This document shows, piece after piece, positions 1 to 64,000 of a DNA stretch of 64,000 nt (its first letter is position 1; each line of letters starts with the position of its first letter). The translations under genes were made by a program, and so were the position numbers. The stretch spans positions 1-64,000 of the forward strand of contig SMYC01000045.1 of the NCBI GenBank assembly GCA_004356105.1, written 5' to 3'. This stretch comes from Acidobacteriota bacterium. Lineage in GTDB: Bacteria > Acidobacteriota > Vicinamibacteria > Marinacidobacterales > SMYC01. The notes below the pieces were generated by a model. It did no database searches, was not told the origin of the DNA, and saw only the letters and a list, made by a program, of their open reading frames with translations.

Positions 1-90
1 GGCTCGACGGGCACTGGCTCGACGGGCGCTGGCTCGACGGGCGCTGGCTCGACAGGAGCCGACTCGACGGGAGTCGACTCGACGGGAGCA
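1..90. repeat. Six imperfect 15-bp tandem repeats inside the lipoprotein gene
   Basis: The unit GGCTCGACGGGCGCT and variants occur back to back from base 1 to 90. The unit is a multiple of three and encodes the pentapeptide Pro-Val-Glu-(Pro/Ser)-(Ala/Thr/Val) on the minus strand, so copy-number changes keep the frame. The array may continue outside the window. Confidence 0.9.
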
Positions 91-944
91 GGCCAATCTG
101 GCGGGGCCGGCCAACTCAACACCACGAGCAAATCGCCCGATTCGGCGACGGGGGCTCCAGGAGGCGGAAGCGCCTCGGCAGGATCGATTTGAAGCACCGT
201 TGAGCGAGGCCCGCGTCGATTCTTCTGGTTGGTATAGATGACGGCATATTCGACCCGCTGGCCGATCCAGGCTGGGTCGATCGGGTCATCGTAGGACATG
301 CGCTCGCCGAGCACCGTTGACTCGAGCGTGACGAGAGGCCGTGAGCTTGGCGCGAAAGTCGGGATGGTGATGAGCGGAGGCGGAGGCGGGCCGAGGTCTT
401 CGAGCGGCTCGGCCGCGAGCACTTCCGCATCCCCGAGCAGATCGAGGGCATCCGGAAATTCGAGCCCTGCCCGCTCCAGGACCTCCTCGAGATCGATCAC
501 GGGGTCCTCGACGGCGACGATAACTTCAGCCTCCTGCTCTTCATCCGGATCGTCCGGCCCCGCGGGCACATCCAGTGAGAGAGGCAGGGGCTCCTCGTCC
601 GACTCTGTTTCGGGGGTGGCCGCAACGGGCTCGCCCGTAAGCGGGTCGATGGTAACCTCGTCCTCGCTCCCGGCATCCTCAGAGTCCTCCGGCTCTTTGG
701 GCTCGATGATCTTCGTTTGCTCTTCGATGAGTGCCGGGAGATCGATGATACGTCGGCGAATATCGACGTCGCGAAGCAGGACGTTCTCGGTGGTCCGGTC
801 TTGGTTTGCGGACGGAGCCGTCCATTCGAGGCGGATGACGTCGCCGACCTGACGGATCGTGAACGCGTCGGCGGGCGCCGGTAGTGGCCGCAACGGGGGA
901 AGAGGGTCACCACGCTTACCACAGGCCAAGAGCACCGCGGCCAT
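1..944 (-). CDS. Lipoprotein with fibronectin-like segment and PVE-P-A repeat tail (partial, runs off window)
   Basis: The protein begins with a short hydrophobic stretch ending in a lipobox (L-L-A-C). CGKRGDPLPP follows directly, a beginning seen in many small envelope lipoproteins. After that comes a beta-rich segment resembling a fibronectin type III strand pattern (AFTIRQVGDVIRLEWTAP), a long acidic Glu/Asp/Pro stretch, a second beta-rich segment (about residues 210-280), and a Pro-Val-Glu pentapeptide repeat that continues past the window edge. The frame is open over all 314 visible codons. The ATG at 944 is used here, but a TTG at 959 would give a longer signal peptide. It lies 25 bases after the hslU stop. 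Its role is unknown; attachment to the outer membrane is inferred. Confidence 0.7.
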   Translation of the reverse strand, partial: MAAVLLACGKRGDPLPPLRPLPAPADAFTIRQVGDVIRLEWTAPSANQDRTTENVLLRDVDIRRRIIDLPALIEEQTKIIEPKEPEDSEDAGSEDEVTIDPLTGEPVAATPETESDEEPLPLSLDVPAGPDDPDEEQEAEVIVAVEDPVIDLEEVLERAGLEFPDALDLLGDAEVLAAEPLEDLGPPPPPLITIPTFAPSSRPLVTLESTVLGERMSYDDPIDPAWIGQRVEYAVIYTNQKNRRGPRSTVLQIDPAEALPPPGAPVAESGDLLVVLSWPAPPDWPAPVESTPVESAPVEPAPVEPAPVEPVPVE

Positions 945-945
945 C

Positions 946-969
946 AAAAGCGCTGCCAACAGCGCTTTT
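946..969. terminator. Perfect 10-bp stem-loop at the 3' end of hslU
   Basis: AAAAGCGCTG and CAGCGCTTTT form a perfect stem around a 4-base loop, immediately after the hslU stop codon. The T-tract on the hslU side is short, and the next gene starts within a few bases. It may therefore attenuate rather than end transcription, or shield the 3' end. Confidence 0.5.
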
Positions 970-2412
<1,443 letters not shown>

Positions 2413-2438
2413 GGATCCTTCTTGGCTCCGAGCTCGGC

Positions 2439-2990
2439 TCAGAGCTCCTCCATCAAAATGCGGTCGTTCGTGTAGACGCAAATCTCGGCGGCGATCTTCA
2501 TCGCTTGTTGCGCTACCTCTGCCGCAGAGAGAGACGTATTGGCGATTAGCGCACGCGCCGCGGCGAGCGCAAAGGGTCCACCCGAGCCGATGGCAAGAAC
2601 ACCGTCATCAGGCTCGATGAGATCGCCGTTGCCGGACAGGAGCAGGATGTGCTTTTTGTTCGCGACGAGGAGCAAAGCGTCGAGACGGCGGAGCGCGCGA
2701 TCGGTTCGCCAGTCCTTGGCGAGCTCGACGGCCGCGCGCTCGAGATTGCCGCTGAACTCTTGGAGCTTGGCCTCGAACTTGCTGAACAAAGCCTGCGCGT
2801 CGGCGGTCGTTCCCGCAAATCCGGCCACGACATTTCCATCCGACAAGCGCCTGAGCTTTCTCGCACCGTGTTTGACCACCGTGTCGCCGAGTGTCACCTG
2901 ACCGTCCGCGGCCACGGCCGTTCTCCCGTTGAGGGTGATGGCAAGTACCGTCGTCGAACGCGTGCGCGTGGATGAAGCCGATTGAGACAT
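2439..2990 (-). CDS. hslV: ATP-dependent protease peptidase subunit HslV (ClpQ)
   Basis: Proteasome-like threonine peptidase of the HslUV complex. The sequence [20 protein letters not shown] contains the Thr-Thr at which the short propeptide is normally removed to expose the catalytic threonine. It continues with the usual [20 protein letters not shown] region and [13 protein letters not shown]. The 183 residues include a slightly long, Ser/Arg-rich N-terminus. The start at 2990 is the last ATG before the conserved part, and its ribosome site is weak. The intergenic space to the divergent sigma factor gene is only about 75 bases and must hold both promoters. Confidence 0.96.
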
Positions 2991-3064
2991 CTCAGGAGTA
3001 TACCTTGAACTCGGACGGCACCTCGTCCGCGACGCACTTTTCAGACCCCATCCCATCCTCTATT

Positions 3065-3826
3065 ATGGATAGACGACTCCCGACAGACAAAACCGCAAAT
3101 CCAGAAGCACTCCCAGTACCGCGATGTGATGACGCCATGACCGACCTGAAGCGCCTTGCCAACCGTGACCTCATCCAGCAGCTCACCCAAGCCGGCGCGG
3201 ACGATCCTCTGTGGCGGGAGTTCATCGCGCGCTTCCGCACGGGCATCCGGATCACCGTGCTCCGAACGCTTCGGACGGAGGCGGAAAGAACGCCTGGCGT
3301 CGACGCGAACGAGTCTCCGGAGCTGATAGAGGACTTGACCCAGGAAGTTTTCGTCAGGCTCCTCGAGTGGAATCGTCGCGCCCTTTCGCGGTTCCAGGGA
3401 CGGACTGAGCTCTCGGCCCATACTTATTTGAATACGATTACCGTCAATCTGGTACGCGACCATTGCAAGAGCCTCCGTTCGCTGAAGAAGCCAAGGGTCA
3501 CCGCCTCGCTCTCCCACCCGGTGACGCCGGAGATCGCGGCGGAAGGCCCCAACTATGCACAAACGCTCGTAAGTGAGGGTACAGGGCCCGAGCGCCTCAT
3601 CGCCGCGAAAGAGCTCCGTGAGCAGATCCGGGTCGCGATTGATCAAGCGGCGCCGAGCGCGTCGACCGTAGCGCGGGATCGGTCGATTTTCCAGCTCTTT
3701 TTCGTCGAGCGTCTGACCGTCGATGAAATCGCTCGAAAACGCTCGATCCGGCTCTCGGCGAGCGGCGTCGAGAAGCGCATCCGCCGCATCCGAGAGGCAC
3801 TAAAAGTAAGATTTTCGACCGAGTGA
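3065..3826 (+). CDS. RNA polymerase sigma factor, ECF-like (sigma-70 family)
   Basis: Region 2 is visible around EDLTQEVFVRLLEWNRRAL and TYLNTITVNLVRDHCKSL. A region-4 helix-turn-helix lies at FFVERLTVDEIARKRSIRLS with the basic tail VEKRIRRIREALKVRF. The product is about 253 residues from the ATG at 3065; an internal ATG at 3137 is an alternative and would give a more typical N-terminus. The next gene encodes a zinc-finger anti-sigma-like membrane protein 52 bases downstream, so the two probably form a sigma/anti-sigma pair. The regulon cannot be seen from here. Confidence 0.85.
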   Translation: MDRRLPTDKTANPEALPVPRCDDAMTDLKRLANRDLIQQLTQAGADDPLWREFIARFRTGIRITVLRTLRTEAERTPGVDANESPELIEDLTQEVFVRLLEWNRRALSRFQGRTELSAHTYLNTITVNLVRDHCKSLRSLKKPRVTASLSHPVTPEIAAEGPNYAQTLVSEGTGPERLIAAKELREQIRVAIDQAAPSASTVARDRSIFQLFFVERLTVDEIARKRSIRLSASGVEKRIRRIREALKVRFSTE

Positions 3827-3878
3827 GGGAGGTAAAGGCTCCAAGAACTCGTCTATTAATGAGTGGAGGCCGAATTCC

Positions 3879-4865
3879 ATGGCAGCAGAGCCAGCACGTG
3901 AAGCCCGTCCTGAAAGCCCGTCGTCACGAAACGCCCCGTCCGATCACCTCTCTGCTGAAGAGCTCTACGAGCTGGTCGAAGACCGCCTTTCGCGGCGGAA
4001 GTTGAAAGTCGTCGAAGCGCATCTCGCGGACTGCGCCGATTGTGTCGAAACTCTCGCCATGGTGCTTCGCGCCGAGCGTCCCGCCTCTCGTGAAGAACAA
4101 GAAATCCTCGCCAAAGTTCCCAGGCTTTCCAATGACGAGCTCCTCGCACGATTGCGACCGCATATCGAGGCGTCGGCGCCACCAAGCGCGGGCTTCGAAT
4201 GGAAGCCCCTTATCCTTACGTTCGTTCTCGCCGCACTGATTCTTTCCGGAGGATCCATCGTCCGGACGCGCTATTGGCTCCCAGCTGCGAGTCGTCGTGC
4301 TGCGGTGGAAACGCTCGCGGCGCTCGTCGAACGGCGCCAGGCGACGGGGCGTATACCGCTCCGCTACATCACGGAGTTCGAGCGGGCCGGCGTGGTCCGA
4401 AGTGGGTTCGACACCGTCAATGACGATGAGCTCCAGCTCGTGGCGAATCTTCGTGCCGCCGTCGAGCGGGCTCCAGAGACCGAGGCGCTGCTCGTGCTCG
4501 GCTTATTACTTCTCGACGACGGGCAACTCGACGAGGCGGAAGAGCTTCTCACCCGTGCCCGCGATCAGGACACGGACTCGGTCAGCGCGGTCAACGGTTT
4601 GGCCGTAATTCACTATGAACGCGCGCGCATCGACCCGGATGGAGGCCACGCCTTCCACCAGAGAGGTCTTGCTCTTCTGCGCGAAGCCGAAGCGCTCGAT
4701 CCCGAAGACTTGAGCGTGCTTTACAACTACGGCAAGTTCTATCAGGCGATGGATATGCATTACCCGGCGGTCCGCGCCCTTCGGCGCTACATCGACAAAG
4801 ACCAGGCGTCCCAATGGGCCGAGGAAGCTGCCTACGACCTTGCTAAGCTGACAACCCTGCCCTAG
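3879..4865 (+). CDS. Zinc-finger anti-sigma factor-like membrane protein with TPR domain
   Basis: Residues 20-60 carry HLSAEELYELVEDRL...VEAHLADCADC, the His-x-Cys-Cys anti-sigma zinc-finger pattern. One membrane helix follows at about 108-125 (PLILTFVLAALILSGGSIV). The rest is a tetratricopeptide-like region (ETEALLVLGLLLLDDGQLDEA and later ALDPEDLSVLYNYGKFYQ) on the far side of the membrane. The layout fits a sensor that holds the upstream sigma factor inactive and reads a periplasmic state. It overlaps the convergent glycerate kinase gene by four bases. Confidence 0.8.
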   Translation: MAAEPAREARPESPSSRNAPSDHLSAEELYELVEDRLSRRKLKVVEAHLADCADCVETLAMVLRAERPASREEQEILAKVPRLSNDELLARLRPHIEASAPPSAGFEWKPLILTFVLAALILSGGSIVRTRYWLPAASRRAAVETLAALVERRQATGRIPLRYITEFERAGVVRSGFDTVNDDELQLVANLRAAVERAPETEALLVLGLLLLDDGQLDEAEELLTRARDQDTDSVSAVNGLAVIHYERARIDPDGGHAFHQRGLALLREAEALDPEDLSVLYNYGKFYQAMDMHYPAVRALRRYIDKDQASQWAEEAAYDLAKLTTLP

Positions 4866-6136
4866 GACCCGCTAGTCAGCCCGATCATCAAATCGTTGAC
4901 ATTGGTGCCCGTGGGGCCTGTCTTCAACAGAGCGCCCAGGGCATCAAAAAAAGAATATGCGTCGTTGTTCGCGAGATACTCGTCAGGCTCTAGCCCCCCC
5001 TCGCGGCCCCGCGCCCACGTGTCGCCATCCGCGAAAGCTCCGGCCGCGTCCGTCGGACCGTCGGTGCCGTCGCTCCCTGCCGCCAGCACGGTGATGCCCG
5101 CCACACCCTGAAGCTCGCGGGCCGTGACGAGCGCGAATTCCTGGCTTCGCCCGCCCAATCCGCTGCCGGTAACTTCAAGGGTGAGCTCGCCGCCGGCGAT
5201 GAGAGCGACGGGCTCCGGCCTCTTTTGGCACGCGCGAAGTGCTTTGGCAAATGCCCGGGCCCGTTCGTGGACGGAGCCCACGAGGTCCTCGGCGAAAATC
5301 TCGACAGTAAAGCCGTGCGCCGAAGCGGCGGCGCGCGCCGCCTCCACGAGGTCCCGATTGCTGCCGAGGATGATGTGCTCCACGTTCTCGAGCGACGCCG
5401 CGCCTGGCTTCGGGGTCTCGGGAATAGCGCCTCGCGCTCCTTCCCGCAGATGCTGCATCACCCGCTCGGGCGCCTCGTCGGAAACGTGGTATCGGTCCAA
5501 GATCGCCGCCGCCTCTTCGAACGTCGATGGGTCGGCCGTCATCGGACCGGACCCGATCGAGGAGAGATCGTTACCAATAACATCGGACACTACGAGCGTC
5601 AGGACCCTTGCCGGTAAGAGCTGCTCGAGAAGGCGTCCTCCTTTGACCGCCGAAAGGTGCTTGCGCACCGCGTTCAGCTCTTGAATGGTCGCGCCCGAAC
5701 GCAGGAGTAGCCCCGTTATGGAAACCTTGTCCTCGAGACTCAGTCCGTGGGCGGGTGCCACGAGAAGCGCCGACGCGCCGCCCGTGAGCAGGAAGACAAC
5801 GCGGTCGTCGGCGTTAGTGCTCGTCAGGTCGTCACGAAGCCGCGCCGTCGCGTCGAGCCCGGCGGCGTCCGGAAGTGGGTGCCCGCCCTCCTCTACCCTC
5901 AGACGCGTCAACGCCGCGCCGTGCCCGTGCTTGACGAGGACGCGTCCTGTGTAGTCCCGGCCGTCGAGGTGGTCCTCGAGCGAAGCGGCGAGATGCGCCG
6001 CGGCTTTTCCCGCGCCGAAGACCAGCAGTCGGCCGGAGCCCGGCGGAGACGGCAGCGCAATGTCCTCCACCAAACGGGACGGCTCCATCCGTGCGAGACC
6101 CGCTTCGAAGATGGCCTTCGCTTTTTGTCGCAGCAT
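4862..6136 (-). CDS. gckA: Glycerate 2-kinase (MOFRL family)
   Basis: Phosphorylates D-glycerate to 2-phosphoglycerate. Family signatures are LVFGAGKAAAHLA near the N-terminus, GHPLPDAAGL, LLTGGASALLVAP, ELNAVRKHLSAVKGG and the C-terminal SDGTDGPTDAAGAFAD with TNVNDLMIGL. The length of 424 residues is usual. The gene stands alone on the minus strand and its stop overlaps the convergent anti-sigma gene. Confidence 0.95.
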   Translation of the reverse strand: MLRQKAKAIFEAGLARMEPSRLVEDIALPSPPGSGRLLVFGAGKAAAHLAASLEDHLDGRDYTGRVLVKHGHGAALTRLRVEEGGHPLPDAAGLDATARLRDDLTSTNADDRVVFLLTGGASALLVAPAHGLSLEDKVSITGLLLRSGATIQELNAVRKHLSAVKGGRLLEQLLPARVLTLVVSDVIGNDLSSIGSGPMTADPSTFEEAAAILDRYHVSDEAPERVMQHLREGARGAIPETPKPGAASLENVEHIILGSNRDLVEAARAAASAHGFTVEIFAEDLVGSVHERARAFAKALRACQKRPEPVALIAGGELTLEVTGSGLGGRSQEFALVTARELQGVAGITVLAAGSDGTDGPTDAAGAFADGDTWARGREGGLEPDEYLANNDAYSFFDALGALLKTGPTGTNVNDLMIGLTSGS

Positions 6137-6168
6137 GGAGCCCTCTTACCGCCTCTTGCGGAGAAGGA

Positions 6169-7422
6169 TCAACCCTTGAAAGGCCGACGTCGGTAGTCTT
6201 TCGCTTTGCGCTTGAGATCGTCGGCACAATCGAGCACGAGCACAGCGTTGTACTGCTGCAGTGCAAGAGCCCGCTGATTGCCGGAGTCGAAGATCTTCCC
6301 CATCCACAAGTGAGACCTTCCCTTCAGGTTGTCGCCCGCCTCGTCGCTGATGACGACCTTCTCGAACGCATCCACGGCCTCGTCGAGGCTCAGTCCCTCC
6401 GTCTCGAACCCGCGAACGTTGATCTCACCAATCTTGAAGAGCACAGAATCGAGCTCGAGACGATCGTAATCATCTTGCCCGGCCTGAATCTTAGCTAGGA
6501 CGGAACGGTAGACTTTGCTCGCACGGCCCCATTCTTCTTTGCGTTCGTAGACGGATCCCTGGATCAACTCCAGGAGGAAGTTCCTCGGGTAGCGCGCATG
6601 CAGGTCGTTTAGAACAGCGAGAGCCCTATCGTATTCCTTTTCGCCTTTGTAGATGACGACCAATACCAACTTCGCGTTCGTGCTGGCTCGACGGCCGAGT
6701 TGGGCGGCATATTCCAGCTGCTCGATACCGCCTTGCTTGTCACCGCCCCGGATACCGATGAGACCGAGCAGAAAGCGGATGAAACCCGGGATCGCGCCCA
6801 GCGTGTAATCGTAGGTGCCGATCGTCAGCCTGGCGTCGTTGTAGGATGGATCGAGCGTGAGAACCCTCATGTGGTAGTCACGAGCCTTTTTCGCCTCGCC
6901 GTTGGCTTTGAAGTAGGCACGCCTGACCGTTGCCTCGAAAGCGGCGAGCGTGCCGTGAGCGACCCCCAACGCGTAAAGCGTCTCGATGTCGTCGGGATGA
7001 TCCGCCAGAATGGTCTCACCTGTTTCGATGGCCTGGGCCAGCGTGCGGCGAAGCCGGGCTACCGTTTCGGCGTCGACCATGTCCTCGGCGTCGCGCGTCC
7101 CGGAACCTGTGTAGCCCACCAGGTTCATCTTCTCCTGCTGGTAGACGATCTTCAGCCAGATGGATGACGCCAGCAAGTTCCAGTAAGTCGGGTTGGTCGG
7201 ATCCTCTTCGATCAGCTGCAGGAATTTTGCTTCCGCGACTTCGAAATCGAGACTGTACAGTGCTTCTAGAGTCACCGTTTCGAGCGTTTGACCCGTCACC
7301 CGTCCGGCATCGACCATCAGGACCAGAAGCCCTACCAGGACCCAGCGGGAAACGATGTTCCCTTTTCGAGACAATACCAAATCCCGAACGCGTCCGGTCG
7401 TCACGGTATCGTCTACCATCAT
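6169..7422 (-). CDS. Exported TPR-like protein of unknown function
   Basis: After about 24 residues there is a signal-peptide-like segment (SRWVLVGLLVLMVDAGRVTG). Helical repeats follow: EALYSLDFEVAEAKFLQLIE, AIETGETILADHPDDIETLYALG and YDRALAVLNDLHARYPRNFL. The second half resembles proteins annotated as tetratricopeptide repeat outer-membrane proteins. The frame is open far upstream (to 8229), but that part is the opposite-frame shadow of the serine hydrolase gene. The start at 7422 (ATG-ATG) or a few codons later is uncertain. Confidence 0.75.
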   Translation of the reverse strand: MMVDDTVTTGRVRDLVLSRKGNIVSRWVLVGLLVLMVDAGRVTGQTLETVTLEALYSLDFEVAEAKFLQLIEEDPTNPTYWNLLASSIWLKIVYQQEKMNLVGYTGSGTRDAEDMVDAETVARLRRTLAQAIETGETILADHPDDIETLYALGVAHGTLAAFEATVRRAYFKANGEAKKARDYHMRVLTLDPSYNDARLTIGTYDYTLGAIPGFIRFLLGLIGIRGGDKQGGIEQLEYAAQLGRRASTNAKLVLVVIYKGEKEYDRALAVLNDLHARYPRNFLLELIQGSVYERKEEWGRASKVYRSVLAKIQAGQDDYDRLELDSVLFKIGEINVRGFETEGLSLDEAVDAFEKVVISDEAGDNLKGRSHLWMGKIFDSGNQRALALQQYNAVLVLDCADDLKRKAKDYRRRPFKG

Positions 7423-7457
7423 CAATGCGTTGGCCCAAGCTTTGTCGGTCTCGCGGC

Positions 7458-9017
7458 CTAGTTCGATTGGCGAACCGGCTGAAAGGAAAGGTCCTCGTAG
7501 TCGTAGGCCGAGTCGGCCGCGGGGGAGAAGGGTCTGAGGTCCATGGCATCGACGGAGCCGTCCGCCCCGAGCGAGAACGTGACGAACGCGTCCGCATTCG
7601 AATGATGGCCCCAACGGACGACGAACGTGTCGTGGTTCCAGTGCTCGAGGGGACCCTTGAATGAGGGCGATCTGGAAAAGCGCATCACGAGTTGGCCACT
7701 CGATGCCTCCACCGTGACATCCCCATACAGCGCATCGTTGAAGGTGCCGGCATAGCTTTTGAGACTCAGCGACGGCGAGGTCTCTTCGACGCGTGCCGCG
7801 AGAAGAGCGTCCATCCGCTCGTGAAAGCGCCGGTTCAAGATCTTGCCCGCCTCCTGGCGCGCTGCAATCCAATCGGTGGGCGGCGCGTCGCCCAGATAGG
7901 CGTCGAGGATCCAATACGTCAAGGAGGATTGAAACGACGTCTCTTGATTCGTCAAGATCACGATGCCGAGGCGCTCTCCGGGAACGAGCGTTGTCAACGA
8001 CGTCATCCCGGCCAGGCCGCCGCCGTGATAGACCATCTTTTGTCCCTTGTAGTCCTTGAGCCTCCAGCCCAGGCCGTACGCGTACCACGTCGGCTTCAGC
8101 GCCCTGAGAGGACGGAGTGGATTTCCGATACCGATGGCGATCTGCGGAGACCACATCTCCTTCGACTGCCTCTCGCTGAAGATACGCGTCTCGCCGAGCT
8201 TGCCGCGACCGAGCTGAACGAGGAGCCACTTCGAAAGCTCGGAGACGCTGGCATTGATGGCGCCGGCGGGGCCGAGCGTGTCCACGTTCTCGCTCTCGAT
8301 CGGCCGGACTTCAGAATCCATGAAGACGTGAGGCCTCGCCCAATTGCTCTCTGGCCTGCGCTCTGTAATGCTCGAATTCGCGTGCGACATCCCGAGCGGC
8401 CTGAAGATACGCTCCGCAACGAACGCGTCCCAGCTCTTTCCAGTCACCGCCGGAATGATTTGCCCAGCGACGATGAACATGACGTTGGAATAGGCGTAGC
8501 GGCTGCGAAAGCTCCGGACCGGCTTCAAGTAGCGAAGCCGTTCCATCAGTTCCTCGCGGCTATAGGTGGAGCGTAGCCAAAGCAAATCACCTCCGCCCGA
8601 GCGGAAGCCGCTACGATGCGTCACGAGATCGCGGATCGTGATCTCACGCGTGACCCAAGGATCGTAGAGTCGAAACTGCGGCAGATGATCGATGACGCGA
8701 TCGTCCCAAGAGATCTTCCCTTCATCGACGAGGATGGCGAGCGCGGCGGTCGTGAACGCTTTGGAGCACGACGCGATCGCGAAGAGGGTATTGGGGTCCA
8801 CCGGCGCGGGGCTGCCCAGCGTCCGTACGCCAAAACCCTTGGAGAAAACGACGTCACCATCTTTGACGATGGCGATGGCGGCCCCCGGAACGTCGAAGGC
8901 CTCGAGCGCGCGTTGGGCGTAGGCCTCGAGCTCGCGAACATCGAGCTCGCGAGCTAGGGCGCCGGAAGCGATGGTCCAAATAACGACGACCGCGGAAACT
9001 TTGACGAGCGAGCTCAA
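7458..9017 (-). CDS. Secreted serine hydrolase, class C beta-lactamase / PBP4-like family
   Basis: The active-site motifs are present: S-C-S-K (SxxK) in LFAIASCSKAFTTAALAILV, Y-S-N in RYAYSNVMFIVAGQ, and H-G-G in MVYHGGGLAGM. A C-terminal lipocalin-like beta domain (about 400-500) is common in this family. A signal peptide runs over the first 25 residues. The start is TTG at 9017, because GGAGG lies exactly five bases upstream; the open frame to 9071 has no such site. The substrate is unknown (beta-lactam, peptide or ester). Confidence 0.9.
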   Translation of the reverse strand: MSSLVKVSAVVVIWTIASGALARELDVRELEAYAQRALEAFDVPGAAIAIVKDGDVVFSKGFGVRTLGSPAPVDPNTLFAIASCSKAFTTAALAILVDEGKISWDDRVIDHLPQFRLYDPWVTREITIRDLVTHRSGFRSGGGDLLWLRSTYSREELMERLRYLKPVRSFRSRYAYSNVMFIVAGQIIPAVTGKSWDAFVAERIFRPLGMSHANSSITERRPESNWARPHVFMDSEVRPIESENVDTLGPAGAINASVSELSKWLLVQLGRGKLGETRIFSERQSKEMWSPQIAIGIGNPLRPLRALKPTWYAYGLGWRLKDYKGQKMVYHGGGLAGMTSLTTLVPGERLGIVILTNQETSFQSSLTYWILDAYLGDAPPTDWIAARQEAGKILNRRFHERMDALLAARVEETSPSLSLKSYAGTFNDALYGDVTVEASSGQLVMRFSRSPSFKGPLEHWNHDTFVVRWGHHSNADAFVTFSLGADGSVDAMDLRPFSPAADSAYDYEDLSFQPVRQSN

Positions 9018-9096
9018 ATGAACCTCCGCGGAGATTGTACTTCCGAAAGCCGCGCCGAAGTATATTCTCACTTATCAGATTCAGGAGGAAACGGCC

Positions 9097-9282
9097 ATGA
9101 GGACGTTGGGGCGCCTTTGGATGATACTGCTCGCTTTCGGAAGCGTGCCGGGCATCGAAGCCGAGACGCATCGCTTCCACCCCGAGGTCGGCTATCAGAC
9201 ATACAAAGTGCGTGAGCCTGTCCTTCGCGTGCGGCCAGGCGACATCGCGGAAACGAGCACGCTCTTCTCCCCGCTTTTCTGA
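9097..9282 (+). pseudogene. 5' stub of an acetamidase/formamidase-family gene
   Basis: A strong AGGAGG site precedes the ATG. A signal peptide is followed by HRFHPEVGYQTYKVREPVLR and V-R-P-G-D-I-A-E-T-S-T, the N-terminal pattern of the FmdA/AmdA family. The frame stops after 61 residues where the family continues for about 300. The following 370 bases are repeats and no further amidase sequence is seen, so only the start of the gene survives. Confidence 0.65.
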
Positions 9283-9648
9283 CTAAACACTAGCCAGGTA
9301 ACCTTGAAAGCGTTTGAACCGGTAGAGGCGCAGAGGACGTAGAGGAAAATCCGGGATTTCTTCTTCTCCGCGTACTCTGCGCCTCTGCGGTGAGATTGTC
9401 TTGCTCTAGATCTAGAACTAGATCTAGCCAGGTAAACCTGAAAGCGTTCTAAATCCACACCACACAGCTGACTCTCATCCCCACATCCCCTTACCTTTAC
9501 AAACGCCGCTAAAAGCAAGGAGAGGTGGGGATGGGAGGGGATGTGGGGATAAGAAAGAATTTGCTTCAGAACGTGGTACAAAATCCTCGGTTCTGACCGG
9601 TTAGAGGCTAAGACGCGAACAAAATCCTCGCTTCTGACGGGTTCGAGC
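9283..9648. repeat. Repeat-rich intergenic region
   Basis: No gene is seen. It contains: (i) two copies of a ~28-bp sequence TAGCCAGGTAA-CTGAAAGCGTT at 9291 and 9425; (ii) an imperfect inverted repeat built on GCGCAGAGG...CTCTGCGCCTCTGCGG (about 9330-9390), a palindromic motif widespread in bacterial genomes; (iii) CTAGATCTAG palindromes at 9405-9427; (iv) a long hairpin ATCCCCACATCCCCT / AGGGGATGTGGGGAT (about 9478-9551); (v) two near-identical ~45-bp copies carrying AAAATCCTCG-TTCTGAC just after the Omp85 stop. Confidence 0.75.
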
Positions 9649-11217
9649 CTAGAAGCCGATGCGGGAGCCCGCCGATAGGAGCCAGCGGCTCCGGCCGTCG
9701 ATCGGGTCGAGCGCGTAAGCGAAATCGATGCGGATGCCCGGTGTCGATGCGGAGACACGGTTCGCGCCCAGCAACAAGCTCAGGCCGATATCCGAGTGCA
9801 TGTCTGAAAGGCGCATCGGCTGGCCGCGAGGCCAGGCGAAGCCGGAATCGAAAAAGCCGGCGATGCCGACCGATACGAGTTGGCCGATGTTATCCGTGAG
9901 GAACCAACGGCCTTCCAAACTGATTAGCAACGAGCGATTGCCGTTGAACTGACGGACGGGGTAGCCGCGAAGACCACTTTCCGCCCCGAGCCGAAACTGC
10001 ACTTCTGGATCGAGCTCTGTCCCATAGAGAAAGTCGGCCTTGGCGAGAATCAGCTTGCGGAGAGACAGCTTTTGCACAACGTTGGCGCGAGCGTGGAGAA
10101 TCCCGTTCTCGATCCGGTCGTTTCGATAGCGCGCCCGCCAGGAAATGTCTCCGAGAACGAAGCCAACCCCAGGAAGTTTCAGCCCTCGTCGCTCGCCGAG
10201 AAAGAAGGAATAGGACGTCAGATCCTCGCCCCCGAGCGCGGGGGTCGAGATCCCGAAAAAGGCGGAGGCCACGTTCCCGAGATTGAAATCTTCGATCCGC
10301 TCGAACTGGTGAATATGGGTGAGCTTCAGGAAACGGTGAACGACGCTGCTTACGCCGACCTGCAGGAGGCCGAAGCGCCGGACGTTCTCGCCTTCGGCGA
10401 TGTCGTCCTCGGAGCTCACATAGGCGAGATGAAGCCGCACGGCATTCGTCGGGTTGCGCTTTAGCGCGCGGGCGGCATGAAACTCGCCTCGTCGACTGTA
10501 ATGTCTAAGCTGAGCGATACGCTCGCCATCCTGGAATAGTGGGTCGAGGCGATCGAAGTCCTCGAACGCAGCGTGGAAGCTCCAAAGCGTGCCGATCGAA
10601 AAGAACGGACGGGTCGCGGAGAGGTTGACGCGATGCCCGTCGCTAGCGCTCGATAGCAACACGCGGCTGGTGACACGCGAGCCGAAGGTTCGAGGATCGC
10701 GATAGAACACGAAAGTCTTGTCGCGATCCAGACCGGAGTCATACAGTAGCCGGAGCTGCTTTCCAAGGCCGAACAAGTTGGTCTCGGACGCGCCCGCTGC
10801 CCACACCCACTCGTTCCCCACTTTGGCTACACGAAACTCTGGTAGCGTCGACCATGCATCGGAGGTGGTGACGCGCAAAAGGACGCGTCCGTCCGCCAAG
10901 GGAATCGATTCGATTTCTGCTCGTCGCAAGAAAGGCAAAGCGCGCAGGTTTCGCTCGGTTTGAGCGACCGCTTCCATGTCGAGGGAGTCCCCGACCGCGA
11001 AGAGAAGCTCCTGACGGATGATGCTTTCGCGGGTCTTGATATGCAGCCGGTTGGCCGCCCGATATGGCCACACGTCGCTTGTGCGGCCGTTGTCCTCGAA
11101 CACGTCCTCGACATAGATTTCGATGGTCGCGATGGTCGGGGTCGGTGCTTCGTCTCGTGCTTGGGACCCCGCACAAAGGAGAAGGGATAGAACAATTAAT
11201 CGGAAGACGCGGAGCAT
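9649..11217 (-). CDS. Omp85/BamA-TamA-like outer-membrane protein
   Basis: A signal peptide ([14 protein letters not shown]) is followed by one or two POTRA-like segments (about 25-130: [36 protein letters not shown]). A 16-stranded-type barrel region full of alternating aromatic strands extends to a C-terminal Phe (SAGSRIGF). The motif G-x-R-G-Y ([16 protein letters not shown]) is the Omp85 surface-antigen signature. At 522 residues it is shorter than BamA and closer to TamA/TpsB or the single-POTRA patatin-associated type. No partner protein is next to it. A duplicated ~45-bp sequence follows the stop codon. Confidence 0.85.
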
Positions 11218-11317
11218 TTGCGACCCACAATCTACGGTGCGCGGGCGCCCGACGCAAGCCTGCTATACTCCGGCCCGTCCCAAAACCCACACCAATCCTA
11301 TGGGGGAGTCATCGAAA

Positions 11318-12337
11318 ATGAACGACGCGAAGGAGTGGTACGCCGCGCGTGGTAGCGAAAGAGTCGGTCCTATGACCCGGAGCGAGCTCGCGAGCGGGTT
11401 TCAATCGGGTGCATATGGCCCCGAGTCTCTCGTTTTCAAACAAGGGATGAGCGGTTGGACGGCCGCCTCTCAGGTCGCAGAGCTCAGAGTTGTGCTTTCG
11501 GGCGGCGGCACTAGCGTTGCGCCACCACCACCTCCTCCTCCATCAGATCGCCGCGCGCACGAAGTCGATTACAACATCGTAGGCGCGGAGATGCAATTCG
11601 TCGAGATCGAGCTCGATCCCGGTGAAGGCGCGGTCGCCGAGGCGGGCGCCATGATGTACATGACGTCCGGGATCGAGATGACGACGATCTTCGGAGATGG
11701 TAGTGAACAGGGCGGGGGGTTCATGAACAAGCTTCTCGGCGCGGGAAAACGCGTCCTTACGGGAGAGAGCCTCTTCATGACGGAGTTCGTGAACCAGGGC
11801 TCCGGGAAACAACAGGTGGCTTTCGCTTCGCCTTATCCAGGCAAGATCATGGCCGCGGATCTCGCGGAAATGGGCGGTAAGCTCATCGCGCAAAAAGACG
11901 CGTTCTTGTGCGCCGCCAAAGGCGTCGCGATCAGCATCGCCTTTCAGAAGAAGATCGGCGTGGCGCTCTTCGGCGGAGAGGGCTTTATCATGCAGAGCCT
12001 CGAAGGTGACGGCCTGGCTTTTCTGCACGCCGGTGGCACGACCATCGAGCGCCGGCTCGACGCCGGCGAGAATCTTCGCGTTGACACCGGCTGTATCGTT
12101 GCGCTCGAGCCTAGCGTGACCTACGACATCCAATTCGTGGGCGGGATCAAGTCGGCTATTTTTGGCGGAGAGGGGTTCTTCTTCGCAAGCCTCACCGGAC
12201 CGGGCAAGGTTTGGCTTCAATCGCTTCCCTTCAGCCGGCTCGCAGGTCGGATTTGGGAGGCGGCACCGCAGACGGGCGGCGGCGGCAAAGGCGAGGGCTC
12301 GGTGCTCGGCGGGATCGGGAGCATGTTTCAAAAGTAA
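11318..12337 (+). CDS. GYF_2-domain protein fused to AIM24/TIGR00266-family domain
   Basis: The first 60 residues ([19 protein letters not shown] and [15 protein letters not shown]) form a GYF_2-type domain that is common at the start of bacterial membrane-associated proteins. A poly-proline linker leads into the TIGR00266/AIM24 domain ([56 protein letters not shown]) with its internal FGGEGF repeats. The start at 11318 has GGGGAG nine bases upstream. The molecular function is not known for this family. Confidence 0.88.
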
Positions 12338-12371
12338 GGATTTGCGGTTCGTTGGTTAGCTTCGTATTGGT

Positions 12372-12729
12372 ATGCGTCCAAATTTGAGATCGATTCTCAT
12401 TCCTGCCGTGCTCGTGGCCGGCTTCGCCGCCCTCATCCCTCAGTGCGCAACCGAACCGTATCAGTGTCTACACGTTCAGCCGCGACAGCGAAAAGCACCT
12501 GAATGACGAGCGGCTCGATAGGTTTCGACGCGAGCTCGGCGAATATGCGGAGCCTGTGATGGAGCTCGCCTATTCTCGCGAGAGCGCCCACGTTACGGTT
12601 CTGTATTTGGGGCAAGGACGGTTGGCCGTGGAGCTCGATGAGGCGGGTCTCGCCTTGCGCCACGTGTGGACTGCTACGAGAGAGCAGCAACGTATAGGGA
12701 CTCGCCGTAAAGTCTTGATCTCTCGCTAA
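12372..12729 (+). pseudogene. Small exported protein gene with a single frameshift
   Basis: ATG at 12372 opens MRPNLRSILIPAVLVAGFAA, a signal peptide ending near a Cys. The frame then drifts and stops at codon 45. One base away, from about 12455, a second open frame (TFSRDSEKHLNDERLDRFRR, then HVTVLYLGQGRLAVELDE) runs to a stop at 12729. Joined, they give an exported protein of about 118 residues. It could be a real mutation or a sequence error. No family was recognised. Confidence 0.5.
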
Positions 12730-12742
12730 GCGTTGGAAGGAT

Positions 12743-12818
12743 TGGCTCCCCGGGTTGGACTCGAACCAACAACCTACGGATTAACAGTCCGGCGCTCCAC
12801 CAATTGAGCTACCGGGGA
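12743..12818 (-). tRNA. tRNA-Asn (GTT)
   Basis: A 76-base cloverleaf with the 3' CCA encoded. The acceptor stem is TCCCCGG/CCGGGGA, the anticodon loop is CTGTTAA with anticodon GTT, and the T loop is TTCGAGT. Confidence 0.95.
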
Positions 12819-12849
12819 ACGAGAGCCGGCGATTATAGCACGGGCCTTC

Positions 12850-13443
12850 TTACGTCGTCTTCGTCAAGTCTTGTAAGACGAGCTTGGCGACCGCCTTCAG
12901 CGTGTCGAAGACGCCGATCCCCTCATCCGAGGCCGCAATGGCCTCGAGCACAGGCTCGTTATTGAGGCCGAGCTTCGCCTTCATCTCCTCGACGGGAAGT
13001 GCGCTCGGCAAGTCGCGTTTGTTCAGCTGAAGGACGTAAGGCAGGCTTCGAATCTCGTAGCCTTGAACCTTCAAGTTCAGCTCGAGGTTTCGGAGGCTCT
13101 CGACATTCGCGTCCATGCGCTCGCGCTGGGAATCGGCAACGAAGATGACACCGTCCACACCTTTTAGGATGAGCTTTCGGGAAGCGTCGTAGAACACTTG
13201 CCCGGGCACCGTATAGAGGTGGAACCGCGTCTTGAAACCACGCACGTTTCCTAGCTCGAGAGGTAGGAAGTCGAAAAAGAGCGTACGGTCGGTCTCCGTC
13301 GCTAGAGAGATGAGCTTACCTTTGGCGTTCGGATTCGTCTTTTCGTAAATGAACTGCAAGTTGGTGGTCTTCCCGCACAGGCCGGGACCGTAATACACGA
13401 TCTTGCAGTTGATTTCGCGTGAGGCGTAGTTGATGAATGTCAT
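12850..13443 (-). CDS. mglA: MglA-type small Ras-like GTPase
   Basis: Switch GTPase that sets polarity or motility with a Roadblock GAP in Myxococcus and Thermus. The G1 loop is [12 protein letters not shown], the switch II is [13 protein letters not shown] with the family-typical VPGQ, and the G4 is QLNKRDLP. The length of 197 residues is normal. It sits nine bases downstream of the Roadblock gene, and the pair is the standard mglBA arrangement. The conserved N-terminus [20 protein letters not shown] confirms the start. Confidence 0.96.
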
Positions 13444-13452
13444 CGTCCGGCC

Positions 13453-13950
13453 TCACTCACTGAACAAGCTATCGATGTCTTCGTCGGTAATTTCCGCGAA
13501 TGGGGATTCGAAACTCCCTCCAGAAGACTTCTCGGCTTCGACCTTCTGCATGATGCTGTCGAATACGCCGTTGAGCTCCACTGCGGCCTTTTTGACACGC
13601 AGCCGAACCAGGCCGAGAGACGAACGCTCGTCGAAAATCACCACGAGAATGACACGCAGCCCAACGATAGAAATATGGATATTGTCTTTCTCACCTTCGT
13701 GAAAGAGCACCGAGAATTCCTTTTCACCGATGAGCTTGGCGAGAGCATCTGTTGCCGCAACATTGCCGGCAGTGAGAGATGCCAATGACGTGGTGTCCAA
13801 ATTGTCGATATTGCCGTGCGCGGCGATTTGCTGACCGTTCTTGTCGACCAGAAAAACGAGTCTCGCGTTGGCGTCGGTGCGGAGCTTGCTCAGAATCGTC
13901 TTGATCTGATTAAACTCCTCGTCATACATCACCACATCAGCGGTCGCCAT
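13453..13950 (-). CDS. Roadblock/LC7-domain protein (MglB-like)
   Basis: Probable GTPase-activating partner of the downstream MglA. The Roadblock fold is seen in IKTILSKLRTDANARLVFLV, GNIDNLDTTSLASLTAGNVA and EFSVLFHEGEKDNIHISIVG. A C-terminal extension of about 30 residues ends in an acidic DEDIDSLF motif. GGAGG lies 11 bases before the ATG. The upstream region 13951-14072 is AT-richer than its surroundings and probably holds the promoter for both genes. Confidence 0.92.
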   Translation of the reverse strand: MATADVVMYDEEFNQIKTILSKLRTDANARLVFLVDKNGQQIAAHGNIDNLDTTSLASLTAGNVAATDALAKLIGEKEFSVLFHEGEKDNIHISIVGLRVILVVIFDERSSLGLVRLRVKKAAVELNGVFDSIMQKVEAEKSSGGSFESPFAEITDEDIDSLFSE

Positions 13951-14072
13951 GACTTTGATATCCTCCGTCCGAGACCTGCACGCGGGATTTAAGATTGCGG
14001 GCTTGTTACCTTATAGATATATCGAAAAGATGGCCACTTAGCAAGCGGCGCTGCGCTCTAAATCACATAGAT

Positions 14073-14672
14073 TCAATACTCACGGCGGCCTTCCAGGGCT
14101 TTCCCGACGGTCACTTCGTCTGCATAGTCGAGCTCGCTGCCGACCGGAATCCCCATGGCGATGCGGGTCACCTTGACGCCTAGAGGTTTGATGAGCCTCG
14201 AGAGATAGATAGCCGTCGCCTCGCCTTCCACGTTGGGATTCGTCGCGAGAATCACTTCTTCGACTTCACCGTCCACGAGCCGCGACAAGAGACCCGCGAT
14301 CTTGAGCTGCTCCGGACCGATACCAGAGAGCGGTGAGAGGCTTCCCATTAGCACATGATAGCGCCCTTTGAACTCGTGGGTCTTCTCGATGGCAACGACG
14401 TTAGGGGGCTCTTCGACAACGCAGATGAGTCGAGAGTTCCGATCGGGGCTCGAACAATAGGCACAAGGGTCATCGTCGGTCACGTTGTTGCAGACAGAAC
14501 ACGAGACGATCTTTTCCTTGACGTTCTGGATCGCGCGAGCAAGATGCTGCGCGTCGTCCACGCTGGCCCGCAAGATATGGAACGTGATGCGCTGTGCCGA
14601 TTTTGCCCCGATCCCCGGGAGCTCCTTCAGCTCCGCAATCAACCGGGACACGGGCTCCGGAAAGTCTTTCAC
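14073..14672 (-). CDS. recR: Recombination mediator protein RecR
   Basis: Works with RecO to load RecA on gapped DNA. The N-terminal helix-hairpin-helix ([20 protein letters not shown]), the four-cysteine zinc finger ([16 protein letters not shown]) and the Toprim core ([32 protein letters not shown]) are all present in 199 residues. The start is GTG at 14672, one base after the ybaB stop, so it is translationally coupled to ybaB. Confidence 0.97.
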
Positions 14673-14673
14673 G

Positions 14674-14967
14674 CTAAAAGAGGCCAGGGATGTTGCCCGC
14701 GATGGAGCCGAGCTGGCTTTGAGCTTCTTCGTCGACTTTGCGCGACGCCTCGTTGACGGCCGCGGTCACGAGGTCCTGCAGCATTTCGACGTCGTCTTTG
14801 TCGACGACTTCCGGGTCGATCGTCACTCCGAGGACGGTTTTGTTGCCGCTCATTTGGACCGTCACCATCCCGCCTCCGGCGGTAGCTTCCACACGGAGCT
14901 CGTCGAGCTGTTTCTTGAATTTCTCCTGAAGCGCTTGGGCTTGCTTCATGATTTGGTTCATTTTCAT
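14674..14967 (-). CDS. ybaB: YbaB/EbfC-family nucleoid-associated protein
   Basis: Small DNA-binding dimer that normally lies between dnaX and recR, as here. The helical N-terminus [20 protein letters not shown] and the core [20 protein letters not shown] match the family; 97 residues. The ATG at 14967 is preceded by GGAG at six bases. An upstream in-frame start would overlap dnaX and lacks similarity. Confidence 0.95.
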
Positions 14968-15017
14968 TTTTGACTCCAAAGGTAGTTGGGCTCCAAAAGG
15001 TGCTGGGGTTTCAAAAC

Positions 15018-16763
<1,746 letters not shown>

Positions 16764-16815
16764 GCTAGAAAAGCTAGATGCTATCCTTTTCGCTTAGACT
16801 TCGGAGAATCTGGAG

Positions 16816-16924
16816 CCCCGCGGCTCAGGCGACCTGCAGCACAATCGAGGTCCGATTACCGCTGCTCCCTTTCGGGTCTGACGGGGTTCACAGGCTCGAC
16901 TCGCACAGGACCTGAGCCGCGGGA
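16816..16924 (-). ncRNA. ffs: Signal recognition particle 4.5S RNA (small bacterial type)
   Basis: The minus strand forms a long hairpin whose outer stem is CCGCGGCTCAGG / CCTGAGCCGCGG. The apical domain IV carries the signature GTCAGACCCGAAAGGGAGCAGC, including the GGAGCAGC Ffh-binding side and a tetraloop-like tip. The length is about 109 bases. SRP RNA next to dnaX is a common gene order. The exact 5' and 3' ends are approximate. Confidence 0.88.
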
Positions 16925-16989
16925 CATTTCTTGCTCACGTTTTCGGTGATAGCTATCCGCTATCCGCTATCCGCTACCTCTTTCTTGAT

Positions 16990-17079
16990 TGGCGGAGGGG
17001 GTGGGATTCGAACCCACGGTACCGTTGCCGGTACACTAGCTTTCCGGGCTAGCCAGATAAGCCACTCTTGCACCCCTCC
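16990..17079 (-). tRNA. tRNA-Ser (GGA), with an unusual C33
   Basis: A 90-base class II tRNA with the long variable arm (TGTACCG-GCAA-CGGTACC), acceptor GGAGGGG/CCCCTCC, discriminator G and an encoded CCA. The anticodon stem CTAGC/GCTAG closes the loop CCGGAAA, giving anticodon GGA. Position 33 reads C where nearly all elongator tRNAs have U. Confidence 0.92.
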
Positions 17080-17124
17080 TCCAGGCCGGTGCCCAGGCAA
17101 GCCGCAATTATACCGCAGGCGGAA

Positions 17125-20100
17125 TCACTGGGCCTCGCGGGCTTCTCGCGCTTGAATCTCCGCGCCATCGGGGAGCCCGGAGCCTGCACGACGCCGGCGC
17201 CACCGATCCGGGAAGTTGGTCAAAGCACCGGAGAGAGAGTCCAGGCTGTGATAGGTCACGGGCACCACCACGAGCGTCAGGACCGTCGCGACCGTCAAAC
17301 CGAAGATCACAGCCACGCCCATCGGCCCCCACCATTGTGAAGACTGACCTCCGGGGCTTATGGTGCCCTTGAAGAGGTCGATATTGATCCCGAGCGTCAG
17401 AGGGATGAGTCCGAGAACGGTCGTGACCGCCGTGAGCAGCACCGGCCGGAGGCGGATGATCCCAGCTTCGATCACAGCCTTGGTCTTCTCCATCCCGCTC
17501 TCACGGAGTCGACGGATGAAATCACACAGCACGATTGCGTTATTGACCACGATGCCGGCGAGCGAGATCACTCCAATCCCCGTCATGATGATGCCGAACG
17601 GTGTCCCCGTGATGATCAAGCCCCACAAAACTCCGATGAGAGACAGAAGCACGGAGATCATGATCGTGATCGGCAGGATGAGGGAGTCGAACTGCGTCAC
17701 GAGCACGAGCGAAATGAGCAGCACCGCAATCACGAAAGCTCGCTGAAGAAAAGCCTGGGATTCTTGCTCCTCCTGATTCGATCCCGCGAAGGACCAGCGG
17801 TAGCCCGGAGGAAAGTCGATCTTCGTAAGCCGAGTTGCGACCTCTTGCCGCACGGAATCCTCTGTCCGTCCCCGCGCGCGCACGACGTCTCCGTCTATGG
17901 TCACGACGCGCTTCAAGTCGACGCGGTTGACGGCCGCGGGGCCGACACCGGGCTCGATCTCAACGAGCGTCCGGAGCGGAATCGGGATGCCGTCTTCATC
18001 CGGCACGGTGAGGTCGCCGAGGTCGTCGAGCGAGCTGCGCGCTTCGGGAGCGAGCCGCACGGTAATGTCGTACTCGTCTTCACCGATGCGATATTTCGAG
18101 GCCTCCGTGCCGCGCAACGCGGTCTGCACCATCGTCGCGATCTCCTGAGTATTGACGCCGGCGAGCATGGCTTCGATGCGGTCCACGTGCAGCCGTATCT
18201 CCGGCTTGCCGCGATCCAAGTCGTCGTCGAGATTCACGAGACCGGGCACACTCCGTATGCGGGTCTTCACTTCCTGAGTGAGCCGCGCGAGCTCGTCGAA
18301 GTCGTCGCCGACGATGCGGATCGTGACGGGCTTTCCGACTTGTGGACCTTGTTGGGGCTTGTCCACTTTGATTTCCGCCCCGTCGAGATTCGAGATCGCT
18401 TCCCGCACTTCCTCCATCGTTAGGAGGGAGTTTCTTCGCTCGCGCTCTTGGCGATCGACGAGATCCAAAGTAATGCGGCTGTTGTTCGAAACCCCGCCGG
18501 CACCGCCCCCGAGCGCGGCACCGCCCATGATGCTGATGCCTTTTGAACCGATATTGGCCACGGTATGTAGAAGGTCCTGGGTCTTTCCGGTTCTGGCTTC
18601 GATGCGGCGCACGATTTCGTCCGAGGTCTCGAGCGTCGCGCCGCTCGGCGCCTCGACGTCCACGAAGATTTGCTCCGGGTCCATCTCCGGAAAGAACTCC
18701 ATCCCCTGTCCGAGGACGCTGTAGGCCGCAAGAGTGAACGCGAAAAGCGCTCCCATCGTCCAAATGGCGGCGGAGCGCCGGTCGGTTACGTAGGGACTCC
18801 AGCCCGTGGCAAGACGCGCCAGACTCCACACGAGCCAGACGGCACCTTGCAGAGCGAAGGCGACCGTGCCGACACCGATGAGCCATGTCGCGACCACGTA
18901 AATCGCGGGATGTTCCGTCTCGAGCAACATGGCGGCCATGAAGATAACCATCCCGAGAAATGCGAAGAGAACGAAAACCAGCGGAAGCGCCCAGTTCCGG
19001 AAGAAATAGCCTATGGTGCCTTCGTCGGGCGCGGGCTCCAGAAGCCAGCCGAGAAGCTTCCGGTAACGGCTGAGAAACTTGCCTTCGCTTTTGGCCTTGG
19101 TCTTGGGAGGCGCCGTCATGAAGTAGGCGCAAAGCGTCGGGTTGAAGACGAGCGCCACGAGAAGCGAGGCGGAAAGAGCGATCATGAGTGTGACGGGCAG
19201 GTAGGACATGAAGTTGCCAATCATGCCGGGCCAGATCAGCATCGGAGCGAAGGCACAAAGCGTCGTGATCGTGGAGGCGATGACCGGCATCGCGACTTCC
19301 TGCGTACCCACGGAAGCTGCGGTGATCCCGTCTTTTCCCATTTCGCGATGGCGGTAGATGTTCTCGACGATCACGACCGCATTGTCGACGAGCATCCCGA
19401 GCACGAGGATCAAGCTGAAGAGCACAATCATGTTGAGCGTGTAGCCCATCCATTGAATGCCCACGAACGAGATCAGCATCGACAGTGGGATGGCGATGGC
19501 GACGAAGACCGAGTTCCGGAAACCGAGAAATGCCATGAGGACGGCGACAACGAGGATCAACCCCGAGAGAATATTGTTCTCGAGCTCGCTCACCATCTCG
19601 CGGATCTGCTGGGACTGGTCGCCGAGAATGGTGACGACCGTGCCTTCGGGCAGTCCGGCTTGCTGGCGCGCGAGCTCCGCTTTCACGGAATCCGCGACCG
19701 CGATGAGGTTCGACCCGGTGCGCTTTTCGATGGTGAGCGTGACCGACGGATTCTGGTCGACGCGTGAAAGCGTCGCTTCTTCTTCGAACCCGTACTCGAC
19801 ATAGGCAACGTCGCGAATGTAGATCGGCTCACCGTCGCGCACTTCGATCACGAAGTCTTCGATCTCCATCGGGTCTTCGATCTCCGCCGGCAAGCGGACG
19901 AGATATTTGAGTCGGCCGACCTCGATTTCGCCCCCTGGGATGTTCAAGTTCTCACGACCGACGGACTTGACGATATCGGCCAAGCTGACCTCGTAGAAAG
20001 ACAAGCGCTTCGGGTCGACATAGACATGAACTTCCCGCGTCTTGCCCCCGATGATCTGCACGCGATTGACGCCTGGGAGCGCTTCAAGGTCGTCTTTGAG

Positions 20101-20574
20101 ATCTTTCGCAATATCTGTCAACCGCACGAGGCCCACTTCACCCGTCATGCTCACGACAAGAATCGGGATCCGCGAAATGTCCACGTCCTGGATGCGTGGA
20201 TCGTCCACCTCCGGCGGCAAATCAGCTTTGGCGAGGTCGACTTTCTCGCGCACTTTCTGAATGGCGGTGTCGAGATCCACCTCCGGATTGAACTCCACCT
20301 GAATCGACGAAAGGCTTTCGGAGCTCGTGGAACGAATTTCTTTGATGCCCGAGATCCCTTTGAGCTCCGTCTCGATCGGACGCGTGATGAGCGTCTCCAT
20401 GTCCGCGGGCGCCACCCCAGGATAGACCGTGGACACGATGATGAGCGGGATCTCGACCTCGGGAAAGGATTCCCGCGGCATCGAGACGTATGTGCTCGCG
20501 CCGACCATGACGATGAGGACGATAAGCACATAGATCGTCAAGCGATGACGAATGCTGTATTCCGTTAAGTTCAC
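17125..20574 (-). CDS. RND-family efflux pump, inner-membrane permease (AcrB/MexB type)
   Basis: Proton-driven inner-membrane pump of a tripartite system. The N-terminal helix (TIYVLIVLIVMVGASTYVSM), the ESFPEVE and PGVAPADMETLITRPIE pore-domain signatures, and the TM4-TM6 block with LGMLVDNAVVIVENIYRHRE fit the family. At 1149 residues it is about 100 longer than usual. The extra length lies before the second periplasmic loop (about 510-610), where additional hydrophobic segments such as PLVFVLFAFLGMVIFMAAML appear. It is the last gene of the four-gene efflux operon, 15 bases after the adaptor gene. Confidence 0.95.
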   Translation of the reverse strand: MNLTEYSIRHRLTIYVLIVLIVMVGASTYVSMPRESFPEVEIPLIIVSTVYPGVAPADMETLITRPIETELKGISGIKEIRSTSSESLSSIQVEFNPEVDLDTAIQKVREKVDLAKADLPPEVDDPRIQDVDISRIPILVVSMTGEVGLVRLTDIAKDLKDDLEALPGVNRVQIIGGKTREVHVYVDPKRLSFYEVSLADIVKSVGRENLNIPGGEIEVGRLKYLVRLPAEIEDPMEIEDFVIEVRDGEPIYIRDVAYVEYGFEEEATLSRVDQNPSVTLTIEKRTGSNLIAVADSVKAELARQQAGLPEGTVVTILGDQSQQIREMVSELENNILSGLILVVAVLMAFLGFRNSVFVAIAIPLSMLISFVGIQWMGYTLNMIVLFSLILVLGMLVDNAVVIVENIYRHREMGKDGITAASVGTQEVAMPVIASTITTLCAFAPMLIWPGMIGNFMSYLPVTLMIALSASLLVALVFNPTLCAYFMTAPPKTKAKSEGKFLSRYRKLLGWLLEPAPDEGTIGYFFRNWALPLVFVLFAFLGMVIFMAAMLLETEHPAIYVVATWLIGVGTVAFALQGAVWLVWSLARLATGWSPYVTDRRSAAIWTMGALFAFTLAAYSVLGQGMEFFPEMDPEQIFVDVEAPSGATLETSDEIVRRIEARTGKTQDLLHTVANIGSKGISIMGGAALGGGAGGVSNNSRITLDLVDRQERERRNSLLTMEEVREAISNLDGAEIKVDKPQQGPQVGKPVTIRIVGDDFDELARLTQEVKTRIRSVPGLVNLDDDLDRGKPEIRLHVDRIEAMLAGVNTQEIATMVQTALRGTEASKYRIGEDEYDITVRLAPEARSSLDDLGDLTVPDEDGIPIPLRTLVEIEPGVGPAAVNRVDLKRVVTIDGDVVRARGRTEDSVRQEVATRLTKIDFPPGYRWSFAGSNQEEQESQAFLQRAFVIAVLLISLVLVTQFDSLILPITIMISVLLSLIGVLWGLIITGTPFGIIMTGIGVISLAGIVVNNAIVLCDFIRRLRESGMEKTKAVIEAGIIRLRPVLLTAVTTVLGLIPLTLGINIDLFKGTISPGGQSSQWWGPMGVAVIFGLTVATVLTLVVVPVTYHSLDSLSGALTNFPDRWRRRRAGSGLPDGAEIQAREAREAQ

Positions 20575-20589
20575 GCGTGCACCTTGCTT

Positions 20590-21654
20590 TTAGAGATTGT
20601 CGGCAACGGATCGAACGCGCTGGCCGTCGATGAGATTGCGGTGGCCCGTGACGATGAGCTCGTCACCGGGCTCGAGGCCCTCGAGAACGACGATCTCGCC
20701 TTTCTCGCTCGGTCCCGTCTTGACGTTCCGGAGCTCCGCCTTGTCTCCTTTGAGCACAAAAGCGACGTTGCCACTATCCCGCTCGAGAATCGCGTCCCGT
20801 GGAATCACGATGACGTCTTCGTAGATCTGCTTCACGAGACGGACGCGCACGATCATGCCGGGCCGGAGCGCACCGTCGCGATTGTCGATCGCGACCTCGG
20901 CAGGGAACGAGCGGTTCTTGGCGGTCGCGGCGGGGCTCAAGAAATGTATCTTGCTCTTGAACTTGCGCTCGGGATAAGCGTCCGCTTCGACCACGGCCTC
21001 GGATCCAACTTTGAAGTAAGAAATATCGTCTTCGGGGATGCCAACCACGCCTTTGAGCTTCGAGAGCTGGTGGATCGTTGTTACGAGCGAGCCTGCGGGA
21101 ACGACTTCACCCATTTCGACCTCGCGCACGATCGAGACACCAGATAAGGGAGCACGAATGATCGACCTCTCCACCCGGAGCCTGGCTTGCTTGACCCTCG
21201 CCTCCGCCCGGCGATAGTCGGACGTCGCGGAGGTCAGATCTTGCCGGGGCACCGCTTGGCGGCTGAACAGCTCGGTCGTCTTGTTGAACTCCGACTCCGC
21301 GTGCTGAAGCTCGGCCTCGACCTCGTCGAGCGCCGCTTCGAGCAGATCGGTGCCGATGCGCGCGAGGACCTGACCTTTTCTGACGCTCTGGCCTTTGTCG
21401 AAACGGATCTCCTGCACGGTTCCGCCGAGCTCCGTCGAGACTTGGACCTCGACCCATGGCTCGAGCCTTCCCGCGAGCTGAATCTCGTCGCGAAGTGTCG
21501 CTGGCTTCAGCCTCGACACGGAGACGTTCACGGGAGGCGGCTCGGCGTTTTTATTCGCTTCGGCTTCCACTGGCGCTTCTGTGCCGCAGCCCAACATGAG
21601 GGCCGCGGCCGTGACGGCCATGAGAAGCGGTCCTATCGATATTAGCCGGCTCAA
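20590..21654 (-). CDS. RND efflux periplasmic adaptor (membrane fusion protein), lipoprotein
   Basis: Bridges the permease and the TolC-type channel. A lipobox is visible in AALMLGC. It is followed by the biotinyl-lipoyl half-motifs (LEPWVEVQVSTELGGTVQEI, KGQSVRKGQVLARIGTDLLE), a helical hairpin (about 100-160), a beta-barrel domain and the C-terminal VVLEGLEPGDELIVTGHRNL. At 354 residues it has the usual size. Its start overlaps the TolC gene stop by four bases. Confidence 0.95.
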   Translation of the reverse strand: MSRLISIGPLLMAVTAAALMLGCGTEAPVEAEANKNAEPPPVNVSVSRLKPATLRDEIQLAGRLEPWVEVQVSTELGGTVQEIRFDKGQSVRKGQVLARIGTDLLEAALDEVEAELQHAESEFNKTTELFSRQAVPRQDLTSATSDYRRAEARVKQARLRVERSIIRAPLSGVSIVREVEMGEVVPAGSLVTTIHQLSKLKGVVGIPEDDISYFKVGSEAVVEADAYPERKFKSKIHFLSPAATAKNRSFPAEVAIDNRDGALRPGMIVRVRLVKQIYEDVIVIPRDAILERDSGNVAFVLKGDKAELRNVKTGPSEKGEIVVLEGLEPGDELIVTGHRNLIDGQRVRSVADNL

Positions 21655-23129
21655 GGTTCCTCTCCTTCTTCATTATTAGAGTGGTCTGCATTAGTGTGGT
21701 CGGCGCCCAGAACAGAGCGCGACACTTCAATCACGGAGTTCGGTGCGTCGGCGCGGTAGCCAACGAGAAATTTCATTTCAGCCAAGGCCACGAGGGCGTC
21801 ATGGGCTGCCGTTGTCTGGTTGAGCTCCGCTTGACGGAGCGAGGCTGTCGACTGGAGCACATCGAGCGACGTCGCAGCGCCCCACCTGAGCGACTCTTCG
21901 GAAACGCGCTCCGCTTCGCGAGCCTGCTCTACGGTGAGCCTCGTGACCTCGAGGGACTCGAGCGACCGAATCCAAGTGCCGCTCGCGCGCTTCAAGTTGA
22001 CCGAGAGCTCGTTTCTAAACGCGTGCTCGTCATACTCTTTCTGCGTGATCTGCGAGCGAAGCGCTCCGACCTGCGCATGGACGCGGTGGCCGTCGAAGAT
22101 CTTCCAATCGAATGACACGCCCACGTTCCACGTGTGCAGCGCGAGGTCGCTGACGTTCGAGGCACCGAACGTGTTGACACCGAAGCCGGCATTCGCCGAG
22201 ATTTGCGGCAAGAGGTCGGACTTCGTCACACCGACGCGCGCGTCGAGGACTCTCCGGTCCACCGCATAGCGCCGGAGCTCGGGGCGATGCTGGCCTGCAA
22301 TCTCGAGGAGCGCTTCCGTCCTCATGATTCTGGGAACGGGGTCCTCGATGCCGAGCTCCGCGAGGACCTCGATGGGCGCGTCGATCGGCCGACCGAGCGT
22401 GGTATTTACCGAGGCGAGTGCTACTTGAAGATTGTTGTCGGCCATGAGAATCTCGGGCTGCAAGTTCGCGAGCACGACACGAGCGCGCAGGAGATCGAGC
22501 TTGGTCGCGTCCTCGAGCTCGAATCGCGTCTGCACTTGGTCGAGCTGGCGCTCTCGGGCATCTCTTTCCGTCTCGAGCACGCGCAAATTGTCCTGCGCGA
22601 GGAGGAACGCGTAGGCGGCGCGCACCGTGTTGAGCGCGATCTGATTTTCCAGACCCTGGACGTCGAGGTTGACGCCGCCGCGCTCCTCGCGTGCCGCCGC
22701 CATCGCGTTCGAAACGCGACCGAATGTGTAGATGGGCTGCCGCGCTTCGATGTTCCAAACATAGTTCGTAAAGAAGAACGCGTCGAACGCACCCGGAGGG
22801 AAATCGTTCGGATCGATCGTCTTGAAGAACGGGCTATTGCTGTTGCGCAGGCCCGGGTCGCGCGTCTTGCGCCAGCTCAAGAAGGCGGTGAGCTCAGGTA
22901 GTGCTTCCGCGCGTGCTTCGCGCACGAGCTGAGAGAACTCCTCGGTCTTTTCGCGCACGCTCAGCACTTGTGGGTTGACGGCCAGCGCTAGCTCGACGGC
23001 CTCGATGAGCGTGAACGTCAAGACGTCTTGGGACGCGACTTCACCTGCCACAGATGGCGATGTGAGCGCGAGGCAGACGAGTATCAAAGATGTATAATAA
23101 TAGGGTGACCTTCGTCTTGTCGCTTTCAT
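21651..23129 (-). CDS. TolC-family outer-membrane efflux protein
   Basis: Signal peptide (YTSLILVCLALTSPSVAG), then the duplicated helical/beta-barrel layout of the OEP family: FTLIEAVELALAVNPQVLSV, EFSQLVREARAEALPELTAF, LDQVQTRFELEDATKLDLLR, and the second repeat ending WGAATSLDVLQSTASLRQAE. There are 492 residues. It overlaps the adaptor gene and lies 22 bases after the TetR gene. Confidence 0.93.
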   Translation of the reverse strand: MKATRRRSPYYYTSLILVCLALTSPSVAGEVASQDVLTFTLIEAVELALAVNPQVLSVREKTEEFSQLVREARAEALPELTAFLSWRKTRDPGLRNSNSPFFKTIDPNDFPPGAFDAFFFTNYVWNIEARQPIYTFGRVSNAMAAAREERGGVNLDVQGLENQIALNTVRAAYAFLLAQDNLRVLETERDARERQLDQVQTRFELEDATKLDLLRARVVLANLQPEILMADNNLQVALASVNTTLGRPIDAPIEVLAELGIEDPVPRIMRTEALLEIAGQHRPELRRYAVDRRVLDARVGVTKSDLLPQISANAGFGVNTFGASNVSDLALHTWNVGVSFDWKIFDGHRVHAQVGALRSQITQKEYDEHAFRNELSVNLKRASGTWIRSLESLEVTRLTVEQAREAERVSEESLRWGAATSLDVLQSTASLRQAELNQTTAAHDALVALAEMKFLVGYRADAPNSVIEVSRSVLGADHTNADHSNNEEGEEP

Positions 23130-23151
23130 GGGATCCTCGGACTAATAGGGA

Positions 23152-23871
23152 CTAGGTTTGCTTGAAGGCGGGCACTTCACCGGCGCCAAAAAAGAAATGC
23201 TCGATGGCCACGTCGAGCGACATGGCACTGACGCGGCGCTCGAGAGCCTCGCGGCGCTCAGGGTAACGTTCGGCTAAACGGTCGACCTTGAAGCGGCAGC
23301 TTACATGAGCGTGGATCAAGTTGCCGAGCTGCTCGACGAGAAAGTTCGGGGTGACACCAGGACGCGGTACGAGCTCACCCGAATCGATGCCGCGCTCGAA
23401 GACGCTCTGGATCCTTTGGCGCGTACCCCCGTAGAGGGACTCGAGATCTGGCGTCGGCTGACCCTCCTGGGGTCCGTAGAGCATGCTGAACATGAACTCG
23501 ACGGCTGCGGGACAGCGCTCGACGAGCCCGATATGCGCTTGAACGATCGATACGATGGATTCGTAAAACGGCCGGGGCGTTTCGAGAGCGCGGGCAACCT
23601 CCGATTCGAGGCTCGCCATCACGATCTCCGCGACTTTCAAGTGGAGGTTTTCCTTACTCTTGAAGTAGTAGCTGACGAGAGGCGCCGTAACATTCACCTC
23701 GGCAGCAATGCCTCGAAGCGTCGTGGCCGCATAGCCGCGGCGCCCAAAGCATCGCATCGCATGCTTCAAAATGAGCCGCTCGATAGCCGAGTGCTCTTCC
23801 GATCCCCCAGGCTGGGTCGCTTCGATCTCATGCAATAAATTCAATGTTGTCAACGCTTTACCATCATCCAA
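23152..23871 (-). CDS. TetR-family transcriptional regulator of the efflux operon
   Basis: The N-terminal helix-turn-helix is at about residues 28-75 (HAMRCFGRRGYAATTLRGIA, then VTAPLVSYYFKSKENLHLKV). The ligand-binding C-terminal domain ends without a family-specific motif. It is the first gene of the TetR-TolC-MFP-RND operon, so it probably represses its own operon. The first 25 residues are poorly conserved in type and the start may be later, at a GTG or TTG codon. Confidence 0.9.
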   Translation of the reverse strand: MDDGKALTTLNLLHEIEATQPGGSEEHSAIERLILKHAMRCFGRRGYAATTLRGIAAEVNVTAPLVSYYFKSKENLHLKVAEIVMASLESEVARALETPRPFYESIVSIVQAHIGLVERCPAAVEFMFSMLYGPQEGQPTPDLESLYGGTRQRIQSVFERGIDSGELVPRPGVTPNFLVEQLGNLIHAHVSCRFKVDRLAERYPERREALERRVSAMSLDVAIEHFFFGAGEVPAFKQT

Positions 23872-23880
23872 AGAGCTAAA

Positions 23881-23916
23881 TTGAACGGTAGTTTATTCAG
23901 TTTAACGCTCGTTCAA
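23881..23916. promoter_or_regulatory. Candidate operator of the efflux TetR regulator
   Basis: TTGAACG (23881) and CGTTCAA (23910) form an inverted repeat ten bases upstream of the regulator start. A further half-site TTTAACG lies at 23901. The surroundings are AT-rich. The site lies in the only promoter region for the operon, so autorepression is inferred. Confidence 0.5.
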
Positions 23917-23980
23917 ACAGACCGCAAAACTTTCTCCCACTGGATGTTTCGGGCGAATTCGAACTCGTCTCGGATGAGAA

Positions 23981-23996
23981 GTCGGACTTGTCCGAC
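23981..23996. promoter_or_regulatory. GTCGGAC-TT-GTCCGAC palindrome upstream of the esterase gene
   Basis: A perfect 7-bp inverted repeat with a two-base spacer, 64 bases before the esterase start; a related AGTCGGA sequence recurs at about 24022. It could be an operator for the divergent or the downstream gene. No regulator can be assigned. Confidence 0.35.
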
Positions 23997-24059
23997 GAAG
24001 CCACGGATGAACACACTGGCGAAGTCGGATAAACTCAGCGACTCGAGGTGAATCGATAC

Positions 24060-25679
24060 ATGCGTCCACGAATGGGCTCCTTGCTCCTGCTCGCATTAGC
24101 TCTGGTCACGGCTGGCCCGTCGGCGGGAGAGTCGGCCGTACGTTTCCGGCTGTCCTATCCCGAGGAGGCCCATGCGGGGCCGATCACGGGGCGAGCCTTC
24201 GTCGTGATCTCGCGCACGAACGAGAAAGAGCCGCGGCTTCAAGTTGGCCGCACTGGCGTGCCGTTCTTCGGGCGGAACTTCGACAACGTCGCACCCGGTG
24301 ATGCAATCGTACTCGACGCAAGCGACCTAGGCAGCCCCGTTGGCTCCCTCTCCGAGATTCCGCCCGGCGATTATTTCGTGCAAGGCTTCATCAAGGTCTA
24401 TTCCGAGTTCCCGCGGGCCGACGGTAACACCGTCTGGATGCACGACGACCAGTGGGAAGGCCAGCGCTTTTGGATCTCTGCTGGAAACCTGCATAGCGTG
24501 CCGGTGCGGCTCACTATCGACGCCGAAGCCGGCTACGATCACGAGCTCGTGCTCGACCAAATCATCCCAGAGGTCGAGCTCCCGCCGGATACCGCGTGGG
24601 TCAAACGCTTTCGCTTCGAGAGCGAGAACTTGACAAAGTTCTGGGGACGGCCGATCTATCTCGGCGCCACCGTACTTCTGCCGCGCGACTACGAGCGCGA
24701 CAACATCGATTACCCCGTCATCTACTACCAGGGGCACTTCCAAATCCAAGATCCGATGCGATGGAAGGAGGGCGAGGACTTCAAGCGCGCGTGGAAGCGC
24801 GACCACTTCCCGCGAATGATTGTGGTGACGTTTCAGGACCCCACCCCCTATTTCGACACGTCGTACTCCGTGAACTCCGTCAATCTCGGGCCCTATGGCG
24901 ACGCGATCCTCGAAGAGCTCATCCCGGAGATCGAGCGTCGCTTTCGCGTCATCGACGAGCCCTATGCGCGGATTCTGACGGGCGGCTCGACGGGGGGTTG
25001 GGAAGCGCTCGCGATGCAGTTCTTTTATCCCGACTTCTTTGGCGGGACCTTCGCCTATGCGCCCGACCCGGTGACCTTTACCAATGTCGAGGGCATCAAT
25101 ATTTATGAAGACGTCAATGCGTTCTACAAGCAGCACGAGTGGCGGCGGGTGCCGATCGCCAATACGCGCGAGACCAACGGTGAGATACGCCTGACCTCCA
25201 AACAGCGGAACACGTTCGAGCTCGTCTCGGGCACGAAAGGCCGCTCTGGGCAGCAGCTCGACATCTGGTCCGCGGTCTTCGGGCCGCTCGGTGACGACGG
25301 GTTTTTCAAGCCGCTTTTCGACAAACGCTCGGGAGAGATCGATCCCGCGGTCGCGCAATATTGGCGGGAGAATTACGACTTACTCCACCACCTGAAGAAC
25401 AACTGGGCGAGCCTAGGCCCGAAGCTCTTCGGAAAATTGCACGTCTATTGCGGCGACATGGACAACTACTATTTGAACGTCGCGGTGAAAGAGCTCCAGG
25501 AATGGATGCGGCAGACGGAGAACCCGCATTATCCAGGGGTCTTCGTTTGGGGCGACGGCGCCGGACACCGCTTTGGACGCGAGTTCAGCACCGAGGCAGA
25601 GCGCATCCGCCGGATGGCGGAGCACGTGTTGTCGATGCGCCCGGACGGCGCCCCCCATCCTTGGTGGCATTTCGAGTGA
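24060..25679 (+). CDS. Secreted esterase-like alpha/beta hydrolase
   Basis: A signal peptide (GSLLLLALALVTAGPSAGES) and an N-terminal beta-sandwich region precede a putative-esterase (esterase D/enterochelin esterase-like) domain from about residue 190. The nucleophile elbow is GGSTGGWEAL in ARILTGGSTGGWEALAMQFF. A late His in GDGAGHRFGREF could complete the triad. The start is ATG 24060, preceded by GAGGTG at nine bases, rather than the GTG at 24048. The substrate is unknown. Confidence 0.82.
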   Translation: MRPRMGSLLLLALALVTAGPSAGESAVRFRLSYPEEAHAGPITGRAFVVISRTNEKEPRLQVGRTGVPFFGRNFDNVAPGDAIVLDASDLGSPVGSLSEIPPGDYFVQGFIKVYSEFPRADGNTVWMHDDQWEGQRFWISAGNLHSVPVRLTIDAEAGYDHELVLDQIIPEVELPPDTAWVKRFRFESENLTKFWGRPIYLGATVLLPRDYERDNIDYPVIYYQGHFQIQDPMRWKEGEDFKRAWKRDHFPRMIVVTFQDPTPYFDTSYSVNSVNLGPYGDAILEELIPEIERRFRVIDEPYARILTGGSTGGWEALAMQFFYPDFFGGTFAYAPDPVTFTNVEGINIYEDVNAFYKQHEWRRVPIANTRETNGEIRLTSKQRNTFELVSGTKGRSGQQLDIWSAVFGPLGDDGFFKPLFDKRSGEIDPAVAQYWRENYDLLHHLKNNWASLGPKLFGKLHVYCGDMDNYYLNVAVKELQEWMRQTENPHYPGVFVWGDGAGHRFGREFSTEAERIRRMAEHVLSMRPDGAPHPWWHFE

Positions 25680-25709
25680 GGACCAGGCGTCTGCGTTAGA
25701 ATAACTGCG

Positions 25710-26807
25710 ATGAGCGAAGACCCTACCTTTCGGATTATCGGAAACGCCCCGGCCGCCCGCAGCCTGCGCTACGAGGCCTATCGGCGCGAATGGGACCGCC
25801 GCGGCGAAGAGCTCGACGGCGCGAACTACCCCGTCCATGTCGACCTCGAATCCGTCGCCGTTTGCGACCTGCGCTGCGGAAGCTCCGAAGAGGATCCTCA
25901 GGGGTTTTGCCAGATCTGGACCCACGAGCACATCCGCAAGCTCGGCTTCGACGAGCACACCTACAAGAGGGGCTACATGGACCCCAAGCTGTACACCGCG
26001 TTGTTGCAGCAATGCGCCGAGATGGGGGTAAGCTCCATCAAGCTCAACTATCGAGGCGAGCCGTCGCTTCATCCCGAGATCGTGTCTTTCGTCCACCAGG
26101 CCGCGGAGCTCGGCTTTCCGGACATCATGATGAACACGAACGGTAATGGCGGCGCGCGGACGCGGCCCGAGCTCTTTGCCGATCTCGTGGAAGCTGGCAT
26201 CACGGATCTCATGTTCTCGGTCGACGCCGCCGACGAAGTGACTTACGACAAACAGCGCGTCGGCGGCGATTGGAAGATCTTGCTCCACTCCGTCCGGAGC
26301 GCGGTCGAAGCGCGCGCTCGAGGCGGAGGCACGACGGATTGCCGGATCCGCGCGTCGGTCGTGCGAACGTTCCTGAATGCCGCGGAGGTCGATAGCGGCC
26401 GCATGGAAGCGTTTTGGCGAGACAAGATGGGCGTCGACTGGATGTCCATCAGCGAGTGCTACTTTCCTGCCGGCGCGACTCACCAGTGGAAAGCCGCCGA
26501 GTGGGAGTCGCTGAGCGCGGCCGAGTTCCAATGCCCCGACCCCTTCCGCCGGATGGTCATCACGTGGGACGGCAAGCACACGATGCCCTGCTGCCAAGGA
26601 TTCACGCTCGAGATCGACGGAGGCCCTGTGATAGAGGTCGCCGAAAACCTGCAGACGATAAAGGACGCGTGGACGAGCGAGAACTTCGACCGGCTGCGAC
26701 GCGCGCATCGCGATCGCACTTGGGATCGGGAGGGTAAAGAAGGCGAGCCCATCTGCGTCAACTGCGCCGTGACCAAGAAGCCGACACCCATCGCTATCTC
26801 GGTGTGA
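25710..26807 (+). CDS. Radical SAM / SPASM-like protein with atypical Cx3Cx10C cluster motif
   Basis: The N-terminal strand (PVHVDLESVAVC) leads into cysteines at residues 52, 56 and 67, a Cx3Cx10C spacing. The canonical radical-SAM motif is Cx3Cx2C. The rest looks like a normal radical-SAM barrel (SSIKLNYRGEPSLHPEIVSF, FPDIMMNTNGNG, FSVDAADEVTYDKQR). It has a C-terminal auxiliary-cluster region (MPCCQGF and later ICVNC). The end overlaps the next gene by four bases (GTGA), so the two are coupled. A peptide or polysaccharide modification role is possible but not shown. Confidence 0.8.
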   Translation: MSEDPTFRIIGNAPAARSLRYEAYRREWDRRGEELDGANYPVHVDLESVAVCDLRCGSSEEDPQGFCQIWTHEHIRKLGFDEHTYKRGYMDPKLYTALLQQCAEMGVSSIKLNYRGEPSLHPEIVSFVHQAAELGFPDIMMNTNGNGGARTRPELFADLVEAGITDLMFSVDAADEVTYDKQRVGGDWKILLHSVRSAVEARARGGGTTDCRIRASVVRTFLNAAEVDSGRMEAFWRDKMGVDWMSISECYFPAGATHQWKAAEWESLSAAEFQCPDPFRRMVITWDGKHTMPCCQGFTLEIDGGPVIEVAENLQTIKDAWTSENFDRLRRAHRDRTWDREGKEGEPICVNCAVTKKPTPIAISV

Positions 26808-27922
26808 TAGCGACGGCGGCTCTCGCGCTCCTCCTGCTCCAAGTACTCGTTCCTTGGAGCGACGGGGAGCTCGACATCCATCACATCAGTACCGGGCGCG
26901 GCAACGCCACGCTCTTCGTGCTCCCCGACGGGACGAGCTTGCTCGTCGACGCAGGGGCCAGGCCGGCCAGCCCAGGATTTCCCGAAGCGCCGTCGCGTCC
27001 GAGCGATGCGCGGCGGCCGGGCGAGTGGATCGCTCGCTATATCGCACGCACGCTCCCGGAACCGAAGCTCGATTATGTGCTCGTCACGCACTTTCACGAC
27101 GATCACATGGGAGGCCTCGCCGACGTTGTGAGCGCTCTCGAGATCGACAAGCTTCTCGACCGAGGTTGGCCGGACTACGACTACCCGCGCCCGCTCGACT
27201 TCGAGAGGGTCCGTGCGTATCGTCGCGTCGCGGAGAAGCTCGACGTCGAAGCGTTCGAGCCCGGGAGCAACGACCAGATCGTCCTGAAGCGCCGCCCGTA
27301 TCCAAAGTTCGAGATACAGAACCTCACGGCGAACGGCGTGTACTGGTCAGGACAGGGCGACGAGACGCGCGAGCAATTCCCTGCACTCGACACGCTCGCG
27401 GACGAAGACTATCCCTCCGAGAACATGTCGAGCTTGTCCTTCCGCCTCCGCTACGGTGCTTTCGACTATTACACCGGCGGCGACCTGACAGGTATCCCTA
27501 ACGTCGGCCACCCGGATTGGCAGAACATGGAAAAGGCGATCGCGGACGCGTTCGGCCCGGTAGACGTTCACGTCGTGAACCACCACGGCTCGATCGACTC
27601 GGCGAGCCCCGAGTTCTTGGCGGCGCTAAAACCGCGCGTTCACATCATCCCGGCCCACTCTGCGACCCACCCCGCCCCAAGTGTTCTGAAGCGGCTGCTC
27701 TCCGAGCGCGCCTACGAAGGTCCGCGCGACGTCTTCATCTTGCAGTTCCGAGAGCCGACCAAAGCGGCCATCGGCCCGCGCGCGAACCAGGTGAAAAGCG
27801 GCGCCGGCCACGTCATCGTGCGCGTCGCGCCCGGGGGCGGGTCCTATCGCGTCTTCGTCGTGAGTGACGCCGACGAGAGCGGCACTGTCCTCGCCGAGCA
27901 CGGCCCTTACCGTTCCCAATGA
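26804..27922 (+). CDS. Secreted metallo-beta-lactamase-fold hydrolase (ComEC-like domain)
   Basis: GTG start overlapping the radical-SAM stop. A short signal peptide (TAALALLLLQVLVPW) is followed by the zinc-binding HFHDDHMGGLADVV (HxHxDH) and GTSLLVDAGAR. Later comes NHHGSIDSASPEFLAALKPR, the C-terminal zinc/His region of ComEC-type competence hydrolases. At 372 residues it is a stand-alone enzyme. The coupling suggests it acts in the same process as the radical-SAM protein, on the outer face of the cell. Confidence 0.85.
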   Translation: MIATAALALLLLQVLVPWSDGELDIHHISTGRGNATLFVLPDGTSLLVDAGARPASPGFPEAPSRPSDARRPGEWIARYIARTLPEPKLDYVLVTHFHDDHMGGLADVVSALEIDKLLDRGWPDYDYPRPLDFERVRAYRRVAEKLDVEAFEPGSNDQIVLKRRPYPKFEIQNLTANGVYWSGQGDETREQFPALDTLADEDYPSENMSSLSFRLRYGAFDYYTGGDLTGIPNVGHPDWQNMEKAIADAFGPVDVHVVNHHGSIDSASPEFLAALKPRVHIIPAHSATHPAPSVLKRLLSERAYEGPRDVFILQFREPTKAAIGPRANQVKSGAGHVIVRVAPGGGSYRVFVVSDADESGTVLAEHGPYRSQ

Positions 27923-27923
27923 G

Positions 27924-28166
27924 TTAGGTCTTCTCCGCCTTCTTCCTCTCCCAAAACGCGCGGAAGTTTCTTTCTTCCCATTTCTCTCGAAGTTGCTGCG
28001 CGTCTTCGATAGACCGGTGCTTGTAGATGCCGGGAGGGAAGCGGTACGCAGTCACCCGTTCAGCAAAGCGCCAAACCCGGGCAATCGCCTGCCAGAGTGG
28101 GACGCCGTTTTCGCGCCAAAGGGTGTCCTCCATTTCCTGCAGGGAGCGGAACTTCCGAACCGGCAT
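27924..28166 (-). CDS. Small helical partner protein of a nucleotidyltransferase pair
   Basis: 80 residues, charged and mostly helical, with FRSLQEMEDTLWRENGVPLW near the start and a Lys/Glu/Arg-rich end. Its ATG overlaps the stop of the nucleotidyltransferase gene (TGATG), the usual arrangement in toxin-antitoxin-like pairs. No family was recognised with certainty. Confidence 0.65.
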   Translation of the reverse strand: MPVRKFRSLQEMEDTLWRENGVPLWQAIARVWRFAERVTAYRFPPGIYKHRSIEDAQQLREKWEERNFRAFWERKKAEKT

Positions 28167-28639
28167 CAGTCCTCATCCAGATCGAAACGTCGCCGGAGTG
28201 CTTCCGCGTCTCCCCAGTCCTTCGGTCGCACCGTATCCTTTTTCATCCGATAGAGTATTTCAGGCGTCGCTACGCTAACCGTCAATCCGTCGAAATCCAG
28301 ACGCTGCGAGGAAATGTCCTCATAACGGAAGGCCTCCCCCAGGCGCGTGAGAATATCGAGGTAGAAATCTCCATCAGGCGGCACGTATTGCACGGCCGGG
28401 TAATCACCGAGAAGATCTTCGGCGGTGATTTCCTCGATGCTCGTGTCGTCTGGGTAGACCGACTGGAGTGCCTTTTTGAGACGCTCGATATTGTCCGGCT
28501 CCGGTGCGACAAAGATGTCCAAGTCCTCGGTAGCGCGAGGGAGCCCTAGCAGGTTGATCGCCACAGCGCCGAACACGACATACTGAACTTCCTCTCGTTC
28601 CAAGGCGGTGAGGACATTCTTAACGGCGTCGAAGTCCAT
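28166..28639 (-). CDS. Nucleotidyltransferase (MNT/AbiEii-like)
   Basis: The nucleotidyltransferase core is visible in YVVFGAVAINLLGLPRATED with LDIFVAPE after it: a glycine turn, then the D-x-D metal pair (EDLDIF). A later Asp lies in GDFYLDILTRLGE, and a C-terminal helix includes LYRMKKDTVRPKDWGDAEAL. There are 157 residues from the ATG at 28639. The open frame continues upstream to 29089 but there belongs to a different gene. It is coupled to the 80-residue protein downstream and probably forms a toxin-antitoxin-like module. Confidence 0.78.
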   Translation of the reverse strand: MDFDAVKNVLTALEREEVQYVVFGAVAINLLGLPRATEDLDIFVAPEPDNIERLKKALQSVYPDDTSIEEITAEDLLGDYPAVQYVPPDGDFYLDILTRLGEAFRYEDISSQRLDFDGLTVSVATPEILYRMKKDTVRPKDWGDAEALRRRFDLDED

Positions 28640-28739
28640 GGGTACGACCCATTCTAACCCCGGGGGTAATAGAGCGCCGCCGCAACTTGCGGGGTTCGGG
28701 GAGACAAGATCGATCCTTTGAAGCGTCACGCCACGGCGG

Positions 28740-29089
28740 CTAGAGCGGTTCACATTCTCGTTCGATGTCCTGCGGCGGCCCGCTCTCAGCGACGGTGAAC
28801 CCGACGTCCTCGGCGGCTCGAACGGAGCCTGGATCGATCTCGACCAAAAATCGACCGAGCGCGCGGGATAACCGAGAGCGGCGCAGACCGGGAGCTCCAC
28901 GACGCACGCGTCATAGGTGTGGACCCCGGCATCGCGCAGCTTCTCTTGGGCTTCTTCTAGGGGATCTCTCGGCTGTGGAGCGGGGCGCTCCTGTTGGTCA
29001 GCAAGAATCCCGGGCCACTCCAGATAACGCTGCACCCAACGCGTGTCGCGGGGGCTGCAACCGGTCGAAAGAGTGACGAGAACGGCCAT
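28740..29089 (-). pseudogene. Small lipoprotein gene with a frameshift
   Basis: ATG at 29089 gives MAVLVTLSTGCSPRDTRW, a lipobox with Cys. It continues through EAQEKLRDAGVHTYDACVVE. Near 28870 this frame becomes Arg/Ser/Pro-rich noise, while the next frame continues sensibly (LGRFLVEIDPGSVRAAEDVG, then FTVAESGPPQDIE) to a stop at 28740. Read across one frameshift it is a lipoprotein of about 115 residues. No function can be named. Confidence 0.5.
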
Positions 29090-29205
29090 GACGCTCTAGC
29101 AGCAGCGCGAGAGCATTCGCCTTCGATGCATGGGTTCAGGCTAGCAGACCGGCGGCTCTCTCTCACACCGTGCGTGTCGAGCAAGACAATGGCAGGGGTG
29201 GAAGC

Positions 29206-29451
29206 TTAAGCTCGAGTATTTTGACCAGACGAGTACACGGTAACGATGTTGGGATGATTGAGCGCGGCGATCGCTTTGGCTTCTCGGGTGAACCGAGCCC
29301 GGCGCTCTTCGCTCTCGGCAAGCTCCGGCGGCAGGACTTTCAGCGCCACCTTTCGATCCAACTTGGTGTCCTCGGCCAGATAGACGTCACCCATTCCACC
29401 TGAGCCGATCTTCTCCAGGATTTTGTAGTGGGCGAGGGTCTTGCCGATCAA
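29206..29451 (-). pseudogene. N-terminal stub of a eukaryotic-type Ser/Thr protein kinase
   Basis: AGGAGG followed by a TTG start at 29451 opens [20 protein letters not shown], the glycine-rich loop. The ATP lysine ([11 protein letters not shown]) and [12 protein letters not shown] follow. The frame ends there after 81 residues, before the catalytic loop, and no continuation is seen downstream. Kinases of this type normally continue for over 500 residues. Confidence 0.8.
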
Positions 29452-29682
29452 TCCTGTTACCTCCTGCGTACGGATAGTAGTTCTGGAGAGGGGCACTATT
29501 CAATCGGGCAGCGTGTCCCTCACGCCTGACAGACAGCGCAACGTGATGTCCAGGATGGCCAAGAGCTTCGCGGCTCCAAGATTTTCCGAAGAAGCTCCTG
29601 ATGTGTTGGCTAGCAACGACGGCCCGTGGGGAAAACTAGGACGGGTTCCACCGCCCTTGCGATCTGCTAGGATCGAATCTCC

Positions 29683-30618
29683 TTGAGCTCCCTCACTGCC
29701 TCGGCCCTGTCATTTACCGGCCTCGTCATCCTCGCTCTCGGTGCCCACTGGCTCGTGCGAGGGGCCTCCCGTCTCGCGACGCATTTCGGCGTCAGCCCGT
29801 TACTCGTTGGCCTCACCGTCGTCGCTTATGGAACGTCGTCGCCCGAGATCGTAGCGAGCGTCATTGCGGCGCTCGGCGGCCATCCCGAGATGACGGTGGG
29901 GAACGTGCTTGGAAGCAACGTCGCCAATATCGGGCTCGTCCTCGGATGCATCGCGATCGTAGCGCCTATGAATGTGGCGGCTTCGGTGCTCAAGCGCGAG
30001 CTTCCGCTTCTCCTCGGCGTCACCGTGCTTTTCTTCGCCTGCGCATTACGGCTCGAGCTCGGTCGTGGTGTCGGGCTCGCGTTCATCGCTCTTCTGGTCT
30101 TCTTCAATTACTTGTCGATCCGCTGGGCTCGCGGTGAGGCACCGCCATCCAGGCCAGCCACACCGTCCACACATAGCCTCGCCTCGAGCTCGGCGTTTAC
30201 CGTCTTTGGCCTCATCCTCCTGATGGGCGGCGCGCAGCTTCTCGTTACGGGCGCGGTCTCGCTCGCGCGATCGATAGGCTTATCTGAGTTCATCATCGGC
30301 GCCACTCTCGTGGCTGTGGGAACGTCCACGCCCGAGCTCGCGACCTCCTTCGTCGCGGGCCTTCGGGGTGAAGCGGATCTCGTCGTTGGTGCCATCATCG
30401 GCAGCAACCTGTTCAACATTCTGGGCGCGATTGGCGTTTCCGCGACCTTGCGAACGCTTCCCATCGATGAAAAGCTGCTCTATTTCGAGCTTCCAGCGCT
30501 CGTGGGCTTCACGCTCTTGATGGCGATCTTTCTGTACACAGGACGGCGGATCGTGAAGTGGGAGGGGATGGTGCTCCTTGGATGCTACGCCGTGTTCATG
30601 GGACTTCTCTTTCGTTAA
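29683..30618 (+). CDS. Calcium/sodium antiporter of the CaCA family (YrbG-like)
   Basis: Inner-membrane cation exchanger. The two alpha-repeats are visible: VVAYGTSSPEIVASVIAALG with GNVLGSNVANIGLVLG, and LVAVGTSTPELATSFVAGLR with GAIIGSNLFNILGAIG. About ten membrane helices in 311 residues is the usual size. The start is a TTG at 29683, and no convincing alternative was seen. A tandem repeat starts at the stop codon. Confidence 0.93.
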   Translation: MSSLTASALSFTGLVILALGAHWLVRGASRLATHFGVSPLLVGLTVVAYGTSSPEIVASVIAALGGHPEMTVGNVLGSNVANIGLVLGCIAIVAPMNVAASVLKRELPLLLGVTVLFFACALRLELGRGVGLAFIALLVFFNYLSIRWARGEAPPSRPATPSTHSLASSSAFTVFGLILLMGGAQLLVTGAVSLARSIGLSEFIIGATLVAVGTSTPELATSFVAGLRGEADLVVGAIIGSNLFNILGAIGVSATLRTLPIDEKLLYFELPALVGFTLLMAIFLYTGRRIVKWEGMVLLGCYAVFMGLLFR

Positions 30619-30668
30619 TGGCGTTAATGGCGTTAATGGCGTTGAATGGCGTTAACGACGTTAAAGGC
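30614..30668. repeat. Six 9-10 bp tandem repeats (GTTAATGGC) spanning the antiporter stop
   Basis: Units GTTAATGGC (three exact), then GTTGAATGGC, GTTAACGAC and GTTAAAGGC run from 30614 to 30668. The TAA stop codon of the antiporter is part of the first unit, so the array has grown from the end of the gene. Confidence 0.9.
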
Positions 30669-30684
30669 GCTCATGCGTCGCGTT

Positions 30685-31005
30685 CTACGATCCTTCGCAA
30701 CCCAGAGAGAAAGCTATCGCGTCGCACACGAGCTCCATTTTCTCTTCGCTTACTTTGGTCAGTCGACGCCCAATCCCGACCTTCGCGACGGTCACGATAT
30801 TGTGAAGATTAATGATGCACGGCGCCTTCAATCCATCGCCGACGTCGAGCTGAACTTCGGAGGCCACGTCTCGTATTGTGGAAGTGATAGGCGCTACCGT
30901 GACGCGCGAGAGATATTTTATGGACGCGCTACGAGTCAACAGTAGAACAGGTCGGGATTTGTCCAGCGGGGCGAACTGGTAGAGACGAATCTCGCCGCGC
31001 TCTAA
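30685..31005 (-). CDS. MazF/PemK-like toxin without a recognisable start codon
   Basis: Residues read ERGEIRLYQFAPLDKSRPVL and later VAPITSTIRDVASEVQLD, GLKAPCIINLHNIVTV and GRRLTKVSEEKMELV, all MazF-family blocks. The codon where MazF proteins normally begin (before Glu-Arg-Gly) is TTA at 31005. The only in-frame start further down is a TTG at 30939, which would lose the first beta strand. It overlaps the 3' end of the antitoxin gene by about 75 bases. It may use a rare start or be inactive. Confidence 0.65.
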   Translation of the reverse strand, partial: LERGEIRLYQFAPLDKSRPVLLLTRSASIKYLSRVTVAPITSTIRDVASEVQLDVGDGLKAPCIINLHNIVTVAKVGIGRRLTKVSEEKMELVCDAIAFSLGCEGS

Positions 31006-31234
31006 TCTCCCGCCAATCGGCCACCCTCTCCGAGCGGCTTACTTCATTGAGGTCGTCGGGTCGTTGTTCGTAGGCCGCGCGCTCCTGGTTCTCCAACTCC
31101 GCGTAGCGCAGTTTCTTCAAATGTGCGCGCAACGCTTCACGTATCAGCGCGGAGCGGTTGATGCGCTGCCGCTTGGCAAACCGGTCGGCAAGCTCGAGCA
31201 GAGAATCATCGAGCACAACCTGTATGGTTGCCAT
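30929..31234 (-). CDS. Ribbon-helix-helix antitoxin (MazE-like)
   Basis: MATIQVVLDDSLLELADRFA and RQRINRSALIREALRAHLKK form a ribbon-helix-helix DNA-binding fold. An unstructured acidic/Arg-rich tail follows that could bind the toxin. The tail overlaps the toxin gene. A perfect palindrome lies immediately upstream of its start codon, so the pair is likely autoregulated. Confidence 0.8.
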   Translation of the reverse strand: MATIQVVLDDSLLELADRFAKRQRINRSALIREALRAHLKKLRYAELENQERAAYEQRPDDLNEVSRSERVADWREIRARRDSSLPVRPAGQIPTCSTVDS

Positions 31235-31235
31235 C

Positions 31236-31257
31236 TATGTTGAGTCTATTCAACATA
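31236..31257. promoter_or_regulatory. Palindromic operator of the MazEF-like pair
   Basis: TATGTTGA and TCAACATA form a perfect 8-bp inverted repeat with a six-base spacer, starting two bases upstream of the antitoxin ATG. The position and symmetry fit ribbon-helix-helix autoregulation. Confidence 0.65.
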
Positions 31258-31286
31258 TTAATCCACAGTCAAGTCAACAGTGCGTG

Positions 31287-32495
31287 TTACTCCCAGCTGC
31301 GCTCGTCTCGGATAGGCCCTTCGTCGGCCGCCGCGAGGCTGCCCGGCGGCACGATCTCCACTTCGACGCGGAGCTTGAGCTCGTTGCGGAAACTCTGAAC
31401 GAGCACCTCGACGTCAACGTTGGCTTCCACGCGGATGACCATCGCGTCGCGGCGCTCGACGCGACGCACGATCGCCTCGTAGCGAGGCACCTCGCCGAGC
31501 GCCAATGTAAGCGCCCGCGCGATCGATCGAGGGTGGACGAACATCCCCCGCACTTTGACGCCCTCGCCCACCCTTCCTTGGAAGCCGAGAAGCCGCGGGG
31601 TCGTGCGCCCGCACGCACAGGGCGAGGTGTCGATCGCCGATCGATCGCCGGTGCCGAAACGCACGAGCGGATAGACTTCGTTCTGTGTGCTGACGACCAC
31701 TTCGCCCGTGGGCTCGAGCACCTCAACGACGCGCCCGGGCGTGATATGCCACCCGCGCGACGCTTCGCATTCGAATGCAATGGCGCCGACATCGGCGGTG
31801 CCATAGCCTTCGCGTACCGTCACGCCGAACTCACGCAAGAGGTCGTCTCTGAGCGACGCCGATAGCGGCCCGCCGCTGACGAAGCCGCGCTCGAGACGAA
31901 CGTCGATGCTTTTCTCACGCGCGCGGTCGAGAAGCGTCCAGATAAAATCCGGTGTTCCGCAATAGCCGGTGCTCCCCGAGCGCGCGAGCAGATCGACTTG
32001 CGCGTCTGTATTCCCGACACCGCCAGGGACGACGGTACAGCCGATCGCGCGGAGCCCTTCTTCCATCATCGCCCCCGCCGGCGTCAGATGGTAAGAGAAG
32101 GTGTTGTAGACCGTGTCGCCTTCACGAAAGCCAGCGGCCCAAAGCGCGGGCGCCCAGCCCCAAAAGTCCGGGCCTTCCCCTTCGGGATCGAGTATCGGGC
32201 CGGGAGACAAGAAGACACGCTTCAACGTCTTGACGTCACACGCCAGAAGCCCTCCGAAAGGTGGCGACGCTTCCTGCAGCTCGGGCAGGTCGTCTTTCGA
32301 GAGCACCGGCACATCGGCAAGGGCGGAGACGGAGCGGATGTCCCCGGCGGCGAGTCCCGCGCGCTTCAGCCGGCGCGGAAACTCTTCGGTGTGCTCGGCG
32401 GCATAGGCCACGATGTTGCGCACGAGCTGGTCTTGATAGAGCTGCCAAGCTTCGGTTGAGGCAGCTTCGATCTCGGGCTCGTAGATCGGATTCAC
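31287..32495 (-). CDS. Phenylacetate-CoA ligase-like enzyme (PaaK family)
   Basis: Activates an aryl or acyl carboxylate with ATP and CoA. Visible blocks are VSALADVPVLSKDDLPELQE, FREGDTVYNTFSYHLTPAGA, TVREGYGTADVGAIAFECEA, VYPLVRFGTGDRSAI and GRVGEGVKVRGMFVHP. The 402 residues fit PaaK-like proteins, although the P-loop region is shortened. It overlaps livF by four bases and closes the transport/CoA-activation operon at its downstream end. Confidence 0.88.
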   Translation of the reverse strand: MNPIYEPEIEAASTEAWQLYQDQLVRNIVAYAAEHTEEFPRRLKRAGLAAGDIRSVSALADVPVLSKDDLPELQEASPPFGGLLACDVKTLKRVFLSPGPILDPEGEGPDFWGWAPALWAAGFREGDTVYNTFSYHLTPAGAMMEEGLRAIGCTVVPGGVGNTDAQVDLLARSGSTGYCGTPDFIWTLLDRAREKSIDVRLERGFVSGGPLSASLRDDLLREFGVTVREGYGTADVGAIAFECEASRGWHITPGRVVEVLEPTGEVVVSTQNEVYPLVRFGTGDRSAIDTSPCACGRTTPRLLGFQGRVGEGVKVRGMFVHPRSIARALTLALGEVPRYEAIVRRVERRDAMVIRVEANVDVEVLVQSFRNELKLRVEVEIVPPGSLAAADEGPIRDERSWE

Positions 32496-33271
32496 GACAA
32501 CCAGCGCTTTCGCCGGCGATAGTGTTTGACGGCTCTATAAGACTTGCGCCCGCCGAGCTCCGAGAGGCCGAGATAGAACTCCTTCACGTCCGCGTTCTCG
32601 CGGAGCTCTTCAGGTTTGCCTTCGAGAACCACACGGCCGTTCTCCATGACGTAGCCGTAATTCGAGATGTCGAGCGCGCGGGCAGCGTTTTGCTCGACGA
32701 GAAGAATCGTCGTGCCGTCGACTTCGTTGAGGCGACGCAAAACGGCGAAGATCTCTTCGACGATGAGCGGAGCGAGGCCGAGAGATGGCTCGTCGAGCAG
32801 CAGAAGCTCAGGCTCTGACATCAGAGCGCGGCCGATCGCGAGCATCTGTTGCTCCCCGCCCGAAAGAAAGCCCGCGAGCTTCTTGCGACAGTCTCTCAAA
32901 CGCGGAAACGTGTCGAGAACCTTGTCGAGGTTCATCGAGGTGCTCGTATAGGCGCCGACGCGCAAGTTTTCTTCGACGGTGAGATGCTCGAAGACGCGCC
33001 GGCCTTCCATTACTTGAAAAACCCCGCGCCGGACGACGTCGTGAGGCGGCAAACCGTGGATGGGCTCGCCTTCGAGCTCGATGGAGCCGTCGGTCACCTC
33101 TCCATCTTCCGGCGCCAAGAGGCCCGAGATGGCTTTGAGGGTCGTCGACTTCCCCGTACCGTTCGTGCCGAGAAGACATACGATCTGACCTCGGCGCACT
33201 TCGAGAGAAAGCCCGCGGAGGACGAGCACGACGTTGTCGTAGACGACCTCGACGTTATTTAGACGGAGCAT
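32492..33271 (-). CDS. livF: ABC transporter ATP-binding protein, LivF type
   Basis: Walker A GTNGTGKST, signature FLSGGEQQMLAIGRALM and Walker B ELLLLDEPSLGLAPLIVEEI lie in 259 residues. The C-terminal extension with a Lys/Arg cluster (SYRAVKHYRRRKRW) is seen in LivF-like proteins that sit next to PaaK-type ligases and AMP-dependent synthetases. It overlaps the upstream binding-protein gene. The substrate is more likely an organic or aromatic acid than a branched-chain amino acid. Confidence 0.93.
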   Translation of the reverse strand: MLRLNNVEVVYDNVVLVLRGLSLEVRRGQIVCLLGTNGTGKSTTLKAISGLLAPEDGEVTDGSIELEGEPIHGLPPHDVVRRGVFQVMEGRRVFEHLTVEENLRVGAYTSTSMNLDKVLDTFPRLRDCRKKLAGFLSGGEQQMLAIGRALMSEPELLLLDEPSLGLAPLIVEEIFAVLRRLNEVDGTTILLVEQNAARALDISNYGYVMENGRVVLEGKPEELRENADVKEFYLGLSELGGRKSYRAVKHYRRRKRWLS

Positions 33272-34436
33272 GCCGAAAGTCCGTTAGAGGCACCCAGCGG
33301 CCTTCTTCGACGCGAAACAAGCGCATGCCTTTCGCGCCCCTGTGATTCTCGCCCGTGAATGTAATCGGGAAGGTCACACCGCCGGTGTCGAAATCAGCGA
33401 GCCCCTCGAGCGCCGCTTTGACGTTCTTGCCGGTGAGAGGCAAGCGGTCGTGGACGACGCGCCGGATGCCCTCCGTCATGACCGCCATCGTCCACCATCC
33501 CTGTCCGTACGGAACACCTTGGTCCTCGAGAGCACTCCCGTCTTTCAGAAGGAGATAGGCGCGCGCCTCTTCGAGCCCGCTCACGCCCTCGGAAGCTGGC
33601 GGCGCGAAAGGCATCGCCCCGACGACACCTTCGCTCGCCTCTCTCGCGAGCTCGACGAGAAGCTCATTGGCGCACCAGTTCAAACAAAAGAAGGGGATCG
33701 TCATCGAGAGGCTTGCCGCGTTCTTGAGCACGACGGAGACGGGAGCCGACGTGTTTTGAAAGACGACGTATTCCGCACCCCATTCGCGCAGGCGCGTGAG
33801 CTCTGCCGTGAAATCCGTGCTGCCACGCGGCATCTCCTGCGCCATCAGCTCGATGCCTTGGGCCGCGGCGTAGTCGCGTCCGAGCTGCTCGTAAGGCGAC
33901 AAGCCGAACGGCGATGCGTGGTGAAGAAGCGCTATTTTCGGGCTTCCGTCCGGATGATTCTCCACAATCCAGTCGATAACGATCAGAAACTGATCGCTAT
34001 AAGTCGTGCCCGCGAGGAAATTGTAGGGTGCTTCCTTTGGATCGCCGAGCACGTGCGAGTAGGACGCCGACATGAACGGTACTTGATCGTCGGCGATGCG
34101 GCCGCGGAGTGCTTCTGTGTCTCCCGTACCCCAGCCCATGAAAGCCACGACGCCTTCGCTGACGAACTCGCTGTAGAGCTGCTCGGCGCGGTCAACCCGA
34201 TAACCGTAATCCTGATACAGCAGCATGAGCGGGCGGCCGTCGATGCCGCCGTTGCTGTTGACCCAGCCGACATAGTCACGGACACCGTCGGCATAGATCG
34301 TCCCCACATCCGAAGTGGCCCCGGTGAGCGCGAAGATAGCGCCGACGAGGATGGTATCGTCCTCCTCCGAGCCTCCGCCACCTCCGCACGCCATGCAAAG
34401 CGCGAGCGCTGACGCACCGAGGAGTCTTTTGTCCAT
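33255..34436 (-). CDS. livK: ABC transporter substrate-binding lipoprotein, LivK type
   Basis: Lipobox in ASALALCMACGGGGG, then a type I periplasmic binding fold (ILVGAIFALTGATSDVGTIY, YVGWVNSNGGIDGRPLMLLY, VVAFMGWGTGDTEALRGRIA). It has about 393 residues from the ATG at 34436; the frame is open to 34481 without similarity. Upstream of it the operon is interrupted by 5.6 kb of accessory genes before livM. Confidence 0.92.
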   Translation of the reverse strand: MDKRLLGASALALCMACGGGGGSEEDDTILVGAIFALTGATSDVGTIYADGVRDYVGWVNSNGGIDGRPLMLLYQDYGYRVDRAEQLYSEFVSEGVVAFMGWGTGDTEALRGRIADDQVPFMSASYSHVLGDPKEAPYNFLAGTTYSDQFLIVIDWIVENHPDGSPKIALLHHASPFGLSPYEQLGRDYAAAQGIELMAQEMPRGSTDFTAELTRLREWGAEYVVFQNTSAPVSVVLKNAASLSMTIPFFCLNWCANELLVELAREASEGVVGAMPFAPPASEGVSGLEEARAYLLLKDGSALEDQGVPYGQGWWTMAVMTEGIRRVVHDRLPLTGKNVKAALEGLADFDTGGVTFPITFTGENHRGAKGMRLFRVEEGRWVPLTDFRHAPSK

Positions 34437-34504
34437 TGGGGAGATTCTAGTAGGAAACCAGCCGCGAGCGGAAGTCATCACACACGCATATAAGACAAGT
34501 AACC

Positions 34505-34533
34505 TTAACTTTATGTCGGCGCTGCTTTACACT
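34505..34533 (+). promoter_or_regulatory. Candidate sigma-70 promoter of the XRE regulator unit
   Basis: TTAACT and TACACT are separated by exactly 17 bases and lie 30 bases upstream of an AGGAGG-ATG start. It directs transcription away from livK, into the accessory block. Confidence 0.45.
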
Positions 34534-34562
34534 GCGGTTCTCGAGTCAAAGGAGGCAAGACG

Positions 34563-34664
34563 ATGAAACAGACCAAACGGTCACTTTGGGTGTTTTGTGC
34601 GATGAGCGAGCGGGACCGCCGGAATCAGTTGCGACTCGTTGGCTGGATCTTCGCGTGGGCGTGA
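34563..34664 (+). pseudogene. 33-residue stub of the membrane protein usually paired with an XRE regulator
   Basis: AGGAGG precedes the ATG by a normal distance. The peptide contains MSERDRRNQLRLVGWIFAWA and then stops at a TGA that overlaps the GTG start of the regulator (GTGA). Related two-gene units carry a ~150-residue membrane protein here. This one ends where the first helix would begin, which suggests an internal deletion. Confidence 0.5.
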
Positions 34665-34867
34665 AGAACCGGCTCAAGGTTCTGCGCGCCGAGCGAGACT
34701 GGACCCAGGCCCAGCTGGCTCTGGAGCTGGACGTCTCGCGCCAGACCGTCAACGCCATCGAGAGGGGCAAGTTCGATCCCAGCCTTCCTCTGGCGTTTCG
34801 CATCGCCGACCTGTTCGACCTGTCCATAGAGACGGTGTTCAGGCCTAACGGGAAGGAACATAGCTGA
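34661..34867 (+). CDS. XRE-family helix-turn-helix regulator
   Basis: KNRLKVLRAERDWTQAQLAL, ELDVSRQTVNAIERGKFDPS and LAFRIADLFDLSIETVF form a compact helix-turn-helix protein of 68 residues, the normal size for this short YozG-like family. The start GTG at 34661 overlaps the stop of the truncated upstream gene. The target is probably its own promoter. Confidence 0.88.
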   Translation: MKNRLKVLRAERDWTQAQLALELDVSRQTVNAIERGKFDPSLPLAFRIADLFDLSIETVFRPNGKEHS

Positions 34868-34932
34868 TGTCGCGGCGCCCGTTACTCTGGTTGCATATCT
34901 TTTGACGCTGGCGATAACATCGGCACGTCGTT

Positions 34933-36099
34933 ATGTTCGATAGGACCTCATTTCTCAAAGCCAATACACTTCTCGCCGGGTTGTCGACCGATATCGTGTC
35001 CGATCTCGCGAGCCGGATGCGCGAGGTGCGGGCATCGGCAGGCGAGGTGATTTTCAGCGAAGGCGAGCCGGGGGACGCGGCGTATTTCATCGTCGAGGGA
35101 ACGCTCTTTGTCGAGAAAGACGGCATCCGCATCGTCGAGATGTCGGCGGGAGATTGTGTCGGTGAGTTCGCCCTCATCGACGAAGGGCCGCGAAGCGCCA
35201 CCGCGATCGCGAAGACGGATGTCCTGCTTCTCGAATGGCGCCACGCCGAGTTCGAAAGGGCGCTGACGCTCGGTAGCTCCGTCGCGAAGGGCATCTTCCA
35301 ACACCTCATCTCTAAGCTCCGTCGCGACGTGTCGCTTCAAGTATCCGCCGGCCTCGAACGGGAGCGCTGGCAGCAGGATCTGAAGCGAGCCCACGAGATT
35401 CAAATGGCGATGCTGCCGCAAGGAGATCTCCTCATCGAGCACGCCGAGATTTCCGGATACTGCAAGCCGGCTGCCGATGTCGGTGGGGATTACCACGATT
35501 ACGTGGAGATCGGGACGGACGCCACCGGTGTCATCCTCGCCGACGTGACCGGGCACGGCTTCTACGCGGGCCTGCTCGTGGCCATGGCAAAGAGCTGTTT
35601 GCACACGCAAGCCAAGATCGATGCCTCGCCGGCCGCGGTCATGGCGGCGATGAATTGGACCGTGTTTCATTCGGTGCAAACCGGGCTCTTGATGAGCGGC
35701 TGCTACGTGCGTCTCGAGCACAAAGCGCGCACGTTGAGTTATACGAATGCGGGGCATCCTTTTCCGTTCCTCTATCATCGAGCCACCGACTGCATGGATA
35801 GGCTCGAGTCGACGGATCTGCTTCTCGGCATACCGGGCTTCGAAGACATGGCGTTCTCGGCTCGCGAGAGACAGTGGGAGCCGGGCGATCTCCTCGTCCT
35901 CTTCTCGGACGGCATTCACGAAGCGCTTTCGGCCGACGACGAAGAGTTCGGCGAAGAGCGTCTCGAGCGCGTGATCTTGGAAGCGAAAGACGAGCAGCCG
36001 AGAGAGGTGCGCGACCGGATCTTACACGCCGTCGCCGAGCACTCGCGCGGCGTCGCGCCCGCGGACGACGTGACCGTCGTCGTGGCGAAGGCCCGCTAG
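34933..36099 (+). CDS. Cyclic-nucleotide-binding domain fused to PP2C/SpoIIE-type phosphatase
   Basis: The N-terminal cNMP-binding/CAP_ED domain (about 5-120) has EVIFSEGEPGDAAYFIVEGT and GEFALIDEGPRSATAIAKT. The second contains the phosphate-contact Arg. A helical linker (about 130-160) leads to the SpoIIE/RsbU phosphatase domain with metal-binding acidic residues in GGDYHDY, ILADVTGHGFYAGLLV and ADDVTVVVA. The 388 residues suggest a phosphatase gated by a nucleotide second messenger. No anti-sigma partner lies nearby, so its target is unknown. Confidence 0.9.
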   Translation: MFDRTSFLKANTLLAGLSTDIVSDLASRMREVRASAGEVIFSEGEPGDAAYFIVEGTLFVEKDGIRIVEMSAGDCVGEFALIDEGPRSATAIAKTDVLLLEWRHAEFERALTLGSSVAKGIFQHLISKLRRDVSLQVSAGLERERWQQDLKRAHEIQMAMLPQGDLLIEHAEISGYCKPAADVGGDYHDYVEIGTDATGVILADVTGHGFYAGLLVAMAKSCLHTQAKIDASPAAVMAAMNWTVFHSVQTGLLMSGCYVRLEHKARTLSYTNAGHPFPFLYHRATDCMDRLESTDLLLGIPGFEDMAFSARERQWEPGDLLVLFSDGIHEALSADDEEFGEERLERVILEAKDEQPREVRDRILHAVAEHSRGVAPADDVTVVVAKAR

Positions 36100-36114
36100 T
36101 GGCCCTTCCTTCGG

Positions 36115-36303
36115 TTACTCGGCGGGAACGAGACGTTTCAGCTCTTCGAGCCAGTTCTGAACGTAGATCAATTCAGTGTCGCTGAAGCCGCCGGGCGAAT
36201 CCTCCCGGATCATCAAGAAGCGCTTGCCATCACTAGACACGTCGTAGTTGCGGCCCAGGGTCCCAGGTGCGAAGTAGGTTTGTTGAAGCACAACCTCGGC
36301 CTG
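36115..36303 (-). pseudogene. C-terminal fragment of a TolB-like/WD40 or kinase-linked protein
   Basis: The minus strand reads GRNYDVSSDGKRFLMIRE and then YVQNWLEELKRLVPAE before a stop at 36115. NW-EELKRLVP ends are typical of the large kinase/TolB-propeller proteins of Acidobacteriota. No open frame supports the rest of the gene upstream. Confidence 0.5.
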
Positions 36304-36379
36304 GCCGAATTAATCCGTGATCCACCGCGATGAAATATCACGAACAGCACCACCGTGATGGGGACAGGTAACGATGAAA

Positions 36380-36641
36380 TATGAACGCTGACCTTCGATA
36401 TTTCATGGCAATACTCAACACCATCATTTCGGGAAAAAACCATTTGAACCAGCGGAGAGGCTCCTCGAGAATTTTCCCGTGGTTGCACACGACTACACCG
36501 AAAGTCACGTGCTCGATGCACTCGGCGATAAGAGATCTGAGACTCACGCGTCTCGACGTCGTTCACTTTGGGAAGGACACGTTTCCCCTCATTAAAGTTG
36601 TACGAGCCATCGCCGCCAGCCGCCTGCTCATGGATTTGTAG
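36380..36641 (+). pseudogene. Degraded C-terminal fragment, possibly of a DUF4143-type ATPase
   Basis: Two frames carry plausible protein: FGKKPFEPAERLLENFPVVA followed by HDYTESHVLDAL, and, after a shift, LDVVHFGKDTFPLIKVVRAI followed by AASRLLMDL and a stop at 36641. The second resembles the end of DUF4143-type AAA ATPases. The assignment is tentative. Confidence 0.3.
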
Positions 36642-36709
36642 TCTTTGTAGACGGGCTCACCCAAGACTTCGGGTTGGTCCCCCCGCCCTATATCCACCGT
36701 GGCGATGCG

Positions 36710-37117
36710 CTAAGTGCGGGGTCGCTCCCAATCCTCCCAGCTCAAACCGACAATTCGCGAGAACTCGTCCACGTCGTGCGTTACGAGCGTCAGATCGTGG
36801 GTAGTGGCAATCGAAGCGATCATCAAGTCGTTCGGCCCGATGGACTGGCCCATGCGCTCGAGCTCCGAGCGAATGACGCCGTACTTTTTCGAGCAATCGT
36901 CGTCAAAAGGAAGCGAGACGAGCGGGCCGAAGAACTCACCTAGGACGCGAAGGTTGTCTGCGGGCCGAGCACTCTTGCGCGCGCCGTAGTCGAGCTCGGC
37001 CTTCACGACGGAACAGAGACGTATCGCGGAGGGTGACTGCAACCGGAATCTCTCGACCAGCTCAGCCGATGAGCTATTCAGTATCTTGATGCATGCGTTC
37101 GTGTCCAGCAGGTACAT
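36710..37117 (-). CDS. vapC: VapC-like PIN-domain toxin
   Basis: PIN nuclease residues are present: YLLDTNACIKIL (first Asp), SVVKAELDYGARKS (Glu), and NDLMIASIATTHDLTLVTHD (later Asp pair). It has 135 residues with the start at 37117. The frame is open upstream to 37306 in the shadow of the antitoxin. It overlaps the VapB gene by 44 bases. VapC enzymes usually cleave tRNA or rRNA. Confidence 0.9.
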   Translation of the reverse strand: MYLLDTNACIKILNSSSAELVERFRLQSPSAIRLCSVVKAELDYGARKSARPADNLRVLGEFFGPLVSLPFDDDCSKKYGVIRSELERMGQSIGPNDLMIASIATTHDLTLVTHDVDEFSRIVGLSWEDWERPRT

Positions 37118-37340
37118 CCAGCTCCTCGCGCTTTTCGAGCTCCAGGGAGCGCGGCCGTTCGAGCGCTTCGCCTTTCCAGCCGCCGATGACGGCTTCGAAA
37201 TAGCCGTCGGGCCACTCGTCGGCCACTTGGTTTCGGACGAGCTCGGCAAGAAAAGCGGAAACGCTAAGCCCGCGGTCATAGGCCCGCCTCCGAACTTCTT
37301 GTGCAAGCTCTTCCGGAAGATAGAGATGCAACTGAGCCAT
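37074..37340 (-). CDS. vapB: VapB-like ribbon-helix-helix antitoxin
   Basis: MAQLHLYLPEELAQEVRRRA and YDRGLSVSAFLAELVRNQVA form the DNA-binding half. The C-terminal half, ending in charged helices, overlaps the toxin gene, as is usual for these pairs. 88 residues. Confidence 0.85.
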   Translation of the reverse strand: MAQLHLYLPEELAQEVRRRAYDRGLSVSAFLAELVRNQVADEWPDGYFEAVIGGWKGEALERPRSLELEKREELDVPAGHERMHQDTE

Positions 37341-37399
37341 ATCGAATATATTCTAGCACATACTCACGAGCCAGGCATACAACGGCCGGCGAAGAGAGC

Positions 37400-37785
37400 T
37401 CAGGCGGGCAGCCTAGAAGCTGCGGTGAGGCTATAGAGGTGGATGATGGGGTAATCGGGGTTGAAGGGTTGGTCCTTCTCGGCTAGCTCCTCGAACTTTG
37501 GGACGATCTCGCCAAAGGTCATGCGTTTGTATTTCTCCTGGGGCCATTCGATGAGCCCAGGAATCGTCTTTCCCTCGCTCAGCCACTGATGAGCTGATGA
37601 GCGGTAGCTTGCAGTGGTTCGTCGTTCGTGACCAGCACCCAAGTCCTCCTTGACGGCGTGATCGAGGTGGACCTCGTCCCTCAGGGAAGACCCCAATCCC
37701 GCGGACGACATCCCAGCCGCCTTGCCGAAGCGCCTTGATAAGTGCTCCCGTGACGTTTTCGTCTGTGCACAGAGGGAAGCGACCA
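37400..37785 (-). pseudogene. DUF5615 PIN-like protein gene with frameshifts
   Basis: The minus strand reads LCTDENVTGALIKALRQGGW-DVVRG in one frame, DEVHLDHAVKED in another, VLVTNDEPLQATAHQ in a third, and finally SEGKTIPGLIEWPQEKYKRM-TFGEIVPKFEEL to a stop at 37400. The order matches DUF5615 PIN-like proteins (TDEN, then VLVTND), but at least two frameshifts separate the parts. It follows a DUF433 gene, its usual partner. Confidence 0.55.
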
Positions 37786-37790
37786 AGCCA

Positions 37791-38021
37791 CTATTGGGAG
37801 GAGTTCGAGGCTTTCTTTTTCAGGAACTCGGCTTTCTCACGCTCAAACCGCTCATCCCATTCCCTGTCCGCCTTTAGCTGAGCGTCGATTTCCTCGGGGT
37901 TTTCGTAGCAATATGACAGTGCGGCGCGGATCTGAGCCAAATTCAGAAAGTCGTACTCCTCGAGCATCTCCTCGGGGGTGTAGCCGTCTTGGTGACTAGG
38001 TACTCGGCCTCTAACCTCCTG
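37791..38021 (-). pseudogene. DUF433-family antitoxin-like gene, N-terminus damaged
   Basis: GYTPEEMLEEYDFLNLAQIR and AALSYCYENPEEIDAQL match the second half of DUF433 helix-turn-helix proteins. A Lys/Glu-rich tail follows. The expected N-terminal part (P-x-I-x-G-T-x-I) is missing, with only QEVRGRVPSHQD in its place. No start codon could be fixed, although AGGAGG is present at about 38020. Confidence 0.5.
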
Positions 38022-38303
38022 GGGTGACGCGCCCTTCTCGCCTAGCGGTCTTCGACAACCACGCGATCCCCCAGGACGCCCAGACGTCACCGGTCGTCAG
38101 CGGTGGCTGGTGAGCAGCATGCCCTTAACGCCTCTGCCAAGAAAGGGTATCTTCGGAGGCAACGGAAATAAAGACTCTTCAAGAAAAGACCCGCGCTGTC
38201 GAGGAGCACGAGCGAGAGGGCACTTCGGCAGCCACGAGACGTGGCGATAGCTTCGCCGGGACGTGGCCCTTCCTGTCCCGCTATCCGCGATGACGTTTTG
38301 GAG
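38022..38303. other. Intergenic, no gene seen
   Basis: Open frames here have no family resemblance and unusual composition. It separates the DUF433 remnant from the second VapBC pair. Confidence 0.5.
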
Positions 38304-38696
38304 TCAGTGGAGTCTGGAAATGTCGGGCACTTTGTCGAAGTCACCATCAAAGGTCAAGATCCGGTCGATGCGATGGAGTCTCATCACCGCCAGATGAAGC
38401 GAATCCCGGGCTGATAAATCTGTACTCAAAGTGATCTGCTTGGCGCGCTCGAGATCCTCCACGTCCAACGAAAATATTTCGTCGACGATTCCCGTCAAAA
38501 CATCGAACGCAGGCTGGATGGCGTCCCGCCGATCGATCGATGTGTAGCGATCCAGGATTTCCTGCAGCACCTCGACGTCACTGACCAGACGCTCGTTCCC
38601 GTCGAAATACTCGTCGAGGAGCTCGCGTGCGCGTGGTTTGTTGGGATGGGGCCCTCCCACGAGGTACATGGGAATGTTGGAATCGATGAAGATCAA
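38304..38696 (-). CDS. PIN-domain toxin (second VapBC-like pair)
   Basis: FIDSNIPMYLVGGPHPNKPR gives the first PIN Asp. SDVEVLQEILDRYTS supplies the Glu region. SARDSLHLAVMRLHRIDRIL and TFDGDFDKVPDI supply the C-terminal Asp residues. 130 residues. The start is TTG at 38696, overlapping the antitoxin stop as TTGA; the open frame further upstream is the shadow of that gene. Confidence 0.88.
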   Translation of the reverse strand: MIFIDSNIPMYLVGGPHPNKPRARELLDEYFDGNERLVSDVEVLQEILDRYTSIDRRDAIQPAFDVLTGIVDEIFSLDVEDLERAKQITLSTDLSARDSLHLAVMRLHRIDRILTFDGDFDKVPDISRLH

Positions 38697-38947
38697 CCCG
38701 AGCTCGGTTCGTAGCCCCGCTCGATCTGCGTGATCATCTCGTCGATGTCGGCCACGGGGAATTCGTGCTCGATCGCTCTTCGCACGGCTTGACGCTTCAA
38801 AGCAGCGGTCCGAGTCGGTTGCTGGGACCGCGCTTCGCGCAGCGTCTGACGAACCCACTCCGCAAGCGTCATATGGTTCTGTCGTGCGATCTCCTGCAGC
38901 TCGGTCAACTCGTCCTCCTCGAAGAGGACCTGAAGGCGTTTACTCAT
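38693..38947 (-). CDS. Antitoxin of the second PIN pair (ribbon-helix-helix)
   Basis: MSKRLQVLFEEDELTELQEI and ARQNHMTLAEWVRQTLREAR form a ribbon-helix-helix-like DNA-binding region. A toxin-binding tail (IDEMITQIERGYEPSSG) follows. 84 residues, directly coupled to the PIN gene. Confidence 0.85.
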   Translation of the reverse strand: MSKRLQVLFEEDELTELQEIARQNHMTLAEWVRQTLREARSQQPTRTAALKRQAVRRAIEHEFPVADIDEMITQIERGYEPSSG

Positions 38948-39156
38948 TACTCGCAGTCTGGCAGACTCAAGTTAAGTTAATGAGTCAATGCGACTCACCG
39001 TCAACGCTCGATGATGCTTTCCGCGAAAGCCCCCCAGCGCACATCGCCGCTTGCCAGCCTCGAACGTGTGGTTTTCTCGTCGTGTTCAAAAACTCGAACG
39101 GAGCCGAATCCTCGAGGGCGTACTGTGCCAAAACTCGGCCGACGCCGGATACAATA

Positions 39157-39249
39157 CATCTCCGCGATGAACGCCGCAGCGTCCTCCGCCATCGTGCCCC
39201 CGATCTCGCCGAGAAGAACAACCGCTTCCGTTCCCGGGTCGGCCGCGAA
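39157..39249 (-). pseudogene. Short internal fragment of a succinyl-CoA synthetase alpha (SucD)-like gene
   Basis: The minus strand encodes DPGTEAVVLLGEIGGTMAED followed by AAAFIAE, the conserved GEIGG block of SucD. Flanking codons do not continue the family on either side, so only about 31 codons survive. Confidence 0.5.
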
Positions 39250-39371
39250 GGCGGCCCTATAGCTCATTGCTTTTCCGTTGGCCGCGCATAAAGCTGTTGA
39301 TGGAGCGCTGCGGGCGATTTCGAACGCGAGTTTCAGTGGAACGAGGGTAGGACGCATGAGGGTGGTGGGTT

Positions 39372-39971
39372 TCAGGCGAGGGTTCGGATGAGTTGCTGTC
39401 CGGGTTCGGGGATATGGTCGGTGATTCGGGCGATGAACTCGAGAACATCCCATCGTGCGATGGCGCCTGAAGGGCCCTTCGAGCGTTTAGGTCGTGCCTG
39501 GTAAGTTACCTCAGCGCGCTCGGCGTCCCAGTTCAAACGCTCGAGGACGAGGGGGCAGCGAATCATGTATTGGCCGAGCCTGACGGCGTCGGCAATGGTC
39601 TCGACCCGAACACTCGCGTCTGCGGAGAAGCCGCTATGTTTCCAACTGAGTGTGTTATTGACGGTATCGCGCCCGATGAGGTCTTTTTCTATCAAGAGAC
39701 GAAAGACCTCGGCGCGGAACAGCTCTTCGAGTTTGTCGGTGTCCCAATAGAGCATGTGTCGGAAAGTGCCATCTTTTAGAAATCCGCCGTCTGTAACGAG
39801 CACGTGGATGTGTGGATGGAAATACGATCGCCCTGCGTCGAAACTAGCCTCACCGAACGGCAACTGCGCCTTCCTGTTCGAATCGACGGAGACGGCTGGA
39901 GTCCGAGGCCGTCTCTTGGGATACTTCCGCCTCAAGCCGCGGACTTGCCCTCGGCAAGCTTCGAGAAACAA
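39372..39971 (-). mobile_element. Truncated IS91-family transposase
   Basis: SYFHPHIHVLVTDGGFLKDG is the HPHIH metal-binding motif of IS91-type Y2/HUH transposases. It is followed by LEELFRAEVFRLLIEKDLIG, YMIRCPLVLERLNWD and the C-terminal VLEFIARITDHIPEPGQQ. The N-terminal zinc-finger half and the extreme C-terminus are missing, and no terminal ends are visible. It lies next to livM, at the edge of the accessory block. Confidence 0.8.
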
Positions 39972-40069
39972 GCGATGCCCGCGACGAGCACCGTCTCGAA
40001 ATCGGCCCGGTCGTTCTCGATTTTAAACCAAGTCGGGGCCCCCGATATCGTCCGCCGGTACCAGCCATG

Positions 40070-41113
40070 CTAATAGGAAAACGGCCACAGCCGGAAATAG
40101 GTCTTCACGTTCGACCAGATCTTGGCTAGTCCCTTCGGTTCGAGGATGAGCACCAGCAGAACGACGAGCCCGAAGACACCTTCTTGCACCGCGGGCAGGA
40201 TCTCGGCGACGGCTGGGAAGCTCGTCTGAAGTGCGCGGCCGGATGTGGCGATGAGAGCGGGCAAGAGTGTTATGACCGACGCGCCGAGAAACGAGCCCAC
40301 GATACTTCCGAGCCCGCCGACGATGACCATCGCGAGATAGAGAATGCTCACCTCGAGCGTGAACCGCTCCCACGTCACGATCGTGCGGTAATGTGCGATG
40401 AGTGCTCCGGACATGCCGACGAAAAAAGAAGACACGGCGAACGCCGTGAGCTTGTAGCGGAACACGTTGACCCCGGAAGCTTCGGCCGCGATGTCCTGGT
40501 CGCGGATTGCAAGAAAGGCACGACCCACGCGGGAGCGAAAGAGATTGGCGGTAAAGAGCGCCGTCCCGCTCGCCGCGAGCACCGCGAACCAATAGAAACG
40601 GAAATCGGTGTTCATCCGCGCGCCGAACAGCCGCGGCGCGGGCACGACGAGCGCTTCGGTGCCGCCGGTAAGCCCCGTCCAATGGGTTACGATCCATTCG
40701 ACGATCTGCTGCGCCGCCAGCGTCGCGATGGCGAGATAGAGCCCCTTCAACCGAAGTGAGGGTAGACCGAAGAACACACCGACGGCCGCCGTGAACAAGC
40801 TCGCGAGCGGGATGCTGAGCCAGAAGGGAAGGCCCCACTCGATGGTGGCGAGCCCGCTCGAGTAGGCGCCCACCGCCATGAAAGCTCCTTGGCCGAGCGA
40901 TATCTGTCCCGTGTAGCCCACCAGGATATTGAGGCCGATGGCGCCGACGGTGGCAATAGCGATCTGGTTCGCGAGCGACAAGCCGTAAGAAGTCGCGACG
41001 AACGGAAAGACGATGACCGCGACGGCAAAGAGGCCCATGCGCCACCGCTCGAGCGGCGTTCGGAAGAGCGCCATGTCCGCCGCGTAGCTGGTGAAAAAAT
41101 TTCCCGAGCGCAA
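40070..41113 (-). CDS. livM: ABC transporter permease, LivM type
   Basis: Inner-membrane permease with about ten helices. The family blocks are NQIAIATVGAIGLNILVGYT, GQISLGQGAFMAVGAYSSGL and FLAIRDQDIAAEASGVNVFR. The last is the cytoplasmic EAA-like loop. 347 residues. It is six bases after livH. The partner genes livK and livF lie on the other side of the accessory block. Confidence 0.94.
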   Translation of the reverse strand: MRSGNFFTSYAADMALFRTPLERWRMGLFAVAVIVFPFVATSYGLSLANQIAIATVGAIGLNILVGYTGQISLGQGAFMAVGAYSSGLATIEWGLPFWLSIPLASLFTAAVGVFFGLPSLRLKGLYLAIATLAAQQIVEWIVTHWTGLTGGTEALVVPAPRLFGARMNTDFRFYWFAVLAASGTALFTANLFRSRVGRAFLAIRDQDIAAEASGVNVFRYKLTAFAVSSFFVGMSGALIAHYRTIVTWERFTLEVSILYLAMVIVGGLGSIVGSFLGASVITLLPALIATSGRALQTSFPAVAEILPAVQEGVFGLVVLLVLILEPKGLAKIWSNVKTYFRLWPFSY

Positions 41114-41119
41114 AGCGGC

Positions 41120-41947
41120 CTACACTCTTTCCATCCGGCGCTTGCCGAACAGCCCGTACGGCCGCACCATCAGCACGACCAGCAGAAGCGCGTAGGGGAC
41201 GAGCGTCTGAACGCCCATGCCGATATAGCCGGCCGCGTAAGCTTCTACGAGACCGATGAGCGCTCCGCCAATCACTGCCCCCACTATCGAATCGAGGCCG
41301 CCGAGGATCACGACGGGGAACACGCGAAGTCCAATGGCGGTGATGTCTTGGGTCACGCCGACGAGACCCGCGAGCAAGATGCCTCCGAGCGCCGCCGCCG
41401 CCGAAGCGAGCGCCCATGCGATCGAAAGTGTTCGAGGAAGGCTGACGCCCATGCTCATCGCGGCTTGCTGATCGTCGGCGACGGCCCGCATCGCGAGCCC
41501 TTCTCGGCTTTTGCGGAAGAACCAGCCGAGAGCGACAAGCGACACCGCCGCCACCCCGATGACGACCGGCCGATCGACGTTCAAAGGAAAATTTCGCGGC
41601 CGTACGCCCCAGATGCCTTGAATCAAGGCCCGCAAGATGCTCGAGATCGCGACCGTTGCCATGATCATCGAGATGGCCGGCTCACCAATGAGAGGACGGA
41701 GCGCGAAGCGGGCAATCGCGACGCCCACGAGGGCGGCCACGCCGAGCGCGAGGCCGAGGCCGAGCCAAGTGGGAATAGGCAGCGACAGGAAGGTGTAGCC
41801 GAGATAGGCCCCGAGAAGAAGGAGTGGGCCTTGCGCGAAATTGATGACGTCGGTGGCTTTATAAATAATGATGAAGCCAATCGCGATGAGGGCGTAGATC
41901 ATCCCGTTGGCGAGGCCCGCCAGGGTGAGCTCGGCGAAAACGTCCAT
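41120..41947 (-). CDS. livH: ABC transporter permease, LivH type
   Basis: 275 residues with LTLAGLANGMIYALIAIGFI at the start, INFAQGPLLLLGAYLGY, and RAVADDQQAAMSMGVSLPRT in the EAA-like loop. It pairs with LivM. It starts five bases after the AMP-ligase stop. Confidence 0.94.
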   Translation of the reverse strand: MDVFAELTLAGLANGMIYALIAIGFIIIYKATDVINFAQGPLLLLGAYLGYTFLSLPIPTWLGLGLALGVAALVGVAIARFALRPLIGEPAISMIMATVAISSILRALIQGIWGVRPRNFPLNVDRPVVIGVAAVSLVALGWFFRKSREGLAMRAVADDQQAAMSMGVSLPRTLSIAWALASAAAALGGILLAGLVGVTQDITAIGLRVFPVVILGGLDSIVGAVIGGALIGLVEAYAAGYIGMGVQTLVPYALLLVVLMVRPYGLFGKRRMERV

Positions 41948-41951
41948 GCGC

Positions 41952-43796
41952 TCAGAGCCTCACGATCGGGATGGAGACCGATATTTGCGCCGAACGGCCA
42001 TCCTGATAACGAATCTCGGTCTCGAGCGCGACCGTTAGCGCATCCCCATCGAGGGCCGTGACGAGAGCGCGATAACGCTCCGCCACCGCTCGGCGACGCA
42101 CTTTGCGGGTACGCGTGAGCTCGGCGTCGTCCGCGTCGAGCTCCTTGTGAAGGAGGAGGAAACGCTTCACTCGTATCGCTTCGGGAAGCTTCTCGTTGAC
42201 GCGGCGAAGCTCCGCCGTCAGCAGCTCGAGCACCGCTTCTTGTTGGGACAAGTCGACGAAGGTCGTGAACGGCACTTGTCGCCTTTCCGCCCAGGTGCTG
42301 ACATTCTGGAAGTCGATCGACACGAGCGCGGTGACGAAGGGGCGGCCATCGCCGCCAAAGACGACCGCTTCTCGAACGTAAGGGCTGAACTTGAGCTTGT
42401 TCTCGACGAATTGCGGGCTGAAGGCTGTGCCGTCCGCGAGGCGAGACACGTCTTCGACGCGGTCGATCACGACGAGCTGCCCATCCGCATCGAGATAGCC
42501 CGCATCGCCCGAATAGAGCCAGCCGTCTCGGAGCACTTCCCGGGTACCGGCCTCGTTATTGTAATAGCCGGCGAAGACCGCTTGACTCCGCGAGATGATC
42601 TCTCCGTCCTCCGTAATGCGAAGCTCGGTTCCGGGGAGAGGCTCGCCCATGGTGTCCGGCTTCACCGCGCCGTCACGATGCACGACCGAAATGCCGGAGA
42701 CTTCCGTCTGACCGTAGATCTGCTTCAAGTTCACGCCTAGCTCGTGAAAAAACCGTAGGGTATCGGGTCCGAGCGCGGCGCCGCCGGTATAGGCGTGTTT
42801 CAAACGCCGGAGTCCGAGCCCGTCGCGAATCCAATACAGGCAAACGAGATCCGCTAGGCGTTTCGAAACGCCGTTATGATTCCCGTCGAGGACCCAGTCG
42901 AGCACGCGACGCTTCAGCCAAGTCGCGTCTTCTCGCTTCATTTGCACTTCCGACAAGAGGCTTTCCCAAATCCGAGGCGGCGAGAACATGACGTGCGGCG
43001 CAATCTCCCGAAGGTCTTCTGTGACCGTCTCCGGCTCCTCGGGAAAGTTCACCGTCGCGCCTGTCACGAGCGCGGAAGACACCGACATCATCTGCTCTCC
43101 TACCCAGGCGAGCGGAAGAAACGACACGAGCTCGTCCCCGGGGCCGAGCGGGTCGACCGCCATCAAGCTCTTGGCCATCGAGACAAGATTGCGATGGGTC
43201 AGCATGGCGAGCTTGGGTGTCCCCGTCGTGCCCGACGTGGTCGCAAGAAGCGCCACATCGTCGGGCGAGGTCTCCGCGACGAGTGCATCAAACGCGCCCG
43301 GGTCTTCTGTTTGGGACGCACGTCCAGAGGCCGCGAGCTCCGAAAGCGGCATGAGGCAAGGATCGTCGTAGTCCCGCATCCCGCGCGGATCGCTTACGAT
43401 GACGCGCTCGAGCTTGGGAAGACGGTGGCGTACTTCCAAAACCTTGTCGACCTGCTCTTGATCTTCGGCGATGAGAAGCTTGGCTCCGGAGGCATCGGCG
43501 AGCACGAAGAGCTCCTCGCTGACGGAGTCTTGGTAGATACCAAGAGGGATCGCGCCCAGCGCTTGGGCCGCAAGCTCCGAGAGCACCCACTCGGGCCGGT
43601 TATCCCCAACGATCGCGACGATGTCGCCCCGGCCGATACCCAGAGCTCGGAGGCCAAGGCAAAGCTCCTCGACGCGGTCGCGATAGCCACGCCACGTGAT
43701 CGCGCGCCAGATCCCGTAAGACTTCTCACGAAGCGCCTGCGCGTCTGGCGAAGCTTTTGCGCGCCCGCAAAGAAGCTTCGGAAGCGTGTCGGTCAC
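41952..43796 (-). CDS. Long-chain-type acyl-CoA synthetase (AMP-forming)
   Basis: The P-loop LLATTSGTTGTPKLAMLTHR, the QIYGQTEVSGISVVHRD motif, GWLYSGDAGYLDADGQLVVI and DRVEDVSRLADGTAFSP, with the hinge Asp, place it in the FadD15/long-chain subgroup. The length of 614 residues agrees. In this operon it should activate the transported acid to its CoA ester, possibly alongside the PaaK-like ligase. It overlaps the hydrolase gene by four bases. Confidence 0.93.
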   Translation of the reverse strand: MTDTLPKLLCGRAKASPDAQALREKSYGIWRAITWRGYRDRVEELCLGLRALGIGRGDIVAIVGDNRPEWVLSELAAQALGAIPLGIYQDSVSEELFVLADASGAKLLIAEDQEQVDKVLEVRHRLPKLERVIVSDPRGMRDYDDPCLMPLSELAASGRASQTEDPGAFDALVAETSPDDVALLATTSGTTGTPKLAMLTHRNLVSMAKSLMAVDPLGPGDELVSFLPLAWVGEQMMSVSSALVTGATVNFPEEPETVTEDLREIAPHVMFSPPRIWESLLSEVQMKREDATWLKRRVLDWVLDGNHNGVSKRLADLVCLYWIRDGLGLRRLKHAYTGGAALGPDTLRFFHELGVNLKQIYGQTEVSGISVVHRDGAVKPDTMGEPLPGTELRITEDGEIISRSQAVFAGYYNNEAGTREVLRDGWLYSGDAGYLDADGQLVVIDRVEDVSRLADGTAFSPQFVENKLKFSPYVREAVVFGGDGRPFVTALVSIDFQNVSTWAERRQVPFTTFVDLSQQEAVLELLTAELRRVNEKLPEAIRVKRFLLLHKELDADDAELTRTRKVRRRAVAERYRALVTALDGDALTVALETEIRYQDGRSAQISVSIPIVRL

Positions 43797-44761
43797 GCGC
43801 GCACCGAAGCGACGACGTCGCGGATAGCCTGCACCACGAGGTCGGGCTCTTCGAGAGGAATCCAGTGGTCGTGTGTCTCGGCGATGACATGACGCCCCGA
43901 CCGGCTGAGAGCGACGGTCGAGAGCTGATCGTCGAGACGCTGCGGGCTCGGATCCGCCGCGGTCATCACGATGAGCGGGATGTCGCCGAGGGAGGTCGTT
44001 TCCGCCGCGAGCAAGGCGGCGCTCTCCGGTGCGTTCTCGATTTGACTCGCGAGCGCTTCGAGAGTCGTTCGCCGCACCCAGAACGAACGCAGTTGTGGCC
44101 GGATGGACGCGGGCGTTTTTCCGAGTAGCGAAGCGATCCGGTTGTGCTCGGACGAAGAGCGGAACCGGACGAGCTGCAAGAAGGCGCGCATGACTCCAAA
44201 TCGCGCGCCAAAGGCGGCAAGCCGCGCCATGCGGGCACCGCGCGCCACGCGCGCACGCTGCGTGCTACCGGGCTCGACCCACTCGCGGGGATGCGGGGTG
44301 TCCACGAGCACGAGGCCGGCGACGAGAGCCGGGCGACGCGACGCCAAGAGCTGCGCTATCCATCCGCCATAAGAGTGCCCCACGAGAACGAAAGGCCCCT
44401 CGACATCCGCGTTCGACAAAAGCTCGTAGAGTTCGAGCGTCATGTGGTGGAGCGTGCGCGGATGCGGGCCCCTGTCGCTCCAACCGAACCCAGCGCGGTC
44501 ATAGCTAACGACTTTGGTGAAGCGCGCGACCTCCGGCTGAATCTTCGACCAGCTCAACGATGAGCCCGCGAGCGCCGAGTCGAGCACGACGGTGGGGCCA
44601 CCCTCACCGAGAACGTGAAGATGCATCCGATAACCGCCGACATCGATGAGCTTGCCTGGCGGAGGAAATCGATGCCGCTCGCGACGCGACGCAAGCCAGT
44701 GATAAAGATAGGCAGACGCCGCCAAAAGAAACGCCAGCACGGCGACAACGGCAAGCATCAA
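43793..44761 (-). CDS. Membrane-anchored alpha/beta hydrolase
   Basis: An N-terminal membrane helix (LAVVAVLAFLLAASAYLYHW) is followed by a hydrolase fold. The nucleophile elbow is VLVGHSYGGWIAQLLAS, the oxyanion strand is PTVVLDSALAGSSLSW, and a late His lies in AETHDHWIPLEEPDLV. 322 residues. It is coupled on both sides to livG and the CoA synthetase, so it may release the acid from an ester at the membrane. Confidence 0.85.
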   Translation of the reverse strand: MMLAVVAVLAFLLAASAYLYHWLASRRERHRFPPPGKLIDVGGYRMHLHVLGEGGPTVVLDSALAGSSLSWSKIQPEVARFTKVVSYDRAGFGWSDRGPHPRTLHHMTLELYELLSNADVEGPFVLVGHSYGGWIAQLLASRRPALVAGLVLVDTPHPREWVEPGSTQRARVARGARMARLAAFGARFGVMRAFLQLVRFRSSSEHNRIASLLGKTPASIRPQLRSFWVRRTTLEALASQIENAPESAALLAAETTSLGDIPLIVMTAADPSPQRLDDQLSTVALSRSGRHVIAETHDHWIPLEEPDLVVQAIRDVVASVRA

Positions 44762-45579
44762 GAGACGGCCTCGCCAAGATAAGCTTGGATGACGCGCTCG
44801 TCGTTGCGAATGGTCTCGGGCGGCCCCTCAGCGAGCTTCCTGCCAAAATCGAGAACAACGATCCGCTCCGCGAGATCCATCACGACGCCCATATCGTGCT
44901 CGATCAACACTACCGCAACGCCTCTCTCTTCGTGAACGTCGAGGACGAAACGCGCCATGTCTTCTTTTTCTTCGCTATTCATCCCCGCCATCGGCTCGTC
45001 GAGAAGAAGCAGTGTGGGATCCATAGCGAGCGCGCGGCCGAGCTCCACACGCTTCTGAAGACCATAGGGAAGGGACCCCACCGTCTTGTCGCGAATGCGC
45101 TCGATCTCGAGAAAGTCGATGATCTCCTCGACGACCTGCCGCTCCCGGATCTCTTCTTTTTCTTGAAGGCCCCAATAAAACCCTGAGCCGAGGACCCCGC
45201 CTTTCATATGGACGTGCCGGCCGAGCATGAGGTTCTCGAGCACGCTCATGTGACGGAAGAGCTCGAGATTCTGGAACGAGCGCGCAATACCGAGCGCGGC
45301 CCTGTGATGTGCCTTCTTGCGCGTGAGGTCGCGGTGAACGGCCGCGCGATCGACGAACCCGATAGCACCCGACTGAGCTCGGTAGAGCCCGCTTACGCAA
45401 TTGAGAAGACAGGTCTTGCCCGCGCCGTTCGGTCCGATGATCGCGAGAAGCTCGCCCGGTTGGACGGAGAGCGAAACGTCTGAAAGAGCCGCGAGCCCGC
45501 CGAAGCGCAGCGTGAGATGATCGACGTGTAGTGCGCCGGGGCGGCCCGAGCTCGTGCTCACCGGCAAACGATACACCAA
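44758..45579 (-). CDS. livG: ABC transporter ATP-binding protein, LivG type
   Basis: Walker A GPNGAGKTCLLNCVSGL, LivG-specific long insert (HHRAALGIARSFQNLELFRH and later GVLGSGFYWGLQEKEEI), signature LPYGLQKRVELGRALA and Walker B LLLLDEPMAGMNSEEKEDMA. 273 residues if the TTG at 45579 is used; GTG at 45576 or 45561 are alternatives. Its first ~14 codons and the sequence before them form one copy of a ~150-bp duplication that recurs at 49.2 kb. Confidence 0.92.
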   Translation of the reverse strand: MVYRLPVSTSSGRPGALHVDHLTLRFGGLAALSDVSLSVQPGELLAIIGPNGAGKTCLLNCVSGLYRAQSGAIGFVDRAAVHRDLTRKKAHHRAALGIARSFQNLELFRHMSVLENLMLGRHVHMKGGVLGSGFYWGLQEKEEIRERQVVEEIIDFLEIERIRDKTVGSLPYGLQKRVELGRALAMDPTLLLLDEPMAGMNSEEKEDMARFVLDVHEERGVAVVLIEHDMGVVMDLAERIVVLDFGRKLAEGPPETIRNDERVIQAYLGEAVS

Positions 45580-45690
45580 ACCAATGGCGCTACGATTCCG
45601 TGGCGATGAGGTCCCTAAATCTGGTCACCAGCCGTCGAGGAGCCCGCCGTCGAACCACTCCGACAAAATGTAGAAGAAAACGACCGGCGG
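45541..45690. repeat. Copy A of a ~150-bp direct duplication flanking the CRISPR-fossil block
   Basis: This stretch, from GCGGCCCGAG through CTGGTCACCAGCCGTCGAGG to about 45690, matches 49221-49370 at roughly 85 % by eye, with a constant 3680-bp offset. It contains the livG start. On the minus strand it also has the last codons of a cytochrome-like gene (FYILSEWFDGGLLDGW and stop). Confidence 0.9.
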
Positions 45691-45764
45691 CGGCGGAGCT
45701 TCGGAGCTCATGTGTACTTTGATCGCGGAGTCTCATAGAATCGTCGTCAGATTTTCGAATTGGG

Positions 45765-46007
45765 ATGTCGAGAAACGTTCAGGTTCTTCGCCAGTGGCTC
45801 CTTTTCCAGAAGCTCGAGCGCGCGAGGGGCGCGACGCTCGAAGAGCTCGTTGGAGGCCTGCCCTCGGACTACGCGTGCCATCCGCGCACCGTCCGCCGCG
45901 ACCTCGAGGTGCTCGAGACCAACTTTCCCGTGATCACCGACCGAAGAGACGGCAAAACGATCTGGCGTCTCATGAACAGCACGTTTGGATTTCGAGATCG
46001 CTGTTGA
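45765..46007 (+). pseudogene. N-terminal stub of a DeoR/WYL-type regulator
   Basis: NVQVLRQWLLFQKLERARGA and YACHPRTVRRDLEVLETNFP, then VITDRRDGKTIWRLM, form the DNA-binding half of a WYL-domain regulator. The frame ends after 80 residues and no WYL domain follows. WYL regulators often accompany CRISPR-Cas loci, and this one lies in the same block as the cas remnants. Confidence 0.65.
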
Positions 46008-46166
46008 AGGCCCCATCGTCCTCGGCCGGAGCCGCCACCTTGGGGGAGGGTTCTTTGCGCGGGCGGGGAGCGCCTCGTCATGAAGGTGCGGACGATTCGG
46101 CGTCTACCCCTTGGAGATAGATCTAATTGTGTCTTCCCCCGGCTGAACGTTGCCTAGCCCGTCGGG

Positions 46167-47203
46167 TTGCTCGAAGGGCGGGCTGCGGCCCGGGCGATGC
46201 GCGATCGTCTCCCGCCGGGGTGGTCCGTTGAACTCCGCTCGGAGAGCGGCGAGCCCGTCCTGTCACTGCAGGCACCTGACGGGCGCGCGGCGGAGCTGGC
46301 CGTGGTCGCGCGGCGACGCGTATTGCCGAGGGACGTTCCGAACCTGCTTCGGCAGGCCACAGGTCGCGCACAGCGTCTTCTGCTCGTCGGGCCCTTTCTC
46401 AGCCCTAGGTCTCGCGATTTGCTCATCGAGGCTAACGCGAGCTACGCGGACGCCACCGGAAACCTTAGGGTCGTGATCGATGAGCCAGCCGTTTTCCTGG
46501 AGGCGCGCGGAGCCGAGCGCGATCCCGACCGGTAGCCCCGAGCACTTCGAAGCCTGAAGGGGGCGATCGCCGGTCGCGTCGTGCGCGCGCTATGCGACTT
46601 CGTTCCGCCTTATGGCGTGCGCACGCTCGCAGAGATCTCCCCCACCCCGCTCGGGACGGTGTCACGCGTGGTGAGCTTCCTTGAAGATTGAAGAGGAAGC
46701 GCTGATTACCCGTGACGACAAGAAGCAGATCCTTTCCGTCGACTGGGCTCCTCTCATCGCCCGGTGGGTCCGGGATTACAGCGTGACGCGATCCAACGTC
46801 CTGCGTTCGTACATCGAGCCGCGCGGCCTCGCCGCTCTGGGTCTAAAGATCAGCAAGCTGCAACGATACGCAGTTACGGGCTCGTTGGCGGCGCCCGGAA
46901 CAGCCCCCGCGAGACTCGCCATGTTCTACGTGGATGACACGGTCTGCCGCCGAGACCCTGGAGCTCCTCCCGACCGAAGCGGGAACCAATGTCTGGCTGC
47001 TCGAGCCATTCGACGAGGTCGTGTTCGATCGAACCGAGTCGCGACCGTTCGTGCTGTCTCCGGAGGAGACCTCCGTGGTCGTAGCGGCGCCGAGCCAAGT
47101 CGTGGCGGACTTGCTGACGAGCCCGGGTCGAGCTCCGCAAGAAGGCGAAGCGCTCCTCGAGAAGATGAAAGGAACCGAGGATGCCTGGCGCCGCAAAGTA
47201 TGA
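46167..47203 (+). pseudogene. Winged-helix DNA-binding protein (AbiEi-like partner), several frameshifts
   Basis: Coherent pieces lie in successive frames. They are LPPGWSVELRSESGEPVLSL and RLLLVGPFLSPRSRDLL (46167-46535); RVVRALCDFVPPYGVRTLAE, a winged helix (about 46553-46690); DKKQILSVDWAPLIARWVRD (46681-46940); and NVWLLEPFDEVVFDRTESRP (46934-47203). Joined, they make one protein of about 340 residues. Such proteins pair with nucleotidyltransferases in AbiE-like modules. At least three frameshifts make it inactive, unless the sequence is wrong. It overlaps the next gene by 23 bases. Confidence 0.6.
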
Positions 47204-47990
47204 ACCCGAGTACGTAGCAGCGCGACGAGTCCTACTCGACGTTCTCGAGGCCCTGAACGCACACCGGAAGGCGCTGGTTCTCGTTGGTGCACAAGCCATC
47301 TACCTTCACGTGGGGGAAGGTGACCTCGCGGTCTCGCCCTACACGACAGACGGAGACCTCGTTATCGACCCGCGTAAGCTCGACGACGAGCCGGCCACTC
47401 GCCGAAACCCTCGAAGCTGTCGGGTTCGAGCTCGCTGTTCGTCCGGGAGGCTGGACGATGGACGCGGTACAAATCGATCTCATGGTCCCCGCGTCCATGG
47501 GCGGTTCAGGACGCCGAGGAGCTCGACTCGGGGTGCACGGAAACGATGTGGCGCGCAAAGCGTCTGGCCTGGAAGGAGCCGTGGTCGACTATGGGCCCCT
47601 TCGCGTTGCAGCACTTGACCCAACGGACGAGCGCGCCTTCGTCGTGAACGTCGCCGGTGTTGCCGCACTTCTGGTCGCCAAACTACACAAAGTTGACGAG
47701 CGCAAGAACGAGGCCGCGCGACGACAGGACAAAGATGGGCTCGACGTTTGCGGCTGCTTCGTTTCGCGGAAACTGCCCATCTCGCGACGACTCTGACGAA
47801 GCTCGCCGAGCATCCCATCGCGGGTGAAGTGACACGCGAGGCACGGGGCTTCCTGGGGGAGCTCTTTTCGGAGCGCGACGCCGCGGGTGCGGCGATGGCT
47901 GTTCGTGCCAGCGTTGGCCTCGAGGATGAGCTCGTCATCGCCATCTCTTGCGAGACGCTCGCCCGTCGGCTCCTTGCTGCCTGGAAGTAA
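47181..47990 (+). pseudogene. Nucleotidyltransferase (AbiEii-like), frameshifted
   Basis: Frame one gives HRKALVLVGAQAIYLHVGEG and YTTDGDLVIDPRKL, a nucleotidyltransferase turn with the D-x-D pair. The continuation LAETLEAVGFELAVRPGGWT and MDAVQIDLMVPASMGG lies in the next frame from about 47395, followed by VAALLVAKLHKVDERKN. The C-terminal part (AETAHLATTLTKLAEHPIAG) is shifted again near 47770. In full it would be a protein of about 265 residues and the second gene of the module. Confidence 0.65.
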
Positions 47991-48160
47991 GCGGCGCCGG
48001 CGACTTTCCAGACGTGCATGGAAGTCGCGTCCTGTCTTCTGAAGTCCGGAGACTCCACGCGCACAAAGAATTGGAAGAAACCCGTTGCGAATGACCTGAT
48101 GTGTCCAACCGGCGTGGTAAATAACGATACGAGTTCGGGCGAAGGATGTGAGCGAAATCA
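47991..48160. other. Intergenic, no feature recognised
   Basis: 170 bases between the nucleotidyltransferase relic and the cas4-cas1 relic. No gene, repeat or clear promoter was seen. Confidence 0.5.
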
Positions 48161-48619
48161 ATGAGCCAATCAAAAGACAGCGTCGATGATGCGATGGCGG
48201 GAATTCTCCCCTCCGAATGTTGAACGAGTACACCTAATGTCCCCGCCTCTTTCATCTGATGCACGTGGAGGGGAGATGAGAGGACAACCATCGTCCTCGG
48301 TCACGGGCGGCCCTCTCTCGCGCTCGATCTCATGGAGCCGTTTCGTCCTCTCATCGTGGACTCGGCCGTCTTGACCGCGGTCAACACGGGAATGGTCAAA
48401 GCCAGAGATTTCACGAGGAGCCATGCAAGGTGCATGCTCAATGCCGCCGCACGCAAGGCACTCATTCGCGCCTACGAGTCACGAATGGACCAGCTCGTAA
48501 CGCACCCACTGTTCGAGTACCGCTGTTCCTGGCGAAGCATGATCCGCATCCAGGCGCGCCTTGTTTCGCGATGGCTCCGCGGCGGCGTGCCCAGATATGA
48601 GAACATCGTAAACCGCTGA
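48161..48619 (+). pseudogene. Collapsed cas4-cas1 fusion gene (type I-G/I-U-like)
   Basis: From ATG 48161 (MSQSKDSVDDAMAGILPS), one frameshift leads to RMLNEYT, a stop, then CPRLFHLMHVEGR and another stop. This is the Cas4 N-terminal block M-L-N-E-Y-x-Y-C-P-R-L with its Tyr codon turned into TAA. About 60 bases later the last third of Cas1 begins (GRPSLALDLMEPFRPLIVDS, then AVLTAVNTGMVKARDF and YESRMDQLVTHPLFEYR). It ends at 48619. Roughly 400 residues between the two are missing. Cas4-Cas1 fusions are characteristic of type I-G (formerly I-U). Confidence 0.78.
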
Positions 48620-48631
48620 CGGTGAACCGAG

Positions 48632-48922
48632 ATGAACAGAAAACGCTTTCTGGTCACCTATGACGTCTCGGACGATAAACGGAGAACACAGATATTCAAG
48701 ACACTCTACGCCTACGGCGATCACGCACAGTACAGCGTGTTCTTCTGCGAGCTGAACGCTCGCGAGTACGCCGAGCTTTGTGGCAGGCTCCGCCGATCGC
48801 TCCACCACAAGGAGGACCAGATATTGATCCTCGATTTGGGTTCGGTTGCCAATCCACTGGATGCCGGCCTTCAGTGTCTCGGGCGACCCTATCGTCCAGC
48901 CACGACCGTTCTCGTAGTATGA
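48632..48922 (+). CDS. cas2: CRISPR-associated endonuclease Cas2
   Basis: 96 residues, full length for Cas2. The N-terminal strand RKRFLVTYDVSDDKRRTQIF carries the conserved Asp, AYGDHAQYSVFFCELNAREY follows, and HHKEDQILILDLGSVANP forms the second half of the ferredoxin-like fold. The sequence resembles the Cas2 that follows Cas4-Cas1 fusions. It lies 12 bases after the cas1 stop. It is apparently intact although its partner is destroyed. Confidence 0.92.
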   Translation: MNRKRFLVTYDVSDDKRRTQIFKTLYAYGDHAQYSVFFCELNAREYAELCGRLRRSLHHKEDQILILDLGSVANPLDAGLQCLGRPYRPATTVLVV

Positions 48923-49058
48923 CCCGCGAGCGGCGGTGTAATGAGTGAACCCTGGGGATCGCTCGTGGTCTTTGAAAACTGGACGGTTACACCCGCCTCT
49001 CGGGGTTGTCGAGGGCAGGAATCGAAAGCCCATTCGAGGTACCGCTCGAAACAGGGTA

Positions 49059-49064
49059 TATAAT
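49059..49064 (+). promoter_or_regulatory. TATAAT box in the CRISPR leader
   Basis: A consensus TATAAT lies in the 174-base segment between cas2 and the first repeat, 33 bases before the repeat. A matching -35 element is not clear. Confidence 0.4.
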
Positions 49065-49096
49065 GCTTTGTTCTGTCAAGACTTAGACTTGGCGCT

Positions 49097-49204
49097 GTTT
49101 CCGCGTTCGAGAGAACGCGGCCCCATTGAAGCTGGACGAAAGCGTAATGACACGCTGCTGCGTCAGCAAGTTCCGCGTTCGAGAGAACGCGGCCCCATTG
49201 AAGC
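49097..49204 (+). CRISPR. Minimal CRISPR array: two 36-bp repeats and one 36-bp spacer
   Basis: Repeat 1 is 49097-49132 and repeat 2 is 49169-49204. Their last 34 bases are identical and end in CCCCATTGAAGC, and the first two bases differ. Each repeat holds a perfect stem CCGCGTTC / GAACGCGG around GAGA. The spacer is 49133-49168. The repeat end and hairpin suit subtype I-G/I-U-like systems, in line with the cas4-cas1 relic. After repeat 2 only 16 bases remain before the duplicated flank begins at 49221, so the array is cut in its second spacer. Confidence 0.85.
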
Positions 49205-49220
49205 GTTGAAAACGCTCCGA

Positions 49221-49370
49221 GCGGCCCGACCTCGTGCTCACCGGGAAACGATACACCAAACCATTGGCGTTACGATCCCTTGGCCGGCAAGGTTCTCGAG
49301 CTGGTCACCAGCCGTCGAGGAGCCCGCCGTCGAACCACTCCCACAAAATGTAGAGAAAAAGTTGGACCGG
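49221..49370. repeat. Copy B of the ~150-bp duplication
   Basis: Matches 45541-45690. It contains the first ~14 codons of a livG copy, running straight into the CRISPR remnant, and the true 3' end of the cytochrome c gene with its stop at 49305. Confidence 0.9.
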
Positions 49371-50416
49371 TCGGGAGCTATCGTTTACGGGAACGAGTAG
49401 ACCCACGTTGGCGAGGACATGTTGACGTACGTTGAGAGAGAGTTGGAGTTGAGGGACGAGATCCCATTCCGTACCGCCATCTTCGGCTCGTCCAATGATC
49501 TCCACCATCGGAGAGAAACTCCGCCCCCAGGTGTTGGCGGTGAACGTCCGCCCGAAGGCCGCCGTCCAGAAAATCTCTTGCTCGACTCGGTCACGATCGC
49601 TCGGTAGCTCGATTCCAGCTTGCAAATGGACGAAAGCATCGCCAGGCAGCAGCTGACCAAAGGAGACGGACGGCTCGAAAACAAAGACGCCTTTTCCTTG
49701 GCCGTTTCGTTCGCTCCCGTCGGGACGGCGACTTCGGCGTTCAAGCTCAGAATATTGCCGCGATCCAATCGATGATAGACGGTGCTCTTAATGCCCAGCG
49801 TGACGTCGCCGATCCCTCCCGCCCAGGGATCCCCGCTCGTGCTTTGCCCCGCGCCGAACGGGACCGCGAGCTCCCATTGGTAGCGCGCGCCGAAGCGACG
49901 CTCGTATAGAAGCTCGTTCGTGAGCTCACCCTTTCCTTCCGTGGCTACCCCGACCGTCCAAATGAGCTCGTCTTCTGGATAGGCCTTTTCCGTGAACATG
50001 GGACGCGGAAAATTGAGCTCCCCACTCGGCCAGGCGTCTTCCGCGCAGAATGTGCGAATGAAGTCCACGATCTTTTGTAACTGCTCGATGTCGAACGCCT
50101 CGCCGAAGGCGGGCATGCTCGCATCGAATCCCCGAACCGGCCCTCCCTGGTGGGAGACGGCAATCCAGTCGAAGTCAGGCTCCCGCGTCGCGAAACTGCA
50201 GTCGGCGAAATCAGGAAGGGGGACGTCGAACGCGACTCGATCGAGCGGAACACCTGCGCCGGTCTCACCGTGACACTGGGCGCAACCGATTCGGTACAGG
50301 CCTTCGCCCGTCGTGGGAAGCTGCGAGCCGTTCACGGCGAGCGAAGAAAGAAGCACGAACAGGATGGCGTAAGCGGCTATGCAACGCATGAATACGCGGA
50401 ACACGGTATCACGCAC
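49305..50416 (-). pseudogene. Cytochrome c / outer-membrane-type protein gene with one frameshift
   Basis: A signal peptide is followed by a class I cytochrome c domain: heme motif CAQCH in YRIGCAQCHGETGAGVPLDR and axial Met in GFDASMPAFGEAF. A beta-rich region follows (ELIWTVGVATEGKGELTNEL, YQWELAVPFGAGQ). Near 49720 the frame shifts: GKGVFVFEPSVSFGQLLPGD and VEQEIFWTAAFGRTFTAN continue in the next frame to LYILWEWFDGGLLDGW and a stop. It could be a mutation or a sequence error. It may be an outer-membrane component receiving electrons or metals. Confidence 0.7.
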
Positions 50417-50520
50417 GAGCGAGGATTCCGTTGGTCGATGCGGGTGAAGAGATCCGTTCGCGCTTCGGAGCCGAAGCTAGTTGCTCTACGATTGACTCTC
50501 GCTCATCATGGCTGACTCAC

Positions 50521-52473
50521 ATGAAGCCGTCGCCCGCATCAGGAACGCTGCCTGTAAGCGGTAGACCTCCATCCACCGGAGGTTGGGCCGTCGCCGCCGT
50601 GATTGCTGCGGTCGCTGCGCTGCTTTATTTGCCGACGGTGGCGTTCGATTTCACCCTCGACGATGTTCACGTGGTCAAGGAGAACCCAGTGTTGCAGCGG
50701 GCGTGGTGGTGGGACGCCATCGCCGGTTCCTATTGGCCCGATCAGCTTACGGACGGCGCCAACAACTGGCGCCCGCTCGCGACGCTCTCATGGTGCTTCG
50801 AGCGCTGGGCGGCAGGCGGGAGCGAGCCGTTGGCGCTGCGGTGGCACCATGCAAGCAACGTCGTCCTGCATGGCTTGGCGGTGTTGGCGCTGTTTCCTAT
50901 CGCCCGACGATTTTGCGGCTCGGTTCAGGCCGCTTGGGTGGCGTGCGCGCTCTTTGCCATGCACCCGGCACACACCGAGGTCGTACCGCCGCTCGTGGGC
51001 CGCACCGATCTGATCGCCGCGCTGGGCGGGTTTTGGATGTGCGCGGCTTTCTGGCGCTTCCGCGATACAGGAGGCCGGCACTGGCTCGCCCTGTCCGCGC
51101 TCGCCTACGCAGTTGGGTTGGGAGGCAAAGAGTCCGCCGCACCCCTCGTGCTGCTGTTGCCGCTCGCCGATCTCTTGTGGCACGGCCGCTCTTGGCGCGA
51201 GTTGCTCGGGCGGGCGGGGCTCGCCTATCTTCCTCTGCTGGCGGTTGCCGTGCTATATGCCTTCGCCCGCATCTCGGTGCTCGGGGAACATACGATTGTG
51301 CATGCCCACGCAGCACCGCTCGCGATGATCGACCGGCTATCTTTTGCCGGCCGCAACACGTGGGTGTCAGCTTGGCTGCTCGCCCTACCTGTACGCTTTC
51401 ACCACCTCCTCACGACAGTGCCATCGAATGCGCCCTTCACCTTTCCGCAACCGGTCGGGCTGATGCGGGGCCTGTGGCCGCTTTTGGCTCTTCCCCTTTG
51501 GCTGGGGTGGGTTCCGCTTCTCCAGCGCGTGCCGACGGCGGCGCTGCTCTGGGTCGCCGTACTTCTGCCTTGGCTTCCGACCTCGGGACTGCTCCCTGTT
51601 GCGGGCGGCGTCTCGCTCCGGTTCCTCTTCATCTCGACAGGTTTTGCCGCGTGTGCGGCCGTTGTTGGAGCGCAATTTGTCGTGAGGCGTCACTCGAGCT
51701 ACCTCCCTGCGCTGCGGGTGTCGGCCCTGATTTGGAGCGTCGTGGCATTGGGGATAACGTGGCGCCAAATTCCTAACTGGCGCGACAACCGTACCTTTTT
51801 TCGCGCTGTCCTCTCGGAGGAACCGCGCTGCTACACTGCGAATTACGCGCTGGGCACGTCCTTCGCGCTCACGGGCGATTTAGTCGAGGCGCGCAAGTGG
51901 TTTCGCCTTGCGATCGACGTCGCTTCTGACAGCCCCCAATCGTTTCGAGCGCGCGAGAACTTAGCGATGACGTTCGAGTACGGCCCGTCCGGCCGGCGCT
52001 TTGGCCCCGATGCCCCGCTCGCTCGGGCGCTTGCGCTCTACCACGACGCGTTGCGCGTAAAGCCGGACGCACTGATTGCCAACCTCGCCGCAGCCACAGT
52101 GTCTTCGCGGCTGGCCGAGCGAAGTGGGCTGACGGCGGTCGAGAGGCAGGCCTATCAGAGCCACGCCTTCGAGCAACTAGTGCGTACTATCGAAAGCCAT
52201 CCCGACCATCCTAGCGCTTACCTTTGGCACCGTCGCGCCGCTGGAATTGCGATCGCGCTGGGCGACAACCGACTTGCTCGGCGAGAACTGGCTGCAACGG
52301 CGGCCGGTCGCGCCGCCCGCAAACAGTGGGTGCTCGACCACGAGGGTCGCCTGGAGTGGTCACGCGAGACGCAGCGTGCCATTGGCGAGTTGGAAGAGGC
52401 CCTGTGGTTGATGCCACCTCCGGACGAAGAAGCTACACTGCGCGCTGCACTAGAAGTGTGGCGAGAGCGATAG
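50521..52473 (+). CDS. Polytopic membrane glycosyltransferase-like protein (TMTC/DUF1736-like) with TPR tail
   Basis: About ten membrane helices from AVAAVIAAVAALLYLPTVAF onward. An Asp-Asp motif lies in the first periplasmic loop (FDFTLDDVHVVKENPVLQ) followed by NNWRPLATLSWCFERW, the pattern of dolichyl/undecaprenyl-phosphate-mannose-dependent transferases of the TMTC group. After the last helix (about 420) there is a helical tail with TPR-like repeats (ANYALGTSFALTGDLVEARK). 650 residues. The start at 50521 is chosen over the GTG at 50431, which has no similarity upstream. Confidence 0.82.
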   Translation: MKPSPASGTLPVSGRPPSTGGWAVAAVIAAVAALLYLPTVAFDFTLDDVHVVKENPVLQRAWWWDAIAGSYWPDQLTDGANNWRPLATLSWCFERWAAGGSEPLALRWHHASNVVLHGLAVLALFPIARRFCGSVQAAWVACALFAMHPAHTEVVPPLVGRTDLIAALGGFWMCAAFWRFRDTGGRHWLALSALAYAVGLGGKESAAPLVLLLPLADLLWHGRSWRELLGRAGLAYLPLLAVAVLYAFARISVLGEHTIVHAHAAPLAMIDRLSFAGRNTWVSAWLLALPVRFHHLLTTVPSNAPFTFPQPVGLMRGLWPLLALPLWLGWVPLLQRVPTAALLWVAVLLPWLPTSGLLPVAGGVSLRFLFISTGFAACAAVVGAQFVVRRHSSYLPALRVSALIWSVVALGITWRQIPNWRDNRTFFRAVLSEEPRCYTANYALGTSFALTGDLVEARKWFRLAIDVASDSPQSFRARENLAMTFEYGPSGRRFGPDAPLARALALYHDALRVKPDALIANLAAATVSSRLAERSGLTAVERQAYQSHAFEQLVRTIESHPDHPSAYLWHRRAAGIAIALGDNRLARRELAATAAGRAARKQWVLDHEGRLEWSRETQRAIGELEEALWLMPPPDEEATLRAALEVWRER

Positions 52474-52537
52474 TCTCGTTCCGATGTGAGCGGCTGATAG
52501 AAGAGCGGAAGTCTTCGATAATTCGATAAATGATGTG

Positions 52538-53263
52538 ATGAAATCGACAACCGGTATGGAACGGCTGGCGCGCGATCTGGGGGAGCTCGGTATCACTTCC
52601 GGCGGCACACTCATGGTTCATTCCTCTTTGAGCGCGATCGGATGGGTCGAGGGCGGCGCGTCCGCGGTGGTGCGCGCGCTCATCGAGGCGCTCGGCGAGG
52701 ACGGCACGCTCGCCATGCCGGCAGCCACTCCCCAATGCGCCGTGCCGGAACCTCAAACCGTGTTCCAAGCGGAGACGACGCCGACGAAGATGGGCGCGAT
52801 CCCGGAGGCGTTTCGCATATGGCCAGGAACGCTTCGCAGCAGCCATCCCCTCGATTCCGTGTGCGCGCGCGGTCCGTTGGCCGCGGAGGTCACATCCGTG
52901 CATCCGCTGGCTTTCTCCGAAGGTCCAGGCACGCCGTTCGGACGCATTCACGATCGCGAAGGCACCATCCTGCTTCTCGGGGTGGGATTCAATCGCTGCA
53001 CCGCGCTTCACTACGCGGAGACCCTGTCGGAGAAACGCAGAACCGCCACGACACGCTTTCCTAGGATCGAGAATGGGGAAACAGAGTGGGTCGAAGTGCT
53101 CAACGTCGCCGACGACAACGACCGGCACTTCCCGATCATCGGCGAGCGCTACGTCGCGGCGGGAAGAGCTGTTCGCGGCAAAGTCGGCGAGGCGCCGTGC
53201 TCGCTCTTCCCAATGCGGGACCTGGCGGATTTCGCCGTCGACTATTTCGAATCGACTTTCTAG
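52538..53263 (+). CDS. AAC(3)-family N-acyltransferase
   Basis: MVHSSLSAIGWVEGGASAVV with EALGEDGTLAMPA, MGAIPEAFRIWPGTLRSSHP and LLLGVGFNRCTALHYAE are the conserved blocks of the aminoglycoside 3-N-acetyltransferase/YokD fold. The AcCoA-binding Ser/Gly region and His are in place. 241 residues. Environmental members of this family are often not resistance genes. GTG 52535 or ATG 52538 may be the start. Confidence 0.9.
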   Translation: MKSTTGMERLARDLGELGITSGGTLMVHSSLSAIGWVEGGASAVVRALIEALGEDGTLAMPAATPQCAVPEPQTVFQAETTPTKMGAIPEAFRIWPGTLRSSHPLDSVCARGPLAAEVTSVHPLAFSEGPGTPFGRIHDREGTILLLGVGFNRCTALHYAETLSEKRRTATTRFPRIENGETEWVEVLNVADDNDRHFPIIGERYVAAGRAVRGKVGEAPCSLFPMRDLADFAVDYFESTF

Positions 53264-53281
53264 AGGTGCTGGCTTTCACCA

Positions 53282-53392
53282 ATGGATAGTCGGCTCCGCC
53301 GCGCGTCAGCCGGGGATGCCTCCCGCGTCCTTCAGCTGATGCGCACCTATGATGACGAGGCGCATCGTCCAACGCGTCGCGCCTTGAGATAG
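53282..53392 (+). pseudogene. Possible N-terminal stub of a GNAT acetyltransferase
   Basis: A 36-residue frame, MDSRLRRASAGDASRVLQLM followed by RTYDDEAHRP, resembles the first helix of GNAT enzymes. It starts 18 bases after the AAC(3) gene and then stops. The evidence is a short similarity only. Confidence 0.3.
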
Positions 53393-53598
53393 ACGTCCTC
53401 TTGGCCGCGTAGTAGGATCGCGCCCTTCCGGGAGGAGCCGATATCCCGTATATCCCGCTTCATCTGCGGTAAGAAGCTCATCCATGTCGGCTCGGACGGC
53501 TTTCAAAAAAGGACTCATCGAGCAAGGCCTCGCGAAACGCACACTTCGCGCGAGGCGGGACATTGGAAAAACTGTGTGAGAAACAAAGTGGAGACCCT

Positions 53599-54597
53599 AT
53601 GAGCACGATCAACATCGGACCGATACGTTGTGAGACCGGGACGAAAGTCTCCGGAATGGTTCCCGCTGTGTCGCGCGTCGACGGCAGTAATCTCGGCTTT
53701 CCCGTGATCGTCGTCAACGGCGCGAAAGACGGCCCCGTCCTTCTCGTGGATGGCGGTATTCATGGTGATGAGCAAGAGGGAACGCTCGCCATCATCGAAG
53801 TCGCAAAGAAGCTCGACCCGAAGAATCTTCGCGGCACGTTCATCGGTGTCCCTGTCATGAATGTCGGTGCTTTCGAAGCGATGTCACGCGGCAACCCGCG
53901 CGACGCGCACACCTTCGACATGAACCGGATCTATCCGGGAAAGCCCGCGGGTTATCTCACGGACCGCATCGCACAGGTTCACAACGAAGAAGTCGGCAAG
54001 CTCGCCGATATGGAGATGACGATCCACTCGGGCGGCAATATCTGCTATCTCGGTGAGACAATCTTCACGAAGTCCGGTGACGACAAGAGCTTCGAGTTCG
54101 CGCGCGCGATGGGCGAGGGATGGGAGATCATTCTCGACACGCCGCACCCGGTGGGATCCCCCATGGCAGCAATGGTCGATCGCGGCAAGCTCGCCATCAC
54201 CGTCGAGCTCGGCGGAAGCGCTACACTCATGCCCGATGCGCTGAAGTATAACGTCGACGTGCTCGAGCGCGCGGTCCTGAACGTCTGTCGCCACTACGAC
54301 ATGATCGACGGGGACGCGACCTATGCCGACACCGCATGGCGCGGCAGCCAGATTGCGGTCATGGCGTCGAAGAGCGGCATCTTGCTTCCCAACCCGGACC
54401 TCCCTCGCAACAAGCTCAAGAAACCCATCACTGAAGGCGAAGTGCTCTTGACGCTCGCGGATTTTTTTGGCGAGACGGTCGAAGAGCTCAAAGCGCCTTG
54501 CACCGGTGTATTGTTCGGCTTCCGGACCTATCCGAGCACAACGGCGGGAGACTGGACGCTTTTTTGCGGCAGGGCGGAACGAAAGTCGATGGTTTGA
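53599..54597 (+). CDS. Succinylglutamate desuccinylase/aspartoacylase-family zinc hydrolase
   Basis: Zinc carboxypeptidase-like amidohydrolase. The first metal motif is GGIHGDEQEGTLAII (His-x-x-Glu), the Arg/Asn substrate block is AHTFDMNRIYPGKPAGYLTD, and the second His is EMTIHSGGN. A C-terminal beta domain (VLLTLADFFGETVEELKAP) is present. 332 residues. It is the first gene of a six-gene operon, three bases before the transporter gene. It probably removes an acyl group from an amino-acid-like compound. ATG 53599 is used because GGAG precedes it. Confidence 0.9.
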   Translation: MSTINIGPIRCETGTKVSGMVPAVSRVDGSNLGFPVIVVNGAKDGPVLLVDGGIHGDEQEGTLAIIEVAKKLDPKNLRGTFIGVPVMNVGAFEAMSRGNPRDAHTFDMNRIYPGKPAGYLTDRIAQVHNEEVGKLADMEMTIHSGGNICYLGETIFTKSGDDKSFEFARAMGEGWEIILDTPHPVGSPMAAMVDRGKLAITVELGGSATLMPDALKYNVDVLERAVLNVCRHYDMIDGDATYADTAWRGSQIAVMASKSGILLPNPDLPRNKLKKPITEGEVLLTLADFFGETVEELKAPCTGVLFGFRTYPSTTAGDWTLFCGRAERKSMV

Positions 54598-54600
54598 CGA

Positions 54601-55722
54601 ATGATCACCGAGCCCACCGCGCTTCTCGCCTTCATGTTCCTCGTGGTGGCGTTCGCGCGTTTTCTCGAAGGCCGTTTCCCGATCGTCCAAAAGGTTAGCT
54701 CTGCCGTTATCTGCACCCTTCTCGGCATCTTGCTCGCGAATATCGGTGTCATCCCGCACGAGTCCGCCGTCCTTGCGGCTGTGGGGGAATACGCGGTTCC
54801 GTACGCGATCGTGCTCGTCATTCTCTCGTCGCGCTTGAAGGATTTGCGAAAGGCGGGAAAGCCGCTCGTCATCGCTTTTGTGCTCGCGGGTGCCGGCACC
54901 TTCGTGGGCGCCCTCGTCGCGAGCCTCCTCTTCGCCTCGAGTCTCGGGCCCGAGACTTGGAAGCTCGCGGGGACGTTTGCCGGGGCTTTTTGGGGCGGCG
55001 GAATGAATTTCGCCGCCGTGGGGAGAGGGCTCGACATGAGTGAGAGCCTCTTTGCCGCTGCCTTCGTTGCGGACAACCTCTCCACCGTGCCGTGGATGCT
55101 TGCGCAGGTCGGTCTCTTTTCGCTCCTCGCCGCCTATTATCGAAGCGGGAGCCACGTGGGGGGCTCGGAGGCGAAGAGCGAAGACCAACGCAAGGCGTGG
55201 TCCGAGACCACGGTCAGCATCACCGATCTCGCGTGGCTTGCCGCGCTTCCGCTTGCTTTTATGTGGATCGCAGAGCGCGTCGGTGCGAGCGGTCCCGGCC
55301 AAGTTCTCTGTTTGACGACGCTCGCACTCGTAGCCGCGCAGCTTCCCATCGTTCATCGCCTTCGGGGCGCGGCGGTCCTCTCCTATTTCGCACTACATCT
55401 CTTTTTCATCGTCATCGGCGCGGTGTCCGATGTCCGGGAAGTGGCTAATGCGGGGCCGGTGCTCTTTGTCTACATGCTCTCCATCATCGCGATCCATGCG
55501 CTCGTCGTCTACGGCATTGGCTATCTCGCACGGCTCGACTTGCCGACGCTGACGATTGCGAGCCAAGCGGCCATCGGCGGACCGGGCTCCGCGCTCGCGC
55601 TCGGCATGGCCATGAAATGGAACGAGCTCGTCACGCCCGGGATCATCGTCGGTATCTTCGGCTACGGGGTTGGAAATTATCTCGGTTTCGCGACCGCCTA
55701 TCTTCTACGGCAGCTGCTCTAG
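54601..55722 (+). CDS. DUF819-family membrane protein, putative transporter
   Basis: About ten membrane helices. The family blocks are FLEGRFPIVQKVSSAVICTL, the central FWGGGMNFAAVGRGLDMSES and VADNLSTVPWMLAQVGL, and the C-terminal ASQAAIGGPGSALALGMAMK. 373 residues. DUF819 proteins are thought to transport small organic ions, but no substrate is established here. The stop overlaps the SDR start by one base. Confidence 0.9.
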   Translation: MITEPTALLAFMFLVVAFARFLEGRFPIVQKVSSAVICTLLGILLANIGVIPHESAVLAAVGEYAVPYAIVLVILSSRLKDLRKAGKPLVIAFVLAGAGTFVGALVASLLFASSLGPETWKLAGTFAGAFWGGGMNFAAVGRGLDMSESLFAAAFVADNLSTVPWMLAQVGLFSLLAAYYRSGSHVGGSEAKSEDQRKAWSETTVSITDLAWLAALPLAFMWIAERVGASGPGQVLCLTTLALVAAQLPIVHRLRGAAVLSYFALHLFFIVIGAVSDVREVANAGPVLFVYMLSIIAIHALVVYGIGYLARLDLPTLTIASQAAIGGPGSALALGMAMKWNELVTPGIIVGIFGYGVGNYLGFATAYLLRQLL

Positions 55723-56447
55723 TGGGGCGGCTCGGGGGAATGACGGCGGTCGTCACAGGGGCGGCCCGCGGGCTCGGCCGCGCGGTGGCACGTAGTTACG
55801 CCCGTGAGGGCGCCACGCTTTTTCTCTGCGACCGCATCCCCATCGAGGACCCGGCGCTCGAGGTCGCGAGGCAGTTCGACGTCGACCTGGGAGAGCGGGA
55901 AGCCTGCGCTCGTTTCGTGAACGACGTGCTTGCCGAGGCGGGCACGATCGACGTCCTTGTCAACAATGCCGCGATCCTGAAGATGAGCTCCTATGACGAG
56001 GTGACCGACGCGGTGTGGGACGAGACGATCGCGACCAACCTCACGGCGCCGTTTCTTCTGTGCCGCGGGTTCTTGCCGGCGATGCTCGAGGCGGGCGGCT
56101 CTATTATTAATGTATCGTCGCGCGCTGGCGTTCTCGGATTCGAGAAGGAAACCGCTTACTGCGCTTCGAAGTTCGGTATCGAAGGGTTGACGCGGGCGAT
56201 CGCGGCGGATCTCAAAGGAACGCAGGTGAGCATCAACTCGATCACGCCAGGTGTTCGCATCAAGCCGACGATGATGACCGACGATGAAGAGTCGGCGGTG
56301 CCGCTCGGCGCGCGGGTGTGGCAAGACGCGGACGCGATCGCGAACGCCTTCGTCTTGCTAGCCCTCGCCCGGGGCAACCCGACGGGAAAGCGCTTCGAGG
56401 CGGACAAGCTGAGCGAGGAGTGGGAACGTCAAGGATGGATAACATGA
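55722..56447 (+). CDS. Short-chain dehydrogenase/reductase (SDR)
   Basis: NAD(P) motif VVTGAARGLGRAVARSYARE (TGxxxGxG), IDVLVNNAAILK (NNAA), catalytic Ser in IINVSSRAGV and YCASK (YxxxK). 241 residues from GTG 55722. The C-terminal half is short, ending EADKLSEEWERQGWIT. It overlaps both neighbours by one and four bases, so it is fully coupled within the operon. Confidence 0.92.
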   Translation: MGRLGGMTAVVTGAARGLGRAVARSYAREGATLFLCDRIPIEDPALEVARQFDVDLGEREACARFVNDVLAEAGTIDVLVNNAAILKMSSYDEVTDAVWDETIATNLTAPFLLCRGFLPAMLEAGGSIINVSSRAGVLGFEKETAYCASKFGIEGLTRAIAADLKGTQVSINSITPGVRIKPTMMTDDEESAVPLGARVWQDADAIANAFVLLALARGNPTGKRFEADKLSEEWERQGWIT

Positions 56448-56896
56448 GTGATGCCATGAAACAGGCACTCGCATCGCGCGTCGAGGAGCTCCCGGAAACC
56501 GCGGGGCCTCTCGCCGTCGACGCCGTGCCCCTCGATATTCTCGAAGGTGTGCGAGACGCTCTTTTGTCGGGTGAGACCCACTACACGGACCGTCCGGGCA
56601 TGCGCGAGCTGCGAGAAAAAGTCGCGGCCACCCTCGGCCGCAGCGCGGATGAGATCATTATCACGACAGGCGATCGCGAAGCCCGCTTCGTCACTCGGCT
56701 CGCTTTCGGCGAAACGCCGCCCGACAATGCCATCGTCATCGGAAACTGGGACGACGTTCCCGGCCTCGCAAGCTTTCGCGTGGGTTACCTGGCCGCCCCG
56801 AAAGAAAAAGCGGCGAAGCTACGCTCTTGGAAACAGGCGCTCTCGATTTGCACGGCGGCGCCTTCGCAGCGCGCAGTCCTGGTGGCGCTCAAATGA
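56444..56896 (+). CDS. Mini-aminotransferase-like protein lacking the PLP lysine
   Basis: 150 residues resembling a fold-type I aminotransferase with the large middle removed. The N-terminal small-domain part is DILEGVRDALLSGETHYTDR, PGMRELREKVAATLG and EIIITTGDREARF. It jumps directly to the region around the PLP lysine (FRVGYLAAPKEKAAKLRSWK, CTAAPSQRAVLVAL). Where S-x-S-K-T would stand it has GNWDDVPGLAS, so the Schiff-base lysine is absent. ATGA overlap with the SDR, and 11 bases before the full aminotransferase. It is probably a pseudo-enzyme or regulatory subunit, but a decayed duplicate is possible. Confidence 0.75.
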   Translation: MSDAMKQALASRVEELPETAGPLAVDAVPLDILEGVRDALLSGETHYTDRPGMRELREKVAATLGRSADEIIITTGDREARFVTRLAFGETPPDNAIVIGNWDDVPGLASFRVGYLAAPKEKAAKLRSWKQALSICTAAPSQRAVLVALK

Positions 56897-56906
56897 GACC
56901 ACAAAT

Positions 56907-58025
56907 ATGAAGCCGGATGAAAAACGCTATACGTTGATGGAGCTTGCCGCGACGCTCGACGGCGTGATCTCCCTCGGCCGTGGCGATCCGGATCTCGACA
57001 CGCCGCCTCACATCATTCACGAAGCTCACCTGCGGATGGCGACGCCGCCAGCCGAGCTCGAAGTGCAAGGACTCGGTGAGCTCCGGGCCGCCATCGCGAA
57101 GCGTTACGCGAGCGAGAAATCTCTCGACTTTGATCCCGATAGCGAGATCCTAGTGACCAATGGCGCGCAAGAAGGATTGTTTCTTGCCGTCCTTGCGCTC
57201 TTGAACCCCGGCGAGCGCATTCTCGTCCCCGACCCGCGATACGGGTCTTATGACCAGGCCATCGCCACCGCGGGCGGAGAGATCGTCTCGCTCCCCACGG
57301 GCGACGGCTACGATTTCGGTCTGACAGCGGAAGCTGTCGAGAATGCCGACGGGAAGCTCTTGCTGCTCGTCAACCCGTCCAACCCAACCGGTGCTTTGAC
57401 ACCGGCCGCGCGGGTGCGTGAGATCTCGGCGGTCGCGAGGGATAAAGGCCTCATCGTGCTCTCGGACGAAGTCTACGAGAAGCTCACTTTCGACGAGGAA
57501 GTGCTATCGGTAGCGACCTGTGACGGCATGCGCGAGCGCACGGTGACGTTGTCGAGCATTTCGAAGACCTATGCGATGACGGGATTTCGCGTCGGCTACG
57601 TTATCGGCCCGCGACCATTCATCGAGGCCGCGACACGGCTAAAATCCGACATTTCAGGACCGACGGCGCTCTTCTCCCAATATGCGGCGCTCGCCGCCAT
57701 CGACGGCCCCCAAGAATCGGTCGAAGCCTTCCGACAGGTTTATGCGGGAAGGCTCGGCGTCATGTCGAAGGGCCTCGACGCGTTGAACATCCCTTACGGC
57801 AAACCGGGCGGCGGCTTCTTCCTTTGGGCCGACGTAGCGCGCTTCGGCGTGGACGCCGAGACGTTTTGTCGTCGCCTCCTAACGGAAGGGCGCGTTCTCA
57901 TGTTCCCGGGAACGGCGTTTGGCGCAAGATGGAAACACTTCGTCCGGATCTCGCTGCTTCAGCCCGAGGACCGGATCGCGGAAGCGCTCGGCAGGCTCGA
58001 AGCGTTCGTCGAGAGCCTCTCGTGA
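56907..58025 (+). CDS. PLP-dependent aminotransferase, class I/II
   Basis: Complete fold-type I enzyme of 372 residues. It has VNPSNPTGAL (Asn159), LIVLSDEVYEKLTF (Asp187, Tyr190), the lysine motif LSSISKTYAMTGFRVGYVIG (Lys220, Arg228) and a C-terminal GGGFFLWADVARFG. The substrate is not visible from the sequence. It lies directly behind the mini-aminotransferase and its stop overlaps the GHKL gene (GTGA), so the three are expressed together. Confidence 0.94.
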   Translation: MKPDEKRYTLMELAATLDGVISLGRGDPDLDTPPHIIHEAHLRMATPPAELEVQGLGELRAAIAKRYASEKSLDFDPDSEILVTNGAQEGLFLAVLALLNPGERILVPDPRYGSYDQAIATAGGEIVSLPTGDGYDFGLTAEAVENADGKLLLLVNPSNPTGALTPAARVREISAVARDKGLIVLSDEVYEKLTFDEEVLSVATCDGMRERTVTLSSISKTYAMTGFRVGYVIGPRPFIEAATRLKSDISGPTALFSQYAALAAIDGPQESVEAFRQVYAGRLGVMSKGLDALNIPYGKPGGGFFLWADVARFGVDAETFCRRLLTEGRVLMFPGTAFGARWKHFVRISLLQPEDRIAEALGRLEAFVESLS

Positions 58026-59920
58026 CGAGGAAGGCGCGCAAGAAAAAGAGTCTCGACGGCGACGTCGAGAAAGGGCGGGTGCGGGTTCACGACGCCTTCG
58101 AGCTCATCCGCTGGCTCGCGTTGAGTCAGCCCGACCCACGCAAGGCTTTGGCCGAGCTCGTCCAGAATAGCCTCGATGCTGGCGCTGGACACATCCGCAT
58201 TACCCGCCTACGCGAGAAGAAAGTACCTTGCCTAAAGATCTTCGACGACGGCGAAGGTGTCATCCCGGAGCTCCCGCGAAAGGAAGCGCTGCGCTACATC
58301 GCCACCCATATCGGCCATAGTCGCAAACGCGAACTGTCGCCGCGGCAGCGATACGAGCTCATGACGCAGGGCCAATACGGCATCGGGCTTCTCGGATTCT
58401 GGAGTCTTGGCGAGACGCTCGAGATCCGCTCGCACGTTCCCGGGCAAGAGCCGCATCGCCTCGTGTTTCACCGCGACCGGCCCCAGTTCGAGATCGGACC
58501 TCTGCGGGGTCGCCTCGATTTCGACGAGCGTTTCACGGAAGTGGTCGTCGTGAACCTTACCAAGGAAGCTTCCGCTGCCGTGGCCGCGCGTCGCGCCGCT
58601 GACTATCTAGCAGGAGAGCTCCGCGGCCAGCTTCTCGCGCGCAAGGTCGAAGTTGTCGTCGAAGACCGGATGGCGCGCGGACGTTCGCCGAAATCCTTAC
58701 GCGTGAGGCCGCCTCGATTTCTCGGCGAGCGGCTCGAAGGGCTCGGGCCAATGGACGTGCCCGGCTATCCTCACGCGCCCCTTCGGTTCGAGATCTACCT
58801 CGCTGGCAAAGACGGCGAAGACGTGCACCACGCGCCACTCGCGCTCTATTCGGCCGGGACGATGGTCGCCGAAAGCTTCGCCGAGCTCGCGGCGCTCGAG
58901 CTCGACCACGCGCCGTGGACGGATTCGAGCTTGACGGGGCTCGTGGATTTCTCGGAGCTTCGCGTCGCGCCCGGTAGCCGACGCGGCGTCATCCCCGACG
59001 AAGTCGCCCACGCCTTCGCCACTGCGCTCGCCGAAATCGAGCCGGTCTTGTCGAGCCTCGTCGAGACTAAAGAGCGCGAGCGCGCCGAGCAGCTCGACAA
59101 AACCGTGATCCGCGATCTGCGGCGTGCGTTTCGTGACTTTTACAAGACGCGGCCGAGCTACAGCATGCTCCCCACGGAGACGAAAGGAGAAGGCGCGCCA
59201 CAAGAGGGGGCTCCGGGCCTGCCAGTTCAGGACGGCGAGCTCGCGGACGCACCTTTCACCGAAGAGGAGAGAACATCGGCGCCGGCGCTTTTTCCGCCTG
59301 GTCCTCTCGCGTCGGTAGCCGTATCGCCACGGCGCCTCGTCATCGCCATCAATGAAGAGGCGACCGTGCGTGCCAAAGCACTCGATGCGGACGGAAAGAC
59401 GATTCCCGACGGCATCGAGCTCACGTGGGAGCTGTGGGGCCAGGTGGGTAATCTTCGTGAGCTGGATGACGTTCCGAGACGTGCCGTCCTCGTCGCGGGC
59501 GAATCGGTCAGCGAAGGTATCCTCTCGGTGCACGCCAAGCAGGCGAGCACGGAGAGCGAAGCCTCGGCCGCTGTACCTGTCGAAATCGTCACGGAGGTTG
59601 CGACGAGCTCGGACGAGGGCATTCCGGAGCCCGAGCTCGTCGATCAAGCCGGCGCCAAGTGGCGCTCACGGATTCTGGAAGGGCGCTGGCAAGTCAATAC
59701 GGGCCATCCGGACTACCGCGCGAACTCGACCCGGCCAGCGCTGAAGCTCCGCTATCTAGCGATGCTGTTCGCGAAAGAGATCGTCCTGCGCTCGACTCAA
59801 GACCCGAGGCTCGCGGAGCCGCTCGAGCAGATGGTCGAAGTGGCCGCTTACGCGGACCGCCAGCTCACAGAAAAGCCGCCCCGTGGGCCCCGTAGGCAAC
59901 GCAGCCGGAAGAAATCTTGA
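58022..59920 (+). CDS. GHKL-type ATPase with C-terminal Ig-like domain
   Basis: 632 residues from GTG 58022. The N-terminal ATP-binding fold is like MutL/Hsp90/MORC: N-box KALAELVQNSLDAGA (Glu45, Asn49), G1 LKIFDDGEGV (Asp75, Gly77, Gly79) and G2 GQYGIGLLGFWSLGE (117-131). A transducer-like middle region follows to about 370. Residues 420-523 read VAVSPRRLVIAINEEATVRA and ALDADGKTIPDGIELTWELW, the pattern of a bacterial Ig-like domain. A basic C-terminus ends the protein. No histidine-kinase phosphoacceptor motif was seen. It is the last gene of the deacylase-transporter-SDR-aminotransferase operon. Its role is unknown. Confidence 0.8.
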   Translation: MTRKARKKKSLDGDVEKGRVRVHDAFELIRWLALSQPDPRKALAELVQNSLDAGAGHIRITRLREKKVPCLKIFDDGEGVIPELPRKEALRYIATHIGHSRKRELSPRQRYELMTQGQYGIGLLGFWSLGETLEIRSHVPGQEPHRLVFHRDRPQFEIGPLRGRLDFDERFTEVVVVNLTKEASAAVAARRAADYLAGELRGQLLARKVEVVVEDRMARGRSPKSLRVRPPRFLGERLEGLGPMDVPGYPHAPLRFEIYLAGKDGEDVHHAPLALYSAGTMVAESFAELAALELDHAPWTDSSLTGLVDFSELRVAPGSRRGVIPDEVAHAFATALAEIEPVLSSLVETKERERAEQLDKTVIRDLRRAFRDFYKTRPSYSMLPTETKGEGAPQEGAPGLPVQDGELADAPFTEEERTSAPALFPPGPLASVAVSPRRLVIAINEEATVRAKALDADGKTIPDGIELTWELWGQVGNLRELDDVPRRAVLVAGESVSEGILSVHAKQASTESEASAAVPVEIVTEVATSSDEGIPEPELVDQAGAKWRSRILEGRWQVNTGHPDYRANSTRPALKLRYLAMLFAKEIVLRSTQDPRLAEPLEQMVEVAAYADRQLTEKPPRGPRRQRSRKKS

Positions 59921-59934
59921 GATCTCCTCTTAGT

Positions 59935-60585
59935 TCAAAGCCTTTGTAAAGACCCGTTCGAACGCAAGAGCCTCGTCACGATTGCGTTTTGCATCGATTT
60001 GCCGTGCAATCGGCGTCTTTGGGATCCTGTCGTGCACGACTTTTTTGATGTTCCGTGGCCCAGGCTCAAGGGAACTTGACAATAGGCACAGAACTTCCAT
60101 TCCCTGTCGCACTCTCGGCTGCAGGAGGGGCATGTCGAATCGTTGGCGAGACCGCAGTGCGGGCAGGCGACGAAGTCCATATGTGGCGCCGCAGCGCCCG
60201 CAAGGTACACCGTTGAAGCGGTCCGAAGAAACCACTCGGGTTACTTCTTCAATCGTCGTTTCTCCTTGGATGAGCTTGGTGCAGGCCTCCTGCAGCAAAG
60301 TCCGCATTCCCCCGTGCTCTGCGGCCTTTCGAATCTTGTCCTCTGATACGTTCCGATAGAGCAATTCTCGTATGGACGCTGTGATCTTTAGCTTTAGCAC
60401 CTCGAACACCCCCGGCGTCCCGAGTAACCCGTTCCGCTGCATCTGCTGCAACCCGCTCCCTTGAAAAGCTGCTTGCTCGATGCGAAGACGCTCTGGATAG
60501 CTGGATCTTTGACATCATTGTCATCGAGAAGCCGTTGAATCCAAGAGGACATCGTTGACACCTGAGGCCATAGAGGTCCCGACAT
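59935..60585 (-). pseudogene. C-terminal relic of a GspE/PilB-type ATPase with zinc-ribbon tail
   Basis: Frame one gives KQLFKGAGCSRCSGTGYSGR, the end of the GspE zinc motif. Frame two gives VFEVLKLKITASIRELLYRN and MRTLLQEACTKLIQGETTIE with EVTRVV, the usual GspE end. Frame three gives MDFVACPHCGLANDSTCPSC and SRECDREWKFCAYCQVPL, two zinc ribbons. Walker motifs are missing, so only the last ~150 residues survive, with two frameshifts. No other secretion genes are nearby. Confidence 0.7.
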
Positions 60586-60685
60586 AGTGTCCGCGCCCGT
60601 CGACGCCGTCTAGTATCACGTAGTCGGAACGCTTTCCCCATCTAGCGCTCATCACCACGCAGATGCCGCGGTGGTAAGCTTGGGG

Positions 60686-60925
60686 ATGCCCACGCATCCC
60701 GACGGAGAGAGTGCGATCCGCGACAGAGCCGAGGCCCTCGGCGTCGACTTCGATGCCCTAGTGGCCAACCTCAGGCTCTCCCCGGCCGAACGCATCGCAG
60801 AACTCGTGCGAATGAATCGCTTCCACCACGACATTCAGAGCCGGACCTTGTCACCGGAGTTGCGAGCGGCCTTGCAGGCTCAGGAGATCGAACGCGCCCG
60901 GGCAAGGCTCCGCGAGGCGGGATGA
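60686..60925 (+). CDS. Small helical partner protein of a nucleotidyltransferase
   Basis: 79 residues from ATG 60686 (a GTG at 60671 is possible). It contains VDFDALVANLRLSPAERIAE and LVRMNRFHHDIQSRTLSPEL and is mostly helical. Its stop overlaps the ATG of the nucleotidyltransferase gene (ATGA), so it probably binds the enzyme as antitoxin or DNA-binding partner. No family name can be given. Confidence 0.7.
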   Translation: MPTHPDGESAIRDRAEALGVDFDALVANLRLSPAERIAELVRMNRFHHDIQSRTLSPELRAALQAQEIERARARLREAG

Positions 60926-61452
60926 CGGCTCAGCGGAGCGACGACCTGCTCATCCTGTTACAGGATGCAGGCCTTGACTTCGTCGTCGTTGGCGGCGTGG
61001 CGGCCATCGCACACGGGTCAGCACGCAGCACCAAGGATTTGAACATCGTCGTGAAGTTCAACGAAGAGAGCCTCCAGATACTGGTGGACGCCCTCCGTCC
61101 GCACCGTCCGAAGCACCTCAGTCGGCCCGACCTTGGCGTCGTGAATCAGTCTGCTCAGGAGCTCAGCAGTCACCGCCTTCTCTTGCTCATCACCGACCTC
61201 GGGCGCCTCGATGTCCTCCGAGAGGTCTCCCCCATCGGCGGCCTTCAGAGCCTGGCCACTGTAGACATGGAACTCGTCGAAGGACGCTTCTTCCCGGTCA
61301 TCTCGCTCGATCAACTCATCCTGATCAAGTCTACGCTGACGCGCCCGAAGGACCGGGATGTCGAGACGGAGCTCCGGACGATTCGCAGCTTAGCTTGCGA
61401 AACGGCTTGGGAGACGAGTCCACGCCCAACTCCTAGCCCGGAGAATTCATGA
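60922..61452 (+). CDS. Nucleotidyltransferase-fold protein with a D-x-N active-site change
   Basis: FVVVGGVAAIAHGSARSTKD begins the nucleotidyltransferase fold. The metal pair, normally D-x-D, reads D-L-N here (TKDLNIVVKF). Later blocks are LITDLGRLDVLREVSPIGGL and FPVISLDQLILIKSTLTRPK, typical of AbiEii-like and DUF6036-like proteins. 176 residues. It is coupled to the small gene upstream. The missing Asp suggests reduced activity. Confidence 0.75.
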   Translation: MTAQRSDDLLILLQDAGLDFVVVGGVAAIAHGSARSTKDLNIVVKFNEESLQILVDALRPHRPKHLSRPDLGVVNQSAQELSSHRLLLLITDLGRLDVLREVSPIGGLQSLATVDMELVEGRFFPVISLDQLILIKSTLTRPKDRDVETELRTIRSLACETAWETSPRPTPSPENS

Positions 61453-61807
61453 GGGTGGCGCAGAGTAGCACCATCTCGCAACGGAACCTCTATATTCAAG
61501 GGATGATCGAGCGAGAGAAGATCGTGGGGCGCTCGGTCGGGATGATCGCGACGCTGGCTAGGCCTGACGCCCGGGCAAATCGACGCGACCGTGATCCGGC
61601 TGACGATCGGCATCCGAATCTATCTGCAGGCGGTCACTTTAAAGCCCTGACCGAGATCCCGCGCGCATGACGCACCGGTTCCCTCGGTCGCCATGCCGCC
61701 CTTTCCTTTCTCGCCGGTGAAATTCTCCGGAGATATCGAGCGCGTTCTCGCGCTCGAAACTCGCCAGAGGTTTCCCAGGTGGCTCCCTAGTCCGTTGTAG
61801 GGGCTAC
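61453..61807. other. Intergenic, no gene recognised
   Basis: The open frames here have no family resemblance. A short plus-strand stretch (LTPGQIDATVIRLTIGIRIY) looks protein-like but has no start and ends in a stop. Neighbours on both sides are damaged genes, so this is probably debris. Confidence 0.4.
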
Positions 61808-62392
61808 TCATTCTGTGGGCCTCACGGATATTCGACGACCCGTTTCCCGGTCGAAGAAGTAGAGTTTGTTGCCGTTGAATTTCAGACGTACCTGATCACC
61901 CGGCCGGACCGAGGTTCTCCCGCGCACTACGCTCACGATAGACGTCTCTCCCAAGCGGAGAACCACCTGGGTGTCCGCGCCGGTGGGCTCCACCACAACG
62001 ACGCTCGCGGCCGTGCCCGTATCTCCGGGCGCGATCTCGTGTGGCCGAACACAGCATATGACGGGCCCGACGTCGGGCGGGAGCGTCGGGCTCGGCTCCG
62101 CGATCGGAAACCCTCCGGTCGCCACGAAGACGCCGCCGTCGATAGAACCAGGAATCCTCCTTTGGGGCCCTTTGAGAACGCGTCGACGCTGGCCGCGCCA
62201 GAGTTTTCTTCGCTCCGAGAGACCAAAGCGGCAAGCGTCCACTACGAGCCGTATCCACAAGAGAATGCGACTCAAGCCACGGCTCTCTGCAAGCAGCGCG
62301 AGTGTGGTTTCTTCTATCTCCGCTCCGTTGCGTTGCCGGAACTCACCCGGGAGAAGGCGGAGCAGCCTCCGGCAAAGCTCGCGCTCACTCAC
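61808..62392 (-). pseudogene. Chimera: N-terminal ADOP-type permease leader fused to the C-terminus of a MalK/UgpC-type ABC ATPase
   Basis: Residues 1-70 (CRRLLRLLPGEFRQRNGAEI to FGLSERRKLWRGQRR) match the short N-terminal domain of ADOP/MacB-like permeases that follow PadR regulators. From about residue 72 (VLKGPQRRIPGSIDGGVFVA, PVICCVRPHEIAPGDTG, LKFNGNKLYFFDRETGRR) it is the TOBE-domain end of a sugar-type ABC ATPase. The two parts belong to unrelated families. The joint is at about 62180. It overlaps the PadR gene by four bases. Confidence 0.75.
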
Positions 62393-62739
62393 GTCACCTT
62401 CCGCAGGCGGGTCTGGGCAAGACGCGCCAACGCTTGGAGCCTGCCGGATTCATCGTGGAGGACGGCTCGCCCTTGACGCGTCAGTTGATAGTAGCGTCTC
62501 TTCTCGCTCTCCCCCGGCGGACGCGCTCGCGGGCCGAGCTCCTCGATGAGTCCGCTCACCACGAGCTTCTCGAGCGAACCGTAAAGCGTGACCGGCCATA
62601 GGCGCACGCTGCCATTTGTCTGCTCTTCCACATCTCTCAAAATGCCGAATCCGTGACGAGGGCCACCTGCCAGAGCCAGAAGGATATAGAAGGAGGATGG
62701 CTTCAGAGACGAAGCTTCACGGTGTTTCCCCATGGACAT
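62389..62739 (-). CDS. PadR-family transcriptional regulator
   Basis: LKPSSFYILLALAGGPRHGF and GILRDVEEQTNGSVRLWPVT, then LYGSLEKLVVSGLIEELG and RRYYQLTRQGRAVL, are the PadR winged-helix blocks. 116 residues. In Acidobacteriota such regulators typically precede ADOP-type permease genes, and here the downstream ORF starts with an ADOP leader. The gene lies inside the inverted segment. Confidence 0.92.
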   Translation of the reverse strand: MSMGKHREASSLKPSSFYILLALAGGPRHGFGILRDVEEQTNGSVRLWPVTLYGSLEKLVVSGLIEELGPRARPPGESEKRRYYQLTRQGRAVLHDESGRLQALARLAQTRLRKVT

Positions 62740-62743
62740 ATAA

Positions 62744-62758
62744 TGTATGTATCGTACA
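62744..62758. promoter_or_regulatory. Candidate PadR operator
   Basis: TGTATG-TAT-CGTACA is a near-perfect inverted repeat (5 of 6 positions) in the AT-rich stretch, five bases upstream of the PadR start codon. Its position suits autorepression. Confidence 0.5.
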
Positions 62759-62806
62759 AATCCATACTATATCTAGCCGAAGCACTGGGCTGTTAAGATT
62801 CGGCTC

Positions 62807-62877
62807 ATGGCAACCGAAGGGCAGATCGTGGGTTCAATCATGGGCCTTGCTGTAGGGGACGCGCTCGGCTATCCCGA
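62807..62877 (+). pseudogene. N-terminal stub of an ADP-ribosylglycohydrolase (DraG-like)
   Basis: [20 protein letters not shown] followed by GYP is the start motif of the DraG/ADP-ribosylglycohydrolase family (G-x-x-x-G-x-A-x-G-D-A-L-G-x-P). After 24 codons the sequence switches to a MalK-type ATPase in another frame. Confidence 0.6.
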
Positions 62878-63110
62878 ATCTCGACGCCAAGCTCAGGGCG
62901 CAACTGCGCGCCGAGATCAAAGAGCTTCACCAGCGGCTCGAGACCACGACGGTCTATGTCACTCACGACCAGATCGAGGCGATGACGATGGCGGATCGCA
63001 TCGTCGTCATGCGCGTCGGTAACATCGAGCAAATCGGGTCGCCCATGGATCTCTACGACGATCCGCGCAACCTGTTCGTGGCAGGATTCATCGGAAGCCC
63101 GACGATGAAT
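62878..63110 (+). pseudogene. Middle fragment of a MalK/UgpC-type ABC ATPase
   Basis: [40 protein letters not shown] and [20 protein letters not shown], then PTMN, are the D-loop, H-loop and following helices of the sugar ABC ATPases. The Walker A, signature and Walker B regions are missing. The piece ends exactly where the TOBE piece at 61808-62180 would continue (TMN then VLKG). Confidence 0.8.
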
Positions 63111-63120
63111 AGAACAAACG

Positions 63121-64000
63121 ATGAAAGACCTCGCTTTGGCCTGGCGGGTGCTTTGGCGCTCGCGTAGCACGCCGGCTCTCGTGCTGACGCTTGGGCTCGG
63201 TATGGGTGCTCTCAGTGCGATGTTCAGTGTTCTCGATGGCGTGTTGTTGAAGCCACTTCCCTACTTGGAGCCGGACCGTCTCGTCACCGTCTGGCGATTG
63301 CCGAAAACGAGTTTTTCGCCGGCGGACTACCTCGACGTCGCGGAGATGAATCAAGTCTTTGACTCCATCACCGCCTATTCCGGTGACAACTTCGGTCTCG
63401 TGCATGCGGGAGGGGAGCCGCAGCGAGTTTTCGGCGCACGTACCACCACCAGCTTCTTCGACGTGATGGGGGCGCCTCCACTCATCGGAAGAACCTATGG
63501 TGAGGATGACCGCTACGATGGTCGCGTCGTCGTGTTTCGTCACGACGTCTGGGAGACAATTTTCGGACGCGATCCTGACGTGATTGGGCGAACCGTACGC
63601 CTCAACGACGAGCCCTACGTCGTCATCGGTGTCATGCCGCCGGAGTTCACTGCCGTCCGTGCTCGCTTGTGGACGCCTAGTGAAGGCCGCGTTCCCGCGG
63701 CACCCATCGATGTCGAGGGCGACATCGCATCGAACCGGCGCCTCTCTTATCTCCGGCTCATCGGACGGCTCCGTCCCGACGCGACCCTTTCAGGCGCGCA
63801 AGCGGACGCGGATCGCATCGGGGAACATTTGAAAGGCGCGCTCGCGTCGCGCGGTGAGAATTTTGGACTCCTGGTAGAGCCCATGCACGAGACGCTCGTT
63901 GGGGCCGCGCGGCAACCGCTATGGATGCTCTTCGGCGCGTCGACGCTTCTGCTCATGATTACCTGTGCGAATGTCGCCGGCATGTTGATCGGCCGCGGCG
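63121..64000 (+). CDS. MacB-like ABC permease of the ADOP type (3' end outside window)
   Basis: The first helix [20 protein letters not shown] is followed by [20 protein letters not shown] and [17 protein letters not shown], the characteristic start of ADOP permeases. The MacB_PCD extracellular domain follows ([57 protein letters not shown]) with the second helix beginning at [20 protein letters not shown]. The frame is open to the window edge. Its usual N-terminal leader and PadR partner lie inverted just upstream. Confidence 0.88.

Follow-up and report, generated by a model that had tools for sequence, protein, structure and literature searches.

Results

Architecture of the locus

Positions 48161-49204 of the window, by which we mean the whole 64,000-nucleotide stretch analysed here, carry what is left of a CRISPR locus; direct reading of the sequence confirms the start of a cas4-cas1 fusion gene, a deletion, the end of cas1, a cas2 gene, a leader and an array of two repeats (Table 1). 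The locus lies on contig C198 of a metagenome bin of 6.77 Mb in 335 contigs, which is 93% complete.

Table 1. Coordinates of the CRISPR remnants and of the DNA between them.
Feature	Position	Strand	Details and evidence
csb2 3' end (Cas5-Cas6 fusion, type I-G)	45979..46059	+	about 26 codons, LDFEIAVEGPIVLGRSRHLGGGFFAR...; TIGR02165, relatives
Region between csb2 tail and cas4	46150..47990	+	three-frame reading
5' remnant of cas4-cas1 fusion gene	48161..48291	+	one-base frameshift before 48217, TAA at conserved Tyr, TGA at conserved Trp/Phe
Deletion junction	48286..48292	+	Cas4 ...EDN-H joined to Cas1 H-RPR-HGRP; breakpoint inferred from relatives L010, L011, L013, L014 and L015
Cas1 C-terminus	48302..48619	+	105 codons without stop (48302-48616), then TGA; NF049935 and 7mi4 matches
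cas2 (type I-G Cas2g), intact	48632..48922	+	96 aa; PF09827, PADLOC Cas2g
CRISPR leader	48923..49096	+	alignment of five loci
CRISPR repeat 1	49097..49132	+	36 bp, GTTTCCGCGTTCGAGAGAACGCGGCCCCATTGAAGC; repeat search, fold, comparison with relatives
Single spacer	49133..49168	+	36 bp; no protospacer found
CRISPR repeat 2	49169..49204	+	36 bp; first two bases AG for GT, other 34 bp same as repeat 1

The cas4-cas1 remnant was compared with its relatives by reading frame and by tblastn. Translation from the ATG at 48161 gives the Cas4 start, MSQSKDSVDDAMAGILPSE, up to a one-base frameshift, and the frame from 48217 continues as MLNEYT-stop-CPRLFHLMHVEGR-stop-EDNH, for which the counterpart in the relative L013 is MLNEYVYCPRLFHLMHVEGRFEDN. 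The in-frame stops are a TAA in place of the conserved Tyr and a TGA in place of Trp (Phe in L013); the second match of the NF049935 (cas4g_cas1g) profile, at 48208-48303 (profile positions 3-34), contains one TGA and one TAA. The sequence ...EDNH then runs straight into Cas1 RPR-HGRPSLALDLMEPF. In intact relatives EDN and HGRP lie 443-459 residues apart, and the absence of these residues here corresponds to the loss of about 1.3 kb. The junction codon CAT (His) can be assigned to either side, and there is one extra base just 3' of it.

The Cas1 C-terminus corresponds to positions 442-546 of the 546 in NF049935 (E = 3e-43), and the solved structure that it matches best is that of the Cas4/1 fusion 7mi4, at about residues 455-559 of 559. 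Both ends of the fusion gene match NF049935 in the correct order and better than they match other Cas1 subtypes, as parts of a broken gene. The catalytic glutamate of the M. barkeri Cas4/1 protein is E375 (PMC10274657); the remnant lacks the Cas1 N-terminal domain and, to judge from its position, this residue as well, and thus cannot act as an integrase. Downstream, the cas2 product matches PF09827 (E = 9e-19) and has Cas2g as its top PADLOC model (E = 2e-26); the frame is open and of normal length, and the YDVSDDKRR motif is kept. The first-pass annotation of this DNA, made from the sequence alone, had proposed that most of Cas4-Cas1 is deleted, that the Cas1 C-terminus is left and that cas2 is intact, all of which these matches and the gap relative to relatives bear out. 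Its stop at the Cas4 Tyr is also real, although not the only lesion of the Cas4 start block, where the second stop and the frameshift accompany it.

The leader contains a block common to its relatives, CGAGCGG..GTGGT..GAACCC.GGGG..CGTGGTCTTTGA, in the five-locus alignment. It is followed by two repeats with identical 34-bp cores (49099-49132 and 49171-49204) and a predicted hairpin of 8 bp (-14.2 kcal/mol, z = -3.0), so that the repeat length and strong hairpin reported earlier hold, while the match between the two copies extends over 34 rather than 36 bp. Repeats of 36 bp ending in ATTGAAGC occur in 60 of 80 related I-G-type loci, the repeat of L010 being GTTTCCACGCTCTACCGAGCGTGGCCCCATTGAAGC; the array therefore follows a known CRISPR repeat plan, where a repeat unrelated to any other would have spoken against the fossil. 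The search for other arrays with this repeat, which the first-pass annotation had suggested, found no further copy in the genome at up to three mismatches, nor did a reversed control, and no viral contig carries an exact copy of the repeat. Another of its suggestions, a search of the spacer against phages and plasmids, here extended to viral contigs, gave chance-level matches only: the best extension was 25/36 among contigs preselected for a 17-base match, compared with 20-22/36 for shuffled spacers without such preselection.

The csb2 tail and the DNA that separates it from cas4

A TIGR02165 search of the whole genome found csb2 in a single place, 45958-46059 (E = 8.4e-5, profile positions 457-490 of 492, one TGA on the 5' side), a tail of about 26-34 codons that falls below the cut-off. 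Its frame shares about 50% identity with the end of csb2 in many relatives, RLIFDVPVRGPICIGHSSHFGMGLF of L010 among them, and its strand and order relative to cas4-cas1 are those of L010. The tail is the only remnant of an effector gene, so the earlier statement that effector genes are absent was nearly right, and its presence upstream makes the fossil longer than had been described. The stated parts of the fossil stand; the list of lesions was too short, this upstream remnant was missed, and the whole is interrupted by 2.1 kb of other genes.

The csb2 gene of L010 is followed at once by cas4-cas1, whereas here about 2.1 kb lies between them. This DNA holds a damaged HTH-type regulator-like gene spread over three frames (46150-47203) and a damaged nucleotidyltransferase-like gene spread over two (47181-47990). 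Pfam and PADLOC gave no match for the pieces of either, and the two names therefore come from reading the translations; the genes were probably inserted into the cas operon. The pair, both members of which are frameshifted, is reminiscent of a toxin-antitoxin pair.

Fused to the csb2 tail at its 5' end is a truncated N-terminus of an HTH/WYL-type regulator (45765-46007). We considered this fragment as the former start of the cas operon and found no support for the idea, as no such gene occurs near the cas genes of relatives; its sole match among the genomes of six relatives, a frame of 335 aa in L115, has no cas genes near it in the 3.2 kb covered. On the other side, a gene for a cytochrome c domain protein adjoins the CRISPR remnant on the minus strand (49305-50416) and is also damaged, its frame shifting near 49.7 kb. 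A syntenic empty site was sought through the right-hand neighbour gene, for which the search found no homologue in the order.

Cas genes missing from the genome

The bin contains one Cas1, represented by the C-terminal 105 residues alone, and one Cas2, at this locus. A complete Cas1 elsewhere, which the first-pass annotation had named as grounds for abandoning its view, was not found in the bin, and the reading as a fossil stands. Nor did the search for a complete I-G locus elsewhere in the genome yield Csx17, Csb1 or Cas3g above the cut-off: the signature effector Csx17/Cas8g and Csb1/Cas7g have no match in the bin, and Cas3g only weak helicase and HD cross-matches below the cut-off, while the same searches detect all three genes in G005, a genome of the same order. 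Csm1 and any csb2 beyond the tail are likewise absent from the bin. Immediately upstream of cas4, the place where effector genes should be found, there is now other DNA, and by the layout of L010 the missing cas genes (cas3, csx17, csb1 and most of csb2) amount to 7.9 kb or more. With the bin 93% complete and in 335 contigs, an unlinked second system could be missing from the data. G005 itself has I-G-type cas3 and csb1 at two distinct loci, on contigs C3 and C27, and csx17 at only one of them.

Relatives and subtype

Relatives were retrieved with the Cas1 remnant as query. The nearest intact ones are in Planctomycetota/Phycisphaerae and agree in subtype and gene order; in the Cas1 tree this locus groups with a Planctomycetota sequence (support 98/83). 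The nearest relative, L010 (Planctomycetota MAG USOA134), has a full I-G operon, and the same gene set is found in 21 of the 80 loci, counted where contigs and flanks reach far enough. The locus shares with L010 a Cas4-Cas1 fusion followed by cas2, the leader, 36-bp hairpin repeats ending in CCCCATTGAAGC and an upstream csb2, and its Cas1 C-terminus is 77% identical. It differs from type I-G (formerly I-U) as represented by L010 and 7mi4 in that it has lost cas3, csx17, csb1 and the greater part of csb2, its cas4-cas1 is broken and shortened, its array has two repeats, and other genes lie between csb2 and cas4. The proposal of a CRISPR fossil of type I-G/I-U is thereby upheld, with Cas4g/Cas1g and Cas2g as the best models and a leader and repeat of I-G type.

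Among the relatives, L015 has an intact I-G-like Cas4-Cas1 fusion (8543-10600), and the frame after it, in place of cas2, begins MVIIGDLSGIQDFLFD and resembles a type III Cas10; this may be an I-G adaptation gene beside a type III system.

Conservation of cas2 and of the Cas1 remnant

The dN of the Cas1 remnant relative to L010 is 0.18, the same as between L010 and L012, whose genes are functional; for cas2 the corresponding values are 0.45 and 0.46. In both genes, changes at otherwise invariant sites do not exceed what functional genes show. In a relative-rate comparison with L010 the counts are 12:9 (Cas1) and 20:22 (cas2), and the two genes do not differ (Fisher p = 0.6), the relatives being too distant for a decisive test and, with dS saturated, for dating the loss. 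The end branch of this locus in the Cas1 tree is 0.57, against 0.13 for its sister L010; this is a weak hint of some relaxation in Cas1, which the relative-rate counts do not confirm. In the comparison of cas2 substitution rates that had been suggested, then, neither cas2 nor the Cas1 remnant is accelerated relative to the nearest relative, and the two do not differ from each other, in a test of low power because that relative is distant.

Selection might have kept cas2 after the loss of Cas1 and the effectors, for a role outside adaptation such as that of a stand-alone VapD-like nuclease or toxin. The open frame and retained motif would fit such a role, the literature leaves Cas2 functions beyond adaptation possible (PMC6452270), and a passage of PMC8616872 cites Legionella cas2 as an example. 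Yet the disabled Cas1 remnant is equally conserved, which argues that the conservation of cas2 is inherited and not specific to it. Within the host's order, cas2 is present only in G005, G007 and this genome; G005 and G007 both have cas1, and cas2 without cas1 is seen in no further genome of the order. No relative of this cas2 was found in viral contigs, and the literature searched did not use orphan, solo, isolated or standalone cas2 as a phrase. We consider retention by selection very unlikely. Since a Cas1 remnant known to be dead is preserved equally well, recent loss explains the survival of cas2 with no need for a special role; most likely the gene has simply not yet decayed, and the low-power rate test, which gives no pointer to a separate role, fits this.

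Discussion

Our analysis supports the view that 48161-49204 is a destroyed bacterial CRISPR immune system of an ordinary kind, type I-G by descent. The lesions, the missing genes and the subtype are there to be read in the DNA, and we hold it highly probable that this is a recently broken type I-G locus of Planctomycetota-like ancestry that was destroyed in this lineage. Like degenerate CRISPR loci and orphan arrays it has a short array without working cas machinery; unlike them it still has cas2 intact, with pieces of cas4, cas1 and csb2 that can be read in place, and for this reason we regard its decay as caught at an early stage.

The genome is a metagenome bin, and bins are imperfect, so that the real locus might be intact and its deletion, stops and frameshifts errors of assembly or consensus. 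Many Cas4 lesions do lie within a few bases, and the neighbouring regulator, nucleotidyltransferase and cytochrome c genes are frameshifted too. However, frames are long and clean across most of the remaining window, and the remnants lie deep within a single long contig, flanked on either side by other genes. Moreover, a 1.3-kb deletion, a csb2 cut to its tail, stops of substitution type and the missing cas3, csx17 and csb1 are not consensus slips, and an artefact of this kind is accordingly very unlikely. That the array and leftover genes still work with effectors in trans, as the identical repeat cores, good fold and preserved leader might suggest, is extremely unlikely given a genome with no I-G effector or Csm1, a csb2 reduced to its tail and a spacer without a detectable protospacer.

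For the recently broken I-G locus, we infer the following order of events, together with its recency and the absence of function, from the remnants. The ancestral locus would have comprised cas3, csx17, csb1, csb2, cas4-cas1, cas2 and an array. One loss would have removed cas3, csx17, csb1 and nearly all of csb2, and another the missing part of cas4-cas1; what was left of cas4 was broken by point stops and single-base frameshifts. Other genes, now damaged in turn, would have come to lie between csb2 and cas4, and the array would have been reduced to two repeats. With no Cas1 integrase, Cas6 activity or effector, the locus would support no spacer acquisition, crRNA maturation or interference. 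The intact cas2 would reflect a loss that is recent when measured by protein divergence, as a gene of 96 codons often escapes a lethal change by chance. Counting against this account, there are two stops among 25 Cas4 codons that are otherwise well preserved, which is more than expected, the share of substitutions that create a stop in those codons being about 5%.

The finding leaves the understanding of type I-G systems unchanged, as it concerns the ordinary decay of a known system. It provides one more instance of how CRISPR loci vanish, with the effectors deleted, the adaptation genes broken and a leader and stub array left behind, at a stage early enough for the lesions to be listed singly.
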